64,000 bases of DNA from contig JAFCMP010000062.1 of the NCBI GenBank assembly GCA_017506865.1, forward strand, positions 124,001-188,000, read 5' to 3'. How positions within the stretch are numbered: position 1 is the first letter of the stretch; each line of letters opens with the position of its first letter. Under the pieces are notes generated by a model. The model ran no database searches. It was not told the DNA's origin and was given only the letters and a program-made list of their open reading frames with translations. This DNA comes from Tribonema minus (lineage: Eukaryota > Sar > Xanthophyceae > Tribonematales > Tribonemataceae). Below are positions 1-64,000 of the stretch, one piece after another. The position numbers were made by a program, and so were the translations under genes.

Positions 1-164
1 GAAGCACTGTTTCTTGCTACATCCATCACTCGGAACATGGAATTGCGGTGGCAGTAGTATTTGCCATCTGTTGGGGCGAGCAAGTAATCCCAAATTGCGA
101 TACATACATACCATCCTGTGTCCATGCAGTGCATTATATCATCTTGCGCAGCACTCCCTGCGTC

Positions 165-540
165 CACCGGCACTCTGCTTAGAATCCTAGCCCCGACCCT
201 AGCCCTAGATATTGTGTCCAATGGCGCCCTGGCGTAAAACTTAACCCTAGACCTAATCCTGCTCCATAGTACATGCATGCGTACATGCTCATACTCCGTG
301 CTCTCTGCATCCAACAATACAGTCATTGATGCGCGACAGGAAAGGTACCGAAGGTCAATCCTACACACCTTGCCCCTAATCCTAACCCTAAACCCTCACC
401 CTACCCTAACCCTCACCCTAAACCTAACCCTAAGCAGTCTGGCTCACCTCAAGCTGGTGCATGAGCTGCAATCGCGAGCTGTCGCTATGCGGTCCGTCGC
501 CTATGACGCCTGCCGGTGCCACAGTGAGGGTTAGGGTTAC
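165..540. repeat. Interstitial telomere-like tract (left edge)
   Basis: Degenerate CCCTAA units run through about 180-265 and 365-440 (CCCTAA, CCCTCA, CCTAAA variants). A short GGGTTAGGG in the opposite orientation lies near 528-538. The array is imperfect, short and of mixed orientation, so it is an interstitial relic rather than a chromosome end. Similar tracts recur across the whole window. Confidence 0.7.
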
Positions 541-1679
541 AGCGTTGCAGAGCGCGTTGAGTCAAACGCCCATACTGTTTCTCAGAGGCGTTTTGAGAAA
601 GGCGCAGGCATCGTGATATGAGGCTGCCTAGCCATGAGACAGTGATAACCAGCACCTGTCACGGGAAGTTTCACGTGGCTGTTGCCGACAGTTGTAATGC
701 AAAGCGCCAACATGTAAACCAGAAGCAGTGAGACAACATGCAATATATCTCTTGCCATCGGGGGGCTCAAGTGGCGGTTGTGACGCGCGTTTGCATGGTG
801 CATCTTGCACGCCCCAAGCAAAATCACTGCAATCCGCTTTTTGTAGCACATGTATGGAGAAAGATGTATTGACAAGAGCGGACGCACAATAGGTGCAGCG
901 TATTTGCAGACAGTGAGCACCAGATGTCCATCTGCACATGAACGCAGGCCACAGGTGCTTGCTCGCCATCATTCAAAACCACTCTTTGCAATGTATCAGC
1001 AGCGTAGACGCAAGGAGCATATATGACCGCAACTACGCACTGGCCAGCAGTTTCACACACATTCAACATCTATATTGAAACTTCAAGTGGAGCGTCACAC
1101 CTGAGTTGTGCTCCAATTGGTGCTCGCGCAGCGCCTGAACGGCCGCCACCTGCCATCATATCACATGTGTCACAACAGCCGCAGCAACAGTATCAGCACA
1201 CCAATGAAAGTCACGTGAACTGCCACCTGTCTTATTGCCAGCCTCTGACAGTAATGTGCCACCAATTGAGCCTCACCCTAATCCTAATCCTGACCGTAAC
1301 CCTAACCATCCCTATATGGAGGTGCAGCGCATAAAACCACAGTGGGTTGACAAGTAGCAAAGAGGCTGCAGCGCAGGTGTTGGCAGCCGCTTTGCACGCT
1401 TTGGCTGTCGCAACAGTCGCCGCACTGATTACTTTCGGCGAACTGCGCAACAAAGAGTGAGTGGAGTTCATCATGAAGAGCATCGCAATCAGCACAGGGG
1501 TCACACCATTCACACCATGTCTTCAGGCACGTGCCGTGCAGTGAACCCATAGAGTGCAGCTATTCAGAAGCAGTGTGCGCCGCATGTAACGATGAAGACA
1601 TCCATGGTTTGGCAGAACAGATTGAATATACTTCAAGTACTTGAAGTACACACCTACTACAAGTACTTGAAGTACACAC
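541..1679. other. No supported gene
   Basis: All six frames are broken into short stretches with no recognisable protein. Another CCCTAA-like tract lies at about 1268-1310. At 1629-1680 there are two copies of a CTTCAAGTACTTGAAGTACACACCT unit rich in short palindromes. The second copy abuts the splice donor of the exon at 1680-1727, so that donor may have been duplicated along with it. An exon of the neighbouring minus-strand gene could lie near 1330-1450, but I cannot fix its frame. Confidence 0.5.
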
Positions 1680-2607
1680 CTGAACCCCGAGCTCGCGCCT
1701 TAGGCTGCCATTCTCCTCCACGAGGAGCTGCACACGCGAGTCAAACACACAAGGCTCCCATGTCAGTGCCTTTAAGTGATGAAGTACCTGACTTGAAGCA
1801 TGTGCTGTGCATGTGTCCAGCACATTGTGAGACCGACACTCGCGGTGACACGCTGTGTTGTGAGTGGCAGCGAGCGTACTACGGTTTACTTTTTGTCTGG
1901 TGGTGCGTGCAAGCACTGGGCTAGACGCGCAAAAACAAACAGTCCCATGACACTTGAAAGGCTGTAACGCGATGAAAACAGACGCTGTACGGTACTTGCA
2001 GCGAGGTTGCAAGGGCACCCTCATTTTGAGGCGAACTGCCTCAAAATCGGAGCCATGTGCGCATTTGCGCAGGTAGGAGAGTCACCGCCGTCACAGTTTC
2101 TCATTGCTCTCCACACTGAGCCCTCACTTGAACATGCGAGTAAGCTCACGCCAATCTAAACTGAACGGTCCTTCGACAACACAGATCGGCCCTTTGTGTG
2201 CAGACATCGTGTCAAGTGCAGTTGAAGTGCAGTTGAAGAGTCCAGGTTACCTTTCTCTGTGCTTCATCGGGCGCATGTGTCTGCTATGACGAGCTCTCCG
2301 TTTTGCCTACCCCTAATCGTAACTTTACCAAACACCAAGTGAAGTCAGAGATTCACACATACCTTCTCTGCCCTTTGTCATGCGCGTGTGCCGGCGTGAC
2401 AACGGCCATGATGGCCTCTCCGTTTTGCCTAACGTTAACCCCAACCCTACCTGACGCCAAATGCAGTTGGAGAGTCACAGTTACCTTTCTCTGCTCTTCG
2501 TCGCGCGCGTGCGCCCTTGTGACATCGGCCATGATGGCCTCCATCTCACGCCGCAGTCGCATCACGCTCTCCGCAAAGAACGGCGCGCAGTGCGCACAGA
2601 TCGCCAT
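1680..2607 (-). CDS. Coiled-coil protein, two internal exons (partial gene)
   Basis: Two exons can be supported on the minus strand. Exon 2607-2485 (123 nt, 41 codons, both ends phase 0) follows an acceptor ending GGCAG and ends at an AAAG/GTAACT donor. It encodes a segment starting MAICAHCAPFFAES and continuing as a charged helix (RLRREMEAIMADV). Exon 1727-1680 (48 nt, phase 0 to 0) follows a GTGCAG acceptor, encodes LLVEENGSLRRELGVQ and ends at CAG/GTGTGT. Joined, they give a continuous amphipathic helix with leucine-zipper-like spacing. The family is not recognised, and start, stop and other exons are not found. Degenerate tandem copies of the larger exon lie on both sides of it. The phase match and heptad pattern are seen; the coiled-coil role is inferred. 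Confidence 0.5.
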
Positions 2608-3440
2608 CTGCCATGTGCATGTAGCATGAGCAGGGTTGACAGACAAGAACGTAAATAGGAATATTCAAACTTGGGGTGCTGTACGTACTCTAAGAAAGTA
2701 TTGCCCACTCATTACATGAAGTATATGAACGGCGTGCAGTGCACACAAATGGCTATCTGCCGCAAGTAGCGTGAGCAGGGTTGGCAAAAATAGCGCATGT
2801 TACAAATAAGGGTATTGAAGAAGGAAGAATGGACTTGAATGTCCCACAGGAAGCACACAGCCAACTGCAGTTGACGCACTCATACTGTGACAGTACATGG
2901 GAAGGATTGTTTAGTGTGGCATTATACGTCCCATTGGGTGGCGCACTCATAGAAAAGGATTGCCAGGTGAGCACTCAGAGTTTTTTATTATGAAGGATGG
3001 CACGCAGTGGGCGCAGATCGTCAATTGCTGCGCATCACAAGCAGGGTCATAGACAAGAACATCGAAAACAACAATCGGCAGCTGTTATGTGTCACACGAG
3101 CAGAACAGCGACACGAACATCAGCGGTCACAAGCAACTGCCTCCTGAACGTGAACAACAACAACATAGCAATGAGAGGCCCTGACACGAACAGCATGCGG
3201 TGCATACATGTGGTCATCTGCTGTACATCGTATCATGATGCAAAGCGACGAGACCGTGAACTGCAAAGGTGTGGAGTGCGAACATGCACAGGGTTGTCCG
3301 ATGATGATTTGCAGTACAGAGTATGCATCCTAACGGCGCCCATTGTCGTTTTGCCTCAAGGAGTAAATGACAGAACAAACGCACGCAGTATGCGGATCGC
3401 CTGCCACACATCACAAGCAGGGTCAACAGTTTTTGTGGAT
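2240..3440 (-). repeat. Degenerate tandem copies of a coiled-coil exon
   Basis: Fragments of the 2485-2607 exon recur. Copies of its 3' half with donor lie near 2353-2415 (reads EAIMAVVTPAHAHDKGQRR before GTATGT) and 2240-2295 (broken by a stop, donor GTAACC). Copies of its 5' end with the preceding acceptor region lie near 2726-2790, 2995-3050, 3185-3245 and 3366-3430. Spacing is irregular (about 110-260 bp). Only the 2485-2607 copy is fully open with both splice sites, so the rest look like decayed exon-plus-intron duplications. Confidence 0.6.
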
Positions 3441-3795
3441 GGCAGTTGCATGCTCAGTGTTGTTGTACGCCTGGCGGTTACGGCAGTTACACTTGCCGGT
3501 GGACAAGACTACAATGCATTCATTTCTAGAAGCACACAACATGTGCCAGTCCCCTGTTGCATTGATCACCTTGTCTACCTCTGGCGGTATACTGCAACAG
3601 GCTAGGTGGCAACAGCTCTTGCCCTACTGCAATACTTCTATGTTCAAGTTCTAAGGCTATGCCATCATGGTCACAAGGTGGGCACTGATCCTCACATTGC
3701 TGTGTCCAACCGATGCTGCCTGCGCAGTGGCCCTTGCGCCATTGACATGCGCTGCACCAGCGCCTGCGGGCTCTGCCTCATGGGGGTGCGTGTGG

Positions 3796-4420
3796 AAGGG
3801 GAATGCGGCCGCAGGGGGGCGTCCCCCTGACTGATTGGCCTGTCAAGCAGCAACGGGCGAAGTATCAAGAATTAGGGATCGAAGGTAGTTCTCGTAGTAA
3901 CAAGCCTGGGGGGCAAGAAGGGAAATGCGGCTGCGGGCGGGCGTCCCCCTGTCTGATTGGCCTGGCAAGCAGAAATTTGCAAAGAGTGTGCTTTAGAAAT
4001 GGAGGGAGTCATGAAATTCTTGAAGTCAATGGAGGGATTGACAACACTTATTGCAGTAAGAAACCTGGAGGGGACAGAAGGGGAATGCAGATGCGGGGGG
4101 GGCGCCCTCCTGTTTGATTGAACTGGCAAGCAGCAACGGGCGAGGTACCAAGAATTTAAGGGTTTGAAGCTACTTCTTGAAGTAATTGAAGTAAAAAGCC
4201 TCGAGGGGGAGAAGGGGTATGCGACTGCAGAAGGACCCCATTGTCTGATTGACCTGTCAAGCAGCACTTTGCAAAGCGTGTGCTTATATGAGAATGGAGG
4301 GATAAAAGGCAGTTTTAAAAGTAAGGAGCCTGGAGGGGAGCAGAAAGGGAATGAGACTGCAGAAGGACCCGACTGTCTGATTGGCCTAGCAAGCAGTGAT
4401 GTGCTTGTATGGAGGAACTG
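3796..4420. repeat. Five-copy tandem repeat, about 120-160 bp units
   Basis: A unit with core 'GGGAATGCGGCTGC ... CTGATTGGCCTGTCAAGCAG' begins near 3798, 3920, 4080, 4212 and 4347. Between cores lie GAAGTA-rich spacers. A long minus-strand open frame crosses the array, but its residues simply follow the repeat (RPIRQ.GPSAV... each time) and it shows no domain. I treat it as a minisatellite-like array. Confidence 0.7.
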
Positions 4421-4529
4421 ATAGAACAAATTCTGCATAAACTCTGCAGGGTGTCTCCACCTCTGCCTGCCCATATGACATTGCATGTTCACCATGGCAT
4501 GTACAGCATTATCCCCAGGCTTGTTATGA

Positions 4530-5000
4530 ACGACCCTTTGCGTTGTAAACGATCGATATAACCGATGGTAACGCGATTTGTTCGAAACGATCGATATAAA
4601 CGAGCCGAGGTCGGCCATAACCGAGTACAGACGACTACAGCCTGCAAAATTTCGCCGAGGCCGCGGGCAACGTCGAGGCGGCGGCGTGCGCTGTAGGTCG
4701 CCAACGCGCATGTGTTCAAAAGTCTTACACCTCTGATCATGCCCTAAAAGCAGGAGTGGTATGCACCGGTCGCGACTTTTTGTTCACGGGCAGTGGCCTT
4801 AGTTGTCTCGCCCATGGTTGCGACCTCGTGAGGAGGGATCTAACATCGATTGAGCCATCACACGGGCATGCAGGCTAGCGGGGCAGCGGGGACAGGGCAG
4901 GGCTAGCAGGTGGTAGCTCATTTGCAACGACTGAAAGGATGGAAACGATTGTTTATATCATCGTTTGTTTGCATCGATCGTTTTAAAAGGGGCGTTTGGG
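4530..5000. mobile_element. Possible small transposon-like element with CGATCG(T/A) ends
   Basis: Two direct copies of AACGATCGATATAA lie at about 4546-4610. An inverted counterpart (TATATCATCGTTTG ... CATCGATCGTTTTAAAA) lies at about 4950-4990, giving roughly 400 bp between inverted motifs. There is no transposase-like reading frame and no clear target-site duplication. A MITE-like non-autonomous element is one reading; chance AT-rich palindromes is the other. Confidence 0.25.
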
Positions 5001-5389
5001 CCCCGATCCTGGGCGACCGATTTGATTGCCATACAAGACGGCCTGAGCACACAAAATCTTGACTACGAATAACCTGCCGCGCAGTATTTCAGGAATGACT
5101 GCAGCTGCCAGGAATGTGCATGACAGGGCACCATGACAGCAAAGGCGTGCCCATTGGCCCGGCGTGGTGACAGTGAAGCACAGTCATCAGATTGCATGCG
5201 AGGGAATCAGTTGAAACTGGGTGTGGGCGGACAGCAGCCCTGACCCTAACGCTAACCTAAGCCTTACCCTCACCTTACACAGCCGGTGTGTGGAGATGTC
5301 AACCAGCAGCCTCTATTCGTTGTATTGTGGCTAGAGGCATTGGCACCCGCGCAGCAACGTGACTGTTGACCCCTCAAGCTGAAGTCACA
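5000..5389. other. No supported gene; short telomere-like tract
   Basis: The stretch holds a degenerate CCCTAA tract at about 5241-5280 (CCCTAACGCTAACCTAAGCC) and otherwise no coding signal that I can defend. Confidence 0.5.
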
Positions 5390-5915
5390 CTTGAAGATGG
5401 CGGTGACTCACCGAGAACGCTCTGTTGGAGGCCAGCAGCGTGGGCGCCTGCTTGCGTGGCGACGCAAACAATATCTCACAACTTCAATTCAAACTTTGTG
5501 TCATAGCATTGACTCACCGAGAACGTTAGCCAGCGGTGTGGACCCGCGCTTGCACTGCGACGTAAAACCGACTCACAACTTCAACCCATGCTTCAAATCT
5601 TGACGTTGACTCACCGAGAAGGGTCTGTCGGTGGCCAGCGGCGTGGGCACCCGCTTTCGCGGTGATCCGAACGGAAAACCTCTTTTTTTAAGAGGGGACA
5701 AGTAACAACTTCGAGTTGTGACGTTGACTCACCGAGAACGGTCTGTTGTTGGTGGCCAGCGGCGTGGGCGCTTGTTTGTGCGGCGACGCAGGCATGTCTC
5801 ACAACTTCAATACAAACCTCAAGTGCAAACCAAACTTCAACAGTGGTGACTCACCGAGAACGGTCTGTTGTTAGTCGCCAGCGGCGTGGGCGCCTGCTTG
5901 CGCGGCGACGCTGTC
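5390..5915 (-). repeat. Tandem array of five microexon-like units
   Basis: On the minus strand a unit of about 110-120 bp is repeated five times. Its core is AG/GCGCCCACG...TTCTCG/GTGAGTC, an exon-like segment bounded by an acceptor-like (C)AAG(C)AG and a canonical donor. Cores start near 5915, 5790, 5660, 5560 and 5450. Core lengths are about 39, 38, 36, 26 and 36 nt; the fourth lacks an AG acceptor. One frame reads APTPLATNNRPFS, VPTPLATDRPFS and APTLLASNRAFS in different copies. The donor is the best-preserved part. I cannot link the units to a flanking gene in phase; they may lie in a 3' extension of the gene at 7394-13579 or be orphan duplicates. Confidence 0.5.
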
Positions 5916-5929
5916 ATCCACGGGTCCAG

Positions 5930-6665
5930 CATCACGTCCTGGGAGTCGGAGCGGTGCTGGCGCGGTGTGGGGCCGGCGCCGCCGGCAGCAGCAGCAGCAG
6001 CCTGAGGCGCGATGGCATACAAACGACAGCGCTCAGTATCACAACAGCGGCCTGAGGCGTGATGGCACGCAAACCAACAGCAGTGCTCAGCATCGTGTTT
6101 GCAGAGGCGGAGCGGTGCTGGCGCGGGGTGGGGCCGGCGCCGCCGGCAGCAGCAGCAGCTTGAGGCGCGATGGAGCACAAACAAACAGCAGTGCTCAGCA
6201 TCACATCCTAGGGGGTGGAGCGGTGCTGATGTGGGGTGGGGGCGGCAGCACCCTGAGGCGTGTTGGAGCGCGAGCAAAAAGCAGTGCTCAGCATGATGTC
6301 GTTAAAGTCGGAGCGTTGCTGGCGCGGGGCGGGGCTGGCGCCGGCGGCAGCGACAGCCTGCGGCGCGATGCAATGCAAACCACAACGCTCAGCATCACAG
6401 CAGTCTGAGGCGTGATCGAGTGCAAACAAACACCAGTGGTCAGCATCGTGTTTGCAGAGTTGGGGGCGCGGTGCTGGCGCGGGGTGGGGCCGGCGCCGCC
6501 AGCAGCAGCGGCCTGAGGCGTGATGGCATAGAAACAAGCAGCAGCGCTCAGCATCACATCCTAGGAATTGTAGTCACATTCTGGGAACTGGAGCGGTGCT
6601 GGTGTGGGGTGAGGTCAGCAGCAGCAGCAGCAGAAGCAGCAGCAACAACAGCAGCCTGGAACGCA
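5930..6665. repeat. GC-rich minisatellite, about 100-bp units
   Basis: Five to six imperfect copies of a unit with core GGAGCGGTGCTGGCGCGGGG then GGCCGGCGCCGCCGGCAGC(AGC)n, CTGAGGCGNGATGG and CAGCGCTCAGCAT. Frames on both strands stay open because the unit is GC-rich and lacks stops; on the minus strand they read Ala/Gly-rich PTPRQHRS repeats. No splice donors occur in the units. I call it repeat DNA rather than coding. Confidence 0.65.
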
Positions 6666-7393
6666 AAGGCGCAGCAGTGCTCGACTGAGCACAGCCAATC
6701 TGAACTGTGATGAAGTGCGGAGGAATAGCGGTGTTCAGCGGCTGCGGCAGCTCCTTCTTGGCAGGATTGACATCAGCATGGGTGCTGCAAGCTTTCTTAC
6801 ACGGACTTATGGTCTGCGCTGCTGCCCTGGCCAGGACAGTCTTGGGTTAGGGGTAGGCTTAGGGTTAACGAGTTGGAGTGGTGTTGTGGCACGGAAGGCT
6901 TCGCAATGCGTTCAGTGACAAAACCACATTGAGGCGGATGATCTGCTGGCTGCAACCAGGATTACACAAATACCAGCCGTGCTTGACGGCTGCATGAGAT
7001 GAGGGCCATGTCTGTGTATCGGTGCGGTCTTGCAAGAAGTCGTTTACGGCAGTGCTCAACTGGGCACGCCAATGAGAGACCAACGAAACGACTGCGATTC
7101 GCAAGAGTACCTGACATAGAAGTATGATGATTAGTACATGAGAGCGTCACACATAGAAAGAGGAAGGGGTTGCAGAGCAAAGCAATTGTAATAATTCCCT
7201 CAGTCATCGAACGAAGCAAGAGACCAAAAGGGTGCAGGCCTGGCCCTACCGAACCTTACAAACATGGGCTGCAGTGCGCATGCAAGGTCAACATGTGCGC
7301 GCAGCTGCAATGCCTGCGCGCATATGCTTCAATTTGTTCACTTGCTGAGTTTCAAAACCATGTCATCCAGCACCAAATCACGCATCCGGCAAC
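6665..7393. other. Spacer between minisatellite and disordered-protein gene
   Basis: The stretch contains a CAG/GCA-rich patch (about 6615-6660) and a TTAGGG-like tract at 6843-6870. It has no recognisable coding exon and no clear AATAAA-type polyadenylation signal downstream of the stop codon at 7394. Confidence 0.4.
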
Positions 7394-10300
7394 TTACGCT
7401 GCTGTTGCGCCTGCTGCCAGCGCCCCCCCCGCCCGCGCCCACAGGCGACCCATGCGCCCCCCCCCCTCCCCCCCCCCGCCCGCCGCCACACCCCCAATAG
7501 CGCCCGCAGCAGCCGCAGCAGGCTGTGCGCGCGCCGACATCGGCCGCGCCAGCGCCCTCCCCGAGTCCCCGCCAGACCACTTCGGCTGCTGCTGCTGCTG
7601 CTGCGCTGCTGCCGCCGCTGCTGCGGGCGCAGCGGTGACGTGCGGCGGCCGCAGCGGCCCCGCGAGCGCCGCCGCCGCCAGCGCCGCCGCCGCCGCCAGC
7701 GCCTCCGAGTGCTGCGCGCCGCCGCCGCCGCCCGACCGCTGCTGCTGCTGCTGCTGCGCGTGGAACTGAGCGCTGCTGCTGCTGCCGGTGACGCCGTAGT
7801 CGGCGCTGGTGCGGCGGCTGCTCGCGTTCGAGTGAGGCGCCGCCGCCGCCGCCGCGCGCGCGCTGCCGCCACCCCTGCCGCCGACTCCCGCCGCCGCTGC
7901 CGCTGCCGCCGCCGCCGCCGCGCCCCCCGTGAGGCCCCCCCCTGCCATATGCTGAGCGCTGCTGCTGCTCACACCAGGCTGCGCCGCCAACTGGGGACTT
8001 GTGCGCGGGCTGCCGTTGGCGCGCGCGCCGCCGCTGCCGCCGCCGCGGCCGCTGCCGCCGTGAGTGGAGCCAGCGTGAGAGCCGGCGTGCGAGCTGACGG
8101 AGTGGGGCCCCGCAGCGTGGCCGTGGGGGTATTCGTACGCGGGGTAGGTATGCGTGGCAGCTACGTCGCTGGGCTCCGGCACCCACTGCTGCGGCGGCGC
8201 CTGCCGCTGCTGCTGCCGCGGCGGGTGCGCGGCGGCGTGCTGCTGCGGCTGCTGCTGCGGCGGCGCAGTGTGAGGGTGGTAGGCGGCGGCGGCAGCGGCG
8301 TAGGGCGCGTCCTGCTCGTGCTGCAGCTGCGGCGGCGGCGCGCCATGCTGCTGAGCACTGTGGTGGTGGTGCTGCTGCTGCTGCGGCGGCGGCGGCGGCG
8401 CCGTGTGGTACGTGTCGAAGGACGCCTGCTCGCCGCCGTGTTGCGGGTACTGAGCGCTGTCTTCGTCGTAGTACTGCGCGTGCGAGAAAGCGAGCAGTGT
8501 GCTCATGACACCAGCTGAAGTAAAGCTCAAGTTGAAGAAACTTACCTTGAAGTGTAGCTGCGTGCGTCTGGATGCCTGCTTGTCAAGCACGGTGCTGCGG
8601 GTACTGAGCACTGCCTGCATCGTAGTGCTACGCGCTCAGGAGCAATGGGGGGTAGGTTGCAGCGTAAAGCTCAAGTTGAAGTAGGGTCTCTGAAGCGGTA
8701 CAAGAGTGGGTCATGCACGCAGCAGTCACTGTGCCTCAAGAGGAAATTATGTACATGCGTGGCAGTTAAGTAGACAAAAAACTGCGATGCAGTAATGCCA
8801 AAACACCTCAAGGTTCCATTTGGACTTACCCCGAGACTGACGATGACTGCCAGGGAAAAGATTGCAAGTTGTGGCAAGAACTGCTGCTGCTGGTGGTCGC
8901 CATTGCAGACTGCCACCAGGCCTATACTTTAAGATGAGCCAATGTCAACCAAAGGAATGTTAGCACATACCTGCAGGTGCTGCTGTTGGTCAACATCGTC
9001 GCTGTACAGCGGCTGCTGCTGCTGTTGGTGATGCTCATCCTGTTCGACACCACTCCACATGCCACCTGCCAAGGAAGCACAGCATACCATAGCGAAGTAG
9101 CATTGCACAGCGTTGGCCGCAAGCATGATTGCCGCAGCGGGGCAGCGCCTTTGTCAACAGCTAGGGCAGTGGCTATGCAATCATGAGATGCGTATTGAGG
9201 TGAACTCAAGCATACACAGTGCATAATTCTTACGCGTTGTTGTATGCCATCACGCTTATATGGTGTTCACGTGTCGAGACGTACGAGTATCGTACATGCT
9301 TGAATATACTGCTCAGAATGACTTCAAACGCAGCTGTTCCTACACGTGAGCATTCCATAATTCATGATTAGGATTTTCGGTGGGTGAGAGTCCCATGAGA
9401 CAATGTGGAGATGTAAGCAATGTGGCACCATTAATTGTATCAATAAACATATGCTAAACAGTAAACGATGCGGTACATACTTCGAAGTATATGATATGGC
9501 ACAGCACGCAATGCTGTCCCGTTCCTATTGCCGTTGCTGCATGTGCTGCTGACCATGCCCACTGGTGGCCTTCTCAAGACCTGATCTGACAGGCAATGCT
9601 ACGGTATGATCAGCAAACCACCGACGTATATCATGACTGCGCTTCCAGCTTCTCTGTCCATGTGTGCCAACTCTTACCCTAACCCCAAGTTGACCGTCGC
9701 CATGCAACGCGCGTGAGGCAATGGTGTATTGTGATCATTGCGTCGCATAAGGATGTGGGTGCCGCTTGTACTGATCATCACCCTTCTCAGGTCCTTCTGT
9801 ATCCTGCCTGCCTTTGCAGGTCGCATGCCGTGTGGTACAAGTCCCTGGGTGCCCCTTACTCATGATCATAATCCATACAAACATAACATTGTTCAGCAAT
9901 ATATGTGTAATAACAAAACTTTACCGCCATGCGCTTCTTCAACTGTAGTCACCTGGGGGTCCCTCGTCTCCATACGACGCCTCCTCGCCATACCCCCCCT
10001 GCCCCTGCTGCAGCTGCTGCTCATACGCCTGCCCATACCCCCCCTGCTGCCCATCCAACGCCTCATCATAATACCCCTCCTGCTGCTCCTGCTGCTGCTG
10101 CTGCACCGCCATCTGCTCACCGCCGTAATACTGCAACTGCTCCCCGCCCCCCTGATCCCCCCCCTGCCCCTCATCATAGTACCCCTGGTACCCCCCCTGT
10201 TGGCTGTCGTCATACATACCAACCCCCTCTTGCGGGGCCCATTCCCCCTCCCCCCCGCCGCCATTCCCCGCTACTTCGTCCGTGTAGCCGTACCCTGCCC

Positions 10301-13300
10301 CCTGGGCATCGTATGCGCCCCCCTGTCCCCCTGCGTAACCGTCGTGTAACTGCTGCTGCTGCTGCGCGTATGCGTCATGATCGCCTGGTAGCGAGGGGGG
10401 CATGTAGGTATGTAGCACAGTGTCATCAGCATCCGCGCGATACTTCAGGCACTTGCAGTAAGAAATGACGCCTGATACGAATCTGTTCATATGACCTGTT
10501 TGAAGCTGCTGATGTCTTTGCGTCAGCGTACAGCGCCTGCGTCAGGCGGATGATATGTTTAGATGCAAAGCCACGCAAAGCAGGAGCATCAATGCCAATA
10601 CACCAACAGGACCTTATCTGGGTCTGTTTCCAGCAGGCACACTGCTGTGTACAGCAAGGCTTCGGTGGTATGAAACCGCCAGCACAGCACGAACACTGCG
10701 GTGAAAGTGCATGACATGCAACCAGCACCTGTGCTCAATAATGTGCATTGTGTCAGTTCGTGTCAGTGCTCAGCGCTGGCTGCGAATGAGCCGCCACGAC
10801 AGATGACGCATGTCACATGATGAAAATACACAGTGCTGCAATGCTCAGCGTAACTGCTAGTAACTGTCAGTACTGCCAGCGATGCACAGCTCTGTCAGTG
10901 TTCAGCACTGGCTGCCAATGAGCCGCCACTGACTGATGAAGCATGTCACATAATGAAAGTACACGATGCTGCATGCTCAGCGTAACCGCTAGTAACTGCC
11001 AGTAACTGCCAGCGCCGCACAGCTCACCTGCACCATCAGCGAGAATGGATCCCTGGTGATACTGCAGGTCGCTGGGCTGGCGCTTATAGTACTGCTGATG
11101 TAAACTCACACTGTTGCATGCTCAGCATAACTGCCAGCAACTGTCAGTAACTGCCAGCGCCGCACAGCTCACCTGCGCCGTCCGCAAGGATGGATCCCTG
11201 GTGGTGGTACTGCAGGTCACTGGGCTGGCGCTCATAGTACTGCTGATGTAAATTCACACTGTTGCATGCTCAGCGTAACTGCTAGTAACTGCCAGTAACT
11301 GCCAGCGACGCATGGCTCACCTGCGCCGTCAGCGAGGATGAATCCTTGGTGATACTGCAGGTCGCTGGGCTGGCGCTCATAGTACTGCTGATGTAAATAC
11401 ACTTGTCGCATGCTCAGCGTAACTGCCAGTAACTGTCAGTAACTGCCAGCTCACCTGCGCCGTCAGCGAGGATGGATCCTTGGTGATACTGCAGGTCGCT
11501 GGGCTGGCGATCGTAGTACTGCTGAGGCGCGGGGGCAACAGAGAGAGATCACAGTGAGCAGATAGCAACTCCTGCGTGCCGTGTAGTGTCGTTGTGCACA
11601 ATCGACGATTGCTTGGTTGAAGTTTGGCAGTGATCGCGCACGGCGCGCGGTTAGGGGCGAGCAACGCCTGCGATGAGCTTCTCTTTGTTGTGCGGTCAGC
11701 AATCATGCGCTAGAGAACGGCATTTTGCTGCTACTGCTGCTGTATGAGAACAGCCAGAGGGAGCTCAATTGCGGCTAGCAATGTGGCGGGCTGCTGCTAC
11801 ACAAGGGGCAAAAAGCTGTCAGCAAGCGCTGGCTTGAGATTTGCATACAACGCTTTGGTACGAGCATACAGCAGTGGAGACACATGCATGTGATGCTGCG
11901 CCAGGCAGCCATAAAGAGATGCCCTCCTCTGCTACACCGTGGTCTGCAAGCTTGGCGACATCTGCTGCTCACAAGCATACCACAGATGGAACACTGTAGC
12001 TGCTAGCACCTCTGAGCACTGCTGCATCAGCACGCCAGCATGCAATCAGCGATCACATTTTGTCAATGGACACAGCGTTAGGGCTGGGGTTAGGGGTAGT
12101 CGCTGTGCGAGCGCACCACAGCGGAAGCAGATTGCCGCCAAAATTGGCCACAGGTCAGCAAAGAGATTGAACTTAGACAATCAGCGGTGTCGCAATCCCC
12201 CTGGCCAGTTGCATCCGGCATACTTCAACTGGGGGCAGGCCCTATGCAATTTGACTTCTCCTCCACAACTTCAACATGATCAGGATGAGGGGTTCACCGC
12301 GCACCTGCTGCTGATCGGGCTGTCCGTAACTGCCATCGTCATACGAAGCATCCTGCTGCACATCCTGCTGTGGCACCTCCTCCTGCTCCTCCTGCACAGG
12401 CTCCGGCGCAGGCGCAGCGGGTGTCCATACGCTGCCTGCGGCGAGACGATAGAAAAAGCCTCAGTCAATTGGTATGGACGTAAAGTGCGCGAGCATGCTT
12501 CAGTCAAGCAGTCCGTGCAGACATGCAGGTGATAGAAGGGCCAAACATGCGTCAGTTGATTAGTATGGACGTGAAGTGCGCTAGGATGCTTCAATCAGGC
12601 AGTCCGTGCACACCTGCACGTGATACAAGGGGGGGGATTGGACGAGCTCATGACCATGGCCAAGGGCGCACACTTGATGCTAGATGCATGTATTGAGGCG
12701 CTGCTGAGGACGATGTGCAGTGTGAGGATAAAGATGTTGAGAGCCACACCAGGCCGAGTGGCAATCACGTTGATGTACGGGTGCAGCAGCATTGTGCTTT
12801 CGGGCAAGAGGCAGGTACATTCTGCACAGCGGTGAGTGCTGTATGGCAACATATGCTGCTGACAGTCACACTTGAAACATGGACATTGAGCGAAGCATTC
12901 AGATTGCAATCAGACTACACACCTTTGGATTGGTGCATTAGCGACCTGCCTGCCGTGCAACGGATGTGAGCCTGATGGACGATTGCCACCTGACGCGATG
13001 GACGCCTAGGACATTTTGCAACAGCAATCTGCACAGCAAGATGAAAGCACACGACAGTTGCACCCTAGTGCGCAACTGTTGAATCTGCCTACATCATCAG
13101 TGTTGCATCACAATCGGGTGGCAAATGCCATAAAGTACCACCTGATGATTGTCGAACGGAACGCCTAAGAGGTACGCGCCAGACACAAGCTGCAATGTCA
13201 GATTTCAGTGCTCTAGTCACCTTTCCATTGCGGCTTAGTGGCCGTCTTCTTTTCCACTCCTCCCGTCATGTAAGGTCTTGGCCCCGGCTCACCATCCTGT

Positions 13301-13579
13301 GCAACACAACGTCACAACGTCGACAAGAGGCGTTTTTTGCAAAAGTCACCAGGTGAAAGCAGAGGAGTACTGAGCAAGGTGAGGTTCAGTTGGCGACAGG
13401 AATAAGTGCGCAGAAATCTGCGCGTTATCAAGGCCCGTTACGTCCATGTGACTGGCGTGGTGTCTGCTGGCACCCTTGACGCCTCATGAGGATCGCAGTC
13501 ACAGCAGCAATTCTGAAGTTACCTCGCGGCGAGGGGGGCTTGGCACACGGAAGTTGGTAGGTGGCGGCGGCAGTGCCAT
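7394..13579 (-). CDS. Gln/Ala/Gly-rich disordered protein with a four-way alternative exon
   Basis: Model, minus strand: exons 13579-13523, 13296-13221, 12435-12305, one of four copies (11521-11455, 11387-11321, 11242-11173, 11094-11028), 10384-9953, 9065-8971 and 8473-7394. All junction phases agree, and with one 67-nt copy the sum is 1938 nt, 646 codons with stop. The start ATG sits in a favourable AACATGG context. The N-terminus is Pro-rich (MALPPPPTNFRVP, then KPQWK/GSVWTPAAP), followed by an acidic Gln-rich stretch and the alternative exon (YYxRQPSDLQYHQG). A Gly/Tyr/Gln region and a 360-codon terminal exon of poly-Gln, His, poly-Ala and Gly/Ser blocks complete it. There are no folded domains, membrane segments or signal peptide. 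Such composition suits a scaffold, RNA-binding or condensate-forming protein, but function is unknown. The stop overlaps a GTAAGT (GCG TAA GT), so a further exon cannot be excluded. Introns 2, 4 and 6 are the longer ones. Confidence is high in exon structure and low in role. Confidence 0.72.
11028..11521 (-). other. Cluster of four mutually exclusive exon candidates
   Basis: Four tandem copies (A 11521-11455, B 11387-11321, C 11242-11173, D 11094-11028) each have a CAG acceptor and a GTGAGC donor. Lengths are 67, 67, 70 and 67 nt, all 1 mod 3; each enters in phase 0 and leaves in phase 1. The preceding exon ends in phase 0 and the following begins in phase 1, so one copy restores frame. Two copies in series read GCA GTA CTA then TGA (B or C second) or TAA (D second). 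Encoded variants differ mainly at one charged residue: YYD, YYE, YYE, YYK before RQPSDLQYH. C has an extra His and B has Phe for Ser. Introns between copies are only 67, 78 and 78 nt. Intron-only relics of the duplicated unit extend to about 10740. Confidence 0.65.
12436..13220. other. Intron 2 of the disordered-protein gene
   Basis: This 785-nt intron holds open frames of about 70-100 codons on both strands (for example 12620-12835 plus), but none has splice-consistent extensions or a recognisable motif. I see no independent gene in it. Near 12470-12600 there is a partial duplication (AATTGGTATGGACGTAAAGTGCG... / GATTAGTATGGACGTGAAGTGCG...). Confidence 0.4.
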
Positions 13580-13979
13580 GTTGCTAGCCTGAGGTCACAG
13601 TAAGATGCGCTGCCTGCTGCAAGCCTCTTGCCAAGATGCACCTGGAGGCGGTTCCAGGGTCAGGCTTAAGAAGGGTTTGTGGTTTCGAGAAACTACTATC
13701 CTCGAATTAATCTTTTTTTCATCTCGCATGCGACGAGCCGCGACGAGCACAGTGCTGCTATGAGGACCTGTGGTCCGGCGTAAAGGCTGTCGCCTGTGTT
13801 AGACTATTCAACGCGGGAGTGGATGGAATGCCGCCCCACCCCCCCTCTCCCTGCTCCCCCTATGTCAAATTGCAAGTGCACCCCCACCCCCCCTCAACAG
13901 CGCCCCTAGTCTGCACCATCCCACCGCTCCCAGCCCTCAGCCCCTAAATGCAATTAACCTCCACTGGCCCCCCCTGTCA

Positions 13980-14600
13980 ACCGCTGCTCGGACGCATCAA
14001 AACTACAGTGCGCGCGGCGGCCGCGACCACCTGACGCTCAACACCGACCTCAAGTTGAAGTTCGTGGCCAAAACTGCCGGCGCCAACGTTACCCTCGCGC
14101 GCACGGTGTGGGCGGGCCTGTGCGCCCCCCCCCCTCGCTGAGCTTTGGGGGGGTGGCGCCGCCCCCAACGTCACCAGTGCTCAGCTGCTGGCGCTGCCGC
14201 ACGTACTGGCTGCATTGGATCAGTGTAGTGTCATCGTTTGTCATCGTGCACTTCGGCGTCACGCGGGGTTCATCGAACCCTAACCTAACTCAAACCCTAC
14301 GTTTGACCCTAAGTGGTTCAACCCTAACCCTGAGCAGTGGCGCGCGCGGCCGATCCGCCTGTATTTCAGGGGGCAGGTGTACGAGCGTGCGGCGCATAGG
14401 GCGTGGAGGGCGCTGGGGGGCTGGCGTCGCGTGCGCGTGTTTTGTATGCCAGCAGCTCGTTGCGGCGCTCTGCGTATGCGCACAGCTGCCCGGAGCACTG
14501 CTTTGCTTTTTGCTCACTGTTGGTCGCGGTTTTGCAGCAGGATGACCCATCCACTGCTTGCTCACCTCTCGGTTCGCGACAAGTTTTGTTGAGCACTGCA
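13980..14600 (+). pseudogene. Damaged or frame-broken coding segment, family unknown
   Basis: After an ACTACAG acceptor near 13998-14006 a plus-strand frame reads DHLTLNTDLKLKFVAKTAG and continues to a ten-C run at 14125-14134. There the frame hits TGA. One base shift at the run restores a coherent helix (TSAQLLALPHVLAALDQ). Telomere-like sequence fills 14275-14335. A third piece at about 14350-14520 reads IRLYFRGQVYERAAHRAWRA. The residue composition looks coding, but the frame cannot be followed without altering the run length. Either a pseudogene or a sequence error in the homopolymer would explain it; the two short pieces could also be separate exons. No family is recognised. Confidence 0.3.
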
Positions 14601-15687
14601 GTCTCCCTCTCTCCTGAGCACTCGCTCACCCACTCACTCACTCACTCACTCCTATCAAAATGTAACGGCTTTACGGCCAACCGAGCGCATTTCTTTCGCT
14701 CACTTGCCACCACCACGAACGAAAGCACGCAGGGCACGAAGGAGATGCGAGGGCTGGCGCTCGTCGTTGCAGCATGCAGCTCGATACCGCAAGGGGACAC
14801 GTCCTGACAACGGGACATGGGACACAGCGGGACTCGAGGTGAGTCGGCCTTGTGCCCTTCGCTGGCGTGCAAAGATGACCACGCAAGTAAATCGAGTGTA
14901 TGAGGGGCTAGTCAATCATGTAGTCATGTAGGTGACGCTGCTGGTCGTGTGGCTGCGCTTCCTGCTGCCGACCTGACGCGGTGACACCACTTGTCGGTGG
15001 GCAAGCGCCGCCTCCTTGGTGCGCAGAGCTACTACGGCTCTTTTTGTTATGCCCGTGACAAAGGTGGCATGGCCACCTTCGCATCGATCGATGCGTTCGC
15101 TATACTCTGCCACCCTTTGTGGTGAAGCGTCATCTTTGCGAGTTTCATTTCGACTACAGAGCTGGTCCCTAGTGTGATGCATACTTATTTCCCTGTCACT
15201 TTTAAATGCTCACATTTGCCCTCAATAACATTGTATCCGTACTTGGTCTGCAGGAGGCCGGCCTGCATGCGCAAAGCAGCCGCCACTACAGCGCAGCCAG
15301 AATGATGGCAGGCGCATGATGAAGACTGCAAACGTGTTGCATCAGCTACAAGGCATCAAGCTGTATCGCAAGCGAGCCTTAAGCTAAGTGTTAATCTAAC
15401 GAATTGTTCACTTAGTTGCGTCTTGGGGCATATTCTACGTAGTGCTGCAGTTGTTTGCCCTATGATGCTCTTCTGTCGCGTGCTCGGCGCAGTGCTTACT
15501 AAATGCATTCCGGAACAGCTAGTTCAAGCACCAGGCGCTCTAATTGTCACGTCATAGTATTTCTTGCAGATAGGCTTTGCGTTTGACAACACACTGGCGA
15601 ACTTCAAGCTGATATACGCGGGAGGCGACATGCGTCGAAAAACCTTGCGAGCGGGCCATTTTACCTTGAGCACAGTGACCTGTAGAC
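14600..15687. other. No supported gene
   Basis: CTCACTCACT low-complexity occurs at about 14625-14652. Several 60-90-codon frames overlap on the minus strand at 14640-15180, none with a motif or consistent splice partners. Confidence 0.4.
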
Positions 15688-16170
15688 AACGCGCTGAGTC
15701 TCCATGAACAGGTGTGGTGTTGAGAAGTCTGTGCCTGTGACTTGTAGACTTGTACAGAGTGTGCGAGTCCAAGTCACTTGTCGCGATTGACCTGCCATCT
15801 GTTTGGGTCCAATCTGTACGTGAGCGGCTGTGCGTAGTGCCCCGTATCTGCTCGAGCGGCCCATGCGTTTCGGACTTGAAGGCGCCATTGCTAGTCTTGC
15901 GTAAACGCCTTAGAAGTATCGTGTCTCACACGGCGCTGTGGCGGTGCGCTTGGGAGTCATAAACGCGCTGAGTCTCCATGAACAGGAGTGGTGTTGAGAA
16001 GTCTGTGCCTGTGACTTGCAAACATGTGCGGAATGTGCTTGTTCAAGTCACTTGACACGAATGACCGGCCATCTGTTTGGGTCCAATCTGTACATGAGCG
16101 GCTGTGCGTGGTGTCCCCGGATCTGCTCGACCGGCTTATGCGTTTGGCACTTGAAGAGCACCACTATCAG
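15688..16170. repeat. Two-copy direct repeat, about 200 bp, period 273 bp
   Basis: The segment from 'CGCGCTGAGTCTCCATGAAC' through '...GGACTTGAAG' at about 15690-15890 is repeated at about 15963-16163 with scattered substitutions. It is noncoding in all frames. Divergence is modest, so the duplication is fairly old but recognisable. Confidence 0.75.
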
Positions 16171-16589
16171 CGTCGTGTAGAGGGACGTGCTTCTAACTAG
16201 CTGCATACATTAACATTTCACTACTTGCCCGTCTAAAAGTAACTAACTCGTGCAAGACTAGGAAGAAGGAACTGAATTGTAAACTTCAACAGCTTCGCTT
16301 ACAGACTGAGTGCAAGTTGTTGTACGTAGCACTCCAACAAGGAAGCATGCGGTCATGCAGTCAAGTGTTGATCGCGTATATATCTGCTGCGGCAGGCATA
16401 GATGTAGCTTCCGGTAGTTTGGCAATAACGTGCTGTAGCTCCCGCAATTTCATTAGGCAATGTAGTGTACTCATTTGTCGGCTTTGTTCTGTTGCCTTTC
16501 TTTCCGTCTGTATGCCTCTTTCTGTGTGGCAGGTCTCGAGTTGCTGGTATCAAGCACGAGGCAAGGGAGGCACGGCCAACTGATCATGG

Positions 16590-17235
16590 TCAGCATGGAT
16601 GTGGTCACCATCGCGGACATGGTCCGCCTGACCAGCCTGTGGTGGCCCTGGCTTTATTCAGCATGTTCCGCAGGAGGTCGTCACAGTGTCCTGGGTGGCC
16701 TTAAGAGCCTGGTAAGGCTGAAGATTTGAGACCTTGGCTTCGTTGGCTTTTTGAACATGGTGAGCATGTTGAGCATGCCAGTGGGTCTGGTGGGCATGGT
16801 GAGCATATGCCAGTATGAGGCGGGCTTGGTCAGTAATGTGATCCAATCAATCGCGGGCTAAGCCAGCAGGGTGGGCGTGATGAGCGTGACCATCATACTC
16901 CTGGTCGGCTTGGTAAGCCTGGCAAAGCTTGTTTGGCTTGGTGGACACATGCATATGCCATTGATGAGCATGCTGAGTGTGGCGGGCCTATCTCGTGAGC
17001 TCAGGCTGGTCGGCACGGTGAGCATATACGCTCCAGCATGTGGCGGGCTTGGTCAGAGTTGTGATCTGATCATAGCGGGCTTCGCCAGCAGGCTGCGCTC
17101 TGTAAGCATCATGGTGGGCTTAGTGAGGATGATGGGCATTCTCAGCATGGTGCACTCATGGGCATGGCGAGCGTCGTGACCATGGTGAGCATGGTGAGCA
17201 TTGTGGGCTGCGTGAGACAGCTGTGCAAGCGAGGG
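16590..17235. repeat. Low-complexity GGTGAGCATG-rich tract
   Basis: About 650 bp built from loosely repeated TGGTGAGCATG, GGGCTTGGTCAG and GGTGGGC motifs, with no fixed period. Long open frames on both strands here come from the compositional bias (Met/Val/Ser on plus, His/Ala/Gln on minus). It also contains many GTGAG strings resembling splice donors. Confidence 0.55.
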
Positions 17236-17509
17236 CACATGCAGTGCCAACTGCTCTGCCAGTGTGACCATGGGGTGGAAAGTGGAACTCAAAGAGCTGT
17301 CGTGGCGGCATTTGTGACCACCACATGCCTACATGGTTCAGATCACCGTGCGTGGTGGGAGAGACCATTGTTGGCTACGTGCGCGCATGATGAGCATGCG
17401 ATGCGCTTTAAAGTGGACGAGATGGTCGCCGACATTGTAAAGTGGGGCTGTTGCCAAAGACCATGAGGAGCATTTGAAGGCAAAATGGTGATGGCAAAGT
17501 TGTACTTCA

Positions 17510-17746
17510 AGAAGTATGTGAAAATTTGAAATCAGTTCAATGCAATGTGAAACATGTGAGCACTCTTGCATATGTATTGTGGCAATAATGCATCAGAATT
17601 GTGTCAGAGAACGATGTAAAATGCACCATGGTGTTGGCAAAAATGTATGTGAAAGTTTGAAATCACTCAAATGCAATGTGCACCATGTGAGCACTCTTGC
17701 ATATGTGTTGTGGCAATAATGCATCAGAATTGTACCAGAGAACATG
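17510..17746. repeat. Two-copy direct repeat, about 100 bp, period 133 bp
   Basis: 'GTATGTGAAAATTTGAAATCA...CATCAGAATTGTGTCAGAGAAC' at about 17512-17615 recurs at about 17645-17748 (GTATGTGAAAGTTTGAAATCA...GTACCAGAGAAC). It is noncoding. Confidence 0.75.
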
Positions 17747-17749
17747 ACA

Positions 17750-19770
17750 ATTACAGCAAATGGATCAGAAGTACATGGCAAATGCAATTGCCTCTTGCCG
17801 ACTGCGCTTCCAAAAAAACATGCAACAAACATTCTCAACTGTATTTGCTGACCTACCTAGACACAGTGTATAGCAGTCGTCGTTGCACGCGTTCAACAGA
17901 AGTTCAGCAGCTACTACTTGCTGCTTTATAATGCTCTTCACCGAGAGCCTTATTCTTATTTTTATGGTTTCCCGTGGTACCGTGCGCACGGCAGCTTCTT
18001 TGAAAAGGTCTCCTTTACACCAACAACTGCTACCTGAACATGAAGTTGTCACTTCACAAGTCTGGTCGTTGATTCTGCTGCAAAGCAAATGTGCATACGA
18101 TTTCTTGTCCTACTTGTGTGTGACAAGTGTTGTTGCTGTATGGTTCCTGCAGCTAATGACCTGGCTGTGATGCATCGCCGCCTCTTGATTATTGTCAAAC
18201 CAGTGGTCCGAGCCGGTACTCTTGCAGAAACCTGCAAGGGGTTCTACTGGTAGACAAAGCGTGAGCCAGTCAACGAGCAGCATGCTCTAGGGGGCAGCCA
18301 CTTGGCTCTTTGCGCTTTCGCGGAGCAGACGCCATTGCCTTTGATTGGAAAGCTGCTCACGTCTTCTGCTCTGTGTGCCAGAGTTGCACAAACATAACAA
18401 GCTTCAACGCCTACATACTTCAAGACTGCCCTACAGCTATAGCCATGGTGCACGCCCGCTTAGTTCCTCACAAAACCAGAGTTCTGCTAAAGCTCTAGAC
18501 AAGAAATCTTCTGACCCAGAGCGCTCGTGTCTATTTTGTAATGGCATAATCAGATCACATCTCAGGTCACACACCTCAGCCAGCCAGCTCCAACATCAAA
18601 CCGTGAGGTGTGCTCAGAGGCCACGTGATCCTCCACTGTGGAGGGCCGTGGAGACACATGTACATCATGTCAAATTGTCCAGGTTTGACTGTCCCAGGCG
18701 AGAAGTTGCGTCGTGAACCTCTGGAAGCCACTGTGTGCCACTGGTGAGAGTCACACGTGAACTCCGTTTTAGAACTTCAAACGTGAACTTCGCAAAAACT
18801 CACAGTTTGCATTGTGTGGCACGGCGGCCGCCACTGACTGCCGCAGGAGAGAGCATAGCATAGCAAGCAAAAAAATGGCGATGGACAATAGGGGCTATGC
18901 GTTCTGGGGTGGCGCCAAAAAGATCAGGTGCGTGAAGATCCACACTGCTCGAGTATTGTGGCTGATGCATTTGTCCCGCAACTTGCTTGCTGTGCTTGCT
19001 GAAGCCAGCAGCAGTGTTGTTGCGACAGCGCACTACATCGTCCACATCGATCCCGAAGGACTCTCTCGTGATGTTGCACAGTTTACTAGGGTGAGGCGGC
19101 AGGCTTCGTGGCATGATGTTGGAGCAAGTGTGACGGTGTGATCTTAGTGCCAAAGATGCTCTATCGCCTGTTGGGATAGTTCAGAGAGCCCACCTACAAG
19201 CCCTTTCAGCACAAGTGCGACAATCCAGCAATGTACCCCTTGTTCTTTTTTTTATTCTCACATTTATCATGACCGTATGCATGCGTTGAGAACTGGGCAC
19301 GTACAAAGCATCAGACCAACCAATGTGATGCAGCAGCAACAGGCGCAACATTTTGTTCATTGTACACCTCAAAAGCGGTCATAAAACGAACGTCACCTCT
19401 GCATTCTCATAGCAGTCATCATTGGATCACTTCTGTTTTGTGCATGGATGACTGACCGGGCAGGGTGAGAGCGGATCCTGACATGTACCCGCTGGGGGCA
19501 GTTGCAGCCCCCCCGGTGCAGCAATCATTTGCGCTGAGCCCCGATACGCAAGCGGCAGCAGAGTCAGACAGGTAAGAGAGATAGATGTTATTGAGGAATA
19601 AAATGTGTGTGATTTGCACAACAGTTTTTAGTGGATGCACAATTTTTTTCGCCAAAACGGGGTGACAGAGCGGGCTACACAACTGGCACTCTGACATCAT
19701 TAAGCGGTACCACAAAGAAGCAGTGCCGGAATGGCCATCAGCAGGCATTCAGCATAAATATACACTGAAG
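17750..19770. other. No supported gene
   Basis: Overlapping frames of 100-120 codons occur on opposite strands at 18345-18716 and 18800-19153, but neither strand shows a domain or a convincing splice pattern. The rest is unique sequence without a recognisable signal. Confidence 0.4.
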
Positions 19771-19777
19771 CTACTGA

Positions 19778-20250
19778 GATGTGGACATCGCTGACCATGC
19801 TGCAGCGAGAGGTCAGCCAAGTGTCCACTGTCCCGCATTGAGGGCATCAGAGTCCATTTGCGCAAGTTGTCACCTTGCAGATTTGCTGCAGCGTTCAGCA
19901 CTCCTAACAATGATCACGCTAGAGCTGTGCGGTCATCTGTTGAGGCTATGTTTCTTGCACATGCGCATAATGAGCGTGCAGTGCCCGCTTGTCTTGGCTT
20001 TGAAACATGCAGTACTTCAAGTTATTGAGATGAATATCGCGGGCCATGCCGCGTTCAAGAGGTCTCTTCAGCATCTATCACTTCACATTGAGTGCATCAA
20101 TAGCCGCCTGGTAAGAGGTCACCTCGCAGAGTCCAGGTCTCGTAACACCGATCACGTCAGAGCCGTGTAGTCACCTGCTGAGGCTATGTTTCTCTCACAT
20201 ACACGCAACAAACTTGCGGTGCCTGCTGTAGTTGCCTTTGACAACGTGCA
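19778..20250. repeat. Two-copy diverged direct repeat, period about 252 bp
   Basis: 'GACATCGCTGACCATGCTGCAGCGAGAGGTC...TGAGGCTATGTTTCTTGCACAT' (about 19780-19970) is matched by 'AATATCGCGGGCCATGCCGCGTTCAAGAGGTC...TGAGGCTATGTTTCTCTCACAT' (about 20032-20210). The copies are clearly homologous but well diverged. No coding frame is shared. Confidence 0.6.
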
Positions 20251-20423
20251 CATCTCTTGAGCATACAGCACGCACAGCATCTGAGAGAGCCTTCTGCCCG
20301 CAATGCACGCCGCCCTGACTGTACTGCACGCAGTCAGCACGCTTCAATGCACAGTGTTACCTATACACTTAAACAATATACCTGAAATATGCTTGTTGAT
20401 TTTCAACGTTACATTGTTCAGCC

Positions 20424-20547
20424 AGCCAGTATCCCATATGCTGACATGCACCCTACATATATACGTCAAATAGCACTTGAATCATCAGCCAGCATCCCAT
20501 ATGCTGACATGCACCCTACACATATACGTCAAATTGCACTTGAATTT
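20424..20547. repeat. Tandem duplication of 62 bp
   Basis: Two nearly identical copies of 'CAGCCAGTATCCCATATGCTG...GTCAAATAGCACTTGAA' start at 20424 and 20486. A third partial copy of the leading CAGCCAGCATCTCAT follows at about 20586, close to the acceptor of the exon at 20643. Confidence 0.75.
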
Positions 20548-20642
20548 GTGCCTGAGTATTGCACTACTTGCTGTTTCAAGTTTTTCAGCCAGCATCTCAT
20601 AGCTCTTGCACATATGTATGTTGTCGCAACACCTGCAGGCAG

Positions 20643-21175
20643 GCTGCGCGCGCTGCGGCGGCGGCGGCGGCAACTGAGGAGGAGCTACTGCTGGCGCCGC
20701 CGGGCGGGCAGAAGCCGCTGGTGGTGCTTGGGGACTGGTGTGGGGGGGCAGGGGTTTACGTGAGGGGGACGCGCGCGACAGGTGACATGCCTACTTCGAT
20801 TATAGTATTGCTACGTCAACTACTATGATATACTGTGAATGGCACAAATGGGCATTGGGCACATCACACTAAATAGAAGTATAGACACATTGAGGGGGGT
20901 CAAGAGCTGCTGGTGGTGCTGGGGGACTGGTGTAGGGGGGCGGGGGGTTATTTGAGGGGGACGCGCGCGACAGGTGCGACATGCCTACTTCAACTGTAGT
21001 ATTGATACTTCAACTACAGTACTTTGCGCAATACACGCGGGGATGTGCACACATCGCGTTATAAGGAAGTATTGACACTTTGAAGCGGGGCAGGAGCTGC
21101 TGGGGATGCTGGGGGACAGGTGGACGGGTGCGGGGTTTCATGTGAGGGGACCGTGCACGGCAGGTGAGACACGGC
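20643..21175 (+). repeat. Triplicated exon reading LVVLGDW..GAG...RGTRATG
   Basis: The exon at 20643-20781 starts after a CTGCAGGCAG acceptor and reads (Ala-rich)-TEEELLLAPPGGQKPLVVLGDW, then CGGAGVYVRGTRAT, ending ACA G/GTGACA in phase 1. Further copies lie at about 20900-20991 (ELLVVLGDWCRGAGGYLRGT; donor GTGCGA) and 21085-21170 (ELLGMLGDRWTGAGFHVRG; donor GTGAGA). All are open, all end in phase 1, and upstream acceptors weaken with distance. Phase 1 matches the exon at 22297, giving ...RATGEAAGSF. A GD(W)-containing C-terminal strand is seen in FAD-dependent amine-oxidase-like proteins, but that resemblance is weak. Partial donor-side copies may continue near 21440-21460 and 21565-21585. 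Confidence 0.5.
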
Positions 21176-21199
21176 TACTTCTACTGAAAGTTTGTGTGG

Positions 21200-22296
21200 C
21201 ACAAAGGTGACGTGCACAGTGCACTTTACATATGAGGTACCATGGCTCCTCTTCAGAGATTGATGGCTGCTGATGTCCGAAGAGCAGTGCGCACAACACA
21301 CAGGTTCAGATTATGGCTACTTCAACTAGTATTTTGCATGGCACGTGACGGTGACGTGCACTCAGAGTGCATGATTCACTTGGGGTACATGAACACATGG
21401 CCCTTTTTCAAAGACAGGCGGCTGTCTGGGTGTCCTGCGACAGGTGGACATGGCTGCTCGATCTGCTCCGTTGTAGTACTTTGCTTGGCGCAAAGATGTG
21501 CTGGGCTCATGATAGGCAAACATGCTTTTGTGAGTCTGACGTGTGTCTGATGTTACCTACTTGGTCAGGGACGCGTGCAACAGGTAGATCAACAAGTATC
21601 TCACATTACATAGGTTGATGTGCAAATTTACAGAATATGTGCTCAAAGCATGTGCACCTGGCTGCAGCCAGTTCCGTCTTCTGCCAGTAATTGCTGACTG
21701 GTCTACCTGCAAGGCATGCGGAAGGCACACCATGGCTACCTCTCACTGCAGTTCATGCAGCAAAAGCCACATCCGATAACAGTGCATGCACAAAATCACT
21801 ACATCTGTTGCATTCAACTTGCTCGGTATGGATGTATAAATATGAAGGGTACAACGCATGAGCGAGATGCAGTACATTGAGCCTGTATGCCTCCTCATGA
21901 CAGTTGACTTTCGCGAGCAACCTACCTGGAGCTGCTGCACAAGGATCTGTGATGGCACTTTTTGTGTGATGCATGCCACGTGGCCCTATGCCAGTGACAG
22001 TGCGGCACTGATTTCAGGATTAGGGTTGGGAGGATTACAGCCAGGTCTAGCCCTAACCCTAGGGTTAGGTATGACACTAAAATTAAACTAATGCAGCAGC
22101 GCAGGGTGTACTGCCAGGGAAGCTGAGCACTGGCGCTGCGGCTGAGCCTCCAGAAAGCACATCCCAGTGCTAGTTCTGAGGACCAGCACCCAGTGCAATT
22201 CCTCATGCGCACCGTTGCAGTGGGCGTAACCTATGCGCCCGTATACATAACCTACCTGACATTGCAACACCAATTTTCAACTTGCACTTACTGCAG
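21200..22296. other. No firm gene; telomere-like tract
   Basis: The stretch includes degenerate exon-end relics at 21410-21590 and a mixed-orientation telomere-like tract at 22015-22068 (TTAGGGTTGGGAGG... CCCTAACCCTAGGGTTAGG), where CCCTAA and TTAGGG units meet head to head. Otherwise no coding signal. Confidence 0.45.
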
Positions 22297-25200
22297 AGGC
22301 AGCCGGCTCCTTCGCCCTGGGACTGGTGCTGCGCTGGGTCCTGGGGAAGGTTCTGGGGATAGTTCTGGGAAGCAGCACGGAGGCGATATTTACGCGCACT
22401 TTTGTCGCGGACGTTGAGGCTGCAAGGGGGTGCCTGGGGGGCGTGCTGGTGGGGGTGGCGCTGCACCTGTACGGCGCATGTGAGTGTACTTCAAATTGAA
22501 GTTCGACACGTGCTGTGTTCTTCATATTTATTTCAAGAGTGCCAGTGCTTGCATCTGTACGGCGCATGTGAGCGTACTTCACATTGACGTGTAACAAAAT
22601 ACCATGCTGTGGTCATTCGTATTTATGAAGTACGCCAGCGCCTTAAAGTATACTTTAAATGAAGTTCAGTAGCAGTAAACATGCTGCTGTCTTCTTCGTA
22701 TCTACTTCTATGAAGTATGCCAGTGCTTCACAGGTATTCACACATACTCCGCAAGTCACACTGCTGATGATGTGTTGGCGATGTCAATGCTCTATTAAAG
22801 TGGGGGCGGATCATATGTGCAGTCTATTGTCAAATGCGCCTCTGAGGTGCGTGTTGTAAGCATACCTGAAATTGTAGTGCTTTCTTATACTTGGTTTCTT
22901 CAAGTTTGTGGCACCTGTGATGTACTTCAAAGTGTCATGCAGTACACCTCATGAGTTGAGGTACTTAAAGTGAGTATGTTGCCGTGCATTGAGATATTGA
23001 CGTTTTGAGGTACTTCCAGAGTGAGTATGGTGTCGTGCATTGAGATATGGATGTTTTGAGGTACTTCTAAAGTGAGTATGGTGTCGTGCATTGAGATATT
23101 GATGTTTTGAGTCACGTGGCGCTGGCTCAGAGCTGAATTAGGTGTAGTATGGCATTTCGTGGCACGTGTGAGCATACCTCAAATGTATATATGCAGTACA
23201 TACTTCCTACATTGTCATCACCTGTATGCCGCGTGTGACTGTACTGCAAACGTATGAATAACCTGACAGCGCATAGCGCCAGCACCGTGCCAGATGTGGA
23301 CAACCAAGCAGCCAAGCAGACACAACTCACGAGAGCTTGTGTTGTTACAGAACGAAGTGACTGAGGAACACAATGCGAACCCTGTCTGAGGTGGCACGTC
23401 ACTTCCCACTAACCCAACCTCAACATGTGCTGAGCTCTGCTCGGTGAGTATAGTATATGTGCAGTGTATGTCATGTCCGTTGAACACCAATATCATGCTG
23501 TATTGGGACAGTTCAACTCTGTGTGTCGTGTGGCGCCGGCAGAGGCTGTGGCAGAAGTTGTGTAGTGTAGTTAGTACACTATGCACCTCAGTGGTGCGCG
23601 GGAGTGCACTTTGAGTTGAAGTATAGTGAGTTGCAACAAATGCTGTCGTGACGATGTTTGAAACTTGGCGTTTGATGTGTTGCCGGCTTGCGGCTGGAAA
23701 TCGACTTGTAGTTCCGCGCTTGAGGCCTTTGCACAGCGAGTGTGCTGGCTGTGCTGCTGCATTATCAGTATCGCCCCACAACCTCAACGTTAACACACAG
23801 GCAAAGGGCAGAATTACATAAAGCTGCAAGCGGCATGTCTGCTAGCTTGAAGACGACCATAAAGTGTGACCCTTAGGGTTAGGGTTTATGGTTAGGGTTA
23901 GGGTTATATTTTCCTGCGCATCAAATGAAGGGAGGTTGCCCGGTTGGCGCGGCGCTGCACTTGTATGGTGCATGTCAGGGTCACAGTTAGGGTGGCCTCA
24001 CCCTAATGCTAATGCTGATAACAATCCTAGCTCTTTCTTTGACGTCGTGAGTGTACCCAATCATGTTCCTCCGTGATTGAGTGTATTGGTGATGCTGATT
24101 AGAAATACTGGTAGGTGGTGCTCACAACAGGGTGTCTTTGGCAGGTGGTGAGCTTCGCATGAAAACGTCAAAGCATTGACCACCTTGAACTGCACTGATT
24201 TGCTCGTCGCACACAATACCACGGTATTATCTTTCTCTTCAAAATTATTGCAATGTCGGAGAAGTGCGCTGACTGATCCTAGCTGCAGATAAATTGCCAC
24301 CGCAATAACAGCGCATGCCTGCACTGAGGCGCACCGCAGCGACGTTTCATGAAACACCATGAGGTCAAGGGGCTGTTGATTTACTTGCACTTGCGGGTCG
24401 GCGCTTGTCGATGCAACGCGTCCTTTTTTTCACGACACTGCAGCTGGTGGGCTTATGCGCCCAAAACTGGTCGATACGTGCATTGTCTCAACTCGCAGGC
24501 CACTGGGTTTAGGGTTATGTTAGGGTTAGGGTGGGTTTAATGTTAGGGTTAGGGGTAGGTGTTGCAGCAACGCTCAGCACCATGGGCAACTGAATGTGCA
24601 CCATGAAATCACATCATTATGATAGTAGTGCGTTTGTATGTTGGCGGTCTGACTTATGTATGCCAACGCGCCATACCATCTGCACGCGCGCGCGCTATCT
24701 CGACTTGCAGGCCACTGGATGCCAGCAACAAAGCGCGTCGCAGTGACGCTGGGCGTTATGGGGCTGTGGCTAACGTCGGGCCGGGGGTCGCTGTACCTGT
24801 CTGCGATTCTGGGTTAGTACCACAATCTTCAAAGTTGAAGTGCATTGATGGTGGTGATGGAGGTCACATACCATACGTTACAGCACCCAATTGTTCCCAG
24901 CGCTGCATTCCCTTATCTGTCTGCAATTCTGGGTCAGTTCCACAATACTTCGAAAGTGCGTCGATGGTTGTGATAGAGGTCACGCACACCATATGTCACA
25001 GCACCGGAGTGTCAGCAATTGTGCATCCCGTGCCTGTGTCATTGACGGAGCTCATGCTTCGGCACAAATGCTAAGCTAGCAGCGCACGTACGTTACACTC
25101 AGTGTGGAGCATATGCAGCACACCTTGGTTCTTCTCAAAAAGTAAATCTGCAACGGTCACAACAACACAGCGCACTGGTTGCGCTGATGTCACATTGCAC

Positions 25201-28200
25201 TGGGACAAAGTCTTGGAGCATTTGTAAGGAAGTGGTGCTCTCTGATCGCTGGGGTCATTGATGCGCCCTTGATTCCTCAGGAGGGGAGGGCTTTGTGGTT
25301 GTAGTAGAGGTACACGAGAAGACAATCTAGAACGTACCTGGACATGAAGAAAGCACACTCAGAAGTTGAAGTTTGTACAAAACATGTAGGCTGCTTTTGA
25401 CCTTGGTCAGTCCTTCCACCGTACTAGGTTTCACTGACAGTTGCGCTTCGCGTGCAGCAACCGCGCACATGACTGTTCACCAGATGCTCATGAGCGTCGC
25501 AAGCAGTGTTCTTGCAAGAAATCATATGATGGTGTCCCGCGTCCCATCTGACATGCATGTCAGGGCGTTGGACGCGCAACGCGCACTGGGACTTTGTCTA
25601 TGCTGCAGTACCTAGTTGGCACCACTCCGTGATGCAGAATGAGATTGCATTGGCGTCTGGGGGTTGATTTTCACATGAAAACGCTTCGAAAGATCGTAGA
25701 GCTCTAGGTGACAAGGGACGGTTAGCCGCAAGTGCCTTTCACCAATAACCGTGGTCGCCGCTGCTGCAGCAATTGGCCATGAGTCAAACAATACCACCAT
25801 ATCCACAGTACATGGTCAAAAAGACTTTTGTGTGCAAGCTTTCAGCGTTCGCATATGTAATGAAAAGTTTCTGCGATTTGCTGCTGGGCGGTGTGCATTT
25901 TTGAAAAATGGTGTGTACTGTATGATCTGAATCTTCATGCCCGGCGTATTTCAGTGTGCAGACTCTGCACGGGCAGTGTATGCGCATCTCTGTATACTTC
26001 CGTGAATATCTACAGGCAGTCGCTTCCATGCCTGGGGCGCTGACCACGGGAAATTGCTGGAGAATTTTTCTGGGTCTATTTTGCGAATTTTGGACAGGTG
26101 TAGGAGTTGCAATCGGCGAGGGGAGGGCAACAGACGTATTGCGATGGCAGGTGCTGGTGCATTGCATCAAGTCCAGTGCATTTGGCAGTGCGCCTTTTGA
26201 AGCGCTTCAGAGCTGTGCGATTCAAACATGATTTCTTCAAAGTAGATGGCTGCACTATATCTTATAGCGTGACTGCAGTTCTGTAGACACGTTATTGTCG
26301 TTCTTCAGACACGCTGTTTTTCCCAGACACATCAAATTTTCAACACAGAATCTCTCTACACGCTACAGAGTTCAGACCTACTAGTTCCTCTCAGACAGGC
26401 ACACTAGGTCTTCAACACACCAATGCTCCAACACGGGATGACCTTACACTCGTTTCACCTTCTGCCTGGTGATGTTGTCAGGTGCGGGGTTCATGCTGGG
26501 ATTAGGGACACGCCTGTCAACGCACCTGATGCTCATAGGCGGCACCTTTGCAGCAGTGGGGGGAGGCATCGGTACGTGTACTTCAACTCATTTAAGAAAA
26601 TTGAAGTATGAAGTATGCATGTTGATTATACTTCTTCTTCTATGTAGTTGTTCACTACCTGTTAACTTTGGTGCGACCCTGGTGCAAACGATAAAACAGA
26701 GTGTGTTTCAACGTAGTTTCCTGGCACCCAAGAGTGGGATGGCTACCCTGTCAAGTGCACATGTGCATACGCTCCTTTGCTCAGTAATAAAGCCAGGGTC
26801 ATCACAGTGAAGTGTGCGTCACGGCCAGTTATATTCTTGCCATGCTGAAATTGGCCAAATAAAACCAGTCGACATAATTTTTAAAGCTACTTTAAAAAAA
26901 GAAATATCAACAATCATTTCTTTGTTTAGTTGCGTTTGTGTCCCCACCTACTGTGGGGAGCTGTACTCACTCAAGGAGCTTTGACCTATTGTCAGAAGCT
27001 GCTGCAACGGGATGAGCACTGTTAGGGTTAGGTTCAGGTTTCTGTTTAAAATTAGGGTTAGGCGAGATGTTGCCTCCTGTGGTGGGGACAGATAGGGCTA
27101 CCAACGTAAATACTCCTCAGCGCGCTCACATCATGCAGCAGGCAGCAGCTGCATCTGTAAAGACAGATTATCATCAGGGGCGTGTTCATGGCAGGAGGAG
27201 TGCGACACAACTACATGTATTTTCTGCTGAGATGTTGCTCGTTGCGGCGGAAGCAGATACGCACGTGCACGTCTCTGTGCTCACAGCATGAAACAGACAG
27301 CAGCATTAAAATTTAGCCAGCATCAGCATGAGCGCAGAGATGTGTCAAATTGGCTGCTTGTTTTCACGGCAAAGCGTGTTCTTGCTGTCTGAGCACGCGC
27401 CACACGTGAGGGTGAATGCCAAGTAGACATCTCCCAATCAGCACCAACAACATGTACATGCGGTGGCGCTACTCAAGTAATAAAGCGGATGCAGAGGAAG
27501 TACGAATGGCAATTTGGCAGCACCTCGTAGACATCATGATAATAACATACGGGGCTGCGTAAGTATACATGCGAGTACAGGTTCTGACCACTTTGGATTA
27601 ATTCAAGGCCTCATGGAATGCTGCAGTGACACGCATTCCTCACCAGCGTTGTGCTCATTGATGTCATGGCGGAATTGCGGGAACGCTCGGGCGCAATGTG
27701 TGCATTTGCAACAGTTGCAGGTTTTTCCTGTCGTGCACCATTAGTCACAGCATGGTGCGCTGTGTCGATGACACCACAAAATCATTTTTTAAACCTTGCA
27801 TGGGTCAAATACCGCTTGCACCTGCCATGCTCTTGCTCGTCTTGTGCATACCTCCATCATGAGGATACGCGCTCTACACCAAAAGGTTACGAGTTTCTTC
27901 TTCTTGTGATTGCTGTCTTGCCATTTACGACTTGGCACTGCCCACTGATCTGCCCCCTTGCCACACCTCACGACTCTTGTACCCCCAGGTGCCGCTGCTG
28001 GCTTGATAGCAGCATACAATCATCATGAGGATACGCACTCTACACCAGAAAAAACGGGTTTCTCCTACTTGCGATCCCTGACTTGCCATTTCTAATACAT
28101 TCTGCACTGCTTGCTAATGGCTCCAATGTGCATGTTGCCACCTCTATTTTTTGTATACCCCCAGGTGCCGCGGCTGGCTTAATAGCAGCGAGCCTGCTGC

Positions 28201-28448
28201 ACGTCTACTACAAACCCCCCAAACCGGCCCCCGCGCCCCCCGCAATACACCGTGACGCGCAATTCGGCACTGCCAACGTGCCGTCATTCATGGCGCAACA
28301 GGCGCCAACGCCGGTGGCATTTGGCACAGGGGGGGGCGCTTACACGGCGTCTCTGGGGAGGGGAGGGGGGTATTTGCGCGAGGCGACAGGGGGGTACCCG
28401 GATGCGGTGGACAGGCTCAATGTCGGTGGGAAACTGTACTTTGAATGA
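22297..28448 (+). CDS. Multi-pass membrane protein, 3' four exons
   Basis: Phase-consistent plus-strand exons: 22297-22479 (183 nt), 24711-24812 (102 nt), 26482-26571 (90 nt) and 28165-28448 (284 nt with TGA stop). All internal junctions are phase 1. Seen in order: a helix AAGSFALGLVLRWVLGKVLG; a second hydrophobic stretch (CLGGVLVGVALHLYGA); a third (RVAVTLGVMGLWL...GSLYLSAILG); a Gly-rich fourth/fifth pair (AGFMLGLGTRLSTHLMLIGG, FAAVGGGIGAAAGLIAASLL). Then comes a hydrophilic Pro/Gly-rich tail (HVYYKPPKPAPAPPA ... LNVGGKLYFE). This implies about five membrane segments and a cytosolic or lumenal tail. GxxxG-like glycine spacing is strong. The exon at 20643-20781 joins in phase upstream, but I am not sure it belongs. 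The 5' end is not found. GLGTRL recalls the YeeE/YedE family only superficially; family unknown. Confidence 0.5.
22965..23112. repeat. Three tandem copies of a 53-56-bp unit
   Basis: The unit 'GAGGTACTT..A.AGTGAGTATGGTGTCGTGCATTGAGATATTGATGTTTT' occurs three times within an intron of the membrane-protein gene. Each copy contains GTGAGTATG, a donor-like string. Confidence 0.75.
23868..24012. repeat. Interstitial TTAGGG tract
   Basis: TTAGGGTTAGGGTTTATGGTTAGGGTTAGGGTTA at about 23872-23907, with a further fragment at 23985-24010. Just downstream, at about 23933-23972, lies a decayed copy of the end of the exon at 22297-22479 (GGCGCGGCGCTGCACTTGTATGGTGCATGT). Confidence 0.7.
24486..24563. repeat. 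Truncated exon copy fused to TTAGGG array
   Basis: At 24486-24507 the acceptor and first nine bases of the exon at 24711 are duplicated (CTCAACTCGCAG/GCCACTGG versus CTCGACTTGCAG/GCCACTGG). The copy then breaks directly into GTTTAGGGTTATGTTAGGGTTAGGG. The telomere-like array (24506-24563) therefore begins exactly where the exon copy ends. Confidence 0.6.
25676..25800 (+). repeat. Dispersed repeat, copy 1
   Basis: A 125-bp sequence with core AAGATCGTAGAGCTCTAGGTGAC and 3' part ACCAATAACCGTGGTCGCCG is shared with 31796-31926 (same orientation) and in part with 58260-58314 (opposite). A plus-strand frame in copies 1 and 2 ends ...AASAFHQ-stop. Differences between copies do not favour synonymous sites, so I take it as a mobile or duplicated noncoding repeat. 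It lies in an intron of the membrane-protein gene. Confidence 0.7.
26600..27830. other. Intron of the membrane-protein gene
   Basis: This part of the last intron (26572-28164) contains a TTAGGG tract at about 27020-27062 and otherwise no coding exon that fits the phase. Confidence 0.4.
27836..28200 (+). repeat. Duplicated 3' splice site and start of last exon
   Basis: A segment of about 185 bp is tandemly repeated. 'CATCATGAGGATACGCGCTCTACACC...ACCCCCAG/GTGCCGCTGCTGGCTTGATAGCAGC' (to about 28010) precedes 'CATCATGAGGATACGCACTCTACACC...ACCCCCAG/GTGCCGCGGCTGGCTTAATAGCAGC' (28165 onward). The first copy has the acceptor but reads GGC TTG ATA in frame for only a few codons before diverging. The second leads into the real terminal exon. 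Confidence 0.7.
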
Positions 28449-28449
28449 C

Positions 28450-29953
28450 ACAAGGCGCGATGAAGAGACACGCGTGCAGTGTTGGGTGACGTGTTTTTTG
28501 ACGTGTTGTCTGCTGGCCCAGTGCTGGGTTTGTGCGGTTGCATATCGATCTCCGCCTGGGCTAGCAGCTGCAAGCCCCACGTGTCACCTTGGGACCACGT
28601 TGGTCTGCTGATTGCTGCATGTCTGCCTCCGGCTGAGACTGTGCTGCGTGTGACTTGTATGCCCGAACCATCGCCTTCCCCCTCCTCTGCGCCCCCTGCT
28701 GGTTTCTGGTTTTTGGCTCCACTTTGTGCCAAAATTGTCGAAAACTACGAGTATGGTGCGCTGTCGCAGGCGGCGCGACGTGCGCTGTTCATATTGATGG
28801 TGTAGTGTATGTCTATGCTGACCGGCTGTTACACTAGCCCTAAATGGCAGCTGCATCTGGAATGTCATGAATGGCTGGCTGTACAGTTTGATGTTTTGAA
28901 CACCCAGCTCAGTTGAGTGCGCTGTACCGTGATATGCACGCCACTGCACTTTGTCCACTGTGAAACCCAAGAACCAGGCTGCTTCCTGGGCTAATGTGGT
29001 GGTCACGATGTTTGGTTGATCACGATAAGAGCCCATAATGTGACAAAAGAGGCATAAGCTGGGGGGGCACATTTAGTAATTGGGGCGTGCAAATTCTCCT
29101 TGTGGCTGTACCAAGAATGTATTTGGTCAACATGTTGGTCCCTCAAGGCCAGGCCATCTCCTGAGTGGTGCTCTGCTTGCGGCAGCAATTTAAAAAAATA
29201 ATTACGATGTCAACAATTTGTTCGCCCGTGCTGCGGCATATAATCAGGCAGCTCATGGAGGACATGGACACACCATCTGCATGATGCATGGCACGTGTGC
29301 ACATGACCGAATTGCGCCGATAGCGACAGTTCAAGTTCAATGATCAGCATCCGGTTGATGACAGCGCCACACGTGCTTTTGTGTACGAAGAACCAAGAAA
29401 CAATGACCCACGGTACATGCATAACACTACAGCTGCATGACTAACAGAGGCTCAGGGGGGCACTGCATACATGTACCCTTTGGCAGCGCCAAAGTCAAGC
29501 GTGTTTGTAACTGACTGCGCCACACATGGCAGCCACCATGGAGAAAGTGACGGCAAGCGAACGCTACAGCCAGCGTGAATGAAAGGGTGAGGTTGGTGCA
29601 GGCAGTCAGGATGCATACGTACATCCATGCACTTGTGCGCCTCACTATGAGGGACCTAGGTTGCTGGTCCACCTAGCCAGTTTCGCAGTGCAGTTGTGCA
29701 GCTGACATCTCTGATGCATCGCAAATAGCACGGCCGCTAGCCTGTGTCAGCCCCACAGCACAATGGCGTGTGCCATCGCACAGTCCCAGTGCAGTGCCAC
29801 TCAACGTAGTGACCTTGAAGACATTCACAGCTAGCCGCCTCCATGACTTCAAGTTGACACATTGCGCAAAGCGATGCAAACCACTTGCGCAACGGTCTGA
29901 GGCTGTGTGCTTGATGACGATGTGCATTGTATGACATCCGTGTCCTTGACTGC
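28450..29953. other. No supported gene
   Basis: A 162-codon minus-strand frame (28584-29072) has no recognisable domain or splice support; I do not call it. The rest is unique sequence. Confidence 0.35.
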
Positions 29954-31753
29954 CTAATCTCCGCCAGGCGCAGCTTGCGCGGGAGGACCGTTCTCGGAAG
30001 CGCCTTCCGCGGCCTGCGCCTGAGCCTGCGCATACCATGCTGAGCGTTGTTGCTCACGTTGACGCGCCTCGCGCCCTGCAATGAATCTGTCGTGGCAGCA
30101 GCAGCAATGAACAAGACAGAGCAGCATTCAATTAACAACAGTCAATTAACTACGGGGCATAACCAAGAGCGTGTACGCTACCGGAGTGATGTACTTTGAA
30201 TAACTTCAAGGCATGCAACTTTAAGTACTTGAGAAGTGTACAAGGCGTTGAGGTATGCTCTGCTTCAAGTTGTGAGATGCTTTGAATGACTTTGGATGAC
30301 TTCAAATGAGGAGGCACAAAGACGTGTACGCAACATTGAAGTATGCCTCTCATGTGACAAAGCCGCACTGGCACATCACGTGCAGCAAACACACAAGCAG
30401 ATTGTTGATGGCCAGGTTTAATCGCGCTGACCATGTCAGCGTTCATGGCATGCATGGTGAGCTACACCATGGCCATATGTGGTATTCATTTGCAGCTGTC
30501 ATCACGAGCACATCTTCCCAGCAGTTGGCATTGAGGAGGTCACGATGCTCATTGTACTGATGATCACGGGCAGACGTTGGCTTTTTGATGAAATATCATG
30601 CTGCGTGCCACCTGAAAACGCGTGTCAGATCACCGCACACACACGCAAACTGGTTTATTGTGGAAGCATTGATTGTTGCTTCCTGGCACTTCTGATGTGA
30701 CAAGCAGTGCTACTTTGCGTTGCACGGCCTCTAACCCAAACCCTAACCCTAATCCTAAACCTAACCCTAACGATGCACAACTGGTCTGCTGCTGCTGCTC
30801 ACGCGTGAAGCTACAACTACCGTTCCAGTGTGGTGCTAGTGCTGCTGGCTTGCCAGTGCTGCAGACAAGTTCAACTTGTTGAAAACTGAGGCGCAGATGC
30901 ATACTAAATTTAAGAGGGTGATGGACATGCTGTGTCCTCATGAAGCCACCTCGTGCACCGCACAGCAGCCTTTGCGTGCCTGACTACAGCATCACATCAT
31001 GATGTTCCACTGTGAAAGCACACTTTTCACACTTTCAACGCAACAAAACTGGCAGTATCTGCCAGGCCTCATTGAAGCCCATTCACCTCTGCTGCAGTAT
31101 CTGCTGTGGTATCACGCCATGAGCAAGTCACGTCTAAGCACCTCAAACTAACTCAAGATTGCTCCAAAGCGGTGGTCATTCACAAACACATATGTCAAAA
31201 ACGCTCAAAACACTAGCACGAGTAAGTACAAGAAGTATCAATGCCTCATAAAACTCCACTCACCTGCCGCTGTAGTATCCGCTGTAGTACCACGCCATCA
31301 GCAAATCACGTTTAGGTACTTCGTACCAAAAACTTCAAGATTTCTACAAGTACAAAAGCCCTCACGACACAAGCAGGAGTACAAGAAGTACCCGTCACTA
31401 AACCCCACTCACCTGCCGCTGTAGTACCCGCTGTAGTACCACGCCATGAGCAAGTCTGCGAGCTCATCTTCATGCACAACCCCCGGCCCCCACCCCTGCC
31501 CCCCCCCCGCCCCCCCCCCCAGCAGCGCCGCAGGGTGCGGCAGCGGCGGCAGCGGCAGCTGCTGCTGCTGCTGCCACTGCCCATACGCAGCCCCCTGTGC
31601 CTCCTGTTGCGGCTGCTGAGGGTATTCCCAGTGCTGGGGGGCAGTGCCCCAGGCGCCAGGGGCGGTGGGGGGGGGGATGCTTGCGGGCGGCGCTTGCCAT
31701 TGCGGTTGCGGCGCCGCTGCGGGTGCGGTGACGCAGCAGCAGTGCTTGTGAGT
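29954..31753 (-). CDS. SMN: SMN-like protein, Pro/Gln-rich region plus YG box (3' part of gene)
   Basis: Minus-strand exon 31753-31413 (341 nt) encodes a Pro-rich then Gln-rich stretch (PPASIPPPTAPGAWGTAP; AYGQWQQQQQLPLPPLPHP), poly-Gly, then DELADLLMAWYYSGYYSG. It ends AG/GTGAGT in phase 2. Exon 30086-29954 starts in phase 2 after CCACGACAG. It completes YYSGYYSGRFIAGREARQ, continues with a Gln/Ala-rich helix and stops (TAG). The LLxxWYxSGYxxG pattern after a proline-rich region is the hallmark YG box of survival motor neuron protein, which drives self-association in the SMN complex for spliceosomal snRNP assembly. A Tudor domain (binds symmetric dimethyl-arginine in Sm tails) should lie upstream but was not found. 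An acidic exon at 33147-33397 may be the 5' part. The YG assignment is firm; completeness is not. Confidence 0.68.
31087..31320 (-). repeat. Two extra YG-box exon copies in the last SMN-like intron
   Basis: Copy 2 (about 31312-31264) reads RDLLMAWYYSGYYSG with an intact donor AG/GTGAGT; its likely acceptor (GTACGAAG) would enter in phase 1. Spliced after the main exon it would read AGT ACC TAA and terminate. Copy 3 (about 31134-31087) reads RDLLMA then TGA in place of Trp, with donor AG/GTGAAT. Flanking intron sequence (GTTTAGGTACTTCG / GTCTAAGCACCTCA) is duplicated too. The copies decay with distance from the true exon. Confidence 0.65.
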
Positions 31754-31795
31754 CTAAGCGATGCTGGTGACCATGAGCAAGGAGCGACGGCGCAA

Positions 31796-31926
31796 CGAAA
31801 AACGAATCAGAAAGATCGTAGAGCTCTAGGTGACGAGGGATGGGTAGCCGCCAGTGCCTTCCACCAATAACCGTGGTCGCCGCTGCTGCAGTCATTGGCC
31901 ACAAGTCAAACAGTGCCACCATGTCG
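31796..31926 (+). repeat. Dispersed repeat, copy 2
   Basis: This is homologous to 25676-25800 over its full length. Relative to the SMN-like gene it is antisense and lies about 43 nt upstream of the exon beginning at 31753. Its complement supplies the run CTTTCTGATTCGTTTTTCG, which may act as part of the polypyrimidine region of that 3' splice site. Confidence 0.7.
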
Positions 31927-31929
31927 GCA

Positions 31930-33146
31930 CAGTTGCAGCAAGTCACTGGCACTTGCGGATGTGCTGTTGTGCCTGCTCAGCTCGAGCACTGTTCCACACA
32001 AGTGCAGCCAAGACAACTTAGGGTTAGGGTTAGGGTTAGGGCCGTGTGAGCTCAACGCGCGTGCACGTGCAGCAATGTCACAGGGGCGTGCGGGTAAACC
32101 TGCGTAGCTTGATCACTATTCCACACAACTGCAGCCAACACACCCTACCCTGTCTTGTGAGCTTCACATGACTCGAAGTGCGGTATTTCCAATTATGTAA
32201 TACTTTGCAGCGTGGCATTGAGGACGCATGGCCAGTGCTATGCAGGCATGCTCCAAGCACCAGCTCAGCAGCAACCTTAACACAAGAACGCGACAATCAT
32301 GCAAACAAGCATCATCAACGGTATGCAGTCTTCGTGTGTCCGTGTACAGTTCTTGTGTAGCCTGGCCGACACTTTTGGTCTCAGGTGCAGGCAGGAACGG
32401 CCCAATTCACTACGCGGTCTGAAGGCTTCCACACCTGCAGTGCCTAAGTGGTGGTAACCATCAGGGTGCCATGCCACACTTGCTTCAAGCACGTGCTCGT
32501 TCTCTGCACGTACATGTCGCATCTGTCTCAAGTGGAAGTCAGTATACTTCGGAGTACTCAGAGTACAACATACTTTGAAGTGCTTGATATGGAACAAGCG
32601 AGCGTCACACCTTCACAGATTGAGCCCGCCTGCAGCCTCACAGAATCAGTAGTTGAGTGTACGTACACACACTATTTCCCGATGCGGCGCACAACTAGTC
32701 GTCACACCTCGGTCACCTTTGCTTTGAATTCGACATTTCAACTTCACTTGAATCGGAGCTGGAGCTCGACTGACAAAACACGCCGGATGCCTATCTCCCA
32801 CTAAGCCTGGCTTTCTGTGGGCTCTCACTGCATGCAGCCAGCAATGCTGCACCCCTGGCTTCAATAAAATCAAATTTATGGCAAAAACAGTTGCTTTGCC
32901 GACCTCTCCAGATCGGCCACTTCCCACACAGTGAGCCAGACTGCCGCTTCACAGATTATATAGTAAAGCACGCACACAGTCCTCGGCAGGCGCACAACAG
33001 AACTAATGTCGTGACACCTCTGCTACGCCTTGCTTCAAATTTTCAACTTTACTTATTTATCAAATTTGAACCTACAGCATCAACTGTTGTTCCCACCGTT
33101 CAATAGTTGAACTCAAACTTGCTGCGGAAACAACTGTTTCTCCTAC
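31930..33146. other. Probable intron of the SMN-like gene; no exon identified
   Basis: A perfect (TTAGGG)4 lies at 32018-32041. I searched the minus strand for a Tudor-type exon and found only VWKPSDRVVNWAVPA at about 32385-32435, too short and soon followed by a stop. Otherwise nothing. Confidence 0.4.
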
Positions 33147-33397
33147 CTTTTGGCGCCGGCCTCTCCAGCGGCTCCCAAGGCCCATAGACCCCCTCCGCCC
33201 CCCTGCCCCTCCTGCCTCCCCCCCCGCAGCACCCCCGCTGCTGCTGCTCGGCAGCGGCGCAGACCGCACCACATTCCTATTCGTCCCGCGGTCCAGCAGT
33301 GCCGCGAATCGCGCATCTGCCTCCGAGAATGCGTCTGTTGCTGCCTGCTCCTCTTCCACATCCTCAGTGGTCTGGTCGACGGTGTCAGCTAAGGGCG
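33147..33397 (-). CDS. Acidic exon with poly-Gly, possible 5' part of the SMN-like gene
   Basis: After ATCACCAG the minus strand reads LADTVDQTTEDVEEEQAATD, AFSEADARFAALLDRGTNR, then Ser and Gly/Ala runs, ending CAAAAG/GTAGGA. Past the G-runs (about 33198-33231) the nominal frame gives GRRGSMGLGSRW. A one-base shift gives a more protein-like VYGPWEPLERPAPK. Acidic N-termini containing a short helix that binds Gemin2 are typical of SMN, but this sequence does not show that motif clearly. It could belong to another gene. Confidence 0.4.
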
Positions 33398-33414
33398 CTG
33401 GTGATTGGGCAGGG

Positions 33415-33845
33415 GGGTGCAGCCGCGGCGGCTGCGGCTGCGGCGGTTCTGGCGAGGGGAGAGGATGTGGTGCGGAAGCAGTGCGTTTTTGAGAGCATGC
33501 GAGAGATCACCATGATGATGCGTGTGCCCATGCATCGTGTCGACATACACTTCATGATGGTAGCGCCGGTACGGCAATCGGGGCTGCGGCTGCGGCGGTC
33601 CTGGCGAGGGGAGAGGGTGCCGCGGAAGCAATGCTGTGAGTGCATGCGAGAAACCACCATGATTATGCGTGTGCCCATGTATCGTGTCGACATACACTCT
33701 ATGATAGTAGCGCCGGTAAGGCAATCAGGGCTGTGGCTGCGGCGGTTCTGGCGAGGAGACAGGGTGCCTCGGAAGCACTGCGTTTCTGAGTGCATGCGGT
33801 ACATCGGTGATCTCTCGCGTAGTGCATGGGTACTTGCATCATGAT
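33415..33845. repeat. Three tandem copies of a 129-145-bp unit
   Basis: The unit 'GGGCTGCGGCTGCGGCGGTTCTGGCGAGGGGAGAGG...ATGCGTGTGCCCATGCATCGTGTCGACATACAC...GTAGCGCCGGTA' occurs three times from 33415 to about 33800. The terminal motif GACAGTAGCGCCGGTGAGGCAATCAGGGC recurs alone at about 33930. Frames on both strands are open by composition. It lies upstream of the acidic exon at 33147-33397. Confidence 0.75.
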
Positions 33846-33849
33846 CGCC

Positions 33850-35140
33850 CCATCGCGATGCAAGTGCCCACGACTTTCAAATCACCATAGTGATGCAAGC
33901 GCCCATGCCTTGATGTCAAAACACGCTTGATGACAGTAGCGCCGGTGAGGCAATCAGGGCACACACAACAGTCAAGGCCACAGGGGGGGGGCTGCTCTTT
34001 TCCAGATTGTCTGTGATGCTATTACTTTGGCTGGCGATGCGAGCATCCTCCTTTGCGCATGTGCTCCGAGTCGTAATCATGCTGAATTCTGCTTTCGGAT
34101 TACTAATGCCTGGTCCAATGTTCAGAACCACTGCGATGGCGCTTCAAATGATGGCACAGGAAGGCATACGTGCATTCATGATGGTATTGCTGCAGCAGCA
34201 TGTCAGCAACACGGCACTGATGATGCGCCAGTGGTGTGTAAAACGGTAGGCCAGCTTTTGCGAAAACAAGTACTTCGAAGCATGTTCACCTCCAACTACA
34301 GACATGGGGAAATGAGCCATTGGAGAGTGTTGCAAGCCCCAACTTTTCCGCAACAAGTGTGTGCACTCAGCTTTCCACACTGAATGCTGTTAGCTATTAG
34401 CATGGCGCGCTTTTCATGCCTTACGAGAGAAGCAGCAATAAACACTCATTACCGAGGAGAACAACGCATTCAGTATGTAGCATGAGGGATATCGATCGAC
34501 ACACGCCTCAATAGATTCTAAGCAGTACATGGATTAATCATACCACCATGTTACTGGGGGCTGCCACACAGCTTCTGGCGGCACATCAATGACGACAGAG
34601 TGTGAATGGTGTCGCAAGGAAGGTTTGGATTGTGGGGTGCACTTGGCACCGCATTACACTCATGACAGTTCACAGAAGCAACAGTTTTGGTCAGCTCTTG
34701 CGAAAAGATATCACGTGTGCCATCGTGGCGAGGGGGGCTAGTTGTTTGTCTCACGTACAGATATCATCAGGTAGTTGAGCTGCAGAATAAAGTGTTCAGC
34801 ATCAGTCTGTGGCCATGATCAGGCATGTTTTCGGATCAGCAGCGTCCGGAAGCGTTGACTCGGGATCTGAAGAATGAATACTGGTGCACTTTAGCCGAGC
34901 TGATATGTGTTTGCTGCAAGTCGATAGCCATACTGTTTTCGACGTCCTCCGCGATCCATCAAGATTTCATGTTAGCCCATGGAAGATCGTGCATGGCATG
35001 ACATGTCGACAGATACATATAATCCAGTCGCGCTACGGACGACGAGTACTGCGAGCTTGTGGCTATTTAAGTCCCTGGACTACCTTGTTGCAGCGACTCA
35101 CTTGCGCCCCGGAGCGTATGCCCCCTGATTGCATCATCGA
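33850..35140. other. No supported gene
   Basis: Unique sequence with short frames only. The plus-strand segment 35152-35285 (reads SSYRFAIFTR before AG/GTTCGA) could be a 5' exon of the next gene: it ends in phase 2, and an acceptor at 35463 (GGCATAG) would continue in phase into the ATG at 35483. Confidence 0.35.
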
Positions 35141-35482
35141 AGGCCTTCAGTATGGCTCCGTCATCCCAGGCGCTGGCCACCTCATCGCATTCTGCGCCAC
35201 AGCATCCCACCTCATTGCTGTCGCCTCTCCAAGACATGTTTGACCTTCGCCTTTCTAGTAGCTACAGGTTTGCCATCTTCACAAGGTTCGAAGTCCGCAC
35301 TTCAATGGTGAAGTTCGCCCAGAAATGTAACGATTTTTTCAGCTGGTTGGTTGAACATGAATACATGAACAGGATCATGATCATGAGTGCGCGGCACGTC
35401 CTACTGTGAAGCTGGCCTCGCTCGGTGAAGCGCACTCACCGCAGACTCTCGGATTAGGCATAGCAAGCAGGACACGCCCGCC

Positions 35483-38400
35483 ATGCGCGTGCTGCTGATA
35501 GACGCGTTCTCTTCCAGCCCTAGGGGTCGAGAAAGTTGTGCTGCACTGGTGGCGAAGCTAAAGCATACGCTGCGGCCTTTGGACATCCAGGTGTGTGCAT
35601 ACAATGCCTGCATAATTTCGGTTTTGAGTGACTTTGTCAGGGTTATTGTCAGAAGCCTTACGGTGCAGCAGCAACTTGAACAAGCACATGCAGAACAACT
35701 ACCAACATGAATGACAAGCCAGGACGCACTATAATTGCTCGAATGGGTCAAAGTGACATTTTGTTGTTTATGAGCGCTCAATGCTTCACTAATGCAAAGC
35801 CTGGCCAAATCAGATGTCCCATGCTGCATGTAGCAGCTCCAGCACTCGTGGGCTTGTTTGCCAGCGTATATTCATTGACCACGCACTCTGTATGCCAGAC
35901 AAGTTGTCTGTCGCACATGTGCATGGACAAGTCCAAGCGCACTGAAGCCGGTGCTACAATTGTTAAAAAATCTGCAGATGGCTGGCAGGGCGGAGGTGTT
36001 GGTGAGGCCACTGGGCAGCGCCCTGAATGAATTCTGCTACAGCGCTCAGGGCCATGAGTATGTGGACTCCGCTGCTCTGAAGGCCTTGGACTCCCTTGAC
36101 ATGATCATCGTCGATGGGGACTGCACCCTGCTGCCGTGGATGCAGTGCATGCGACAGGTGACACTGCTCAGCCGATGGACATGATTATGCAACTACACTG
36201 CTTACGTGCCTGCGTTGCAGCTGCATGTACACGCAGATGACGACAGGCTCAGATAAACATTGTGCGCAACAGCATCATAGAGCCAGCAATTCGGAATAGG
36301 CAGCAATCATATTCTTCTGCAATACTCACAGTATGGTCGTGCCAGCACGTGTGAGGTTCATCAGGCAACACTCAGGCGAACGCAGGCAACAGATGATACT
36401 GTATGCTGGTGTTGGCAGCACTGAATCCGCAGAACACATTATTTGCGGTGCTGAGCCACTGAGCAGGTGCAGTGGAGTAGGATCGCAATGATGCCCAGCA
36501 GCCTTACTACGTTCACAACATTTTGCGATACCCACTCTCGCGCCGCCTGGTACACACACTTGCAGGAGTGTGTCATTGAACTCATCGGCAGCGAAGATTT
36601 GTGTGATCCCAGCCTTGAATTGAGTTTCAGTAAAGGCTGCAATTTTCAACGAGTTGTTGCGGCAGCAGCACTCCAGTAGCTTCAAGTACATGTCAAACAG
36701 CACTCCAGTAGCTTCAAGTACATGTCAAACAGCCAACTGTCGGCGTTTCCCACAGGCCTGGGTGGCTAGTTGTTCAGTACTCCTGGTTGATTGATTGGCT
36801 TTCGAGCCATCTAGACATTGTCCAATCTACCACTTCTTGATGATTTCTTGAAGTCGTTTTCCAGGTTCTGATTGCAAGGTTAGCGCCTGTCTGCACAACC
36901 ACAATTACATGCTTATACGTCACCAAACCTCCACAGTGATATGGGACTCCTCCTCATCGGCTCCGCTGACAACGAATCTGAGCACATGGCCATCGCATCA
37001 CCTGCAGACACCATGCTGCAGGTCACTTATCTACCATACTTCTGTCATGACCGTGTTTCATGCTCTGCAGCTGGTAATCATTGTACGCTCAGCCCTCATG
37101 TGTGGCAAGTGCCTGTTCGCGGCTGGCCCAGGGCTGCATGCCGTGGCCTTTGTGTTGGCCACCGGCGGCGGATGGATGCAGATTGATTGCGGAGCGCGGG
37201 GTGAGATTGGCACTGCAGAACGGCTGGCCAGCAGACTGGAAGGGTGAGTTGTTGTAGCAAACCAAGGTGTACAGAACCCTGCTACATGTATACTCGCACT
37301 GAACTTGGGAGTGCTTGTGTCAGATGGTAAAAGAGGGTCTTGCAGAAGCCGCAATTTCATCTGCGTGGCCTCGCTAAGACTCCACTGCCAGCAGATGCTG
37401 CTTTGTGTCAGCAACTGTGTTTGCCATTACCACTTTACAATGCCATCCTTCTGGCTGAGAGTATGGTTTGCACCGGGCACACTTGGTGTCCGTGCTGAGT
37501 AATGCTGTGTTGTGTCCTGCATCAAAGCCAGACACATCAGATCGGAACAGGGTAAAATGACAAGTGCATAAAATGACAAGTGCATTTGGTTGAGCTTTTA
37601 ATGACTTGCAGCATGTAGACGACAACGGCACTGGTGTGGTGACAGACCAGCATTTCACAAAAACTATTGATGTTGTCTTGACATAATGGCACGCAGGCAC
37701 CCGAAGAAGTCTTACTTTGCTGCAGCGCAACTGACATGACCCATTCTGTCCAGTCAGTATGTTGTCCAATTTCATGATGAGACCAGTGGGTAACAGATCA
37801 AAGCTCGGCTGCATGCTTGCCATTAAGTAAGTGCGACAGTTCAAATATTGATACCAGTGGGCAACAGAGCAAAGATCAGCTGCATGCTTGCCACGAAGTG
37901 AGTGGGACAGTTCTAATGTTGAGGCCAGTGGGCAACAGAGCAAAGATCAGCTGCATGCTTGCCACAAAGTGAGTGCGACAGTTCTAATGCTGATACCAGT
38001 GGGCAACAGAGCAAGGCCCAGCTGCAGTCTCGCCACAAACTGAGTGCGACAGTTGTGCTGATTTTGCTGCTTGCTTTCAGCAGCTCTGAATGCGCTGCCG
38101 GCGCAAGGGCGCTGATTGGAGCCACAGGGGACCTGTACCAGTTTGCCCCGGGAAAGCAGTCATGGCATCTGGCAGGCAAAGTGGGTCTGAAGTTGCGTGG
38201 CGACCGCACGCCAAAGGCGGATGCTCAGCGCGTGGTGAGTGCCATGACAATGGTGCTTTGATGTATGGTGCAATGTGCCATGTTGAGATGCCGTCTCAAT
38301 GTGTGCACAGCGCTGCAGCAGTACGCTTTGTAATCCTGGCAGTTTCTCTGGCTTATAAGACGCACTGCACTGGAGGCAAGCAAGCAGCTGCACTGAAGGG

Positions 38401-41400
38401 ACTGAATGTATCACCTGCGCAATGCATCTAAGCCATGAACATCATGTCTCAAGCAATTATGAGTCAAGGATCTGTGCTGGTCTTACACGCTGTTGAAGTG
38501 GTGTTAGTCTGGCCATATGAGGCGCCCTGCACTTCCACAATAGTGTATGACATGTGCATTCGCACATTGGTGCAAAACGCGTCTACGAGGCGTGCAACAG
38601 TCGTGCTAGCTTGAGGCTCAACAGGGCTAGAGGCAGGGTACGAACACATGCATGTGGCATAGGATTGAGTGCACCAAAGCGCAGTCATTAGCTCCAGAAC
38701 GCACACCTGCAGCAGTTATTGCCGACTCCTTTCGCGAAGGTTAAGGAGGTATGACCATCTCTCAAACCAATCTCTTGCTCACTGCCACTGTGCTGCAGAG
38801 TGGCAGTTGGCCCATGCCGCCGCCATCGCGTGTGCGCAGCGGCACATGCGCCAAAGCCCTGCAGCAGGAGAACACGCCTAGGGTACCAGAAGAGGTGCAG
38901 GTGAGGGATTGTGTACTTGTACTATTAATTGAAATTCTCACTTAGGGCGCGAAACAGCCCAGATGAATGGTATCTAAGCTTGCTGTTCGGAATCTACATG
39001 TCGTGTGACAATCTAAAAGTGTCTCAATGAAAATCACAGGTTTGTGTACTTGGACTATTGATCAAAATTCTAGCTCAGGGCGCGGAAAAGCCCAGATGAT
39101 CAGATGATTTGATATCAAAGCTTGTGGAACAGATTTCACATGTCAGGTGACGATGTGAAAGTATCTTTGTGACAATTACTTCTAAACAACATCGCCAAAA
39201 GGCATCGATGTACTTCCACGTGCCCGCAGTCTTACACAGCGCACACAGGCTCAGCACTGCTGAACCATTGCCGCTTCCAACAATGAGCCTTCATGTTAGC
39301 TGACACGATCAACTACTCTGATGCGGAATCAGTTGAGTGCTGACCAACCCAGCAGTCGAGAGCCAAGAAGTGATGTGCTACTTCAACAACGTCTCAAAAC
39401 AGCTGCATGTCACCTGGCTCACCAGTAGCCTCCCCCTGCAAACAAGATTTGGCAGCATCACTCCGCAACTGTTAGCTTGTTCATACAGTTTGGTTTGCTG
39501 CCATTTGGTGCAGTTGTGTCCTACCAATCTCACTCAGTCAAGATGCAAACTTATGCCTTTCTAGTTGTGCTTTTCTAGGTGTCTGTTGCAGCAGGTGCAC
39601 TTGTGCTCCATTACGGCCCGCCTGCACTTTTGTGCACACCAACCTGTAAGGTCACAGCAACAGCACCCCCGCACTATGACGCTGCATCAACTTGACCGTG
39701 TGTACACAAAACCAGCCCCCCTTAAAGCGTCCCTCTTGAGCACCCCTTCTTCAAACTTGCAACAAACTTCCACATCATTCACCGATCAACCCTACTGATC
39801 AACCCTACTCCAACTGCACTTCTCATTGTCACGACAGCCCGCACCATAATGTCGCATCAACACGACCGTGTGTACTCAACATCAGCCCACCTGTGAGCCC
39901 CTCTCGTGAGCAGCCCTTTAGACTTCCAACAAACCTCCACATCATCCGCTGATCAACCCCTACTTCAACTTATTATTGTCGCGACAGGTGCGACTGCGAG
40001 CAGCAGCGCTCACCCACCCGCTACTCCTGCACCTGCGCGACACTCCAAACGCCGTCACCGCTGTCATTGCCACCAAGGGCACCATCGTGTGGAGCCCCAG
40101 CTCCTGGTCCCTCGACGAAGCCGAACTCGGCAGAAAGGCGGTGGCGTTCTTTGATCAGGCCGTGCGCTGCATCGCTGACCCAGAGACCCCTACGCATCCG
40201 CCCCCTTTGCAAGGGGGGGGCTGTTGCGGCGGTGCAACAAAGGTTGTCAAGGGGGGGGCATCCATTGTGCGTGAGTCTAGTGCTGCTGTCGGACGCCAGT
40301 CGCATCTATGTGGAGCGCTGCCACACACTGGCAGGCCGTCGCGCGCTGCCCCCTGCGGGTCCAGCAGGGGGGCAAGGGGGTCGCTCAATGACCCCCGTCG
40401 TCCTGGTGACCAAGGGGCAGATGGTGGCACTGTGAAGGGGGGCAATGGGGGTGGGGAAGGGGTGTTGGCGATGATTCGGGGGGGCGCGGCGCTGTGCGTT
40501 CTTGCGGACTCCATGGCGGGCGCGGAGGTGATCACGGTGGGAAGGCACTGCGTTGGCGTGCGCTTCAACCTCAGCCACAGGCAAGGCTTTGAAGCTTGTG
40601 ACCCACTTCAAGAAGTATGTCTTCTGTCAGCTCGCATGCGTGTACTGGTTCATGCTTGTCGTTCGGCAACTGCCAACTTCAGCATTTAAATATTTCAATG
40701 TATTCTGAAGCATAATGTTTGTGTGCTAAAGGATTTGATGATCCTCACGAACACGTGTTGGTAGCCGCCCACTACAGTACGGTACATGAGGTGCTGTAAA
40801 CATCGCGCAGACATCCCTGGATCTGCCCATCGTGTGATTGAAGTAAGTTAGTGGGGACATCTTTGTTTGGTAATGACTACATGCATCGCCTCGTAGTGTG
40901 GGTACCAAAGCACATCAGAAGTGTGCTTGACTGCTCATTATGTATCAGCACCAACCTCAGTAGTAATCTGTGCCCCCACCTCTCACCCCCCCATTCATCT
41001 GTGTACCTCAGGAGTGCCAACTATGCACCAGCGGTCAGCATCCTGCAGGCATTTGTGGTTGAGAAGCAGCAGCTGCTGCTGCGTAGTGGCACCATCGGCC
41101 GCTCGAGCCGTTTTCTGCTCGTCGAAAGGGGGATGCAACTGACTACTACAGTCATTGCCAAGGTGCGTGCAAAGGTCAACTCTTCGATTGAGTGCTGAAT
41201 TCCCTGTACGTTGCTGAATACTGCGGAGTCTTTTGATCATGTACACAAGGATTCAAGAGGGTGTGCAGGCCCGCAAACCCATGAGCTGGCAGTTGTTAGT
41301 CTTTGAAAAGTGGCCATTTGCTTGAGTACACTCAAGACTGTGCAAGTACGTAGCAGTATACCAGCAAGTTCATTCAAACATCAGATGTGAGCCATGCTTG

Positions 41401-42947
41401 CCAACAGTCGTACCAGAATGTGCCCAAAGCAGCAAGGCTTCGTTGGTTCCAGTTGCTATTCCTGAGCATCGCACTCTTTGAGGTATCCAAGCAGTGTGCT
41501 ACAACCTGGTGGTGTCATGATAGCTTGTGGAAATTATGACTATTGGTGCGCGCAGCTTCTAATGCTCAGTATGTGACAGACACCGTGTCAGTGGCCGTCC
41601 ATGGCGTACGCACTCAGCTGGTAAGGCGAGAATCTGGATACAGTCATGTTGAGTGTTGTGCGCCATGCCAGTGGTTCCCCAGTGAATCTCTCAGCGATTT
41701 TGTGATGCTGCAGTCATGCCCGCCACATAACATGGAGATTTTGGGCTGTCAATCCATGCTTGGCCTTCCTGTGTACTCAGCTTGAACGCTTGCATCATGA
41801 ACAACTCAAAGAATGTGAGACTAGCGGATTCGATGCAACCTAGTGTTGCTTCAATTTTCAGCCTCACATTGTGCACCTTGTCTGCACTTTACAGGGATCG
41901 CCGCGCATTGTGCAAGTGAGAGCTGCAGCGCTCAACCACACCGCTCAAACTGCCGAGAAGCAGTCTCGACCCGCCCCCCCATCAACCAGACCAACAATGA
42001 CACAACAGGATGTCAACGACAGCACCGCTCAACACGTCCGCAATGGCTGCGGTAACAAAACAAGCGGCAGAACAAGTTGCAGCAGCTTTGATGACAGCAC
42101 TGCGGCCAGCGGTGGCACTGCGGAAACGGCCGCGTGCTCGCTGCGGGAGGGCGAGCCTGTTGCTGAGCGATGCCCTACACCTCCGGTATGTATGTATATA
42201 TGTTTGCATGTATGTTTGTATGTATGTACTTCTATTGTATGTATGTATGTATGTGCGTACGTACGTATGTATGTACTCCGAAGTATGTATGTATGTATGT
42301 ATGTATGTATATGCGTATGTACGCATGTATGCATGTATGTATGTATGTATGTGTGTGTGTATACATGTATGTACGTATGTATGCATGTATGCAGAAGTAT
42401 GTATATATGTATGTAGAAGTATGCATGTATGTATGCATGTATGTGTGCATGTACTCGACGTGCCGCTTGCAGGTTCAGCTTCATTACTATGCTTGCCGCT
42501 TGAGAGGGCCCTTTAGTGATATAGTGATATGGCAGCCAACTCAGTGTCACTGTACCGGATCTGCTGCATGAGCATGCCAAACTCCTGCAAGTCTGTACAC
42601 AGGAATTCATTGCTCTACACAGCAGAACATGCCTGCACTGAAGGATAACATTCCCGCATGTGCAGGCGGAAAATTGACGATCACCATGCTGCCCGAGCCA
42701 TGATTGGAAGCATCCTGTGGTGTTGTCGTTGCCACGCAAGTGTACCAGTGAGCTTGTTGTACTAGTGTAGGGTATATGCTGTGAGAAATCGTCAAACTCA
42801 CAGCTGATGGCATCACTCCATACTTTCATGCACATTGCCGTGGGTATGCCGGAGCCTCAGTCACTGTGCCACTTCAAGCACCCAAGAAGTCTGGGCATCA
42901 GCTACGTGCGCCTTAAGGGATTGAGCGATGCAGCTGACCCTCTGTAG
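35483..42947 (+). CDS. Novel protein with amidotransferase-like N-terminal region, ten exons
   Basis: Exons: 35483-35590, 35978-36157, 37071-37243, 38081-38234, 38799-38900, 39988-40580, 41012-41162, 41570-41620, 41895-42185, 42804-42947. All phases agree, total 1947 nt, 648 aa. The N-terminus MRVLLIDAFSSSPRGRESC is a Rossmann-like beta strand with loop. Then come LDMIIVDGD, LLPWMQCMRQ and CGKCLFAAGPG, whose order recalls class I glutamine amidotransferases with Cys110 at the nucleophile-elbow position. His/Glu partners are not evident, so activity is doubtful. The middle has GDLYQFAPGKQSWHL and VTAVIATKGTIVWSPSSW; the C-terminal half has VGVRFNLSHRSANYAPAV and ends GISYVRLKGLSDAADPL. Intron 6 starts GCAAGG (GC-AG type). 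In exon 6 the middle looks better in another frame between two G-runs. The family is unknown to me. A longer 5' end (35152-35285) is possible. Confidence 0.66.
37780..38055 (+). repeat. Four tandem copies of a 71-bp intronic unit
   Basis: The unit 'ACCAGTGGGCAACAGAGCAAAGATCAGCTGCATGCTTGCCAC(A)AAGTGAGTGCGACAGTTCTAATG' starts near 37782, 37851, 37922 and 37993, ending just before the acceptor of exon 38081. Each copy has a donor-like AAGTGAGTG and an acceptor-like GCGACAG, so it may offer decoy splice sites. Confidence 0.8.
38901..39200 (+). repeat. Duplicated donor-side intron segment
   Basis: 'CAGGTGAGGGATTGTGTACTTGTACTATTAATTGAAATTCTCACTTAGGGCGCGAAACAGCCCAGATGA' (from the exon 38799 donor) recurs as 'CAGGTTTGTGTACTTGGACTATTGATCAAAATTCTAGCTCAGGGCGCGGAAAAGCCCAGATGA' at about 39039. 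The duplication copied the intron 5' end. Confidence 0.65.
39600..39990 (+). repeat. Duplicated 3' splice-site segment before exon 39988
   Basis: A segment of about 160-175 bp ending 'CAACTGCACTTCTCATTGTCACGACAG/CCCGCAC' (about 39832) is repeated ending 'CAACTTATTATTGTCGCGACAG/GTGCGAC' (39987). Internal matches include TGCATCAACTTGACCGTGTGTAC / CGCATCAACACGACCGTGTGTAC and ACATCATTCACCGATCAACCC / ACATCATCCGCTGATCAACCC. Only the second acceptor is followed by an in-phase exon. Confidence 0.7.
40981..41011 (+). promoter_or_regulatory. GC-AG intron 3' end
   Basis: The acceptor CCCCCCATTCATCTGTGTACCTCAG precedes exon 41012. The matching 5' end at 40581 is GCAAGG after CCACAG. Phase 2 is kept (AG/G = Arg), giving SHRSANYAPAV. 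Confidence 0.5.
42186..42455 (+). repeat. GTAT tetranucleotide microsatellite at an intron 5' end
   Basis: About 270 bp of imperfect GTAT/GTATGC repeats, interrupted by CGTACGTAC and ACTTCGAAGTATGC-like pieces, begins exactly at the donor of exon 41895-42185 (CCG/GTATGTATG). Every unit contains GTATGT, a consensus donor, so the exact 5' splice site is ambiguous. Tyr/His-rich frames across the array are compositional. Confidence 0.85.
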
Positions 42948-43209
42948 CAACAACAAGCGCAATGCTGGTCATACGCCTGTGCTTTTACATCCTGACCAGC
43001 TCTCACATCAACCCTCACATCAACCCTGTGCCAATGGTGCGCATCATGTTGAGCACTGTAGCTACAGTAACACGAGGCGCACTTCATCTGAGCGTTTTGG
43101 CACTACGCTCGGCTGCTGTACTGCCACCTGGTACCAACCTAACAGCAATTTCAAGCAGCGCGTTGATCACTGCGATCGGTAATGCTGGTGCCGCTGCTGC
43201 TGTATGAGT

Positions 43210-43295
43210 ACATGCCGTGCTAACCCTAACCCTAACCGTAATCCTAACTCTAACTCTAATCCTAACCCTAACCCTAACCCTTACCCTAAGCCTAA
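43210..43295. repeat. Interstitial CCCTAA tract
   Basis: About 75 bp of CCCTAA with CTCTAA and CCGTAA variants, the longest such tract in the window. It lies between the end of the 35.5-42.9 kb gene and the next candidate exon. Confidence 0.8.
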
Positions 43296-43368
43296 GCAGC
43301 CTCTGAGGGCAATTAGTGGCATTATATGTAGAAGACTAGGTCTCACAATGCTGTCATTATGACTGCAG

Positions 43369-43560
43369 GTCCTACATTCGTTCCAGTTTGCAGTCAAAGG
43401 GCAGCAGAGAGCCGTTGCCAGTGCAGACGCTTCAACATCCATCATCAGTATACTCAAGTTTTCTGTTGACCTAAGCCACCCCTTGATCGGATTTTGCGCA
43501 GAGGCCCGCATGACCCTGAACTCCGGCGGCCCAGTGTCAGCGGCACACTGTCAGAGTGCC
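43369..43560 (+). CDS. Candidate exon, family unknown
   Basis: After GACTGCAG the plus strand reads VLHSFQFAVKGQQRAVASAD then STSIISILKFSVDLSHPLIG. It stays open to about 43780. The acceptor and composition look coding, but no donor can be fixed and no partner exon joins convincingly. It might be an exon of the gene ending at 46374 or a chance frame. Confidence 0.3.
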
Positions 43561-45040
43561 AATTGCTGCAATAACACTCACTGTGCTGTCTGCTGCTCTG
43601 ATGCTCTTATGCATGCTGTCACACCAGCCACCCAGCACCATCGGGCGAATACATCTCGAGCGGCTGGGGCGTCGACTTGGCCTGGCGTTGACTATAAGGC
43701 GGCAGGCTGCTGTACCTGTGCCTGCCTGCGCTGCCCGTGTAAGTGGTGTTGCCTACTTGTGCATCTGAATCATGAGATGTAACAATGGCCATCATGCCAC
43801 ACTACAAGAGCAACAACACAGTGCACAAGGCTGATTATCTTGATAGTAGTGGGACTGGGCATGCGATGGCAGACAGGCGCATGCCCATGAATATTGCACG
43901 TGTACAATATTGCACGTGTACTACATAATTGAGGAATATAGCTGATGCAATCAGGATGCACCAAGAGCAACGTGGTACGCGGAGGTAACGAGAGCACATT
44001 TGCTCATACGCACATGAACGACAGATCTTAGGCATTGTACCCCAGCAAAAGTTCACAGAACATGCATCTACATATAAGACGCCGCATACGACAGTACTCC
44101 TACTACAGGTGATCTTGCGGATTCACAGACCGCTAGATAGTCATTGCGCAATGACCTCCGCACACATCATTGCTGGCAGGGACGGCTCTTGTCTGTTCAT
44201 TGTTAAGTGCCACAGGCAGCTCTTCCAACCACAGCAGATGACCCGTTTAATTACACAACTTGAAAGGCCAACTGATGCTTGACAGTGCAAAAGACTAGAT
44301 CAATAATTCTGGGGATACATCTGAAATACAGTGGCTCGAAGTGCCTCACAGCGGTTCTCCTTGTCCCAAAGAAGCACTCCGTGGACAGTTGCCATGTGGG
44401 TCAGAGACTCCTGGGCCATTGCAGGAGTCAGTGTTTGGACGTTGTCTGCGTTGAAATTGTGAGAGCGCATTAGCTTGTGCAACAACTGGCACCAGAACAC
44501 CATCGACACATGTGTTGTGCTGTTGTGGTTCCAAGTTTGGGGGCGGATGTGCACAGCAGCAGGCTGCCAGTAGCACTGCTCATTTGCTAAACTGCTCATT
44601 TGGTAGACTGTGCACTGCAGCGATTCAGTGCAGAACAAAGCCATCCTCCTTTATGACCGCAATGGTTTCCTTATCTGCCGTCTGCACCTGCGATGATATG
44701 CGATGTTATCTCAGGCGGTTACCCTGGACGTCATTTGTGATGACAACTCACGCCACTGCAGCAGCAGGAGACGATCAGTGTGCCCCCCTGACACTGGTGC
44801 AGCAGTTGTGAAACAACCCCATGCATCGACAGCTGGAGATGAGGTTGCTGCGGGCCTGCTCGGGGCTGAAAGGTACTGAAAACATAGCTGCATGATGCGG
44901 GATCGTAGTATATCAGGCGCATGGCCCTTGACAACACTTAACAACTATGCAAGGCAGGCTGCTACACGTTGATGTTACGGCAACAGGGAAAATGGGGGTG
45001 TAAATTGTGCAGATGCTGCTCAAACGCCAGCAATCAGACC

Positions 45041-45160
45041 AACTCGAACCTTCATTATTATTCGGTAGCGTTGTCCTACACACAACAAGCCGCATTTTGT
45101 AACTCGAACCTTCATTATTATTCGGTAGCGTTGTCCTACACACAACAAGCCGCATTTTGT
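45041..45160. repeat. Perfect 60-bp tandem duplication
   Basis: Positions 45041-45100 and 45101-45160 are identical over 60 bases (AACTCGAACCTTCATTATTA...CGCATTTTGT). Perfect identity implies a very recent event or an assembly artefact. Confidence 0.95.
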
Positions 45161-45680
45161 GCTAGTATTTTAAGGATGGGGGATCGCCTGAACAGTGCCT
45201 GGCATGCATACGAAGCTCAGAAAGCTCACTGGCATACAGTTACTGACAGTGTGCATTACGCTGCTGCTTTGTCCTGTGCCGTATTGGTTGTTGATAGCAC
45301 CACCGCCACCAGTGCAAAGGTGCAAACAGTTATGGTCAAGCCACCACACACTCGTCCGTACTGTGCACACAGGAACCACCAGGCAAAACACAAGGACATG
45401 ACAAATACGTTCTTCAGGTACGTTCGAGCGCTTGCTTAAAGAAACGTAATGCCACTTGCAGTAGCCCAGTAACAGTTTTGTCTGAGTTGCATGCTGACTG
45501 CAAATGAAGCAGTGTACGCGTGAGAATAGTGGCAGAAATGTTGAGTGCATTTACAATAGACCGCTTGTTGCGCCATGCATGCTACGACTATGAGAAAGCT
45601 GATTGATGCACTGAGACCGCATGACAGTGTTGACAACTCTCTGTCATATTGCTCAGGACAGAGGTGTTCAGCAGTTCTAA

Positions 45681-46374
45681 ATGAGTGTGCAAAAACCTGA
45701 TTCATGGAGAGCACCAGCACAGTACGACATCATTGGGAACAGACCCTGCCAACCTGCAATGCGCACGCTTCCACTACGTGTCATCAATGATGATGTCTAC
45801 ATCAGCACCTTGACATGTGGGATAGCAACCTGCAATAAATTACAAAAAAAGGTGACGAGAAGCAGAGGGTTAAATATACTTGCTGGAACTGTTACAATGC
45901 GGAACTGGTTTTCAAGTATGGAGTTGGGCCACATTGATTTACCAGCTGTCTAATACCATTGTGACTTTTGACAACACCGTAAGCTGATGAATCATTGTAC
46001 TGCCGTGCTGTGCAGTGTGACGCGTGATTGCGGCCTGGATACATACGAGCGGCAGCAGCAGAGGCGGCAACACAAGGAGAAGCAGTCCCGCTTGAAACGC
46101 ATCAGCTCAAAAGGTGAGCCTGTTGTGCAACGAGCAAGCTGATGATGGCACCATGACTACTAGCCGCTTACATTATGTGAGAGGGCTGGTACGTGCAGTG
46201 TACACTTGCAGCACACTGTAGTACAACTCCACGAGTGCACTTGCAGGCCCTGACAGCCTTGCAGCTTTCAGAACAAGTTGCAATGACGCTAACGAGGACG
46301 CAGCAACATTCCCTTCAAACACTCCAGCAATTGCACAGCAGCACGTGCAGCCTGCCAAACTTGTTATTTGGTGA
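45681..46374 (+). CDS. Probable 3' end of a gene with basic coiled-coil segment
   Basis: Two exons join in phase: 46016-46113 (after GTGCAG; reads TRDCGLDTYERQQQRRQHKE, KQSRLKRISS; donor AAAG/GTGAGC, phase 1) and 46247-46374 (after TTGCAG; reads GPDSLAAFRTSCNDANEDAA ... VQPAKLVIW, stop TGA). The first is a strongly basic helix. A third possible exon, starting at an ATG at 45681 (SWRAPAQYDIIGNRPCQPAM), has good residue composition but no proven donor. Upstream pieces (44151, MTSAHIIAGRDGSCLFI; about 44635, NKAILLYDRNGFLICRLHL) could belong to the same gene. The family is not recognised and the 5' part is uncertain. Confidence 0.4.
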
Positions 46375-47569
46375 CAAAAATGACATCGACACTGAAGGAC
46401 CCAGCAGACATTGCCATATATGACCATCATTGTGTGCCTGTCAACATTCCACTCGGACACTGGGTTTGCCGTCGCATCACCAGCCTGAAGGACCAAGTTA
46501 GCCGACTGTGTATACGAGCTTGAGACTATATTCCTATGAAGCAGTGCTTTGGCATAGTGTCATCCCTGATGATGCTCAGTGCAGCCCCGCCCCGCAGGCG
46601 TTGCAGCATCTAGGCCGTCGGCTGAGCCATCAACCCTTGGATCACCCACGCAAGCGACGCATCTTTGCGCAGCGTTATTTCATGAAATTCTGCGCGTCTG
46701 CCTCCCTGACTTTCCATTGCTGTGCATCTGTACATCAGCTGCCATCCCCCGTAATCACATGTGCCGCTGACATCGCTCACTCTGTATTGCACCGTACAGG
46801 TTTCTTTGCAAACTTTGGGCCCGCTTCCACCAAGCATCCCCGGCCAGCCATTATTGTGTCCAGAGACGGGCCCTACTTTGGAGCAGCAGGGGCACTGCGG
46901 CCACGCGATTACGGCAGGCCCAGAGCTCAATGTGCCAGCTGGAAGCCGAGTGGGGCAAAGACAAGGGGGTGGACGGGCATTGGCGAGATCATATGCGTGT
47001 CACATTGAGCGACGTGATGTGCCATTGGCACAGGATGGCAGAAAAGACATGCGTGATTACCTTGTTGTGAAGCGACTTTCTTTTATTGATCAACTGGAGA
47101 ATCGCAGCCTTTGCTGCAGTGCACTGAGCACCATGATCTGCCACCGCCACAGTGTATGGCCGAGGCAGAACACAGACTCGGCAGCAAGGACACGCGTCTT
47201 TGCTAAGTTATTGTGCAGGTTTACACTTCATGTTTAAATGTCAAAGCCTTGCAGCTACTGCGGAAGATAAACCATTCTTTTGCCTCAAGATTGCACTGAT
47301 CCAGCTTAATCGAATTCGCCTTGCCCGCCTGCAATAGGTGCTAGCATGATTTGTCGGATGGCAAGCGTACAGATGCACAACATGCTGGCCTTGGACGTCA
47401 CGCTGATTGCATCACTGCGATGACATCAGCAAGGGTAACGAATATGAGTAGGGGTGTGAAAGTCCGCATGTGTATATTACGGCGTATACAATGTACTTCG
47501 AAGTATACGTATTTTTTCTGCGTACATCTGCAGGCTGTATATGCCGCTATCTACATTTTCTGCCTGCAG

Positions 47570-47906
47570 CTTGTCCTGTTGCCCTTCTGCACGCGTATTT
47601 GCAAGGCTCCGCGTAGTGATTCGCACAAGGGACTTCGGGTTCGAGGCGAGCACTGATTTTTTGTGTGACCGGCCGTTAGGCCTGTTCTGCGCTGAGGCTT
47701 CTTGCGTGAATATGGATGATAAACACGTGAATGTTGTGGCATATTGCAGATGGATTTACAGCGCCCTTTGGAGGGCCGTGAAGAACAATTATGTGAATGA
47801 ATGGGAAACCAGCCAATCAGATCGCGTGCCGCTGGTGATGAGGGTCGCTGGCCGTGCGTCACTCAGCACGCCCAGGCATGGCGAGAGTGGCTGTACTGCG
47901 CCATGA
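47570..47906 (+). CDS. Candidate terminal exon, family unknown
   Basis: After CTGCCTGCAG the plus strand is open for 112 codons to TGA, entering in phase 2. It reads ARLRVVIRTRDFGFEASTDF ... KHVNVVAYCRWIYSALWRAV ... and ends HGESGCTAP. The mixed charged and aromatic composition fits a folded protein better than chance. I found no upstream exon in matching phase. Low confidence. Confidence 0.3.
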
Positions 47907-48569
47907 CTACTAGATACCGAGCCGCTGCTGCCTGCGCCACGAGCGGTGTGCTGAAGGGCTGTACCTGTGCTGGTCGCTAGCGCTGCGAGTTACGTCGCGT
48001 TGGCCACATATGTGAAAACTAGGCGGCTGTACAGAACGCGGTTTACAATGCACACTTGAATTCATGGCGCAAACTCGCTTGCAGAATTGGTCTTACAATA
48101 CTCGATTTAAAAACATTCATAATTTGCACACTGATAAGCTTGCCACAACGCCAGCAACTCTTCCAGTAGCTCGTCCGCAGCCGCAGAGGCTGCAACGCAA
48201 GGAAGGTAGGTCAATCCGTTGCAGCTTGCAAACCACTAGATTGAGCGCTCCAGCACCTTACAGGCCGCTGCAGAGGGCTTGATAATGTACCAACTTGAAC
48301 TTTAATTGAATAAATACCCGCAGGACATTTCAAAACATTTTGCAGGGCCGTACTCAGCGGGCGTCTGGACATGCCACGGGGTTTCCTACTACAGCTATAC
48401 ATTGGCACATGCGATGACACATGGCAACGCGCTGACATAGGTGCGGGCACCTCAAGGTTCTAATGTACACAAGCGTACATTGGCACACGGCCGTGGCACG
48501 CGTTGACATTTAGCAGCACGTTGACATGTGCAGGCACCTCCAGGTTCTACAGGGGGCACGTACGAATGA

Positions 48570-49055
48570 ATGCATTTCGTGGAACCAGGCCACTGGCACA
48601 TGCCGGTCTGCACAGGGGATCTTGTTCGAGGAGCTGCAGCTGATGCTGCAATGTTGCCAGTGGGCGTGGGCCGACGGGTGTTCTGGGACAAGCGGCAAAG
48701 CATTGAAGTTGCAGTGCGCAGCATTGAGTGGGCGCATACCAAAATGTGCCCCTGGGGATCCAGCAGCGGGCTAGCTGATAAATTGGGGGGTGATCGAGCC
48801 TTCGGCATCACATCCTCAGTCGAACAAGGATATGGCGTGACCACAAGTCCTGGCAAGTATGGCCTCAACCGCTTGGGAACAAACACATTATTTGCTGCCC
48901 AAAGCGGTGCATGTGCGATACACCAGCACGACGCAATGCTCACGAAACGGTCAGTGATTTTGTCGCGCACATGTGCACAAGTGCATAGTTATTGTAGTTG
49001 GCGTGCCATTGCCTCGCTAGCTTGGCTTGCGTGCTCAGGCTATCCAACAGGTTAG
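48570..49055 (+). CDS. Unassigned 161-codon open frame
   Basis: The plus frame reads GRRVFWDKRQSIEVAVRSIE, GGDRAFGITSSVEQGYGVTT and KYGLNRLGTNTLFAAQSGA. The minus strand has an even longer open frame over 48452-48970, so openness is partly compositional. No domain, splice sites or start context single out one strand. Listed only because it is among the longest unexplained open stretches between 43 and 50 kb. Confidence 0.2.
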   Translation: MHFVEPGHWHMPVCTGDLVRGAAADAAMLPVGVGRRVFWDKRQSIEVAVRSIEWAHTKMCPWGSSSGLADKLGGDRAFGITSSVEQGYGVTTSPGKYGLNRLGTNTLFAAQSGACAIHQHDAMLTKRSVILSRTCAQVHSYCSWRAIASLAWLACSGYPTG

Positions 49056-50301
49056 CATTAGCGACCAGGCCAAATTCATTAGTGCACTAGTGCGCGCTGG
49101 CCTTTGGCCTAATTGAATCTTGATTGGACTTGGCCCTGGCGAACGAGCATATTCACGATATGTGGCCATGCAATTTTAAAATTGGCTTAGGCCTAGCTGC
49201 GCGCTAGACTCCGTCGGACGCATGAGATTTCAAGCCATTGTCAAGTTCAAAGCACTGCGCCATGGCCGACTCAAAGGACAATTTCTTCAGTTGGCCCATG
49301 CGTTCTGAGCTGCACACAGCTGGAAAATTCCTACGGTGCAGCAAAATATGCCAATTGGTGCGACTGGACACTATGTCAATCACTTGTGCTCAGCAGGCGA
49401 TCACGTTTCACTTCGGAATTGCTGTACTGGCAGTTGGCGTGAAACTCGCCATTTGGCCTGGGGTGCCCATGATTGCTTACTAAACAGTGGGTTGAATAAG
49501 GATACCATGCCCAGCACCTGCAGAAGCAATTGAACCAGACGCAGGTAAACAAGACACCACACACCTATGTACAACTGTTTCGGAGACTCGCCAGCGCTTG
49601 AAGTTTGTGCTTGAAGTTCGTTCTAAAGAGTTTCGGAGGGAGTCAACGCAATGCGACGCAAGAGCCAACGGATCAAACTTGCACACCGATGCAGCGAGAC
49701 CGGTCCGGTCAGTGGATTCGTTCGCCGCGCAACCTCCGATTTCAAGGTGTGAATTGAATCTTTCATAGCTGCAACCACCTTGCTCTTGTTTCTTTTGTGT
49801 GCTTGAACCGGCCCCTTGGGTAGATCCGTCAGCACCACCTGTCCAGATCAGAGGTAAAGGTGCCGGTTGACATGTGTTGTGCACATTCTGTCACTGCGGC
49901 TTGCCAGCTGCCGACGCTGGGTCACTTCACCACTGCAAATCGCCAGAATGGAATCGTCGGCGGGGTTCGATTCCTGCCGCGATGTCGTGATGCTAAGACT
50001 TTACGAGAAACAAAGTCCCAACGCAAATCGCAAGCCCCGCCAGCCTCGTCGTTGTTCTTCACTCATCGACATCAAGCTCCGCAGCTAACAGATCCAGCAA
50101 TCCTGCTGAATGGCTGGGTTGGTTTATGTGCGGTGTCTGTCCTGCAGCATGCACATTCATGACCCTCCTTCTCTCCTGAGTGTTTGCTTGCTTCGACATT
50201 CACGGCATCTGCTTACTCTGAAAAATTGCAATTAAAGCTGCAATCGCCCAGGCTGACAACGACGATGGCTGTGCCATTGTTTCACCACCAAAACAGGTTC
50301 C
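49056..50301. other. No supported gene; upstream region of the F-box/ankyrin gene
   Basis: Unique sequence with short frames only. No TATA or initiator element is obvious ahead of the ATG at 50302. Confidence 0.4.
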
Positions 50302-52774
50302 ATGAGCTCGCTGATGGACGTGTGGAGCGAGCACATACTCACGTACCTGGGCCCGCGCCGCTACCTGCAGCTCGCGACGGTCTGCCGCGACTGGAACGCG
50401 CACTGGCTCGCTGCGGCCAAAACCCCCAACGCCCCCCCGCGCCCCGCAGAATTCACCACAGCAGCTGAGGTCGTGTGTGCATCCCTGGAACTGTGGTTCT
50501 GGGCCCTCTCGGAGGACTGTCCCATATATGCCAAAGCCCTCCAGTGGGCTGCCGGCGCTGGCTGCCTGGAGGTGTGCGACTGGCTTTATGAGGAGGGGCG
50601 GCCGCTGATGCTGGTGGATGCTATCACCGCAGCAAGACGGGGACACCTTGAGGTCAGCTCATGTATCCGGAACTCATGTGAATGTAGATGCTTCTGCTGC
50701 TGCAGCCAAATAGGGATGCTCTGAGGCGACCTCATAAATCAGGGGGTCATTCAAATGTTGGTACATACTGCTGCTTCTGCCAACTTCGGGTACGACTTGA
50801 GGTCGGCGTTGAGAGCAGTTTGGCGTTGGCTCGTAAAAATTTGGACGCTTGAGCTAAGTTTGTGCTGCTGCTGTGCGTAAGTGGGACTGCATTGAGGTCA
50901 ACTCATACTTTTTCAACTTGAGCAAATGTTGGTGCTGTCGCTGCAGCCAAGTGGGGCACATCAGGGTCAGCTTCAGTTGTATGATGGGAAGCTTGAGCAG
51001 CTGGTGAAGTGTCGTGATGAGACTTGCAACGTACAACGACTTGCAACGCACTGCGACTCAAGTCAACATTTTATTTGAGATGTGACTTGTCGTTGAAGAA
51101 ATAGATCATGAATCAAAGCTTTTGGCTTCACCTGATGGCACCAGTTTAATTCATTCTGGGCTGGTTTTGCGTATGAACAAAACTCAAGCAGATGCTACAT
51201 TTTCATGATCAAAAACCCCAATGCACTACCACCATGCCAGTCTTGCAGGTTCATCGGCAGCCATCTCATCATTGTTCGGGCTGTTGGATTTTGTTGTGTG
51301 TTAATATTATAGAAGCGTGTTAATCATAGCAGCGTGTGGCTAACCCTAACCGTAAACCTAAGGTAACCCCGTTGCCTCACATCATACTATGAGTCATATG
51401 GCACTCCCCCACACATTCAGCGCAACTGCACGCGTTGCACCTGCAGTGCTCTACTTCAACGAAGAGAGAGGGGGGGGGGGCTGCTCCACTGTACAGCATA
51501 TCAGCAGTTCAATTTCGCAGTGTTCATGGTGGCGCTGCTCCAGATGTTGTCTTACTGTCAGGAGCCTGGAATGCATTGGCATTGCGGTTGCATGCAGTTG
51601 AAGCATGGCGCTGAGCAAGGCTTCTGCACTTTCCATGACAGTTTCTCGCTGTATTCATTTCTGCAATGTATCGTCACTGCGACAGAAATCATGCCGCCAT
51701 GATCATGACCAGCAATTGCGCCTCTCTGAATCTGAATGAAGTGTTTTGTTTTTGATGGCCACCACCGCGGGCGCGAAAAAGCCCTGCTGACCAATGTCAA
51801 GCGTGCTACCAGAGTCTCTACATGTGCATACCTTAAATGCAGTGTCTCAGTGCGTGCACCGCCGCTGCTGCGTCAGGTCCTGCGCTGGCTGATTGATTCA
51901 CGGCGTGCTGGAAGGGCACAAGCCCTCAAGCACCACCAACGCTGTGAGCATCTTCCGCAAGGAGCCGATCCTCGAGGACATCACCACCATCGCCGCCGAA
52001 ACAGGCCGCATCAACATCCTTGAGTACCTCATCGACAGCGGCGTGCCGTGCAACGAGGAGGCGTGCGAGTCGGCGGCGGCAGGCGGCCACCTCCCCCTGC
52101 TGCAGTGGCTGCGTGCGCGCGGAGTGCCGTGGACCGTAGAGACTGCGCACGCCGCCGCGGGGCGCGCGGACGTAGATATGCTCAAGTGGATCAGGGGGGC
52201 AGGGGGGGTGTGGTCGCAGGTGATGTGCGCTTTCGCAGCGGACGAGGGGCACCTGGACATGCTCGAGTGGCTCGACGCTAATGGCTGCCCGCTGACGGAG
52301 CTCACGCCGACGCGCGCCGCGAGCGGCGGCCACCGCCACGTCATCGAGTGGGCCGTGTTCGAGCGCGGTTTCTCGCTCGTACCAGCGGCGTGCCTCAACG
52401 CCGCGCGCTACGGCTTCCCGGAGCTGCTGCGGTGGCTGCGGCTCGAGATGGGCGCGCCCTGGGAGACGTCCGTGTGCGCGGCGCTGGTGGGCAAGGGGGA
52501 CCTCGAGACGCTCAAGTGGGCGCGTGCGCACGGCGCGCCGTGGGACGAGGCCGTGTGCAACAGCGCCGCGCTCAACAACCGCGTCGCCGTGATGGAGTGG
52601 GCACGCGCCAATGGCGCAGTGTGGAGTAAGGAGACGGTGTACACGTGCGTGCGGCGCAACAGCCTCGAGACCCTGCGCTGGTGCCTCGAGAACGGCTGCC
52701 AGGTGGACTGGGAGCTGTGCCTGCACTGGGCCAAGGGCGACATCGCGGGTGTCCTGATGCAGCACATGCCGTGA
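50302..52774 (+). CDS. F-box plus ankyrin-repeat protein, with a frameshift
   Basis: Exon 1, 50302-50652 (117 codons, phase 0), reads MSSLMDVWSEHILTYLGPRR and YLQLATVCRDWNAHW, an F-box, then a first ankyrin repeat ending RGHLE before GAG/GTCAGC. Exon 2 begins at 51877 (GTCAG acceptor) as VLRWLIDS, completing that repeat. It then loses frame at 51898-51901: the bases read TCAC where TCC would continue as GVLEGHKPSSTTNAV. Beyond it, about eight ankyrin repeats follow to 52774 (ILEYLIDSGVPCNEEAC; LLQWLRARGVPW; TLKWARAHGAPWDEAVC). F-box proteins recruit substrates to SCF ubiquitin ligases through Skp1; ankyrin repeats would bind the target. The one-base change makes this either a fresh pseudogene, a strain variant or a sequence error. 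An alternative last exon exists at 53197. Intron 1 is 1.2 kb. Confidence 0.66.
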
Positions 52775-53196
52775 GTGTCTGCCGCCGCGAGCGACGATGT
52801 CATGGCATCCATGTGCAGCACGTGCGGTGAGCGGCCGCAGCCGCGATGCCTCCATGTGCTATCGATGCCTGTCGGCCATGGGGAGGGAGAAGGCTCACCG
52901 GGAGCAGCGTTCGTCTGCAGGGGCTCCAAGGAAAAGTGAATGGGGGCAAGGGGAGAGCAACAACCATGTGCGCAGCACCACCCCTCGAGCACTTGTGGAA
53001 CATGCTGGTGCTTCGATCAGGCAGCAGAATGGCTGCGGGGAAGTCGGTGGGGGCACAGACAAGGCGGCGAGTATGCTCTTCAATCACTGCTCGTGCTGGC
53101 GTGAGCAGCACCGTTGTGAGGGAGGAAATAGTGGGCACGTGCGTGGGCACGACAGCCTGAGATGCTGCTGCTAGAGCCTCGTGCCCTGCCCTGCAG

Positions 53197-53547
53197 ATTG
53201 AAGTCTGCCTCCGCTGGGCAGAGGGGGGCGAGGTCAAGGACTGCATCATGCGGCACATGCCTCGAACGACCCGCATTTGCAGCGCCTGCTGTCGTCTAAA
53301 CTCCTGTCACTTGAAGGCTGAGAGGCAGCGCCGTGTGTGGAACATGAAGGGGGGGGGGGGGGGTTATAAGGTTACAGCTTACCATGTCGCGCGGAGCATG
53401 TTCTGGAACAGTACTGGCACTTTGCTGAGCACTGGCATGGCGAGGCTGTACAGCAACTTTGACATGGGAACAAGCACGCTTGAAGTTCAAAACAGGACTC
53501 AGCAATTTCCTGGCCAAGGCTGCTTCGAGTTTGATCCCTACCACTGA
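53197..53547 (+). CDS. Alternative or duplicated last exon of the F-box/ankyrin gene
   Basis: After CCCTGCAG the frame reads IEVCLRWAEGGEVKDCIMRH, MPRTTRICSACCRLN ..., stop 53547. It is homologous to the end of the main exon (WELCLHWAKGDIAGVLMQHMP). The main exon has an internal donor at 52702 (GGCTGCCAG/GTGGAC, phase 0), so splicing to 53197 would replace one version of the last repeat with the other. After HMP the reading may be partly non-coding: a G-run follows at about 53350-53362. Confidence 0.5.
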   Translation: MEVCLRWAEGGEVKDCIMRHMPRTTRICSACCRLNSCHLKAERQRRVWNMKGGGGGYKVTAYHVARSMFWNSTGTLLSTGMARLYSNFDMGTSTLEVQNRTQQFPGQGCFEFDPYH

Positions 53548-55855
53548 CTGCTGCTGTATATGCATATGGCACTATGATGATAAGTTGAGAGCTGAAGGCA
53601 TCTGTGTTGTCGAGGATTCCATGATTGAGAGCGCATAGCACTGTTGGTCCAACAGTGTTGGAGCTTCAAGCTGGATCTGAACTCCCACTTGCTATCTAAC
53701 AATGCTGGCGGTGATTTGAAGCGTGCCTGCATGCCCCTGGCAATTTAGATCCTTGTTCTGCCAGGGAACATTGTGTTTCCACACAGTGCCAGCTGAAGCA
53801 CTGCCACCACTGAGTAGTGCAGATCCATCAGCCACCGTCGGCAGCGCTATGACAAGTGGCAGCCTGCGTGCAGCGTCGCTTATTTGTGATGTTTGAGCCT
53901 CATTGCTCCATGATATGGCCAGCAGCATGCTTTGATTAGCGCAGCGCAGCACCGCTTAGCGATCCAATCTCCCTTATGAAGTCAGGCTCGAGGATCCTGA
54001 ACCCATTGCAGCCCATTGCAGCATGTTTCATGTTGATGCGTACTGCAGTGCAGCATCTGAGCAGGCGCACATTGTGGCACTGACAACTGCGCTGCTCAGA
54101 AACGACGCACTGCTGGTGCGCAGCATCACCTGCCATGGCGGCGGCGGAGGCAGTGTAATCATTGCAGTGCCATCTGACAGCAGTAGAAAAATTCTCACTG
54201 AGCTGCAGCCGCATGGTAGACTGGCAGCAGTTTACTGCGAGCGTCGCTGGTGCTGAAGACCCCCAGGCTGTTGGCCACACGACTCACGAGCAATGCACCC
54301 ATACAACTAGTCCAACCTCATCAGGTCAAATCTGTTAGGGGATCCCGAGTCAGCAACCACAATGGCCCGCAACATCCGCCACATACCCATATGCACATCT
54401 GCCTGCAGCTCACGAGCGTCAACGCTGCTGCAACACTGCACTGCTGCCAGCTTATTGCGTAGAAAAGGCAGAGACATCAGCTGCAACGCGGTCTTTGCCT
54501 GCACCGCATATTGGCCCTGCAGGTGCCGCAACGCCTCACAAACTTGAAGGCCGGCCAACACCATCTTGCAAAGGCCAATGGTAACTTTCCTGTGCCCCCT
54601 CCATGTCAGAAATGCCACTCTGGACTCAAAGCACTGAACTTCAATACTGAATGTATCTTTGCCCGTGTACTGGTAGTCAAGACCGTAGATACAGAGCGTC
54701 AGTCAGGGAGATGGCTCTGGGTCATGAGTTACATATCTCACATCTCACAGCGTGCTTTCACTTGGAGCCGATCACCTTATTGATCGCATGCATGAGCCAC
54801 AGTTACCCCGATTCTGCCGTTGCCACATGCACCATAGAGACTGTGACAGTGACTGCGTGTCGCTGATGGAGCAAATGCCGGTGGTCAACCAATTGGTGGT
54901 GACTTCATGGTAGACTATCAGCAATGGCAACCGATCAATGGCATGGCAGTTTTGCAATTGATCAATGGCAGTAGTTTACGTGCACAGACAACTTGCACCC
55001 TTTTCTCGCTGCGGGGGCTATGCAGGTTTAGCCAACTGCCAGGACCGTACCGCAAACAGATCAACAACAGCTGCATGTACTGAGTACATTCAACTGCAGT
55101 GTTTCCTCCAACGTCACTTTCCTGGATGCTGCAACCATGGTGTTTAACATTCTACAGGCATTCAGAAGGCAGCAGGGACTGCATGATGATTACCATCTTC
55201 TGCACTCCTTCTACGCTGGCGCATATGTGGGGTCACCAATGTCTACACAATTTGGAAGCTGCCACCAACACACTGCAATCACCTCTCAGTGCCGCTAGCC
55301 GTAGGACACCCCACAATAACACCGGGGACCCCGTGTTTCCCAACGATGCTCATCGGCCCAAGCAAATCTTGATGCAGTGCGCTCAATGTCGTGGTTGTGT
55401 GCGCAAAACTGTTACAGCCGATTCCTCTTCAAGCGATAGCACTGGCAGCAAGGTCAAACATGCACAGGTGCGCATGGCGGATGCGTATTGTACTGTAATT
55501 ACAACGTGATAGCATATGCAAGTCGCAGCAGCACCACGCTCAGCTGACGCAGCCCACTATGTCATCGTCTGGACGCACAGCAATAAACACTTTTACCATA
55601 TGCACTCCCCCAGTACAGTGGCAGCAGAAGCAGCACCACCAGAAGCAGAAGCGGCAACAGCCAACAGCTGAGCAGAAGCAGAAGCAGCAGAACCTAACAC
55701 AATTCGACTGTAAGTGCTGCAAGCACCTACCATGCCAGATGTACGGCAGCACCTGACCCAACCCTAACCCTAGCCCTAACGCCACTCCCGACCCTAGACC
55801 TGTGCATCTGCTACTCACCAGAGCCCTTGCCACCCTGGTTGGAGCTCTCAACGCC
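53548..55855. other. Mostly unassigned; two weak open frames, a CAGAAG repeat and a telomere-like tract
   Basis: Open frames begin with ATG at 54023-54256 plus (HIVALTTALLRNDALLVRS) and 54618-54307 minus (KMVLAGLQVCEALRHLQGQY; helix-rich, could be an armadillo-like exon), neither with splice support. CAGAAG-type repeats lie at about 55620-55700. A CCCTAA-like tract lies at about 55756-55800, next to the 3' end of the ankyrin pseudogene. Confidence 0.35.
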
Positions 55856-57185
55856 CTAATCGCTCCTGTACTTTTGGCTGAAGTTCTGCTCGTCATCATT
55901 AGACGCATACGAGCCAGCATCGGATGTCTCGTACTCCTCGCTAGAACTGTTGCCAAACATGGAGCACATGGGCTTGGGGCATCCATTGGCACGTGCCCAC
56001 TTCAACACATGCCGCTGCCCGTTGTCCTTGGCAAGGGAAATGACTGTGCCAGGGACAGCCGTTGGCTTGAGCCCACTGCAAGATCGGCAGATAACCGGCG
56101 TGCGCAGCCAAGCTGCGATTCTCCTCGTCCCAGGGGCACCTGTTGGCGCGCGCCAACTGCAGCCCCTGAAGCTGCCCCACCCCGCAGCATAGCTGCATGC
56201 TTTGAAACATTGTTTTCTCATTCCTTGGGCAACCGTTGGCGCGCGCCCACTGCAGCACACATAGGTGCCCGCCACGCGCAGCCTGTGCGCATGTCCACTC
56301 GCACCAGGGACACCCATTGCCGCGCGCCCACTGCAGGATCTGCAGGTGCCCGTTTTCCGCAGCACAGGCGCACGTGCATTCATCCCAGGGGCAGCCGTTG
56401 GCATGCGCTCACTGCAGCATCGCAAGGTGCCCTCAGCCTACAGCATTTGCGGCCGTGGACCTATCCCACGGGCACCCGTTGGCGCGAGCCCACTGCAGTA
56501 CGGCAAGGTGCCCGCCTGCCGCCGCAGATGGGCATATGAAGCTATCCCAGTACCCATTGGCGCGCGCCCACTGGAGCATGTCAAGGCGCCCGTTGATTGC
56601 AACTTCTCTGTGCAAAAATCCCGGTCCCAGGGGTAGCCATTGTCCCAGGGGTAGCCATTGGCGCGCGCTCACTGCAGCACTGCAAGAAGCCCGCCGCGGC
56701 CTTCTGCGGCAGCGATAGAAATTAGCTCATCCCAGGTGCAGCCGGCCCGGCGCAGCCACTGCGGTACTACAAGCTGACCGCCTTTGGCAGCAGCTGCGTA
56801 CAACATAGCACCCTTGTATACATGACGGCAACGTTCGGAGCCACTGCACGAGCTGCAGATGTCCCTTCGGGCAGCGATGGTCTTGGCGTCCCGTGGCAGT
56901 AATGGTGTCGCGTGGGTGCTGCGGAGCAGCAGCAATGCTCCCATATCGCCCCTGTGAATGTACGAGGTCTGTGCAATGGCGGCGTCCATGCCATTCTGCA
57001 CCGCCCACAGAACCAGGCTGGTGCTGCCGACAGCATCCGCCGCCACGGTCTGGTGCTTCCGTGGTACCGGACATGCTTCAACTTGAAGATATCGTGGCAT
57101 GAGTAGCACGTGATTCTGGTCATCAGTCTCGGACGCAGGAAAGCCACATCGGCGACGCTGAGGATCAGGTTGTCTGCATCATCAT
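55856..57185 (-). pseudogene. Ankyrin-repeat pseudogene (GCPWD type)
   Basis: On the minus strand about ten ankyrin repeats with LQWARANGCPWD cores can be followed only by changing frame. In the conserved reading there are TGA codons at 56671-56669 (LLAVLQ-stop-ARANGYPWD, Trp to stop), 56435-56433 (AVG-stop-GHLAMLQ) and 56411-56409 (AMLQ-stop-AHANGCPW, Trp to stop). Frames also shift near 57075, 56870-56790, 56615 and 56045. An 18-bp tandem duplication (GGCTACCCCTGGGACAAT) lies at about 56638-56656. The C-terminus is acidic (SSSEEYETSDAGSYAS ... stop at 55856). No introns are seen, so a retro-copy or an intronless ancestor is possible. The N-terminal piece DDADNLILSVADVAFL may be an F-box-like remnant. 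It is a likely relative of the gene at 50.3 kb. Confidence 0.7.
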
Positions 57186-57220
57186 AGCTAATGCTAATGC
57201 TAATGCTAATGCTAATCACA
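57173..57220. repeat. GCTAAT hexamer repeat, about five copies
   Basis: AGCTAATGCTAATGCTAATGCTAATGCTAATC at about 57184-57216, at the 5' edge of the ankyrin pseudogene. It is not a telomere unit. Confidence 0.9.
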
Positions 57221-57308
57221 CACTTACTGTGGACTTCAATTAGGCTTGAAGTTTGCGAAACTTGAAAGTTTTGAAAGTTAACTAGCTTCCCACGCTGGCT
57301 TCGCTAGG

Positions 57309-60300
57309 ATGGGACGCAAACGGCGGTTGCTGCTGGTTGCCAACGCAATGTGCGCAGCTGTGGCGCTAGCGGTCACCCCTGCGTCCGAGGTATCAACCAC
57401 CGAGGCAGTTGACAGCGAGGCTGAGGAGAGCATTCGACAGCTCGCTCGGGCCAGAAGTCGAAGAAAAAAGTCGCCAGATGTGGGCGTGCACGTGCATTCC
57501 CAGCAACGAACGCCGCAACAGCAGCCGCAGAATGCTGTGGTGGAAGTGTCGTACGGAGGCGCTGCCAATGTTCAGGAGCCACCCCCAGACACATGCTTCA
57601 ACGCTGCGGTCTTCGCTATGTTGGCTGATCCCGGGTCTCCCATAACTTTTCAGGTTTCGCCAACAGATTTGAAGGTGAGTGAGCATGACTCGACCTGTAA
57701 GCATAGGTGATACTTCGTGCATCTGGTGACAGTGCAAGAGCATCGGTTTTCAGTGACTCCTGAGACGGAGTGTGCCACCGGTGATACACAGTAGATGAAT
57801 CAGTACGGCCAGCATCAGATGTCCCAGTGTCACTGAGTGCGTTAATCAGCAGTAGAAGTAGACATGCCTGCCTTTGCTGGCAAGTCTTCGAATAGAGTGT
57901 GCAAGCATTCACAGCATGCAGACCCAAAGGCCATGAATAACAAGTCCATAAGTGACTGCTAATGTGTGCTGGAACGCGTTGCGCCACTCAGTCATCTGAA
58001 TTGAACTCTGCGCGCACTGCCATGTCCCTTGCTATTGATCTCAATAGTGGCAGCATGCCTAATTTGGATGACAACCTCCGTTGACAATGCGTCGCGAGTG
58101 CTGCGACTCGGCTGCAGCCATTCTGACAAAACCTGCATGTTCGTAGCCATCCGTGAACTCTCAAAGACAGCAATCGTCAAACACTCAGTAAGTCGCAGAG
58201 CTCCTGCTGTCTATTGTGGAGTGAGCTTCAACTAAAACCTCAAACTGTGTGAATATCTTGCTGGCCTAACCATCCCTTGTCACCTAGAGCTCCGCGATCT
58301 TTTGATTCGTTTTCATGTGTGCTCAGGTGACGCGTATGGTGATGGACGGTGGCTGGGAGTGTTATCCTGTGCGCTTCGATGAGGATCTGGCGGCAGCGGA
58401 GCAGGTGCTGGCGGGAAAGCACCTGGTGCTCATTGGGGACAGCCTGACCAGGTGCGGGATTGAAGTTGGTGCGTGACCTGGTTCTTGAGGGCACTCGCCA
58501 GCTCCAGCTCTTACTGAACTTCATCTGCTTGATGTACCAGGCACAAGGTTTGAGTGTGTGCAATTCAAGAAATGCAGCTAGTGGGCAGCTGCTCTTTTGA
58601 CCAGTCTCTTGAGATCTGAATGTGCGCATGGGCACAATGCTGTCAGCAAACGCTACCACTACATACGTGAAAGCAGTAGTCAACTGGCGAACTCGGAATA
58701 TTGTGCGGCTGCAGTGCGGGTGGCCTGACGCAATCATCGTGGTACTAGAGAGAGGTGCCAACCGCCTATTGTTGGTCCGAGTGGCTAGACGTGGTGTGCT
58801 GCACCAACAGCTGCCCATCAAAGAGTTCACCCGTTTCATGCTGCTTTTGATCTGACTTGGTGATAGGGCCTACACTCTTCTTTCCGAGAGTTCATAGCAA
58901 GCGTGCAAGCTCGCCAGCATTACAAATGACGTTGTGACCAGCGTAACATAGAAGTATTTCACAACGTTCGCGGACTTGGGTTCAGAAACAGTACTCAAGC
59001 TCCTTGCCTGTACATAACTGCTTGGCGATGACTCCTCATTGAAGAAATCTGGCCTGTCCTTAACATCATTCCAATTGCTGCAAGCAGCAAGGGCCACTAC
59101 ATGCATTGCTTATCGTGACAAGGCCGTGACATAGGCACACATTTGCTGGTCCATCCTTGACTACCTCGGCAGTATTATGAAATGTGCTTGCAGGTTTTTA
59201 CTCTACTGAGGTTCGATTGCAAAGAATTCTGCATGTGCCTGAGGTGTAGCGTAAGCTATAAATGATGGATTACTGCTTTGTGGTGAGTCTGTGCACCGCA
59301 ATCTCTACAAAGCTATTGTGCTCACTGCCGCTCGTTGGACCGACGCTCACTGCAGGTATCAGTACACGTCCCTGGTGTACTTCTTGGAGAATGGTCACTT
59401 TATGAGCCCCCCTCCTGACAATGCGTGGAAGGCTGAGTTTGAGTCCTGGAATGACTACTTCAGGGTAAGTCCTTCTGTGGCCGCTAAATTGCTGCAACTG
59501 GCAGTAAAACCCTATGTACTCGTGTAGGATTACTCGTGTAGGATCCTGACTCGGTGACTGAGCTGCTGCGCTGGCAGCGTTATATGACTACTTTAGCGTG
59601 AGTGCATGTAGCTTTGCTTATATAGTATACAGCACTTTGCGCATTGACATTACAAAGCTCACGTGACAATGAATGGCCTTTCCCGACATCAGCCTTGGCA
59701 GTATTGTCACTCAGATGTACAATGGTTGTAGTGTAAGGTATTAGCACCTGGTGTTGCTACTCCAACATCGAGAAAAAGAAATGCACGATAGATTATTTAG
59801 TTTTTTTGACTGTCAGTGAAAGTCAAAGCCTCACGTCATGACAAAGACACCATTCCATGCCAAACGGTGATTTGCAAAGCCTCACGTCATGACAAAGCAA
59901 CAACCATTCATGCCGATCAATGGGTGATACTTCGAAGTATTTGTGCAATTCATGAATGCCAACTGTCATGCAAGCTGCTGGCAGCTGTAGGCACACAAGA
60001 GCATGCGGCTACATGACATTTTGCGTAGTCTGAACCATTGTGCCTACATCATTCAGGTGACAAGCCTCAATCTTGTGGTGACAGTTTCGTAGATCAACAA
60101 GATGGTTTGTAGGCTTCCAGCAGTTACCAGCAGGGTGACTTCTGTGCACGCATTATGCGTCACTGCAGCATTCGTGCGCTCCGCAAGCCTTTGGCTCTAG
60201 CATGAGGTGTTGGCTGCACAGTGCAACAAGCAGATGCGCAAACAGCATTGGTAATTGACATGTGCATGGTGCTTTAAACTTAAGTATAATCATCCTGGAT

Positions 60301-62776
60301 TGACCAAAGCTGTTGAGCTCAACTTGGTTTCCACAATGAAAGTGCAGGTCATGAAAATGTAAGTAACGCAGGTCATGAAAACTTCATTCCAGCCCTCTGC
60401 GATTGATCATGTACGGTTCTGTATTGACCCCCAAGTGCCTGCAAATGTGTCTTCAGATCACCAACGAGAGGTTGCACGGGAACGAAGTCTGCGATTGCTA
60501 TCGGCCATCGGAGCAAATTGACGGGTCCTACGAGAACCGGTGAGCCATCATGTGCTCAAAAATAAAGATGGCGCTTGTTGATGCTCATGTGATAGTGATA
60601 CAGTATTGGTATGCTTGCCCAATCGGCTCTTTGAAATTCGGTACAGGCATGGCTTTGGCCCGAATGTGGGCAGACAGGGGCAGGTGCTACAGCTGGCGAC
60701 AATGACCCTGTGTATGAGTGAGGTTTCAGCCACTGTTGTCAACATGTCCGCTCGACATGTTCTCATCGAGACACAAGAGTCACTACGTTATAACAGCAGC
60801 AGCACCTGCTGCTAGTTTTGCAAGGTCAGGTTGAGAACAGAGATGCCCTGTGACACAGATTGTTAGGCGGGGTGCAGCGGCACCAGTACATCTGTATGTC
60901 TTGAGCACATTCCAGGGTATGCACTTGTCGATTTATCGTGACGTGATAGTGCATTGTGAGGGCATCCGCTTCATCTGCGCACAACGTAATAATCACGAGA
61001 ACTTTGAAACACCATATTGCAAGTTTGGCAGCTGTTGCACCAGTACACGTGTATGTCTTGAGCACATACCGGGAATGCACTTGTTGATTTTTCATGGCGT
61101 GATAGTGCATTCTGAGGGCATCTGCTTCATCTTTGCATATTGTAGTAGTCACGCAAGCTACATGCATGTATTTAGCGCATCCAAGGCAACGTGCTTCTTG
61201 GTGCTCCATATCATGATGGTGCATATAAGAGTGACTGCTTCATGTATGTGCCATGAATTAATGAAGAGAGCTGTGACACGCCACGTTGCAACTTCAACAG
61301 TTGACGCACAAACACTTTGACCACTTAAGTTGCCCTGGCAGTGTTCTTAGCTCTGCATGCGTGGCTGAGCATGTCGATGAGCAGTGCCACAGCATGCAGC
61401 AGCAAGCGGTGGTAGGAGCTATGCGTACCAGTACCATTTTCATGGCTGCTTTCTTGGGGTTTTGGGACACATTTACAAAGGGGCGACTGGTTTCTGAGCT
61501 GCTTGACTACTTGTTTCATGTCTCGCGCGTAAGCATGATTTGGAGGCATTCAGCTCAAATACTTTGGTTCCGATAAACTCCAGAAAAGATATTATCAGTT
61601 CATTAATCCCGCTGTTGACAAAGATGAATGTTGCAACTACACATGCTTCAAGATATGAGGTGCTTGCCAAGCTTGTGACAGCCCTCCCCATAGATAAGTC
61701 TGTAGATGATGTAATGTTCAGACTACATACAAGTCCATTGCATGCTTTCGAAGCACATGTAGGGCATGCTTTGCTGCACGACACGCGGCTTCACGCGCAT
61801 CCTGCCTGTACCACAATAATCGCCTTTGCTGCACAGCTGTCGCCTGTACTACCTTGGCCTGGGATTGCTGCAACTGCTGCTGGCACCCCACACACGATGC
61901 ACCAAATGAGAGTCTGCGACGTGGTCATGAACACTCAGTAGCATTATTGTCACATTTGGTAGTCACGGTCTGATCGCACAAATGGATGCCGTTGGCTAGT
62001 GCGCTACTTAGAGTTCAGGTTAAGGTTAGAGTTAGAGTGAGGATTAGGGTTAATCCTAAGTGCCAAAAATACCTACTGCACTGTCAATCCCCGCCCTCAA
62101 CCTCACTCATATTCACAAGGCCTTCTTAATCCCCCCCACCCCCCCCCCCCACCCCCCCCTCCCACACGCATGCACCGCCAGCTACTACTACAACCCCGCC
62201 ACAGACGTGCGCATCTCGTACCTGCAGTGGCGCGGCGCGCGCGGCATCTACCTGCACGACCAAATCCTAGACGCCGTCGTCGACGGAGACATGGCGCGCG
62301 CCGGCTCCTACTGCCGCGCGGGCGAATGCGGCGCGGACGTTCCGGGTCTCGATCCCGTGCGCTTCACGAGCGCGAACGATTTTGTCCGCGACGGCGCGCC
62401 GCGCCTGCGCCCGCACTTTTTGGTGCTGAACTGCGGGCACTGGGCGGGGTGCGGCACGCGCGCAGAGTTCAATGCGCTAGCCGACAGCGCGCGCGACGCG
62501 GTGGTGAAGGGGGGCGGGCACGAGCGCAATGTGATATGGAAGATGACCACGACCAGCGCGACGAGGGGCATTGCGGGGCACAAGCACTGCGGGCCGTTTG
62601 TGGCGCGGGGGGCGCGTGTGTCGCCGGACGACAGGGTGTCGGAGGGGTTCAGGGTGCTGGTGGGCGCGCCGGGGAGCGGCGTGACCCTGGGCGACGTGTT
62701 TGAGGACACGATACACTTCCACGCGGAGGTGTACGCGGAGCTCAACAACATACTGCTAAACGTCCTGGCGACGTGA
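57309..62776 (+). CDS. PC-esterase / trichome-birefringence-like protein, probable Golgi acyltransferase or esterase
   Basis: Exons 57309-57674, 58327-58451, 59356-59464, 60457-60539 and 62182-62776 join in phase (0, 2, 0, 2): 1278 nt, 425 aa. The N-terminus MGRKRRLLLVANAMCAAVAL is a type II signal anchor followed by a charged stem, so Golgi or secretory lumen is likely. Domain evidence: KHLVLIGDSLTRYQYTSLVY with the GDS nucleophile Ser at about residue 161; NEVCDCYRP; YENRYYYN; FLVLNCGHWAG; and the C-terminal DTIHFHAEVYAELNN with Asp403/His406 of the DxxH pair. This set is typical of the PC-esterase (PF13839) family, whose plant TBL members O-acetylate cell-wall polysaccharides and whose animal/fungal CASD1/Cas1 relatives acetylate glycans. 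The substrate here is unknown. A short open segment at 59542-59597 with good borders breaks phase and was left out. Intron 4 (1.6 kb) holds tandem repeats. Confidence 0.8.
58260..58314 (-). repeat. Dispersed repeat, copy 3 (partial)
   Basis: The complement matches the core of 25676-25800 and 31796-31926 (AAAGATCGCGGAGCTCTAGGTGACAAGGGATGG). It lies 12 nt before the acceptor of the PC-esterase exon at 58327. In the gene's sense it provides GATCTTTTGATTCGTTTTC, the pyrimidine-rich part of the 3' splice site. Confidence 0.65.
59815..59910 (+). repeat. Short tandem duplication, period about 54 bp
   Basis: 'AAAGCCTCACGTCATGACAAAGACACC' recurs as 'AAAGCCTCACGTCATGACAAAGCAACAACC' within intron 3 of the PC-esterase gene. 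Confidence 0.7.
60870..61245 (+). repeat. Two to three tandem copies of a 150-bp intronic unit
   Basis: 'GGCACCAGTACATCTGTATGTCTTGAGCACATTCC...CACTTGTCGATTTATCGTGACGTGATAGTGCATTGTGAGGGCATCCGCTTCATCT' (about 60880) recurs at about 61037. A shorter, diverged third copy (TTTAGCGCATCCAAGGCAACGTGCTTC...ATGGTGCATATAAG) lies at about 61168. Noncoding, inside intron 4. Confidence 0.7.
61990..62165. repeat. Telomere-like tract and poly-C run before the last PC-esterase exon
   Basis: TTAGGG-like units at about 62016-62056 (GTTAAGGTTAGAGTTAGAGTGAGGATTAGGGTTAATCCTAA) are followed by a C-run (about 62130-62160, interrupted only by single A or T bases) that serves as the polypyrimidine tract of the acceptor at 62181. 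Confidence 0.75.
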
Positions 62777-64000
62777 GCGGGGTGGGGGGGCAGGGGGGCG
62801 TGATTGTGTGCAGGGGATCAGCATCAGCAGCGGCAGCCGCAGCGGCGGCGCGGCGGCGGCGGCAGCAGCAGTAGTGGCGGTGGCAGCGGCAGTGGCAGCA
62901 GCGAGGATGGCGGCGGCGCATGGCGTATATGTGAAGAACAGTGAGGGCTGCTGCTGTGTGCATGCGTGCCAGCGCAGGGGAACAGGCAACTCGGTGGTTG
63001 ATCACAGGCAGATTCCTGCTGCGTGGTGAAGGTATGCGTCGCTGCGACATGCACAGCACAGTGCGCGGCTCAACCAGAGTTGCGGTATGTGCTCTGCGCA
63101 CCCAGCAATACATGGCGCGAGCTGATGAGGCAGTTTGCTGCATCTCACGCATTCGTGTCAACGGCTGGTGTCCCAATTATAGGGCCGGCGCAAGTGGCTC
63201 AGATGATCAGCGTTATTGTAACGCTGTGTGCGTGGGCAGCGGAGCCCCGTGTGGCAGTGCCAATGCGCATACACACGCTGCTAGCATATACAGCGACACC
63301 ACCGTTCAACAGATGCTGACGATGGCAGACAGAGTTCGCCACCGCTGCTGCTGTCAAAACCGCAGGTGGCACTGCATTTGTGGTGCTATCATTCAAACAG
63401 CACACAACGCACGCCAGTGCCGCCAGCAGCTGCGGCGCCCTAAGAGGCGTGGCGGTACAGTTGTATGCTGATGCAGCAGACTCAGCCCAAGCAGGCCTGT
63501 GATTGCCACGGCACTGGTGCGGTCATGCGTCGCCAAATGCGACTGTCCGTTTGCTGCACTTAGCGCTTGTCGACACTGAGCTGAGCAGCAAAGTCGGCGT
63601 ACCAGCAGGATGTTGACGAACAGCATAACCACTTGATGTGTAGTCAGAACCCATAGGCTGAGGTCTGGGTCTGTCGCGACCGCGTGTTTCCCGGCGCACT
63701 GTCGACTGCATTAAAGTGCTGACTGGCGTACTTGTTGCTGTATATCTGAGTGTGCCCCTCGTGTAGTGGGGATTGCGTTGCGGGTCAATTAGTGGCCACT
63801 TACATCAATGTGAATACATTCCGCCAGCATGGCGCACTCCTACAGCCTCGCCACCGCCTATGATTTGCTGATATCCTATGCAACTGTTCTGCCCATTCTG
63901 TCCATTACAGTTTGGTCATTCTTCACATCTCGGCACTTGCTTCTGAACGCGGAGTTGTGATTATACAAAGCGTCTGCCTGCCTGCGGCGTATCAGGGCGG
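62777..64000. other. Unresolved, coding-like segments
   Basis: A GCN trinucleotide-rich patch lies at about 62818-62925. From 63020 to 63475 several frames stay open on the plus strand (for example LRYVLCAPSNTWRELMRQF at about 63085; TEFATAAAVKTAGGTAFVV at about 63333 to a stop at 63489). I cannot choose a frame or find splice partners. Nothing is supported beyond 63500, and a gene may continue off the right edge. Confidence 0.25.

Follow-up and report, generated by a model that had tools for sequence, protein, structure and literature searches.

In arthropod Dscam-type mutually exclusive clusters, homologous exons lie in arrays from which one exon is meant to be used, with pairing between docking and selector RNA elements. 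The locus described here, in the xanthophycean alga Tribonema minus, likewise contains an array of homologous exons, but differs from Dscam-type clusters in that docking/selector pairing was not found among its introns and three of the four copies have poor acceptors.

Mutually exclusive exons are already known in algae, since exons 4 and 5 of Volvox carteri cyn23 are used one at a time and their variants have been amplified by RT-PCR, according to the available part of that study (PMC4378016). Like the present locus, cyn23 has neighbouring alternative exons in an alga, and its 106 nt are also 1 mod 3 by our arithmetic. In the same portion of the text, cyn23 has two copies with 13 differing residues in a cyclophilin-related protein (PMC4378016), whereas the array here has four copies whose differences are confined to two residue positions and one inserted residue, and it probably belongs to another algal lineage. 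Brown algal ROCO genes also carry tandem exon copies, in the form of LRR exons for which dynamic duplication and alternative splicing have been reported (PMC11378527). As described in the sections available, those exons are 72-bp, phase-2 and frame-neutral and occur in varied combinations (PMC11378527), in contrast to the 67- or 70-nt exons found here, with which the frame is kept only singly. The present array does not group with the brown algal LRR/TPR arrays, its exons being 1 mod 3 and its joined protein having no Pfam match; its four copies, which keep the frame only one at a time, set it apart from both cyn23 and the ROCO exons. In the accessible part of a diatom transcriptome study, no mutually exclusive exons were detected, with limits that its authors state (PMC8307304), and the available portions of two other algal splicing papers hold general mentions only (PMC12702839, PMC7534427).

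The window analysed is the whole 64,000-nt stretch of contig JAFCMP010000062.1, and its minus strand carries four copies (A–D) of one small exon, each with CAG before it and GTGAGC after it. The initial annotation had described four tandem exons of 67, 67, 70 and 67 nt with these ends, and all four were confirmed at their positions. Adjacent homologous exons sharing flanking exons, one feature of a mutually exclusive cluster, are present in four copies. The features of the locus are given below in 5' to 3' order on the minus strand, with splice-site scores from models trained on 34 introns of this genome and, in brackets, how many of the 34 training sites score lower.

13523..13579, minus strand: predicted first coding exon, MALPPPPTNFRVPSPPRRE; open frame, phase 0 end; donor GAG/GTAACT 6.0 (4/34); codon score -0.30, within the intron range
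13221..13296, minus strand: predicted exon 2; ends in phase 1; acceptor 4.6 (5/34), donor 7.2 (8/34); codon score -0.21, within the intron range
12305..12435, minus strand: upstream flanking exon (exon 3); ends in phase 0; acceptor 11.2 (30/34), donor 10.3 (19/34); codon score 0.04
11522..12304, minus strand: intron before copy A, 783 nt; 3' end contains a pyrimidine-rich tract, with CTCAC at 33 nt from the AG
11455..11521, minus strand: exon copy A, QYYDRQPSDLQYHQGSILADGA, 67 nt; acceptor 6.1 (12/34), donor 12.2 (33/34); probable default exon
11388..11454, minus strand: A–B intron, 67 nt
11321..11387, minus strand: exon copy B, QYYERQPSDLQYHQGFILADGA, 67 nt; acceptor -5.1 (0/34), second AG 1.1 (0/34); donor 12.2
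11243..11320, minus strand: B–C intron, 78 nt; lacks a YTNAY motif at usable distance
11173..11242, minus strand: exon copy C, QYYERQPSDLQYHHQGSILADGA, 70 nt; acceptor -5.6 (0/34), second AG 1.9 (1/34)
11095..11172, minus strand: C–D intron, 78 nt
11028..11094, minus strand: exon copy D, QYYKRQPSDLQYHQGSILADGA, 67 nt; acceptor -3.4 (0/34), second AG 2.7 (3/34)
10385..11027, minus strand: intron after copy D, 643 nt; first part matched by the sequences upstream of B–D
10761..11025, minus strand: 132-bp intron-like repeat units without this exon; 2.0 copies by TRF, 88% matches
9953..10384, minus strand: downstream flanking exon; takes one base from the copy; acceptor 6.9 (15/34), donor 7.8 (8/34); unspliced read-through reaches a stop after 9941
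8971..9065, minus strand: predicted next exon; open frame
7394..8473, minus strand: predicted last exon of the 1938-nt frame; open frame with a TAA end; gene end uncertain

The gene model is a prediction in which the codon use of exons 1 and 2 is no better than that of intron, both scoring below the value of -0.13 that marks the 95th percentile among 452 windows of intron, while exon 3, the four copies and the exon at 10384–9953 lie above it. For the joined N-terminal protein, neither a Pfam family nor a PDB sequence came up at E ≤ 1, and four further open stretches of the region gave a single sub-threshold Pfam match (E = 0.1). Across the 158-Mb assembly of 554 contigs, no second array or gene site appeared among the best candidates scored, and outside the region itself these best candidates comprised three weak protein matches (E 0.15–6.2). 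An Rfam scan of the window returned no match at the gathering score. Besides, the beginning of the exon at 8473 is partly duplicated in tandem at 8614–8546 on the minus strand; this copy is 69 nt long with an open frame, a good acceptor (7.8) and donor (12.4), and could be a frame-neutral cassette exon.

All 16 subsets of the four copies were joined in silico, with the last exon read to 9941. The four single-copy joins are open and the other 12 subsets are closed, the join without any copy reaching a stop at codon 126 and every join with two or more copies reaching one at codon 114–115. The frame logic of the initial annotation is borne out: the upstream exon ends in phase 0, the downstream exon requires a single base from the copy, and the frame stays open with exactly one copy, breaks with none, and runs into an early stop with two, as it does with more than two. 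Its 1938-nt frame was reproduced with copy A, the only copy tested in this way, and ends at 7394. This rule requires no selection, because any duplicated exon of length 1 mod 3 shifts the frame if it is used twice or never, so that frame enforcement comes automatically with the duplication of such an exon.

The copies differ pairwise by 3–8 of 67 aligned bases, and none of the four has a stop or a frameshift in its own frame. The single charged site at which the variants had been said to differ does vary (Asp, Glu, Glu and Lys in A to D), but copy B also changes Ser to Phe and copy C has an added His. The whole codon gained by copy C, previously read as a sign of constraint, is indeed in frame; it repeats the neighbouring CAC, however, and a 3-nt gain is of ordinary slippage size.

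The introns used to train the splice models came from tubulin, actin and actin-like, ribosomal-protein and phosphatase genes, found with a spliced aligner from query proteins. A first alignment set gave 66 raw introns and a second 38 more, of which 34 were kept: introns of the first set had to come from one of nine well-aligned runs and show 8 or more residues matching around the junction, those of the second needed 11 or more, and duplicate loci and junctions matched on one side only were left out. Antenna genes contributed no introns, as all 10 loci aligned too poorly to the single land-plant protein used and were dropped. With a stricter set of 23 introns the ranking was the same, A above B–D.

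All four copy donors are near the top of the range, scoring above 33 of the 34 training donors, and the acceptor of A is ordinary. In contrast to the intact acceptors that the initial annotation had assigned to every copy, B, C and D resemble acceptors in their last bases only and lack the branch point and pyrimidine tract of A. Their first AGs score below all 34 true acceptors and fall at the 23rd–36th percentile of 838 unused AGs, while the second AG of the CAGCAG start, three bases further in, reaches the 67th–77th percentile of unused AGs in these copies. Where A has CTCAC as a branch-like motif, B and D have CTGAC 48–49 nt from the AG, which places it just 19 and 29 nt from the preceding donor, and no YTNAY motif lies at usable distance before C. 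The motif is a weak guide, since CTRAY occurs in the last 12–60 nt of just 12 of the 34 training introns. These features make efficient use of B–D appear unlikely.

The inter-copy introns, at 67, 78 and 78 nt, are shorter than the 95-nt minimum of the training introns, a small sample of 34. The proposal that such short introns could block splicing between adjacent copies is in keeping with this and with the branch-like motifs, which are either 19 or 29 nt from the donor or missing; splicing from copy to copy seems unlikely on these grounds. Incompatibility between U2 and U12 sites does not act as a barrier here, as all four copy donors read CAG/GTGAGC, like the donors of the training introns, when compared with the U12 donor motif. 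The single inverted repeat found (15 nt, 87%) joins the two flanking introns, none lies in the inter-copy introns, and duplexes between inter-copy and flanking introns (12304–11522 and 10760–10385) were no better than shuffles in energy, 14–52 of 100 shuffles being as low. After the pairing and U2/U12 comparisons, the candidate barriers would be the short introns and the reading frame. The splice-selected four-state protein of the initial annotation is partly supported: its frame logic is right, but the splice sites of B–D do not support a four-state choice and no pairing RNA element was found.

TRF describes the cluster region as a 148-bp array of 3.9 copies (10970–11525), which continues into the 132-bp array at 10761–11025. 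In B, C and D alike, the 57 nt that precede the CAG align with the intron downstream of D, with scores of 38.5, 43 and 33, and are unrelated to the upstream flank of A, against which 217, 113 and 87 of 300 shuffles were as good. Since the flanks of B–D match the intron downstream of D and not the flank of A, the duplicated unit had its start at the last (C)AG in the acceptor of A. By these alignments the unit took along the exon, its donor and no more of the acceptor than this (C)AG, and copied downstream intron precedes B, C and D. Over exon and intron together, A and B are the nearest pair and C and D the most distant, a pattern that fits growth of the array near its A end.

Tandem arrays with a period of at least 50 are frequent in this neighbourhood, the 64-kb window holding 11 of them and a 10-kb stretch of this contig, 4–14 kb past the window's left end, another 6. 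The remaining 212 kb of other loci, some of them overlapping, hold 12. Of the 18 arrays counted over all the other loci (222 kb), 6 belong to the 10-kb stretch just named and one was counted twice through overlap between loci, so that loci of conserved genes hold fewer. Self-comparison of the region uncovered more tandem duplications besides A–D: within 6640–5927 acceptor-like sites are repeated, with no donor that scores above 8, and within 5917–5398 a donor is repeated, with no acceptor above 6. The process that made the cluster thus ignores exon ends, and A–D are the array that by chance took in a whole exon.

With the inserted codon left out, the exon copies have undergone at least 12 changes, spread 1, 1 and 10 over codon positions 1, 2 and 3, of which 9 are synonymous and 3 are replacements. 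When the same kinds of change were placed at random, 3 or fewer replacements arose with P = 0.005 (same base), 0.012 (base and CpG state) or 0.003 (both strands), and comparison of all four copies with the adjoining intron gave P = 0.03 and 0.09. Besides the two changes that distinguish A, 2 of 10 are replacements (P = 0.003–0.008). The private changes of copy C comprise 4 synonymous, 0 replacement and one in-frame codon (P = 0.004–0.007, with C singled out post hoc among the four), those of copy D 3 synonymous and 1 replacement (P = 0.20–0.25), and those of C and D together 7 synonymous and 1 replacement (P = 0.003–0.005). Set against private changes in the adjoining intron, C and D together show 1 replacement against an expectation of 5.8 (P = 0.02 by Poisson and 0.08 by Fisher test), and the Poisson values are 0.12 for C alone and 0.13 for D alone.

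Overall divergence is about the same in exon and intron. In their own frames the copies have codon-use scores of 0.01 to 0.30, above the intron 95th percentile, a property that young copies would inherit. The coding constraint claimed in the initial annotation is thus moderately supported, more so with the mutational spectrum controlled (P = 0.003–0.012) than against the intron (0.02–0.09), and mainly through copy C. In our view this lends moderate weight to translation beyond copy A, most of it coming from the changes in C.

Putting these lines together, the splice-site anatomy favours A, while the substitution pattern indicates that C, and perhaps D, has not been free to change; on this basis we put at about even probability a fairly recent tandem duplication within a gene rich in repeats, with A as the default exon and C, perhaps D, as rare alternatives used one at a time. 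A segment of one complete exon, its donor and some 64–75 nt of downstream intron would have been duplicated in tandem, with its left breakpoint at the last (C)AG of the acceptor, such that B–D would have received the AG without the branch point and pyrimidine tract. Since A alone keeps both of these, we propose that it is spliced by default and joined to 10384. C, and perhaps D, may replace A rarely or under some conditions, possibly by way of the second AG in CAGCAG; mRNAs with zero or several copies would be truncated and presumably removed. The ordinary acceptor of A (6.1), the acceptors of B–D below all 34 true ones, the origin of the flanks of B–D, the abundance of arrays hereabouts and the constraint beyond A speak for this reading. 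On the other side, a weak acceptor does not forbid regulated use, the acceptor model is built on no more than 34 introns, and constraint on C and D, modest as it is, fits awkwardly with their poor acceptors.

The same observations can be read in other ways. If B, C and D were silent by-products of repeat expansion and A alone were spliced, their poor acceptors, the nearby duplications that cut exon-like stretches regardless of their ends (6640–5927 and 5917–5398) and the roughly equal divergence of exon and intron would all be expected, and the synonymous bias would be due to chance or to an ancestor of C or D that once adjoined the real acceptor. Against this stand the 10 of 12 exon changes at third positions, with spectrum-controlled P = 0.003–0.012, the whole codon gained by copy C and the intact frame of every copy, and we consider such silence possible but doubtful. 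A regulated four-way mutually exclusive cluster, in which each copy enters a sizeable share of the mRNA, very short introns block copy-to-copy splicing and four protein variants result, would account for the frame being kept by one copy at a time, the strong donors (each above 33 of 34), the inter-copy introns of 67–78 nt, which fall below the 95-nt minimum and whose branch-like motifs sit just 19 and 29 nt past the donor, and the purifying pattern on the copies. It is unlikely, given that the first AGs of B–D score below all 34 true acceptors and their second AGs reach only the 67th–77th percentile of 838 unused AGs, that the only inverted repeat joins the flanking introns and other pairing is no better than shuffles (14–52 of 100), and that the variants differ only slightly.

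A related reading, a working four-state cluster caught young in an alga that is probably of the chlorophyll a/c kind, with only the acceptor AG duplicated, one copy per mRNA ensured by short introns and frame, and purifying selection already acting on C and D, is likewise improbable in our judgement. Finally, the extra copies might serve as poison exons, inclusion of a second copy shifting the frame, introducing a stop and lowering gene output, as the stop at codon 114–115 in all joins with two or more copies would allow. We hold this to be very improbable, because the inter-copy introns seem too short for efficient splicing and such a role would not preserve the frame of copy C; a search for the UPF1 zinc-binding family matched neither here nor in any control and is hence uninformative on NMD.

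If C or D is used, the locus would present mutually exclusive splicing at its birth, and would offer a view of how copies made with neither branch point nor pyrimidine tract turn into usable exons, and of whether intron length and frame suffice to enforce single use in organisms other than animals. Should A be the only copy used, the locus would caution against calling tandem copies a switch on the strength of intact frames and GT-AG ends before their splice sites and selection have been tested.

Further repeats were observed on the minus strand of the window. An exon-like stretch at 6001–5855 has its 5' half, with a good acceptor, repeated upstream and its 3' half, with a donor, repeated downstream. 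Acceptor scores above 6 occur within 6640–5927 at 6512, 6357, 6252, 6051 and 6001, among others, and the donor TTCTCG/GTGAGTCA is repeated within 5917–5398 at 5855, 5733, 5615, 5518 and 5412, so that the two sets resemble arrays of alternative acceptors and donors flanking one exon. A tandem array of units of about 130 bp at 4404–3795 carries strong acceptor-like sites at 4329, 4064 and 3905 and has no donors above 8. Elsewhere in the window, telomere-like CCCTAA/TTAGGG inner arrays lie at 374–433, 23873–23906, 30731–30771 and 43220–43295, and a long GTAT microsatellite of about 67 units (73% matches) at 42186–42453. In the genome at large, the chlorophyll-binding family has 92 matches. Four antenna exons were compared with PDB sequences: a fucoxanthin protein is the best hit of one, and XLH5 is the best single-domain chain for another, at 125 bits against 92 for the runner-up among such chains, with the 9vfj LHCI chains ahead of it. 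The remaining two match multi-domain LHCI chains first, followed in one case by a light-harvesting chain and ACP/FCP chains and in the other by ACP chains with chlorophyll a/b chains little behind, and favour neither side. On the first two exons a green-algal host was rejected, and an alga of the red plastid lineage is probable. Phosphatase or antenna matches of identical score occur on both contigs of the pairs C152/C428, C70/C489 and C296/C490, as if haplotypes or recent duplicates had been kept separate in the assembly.
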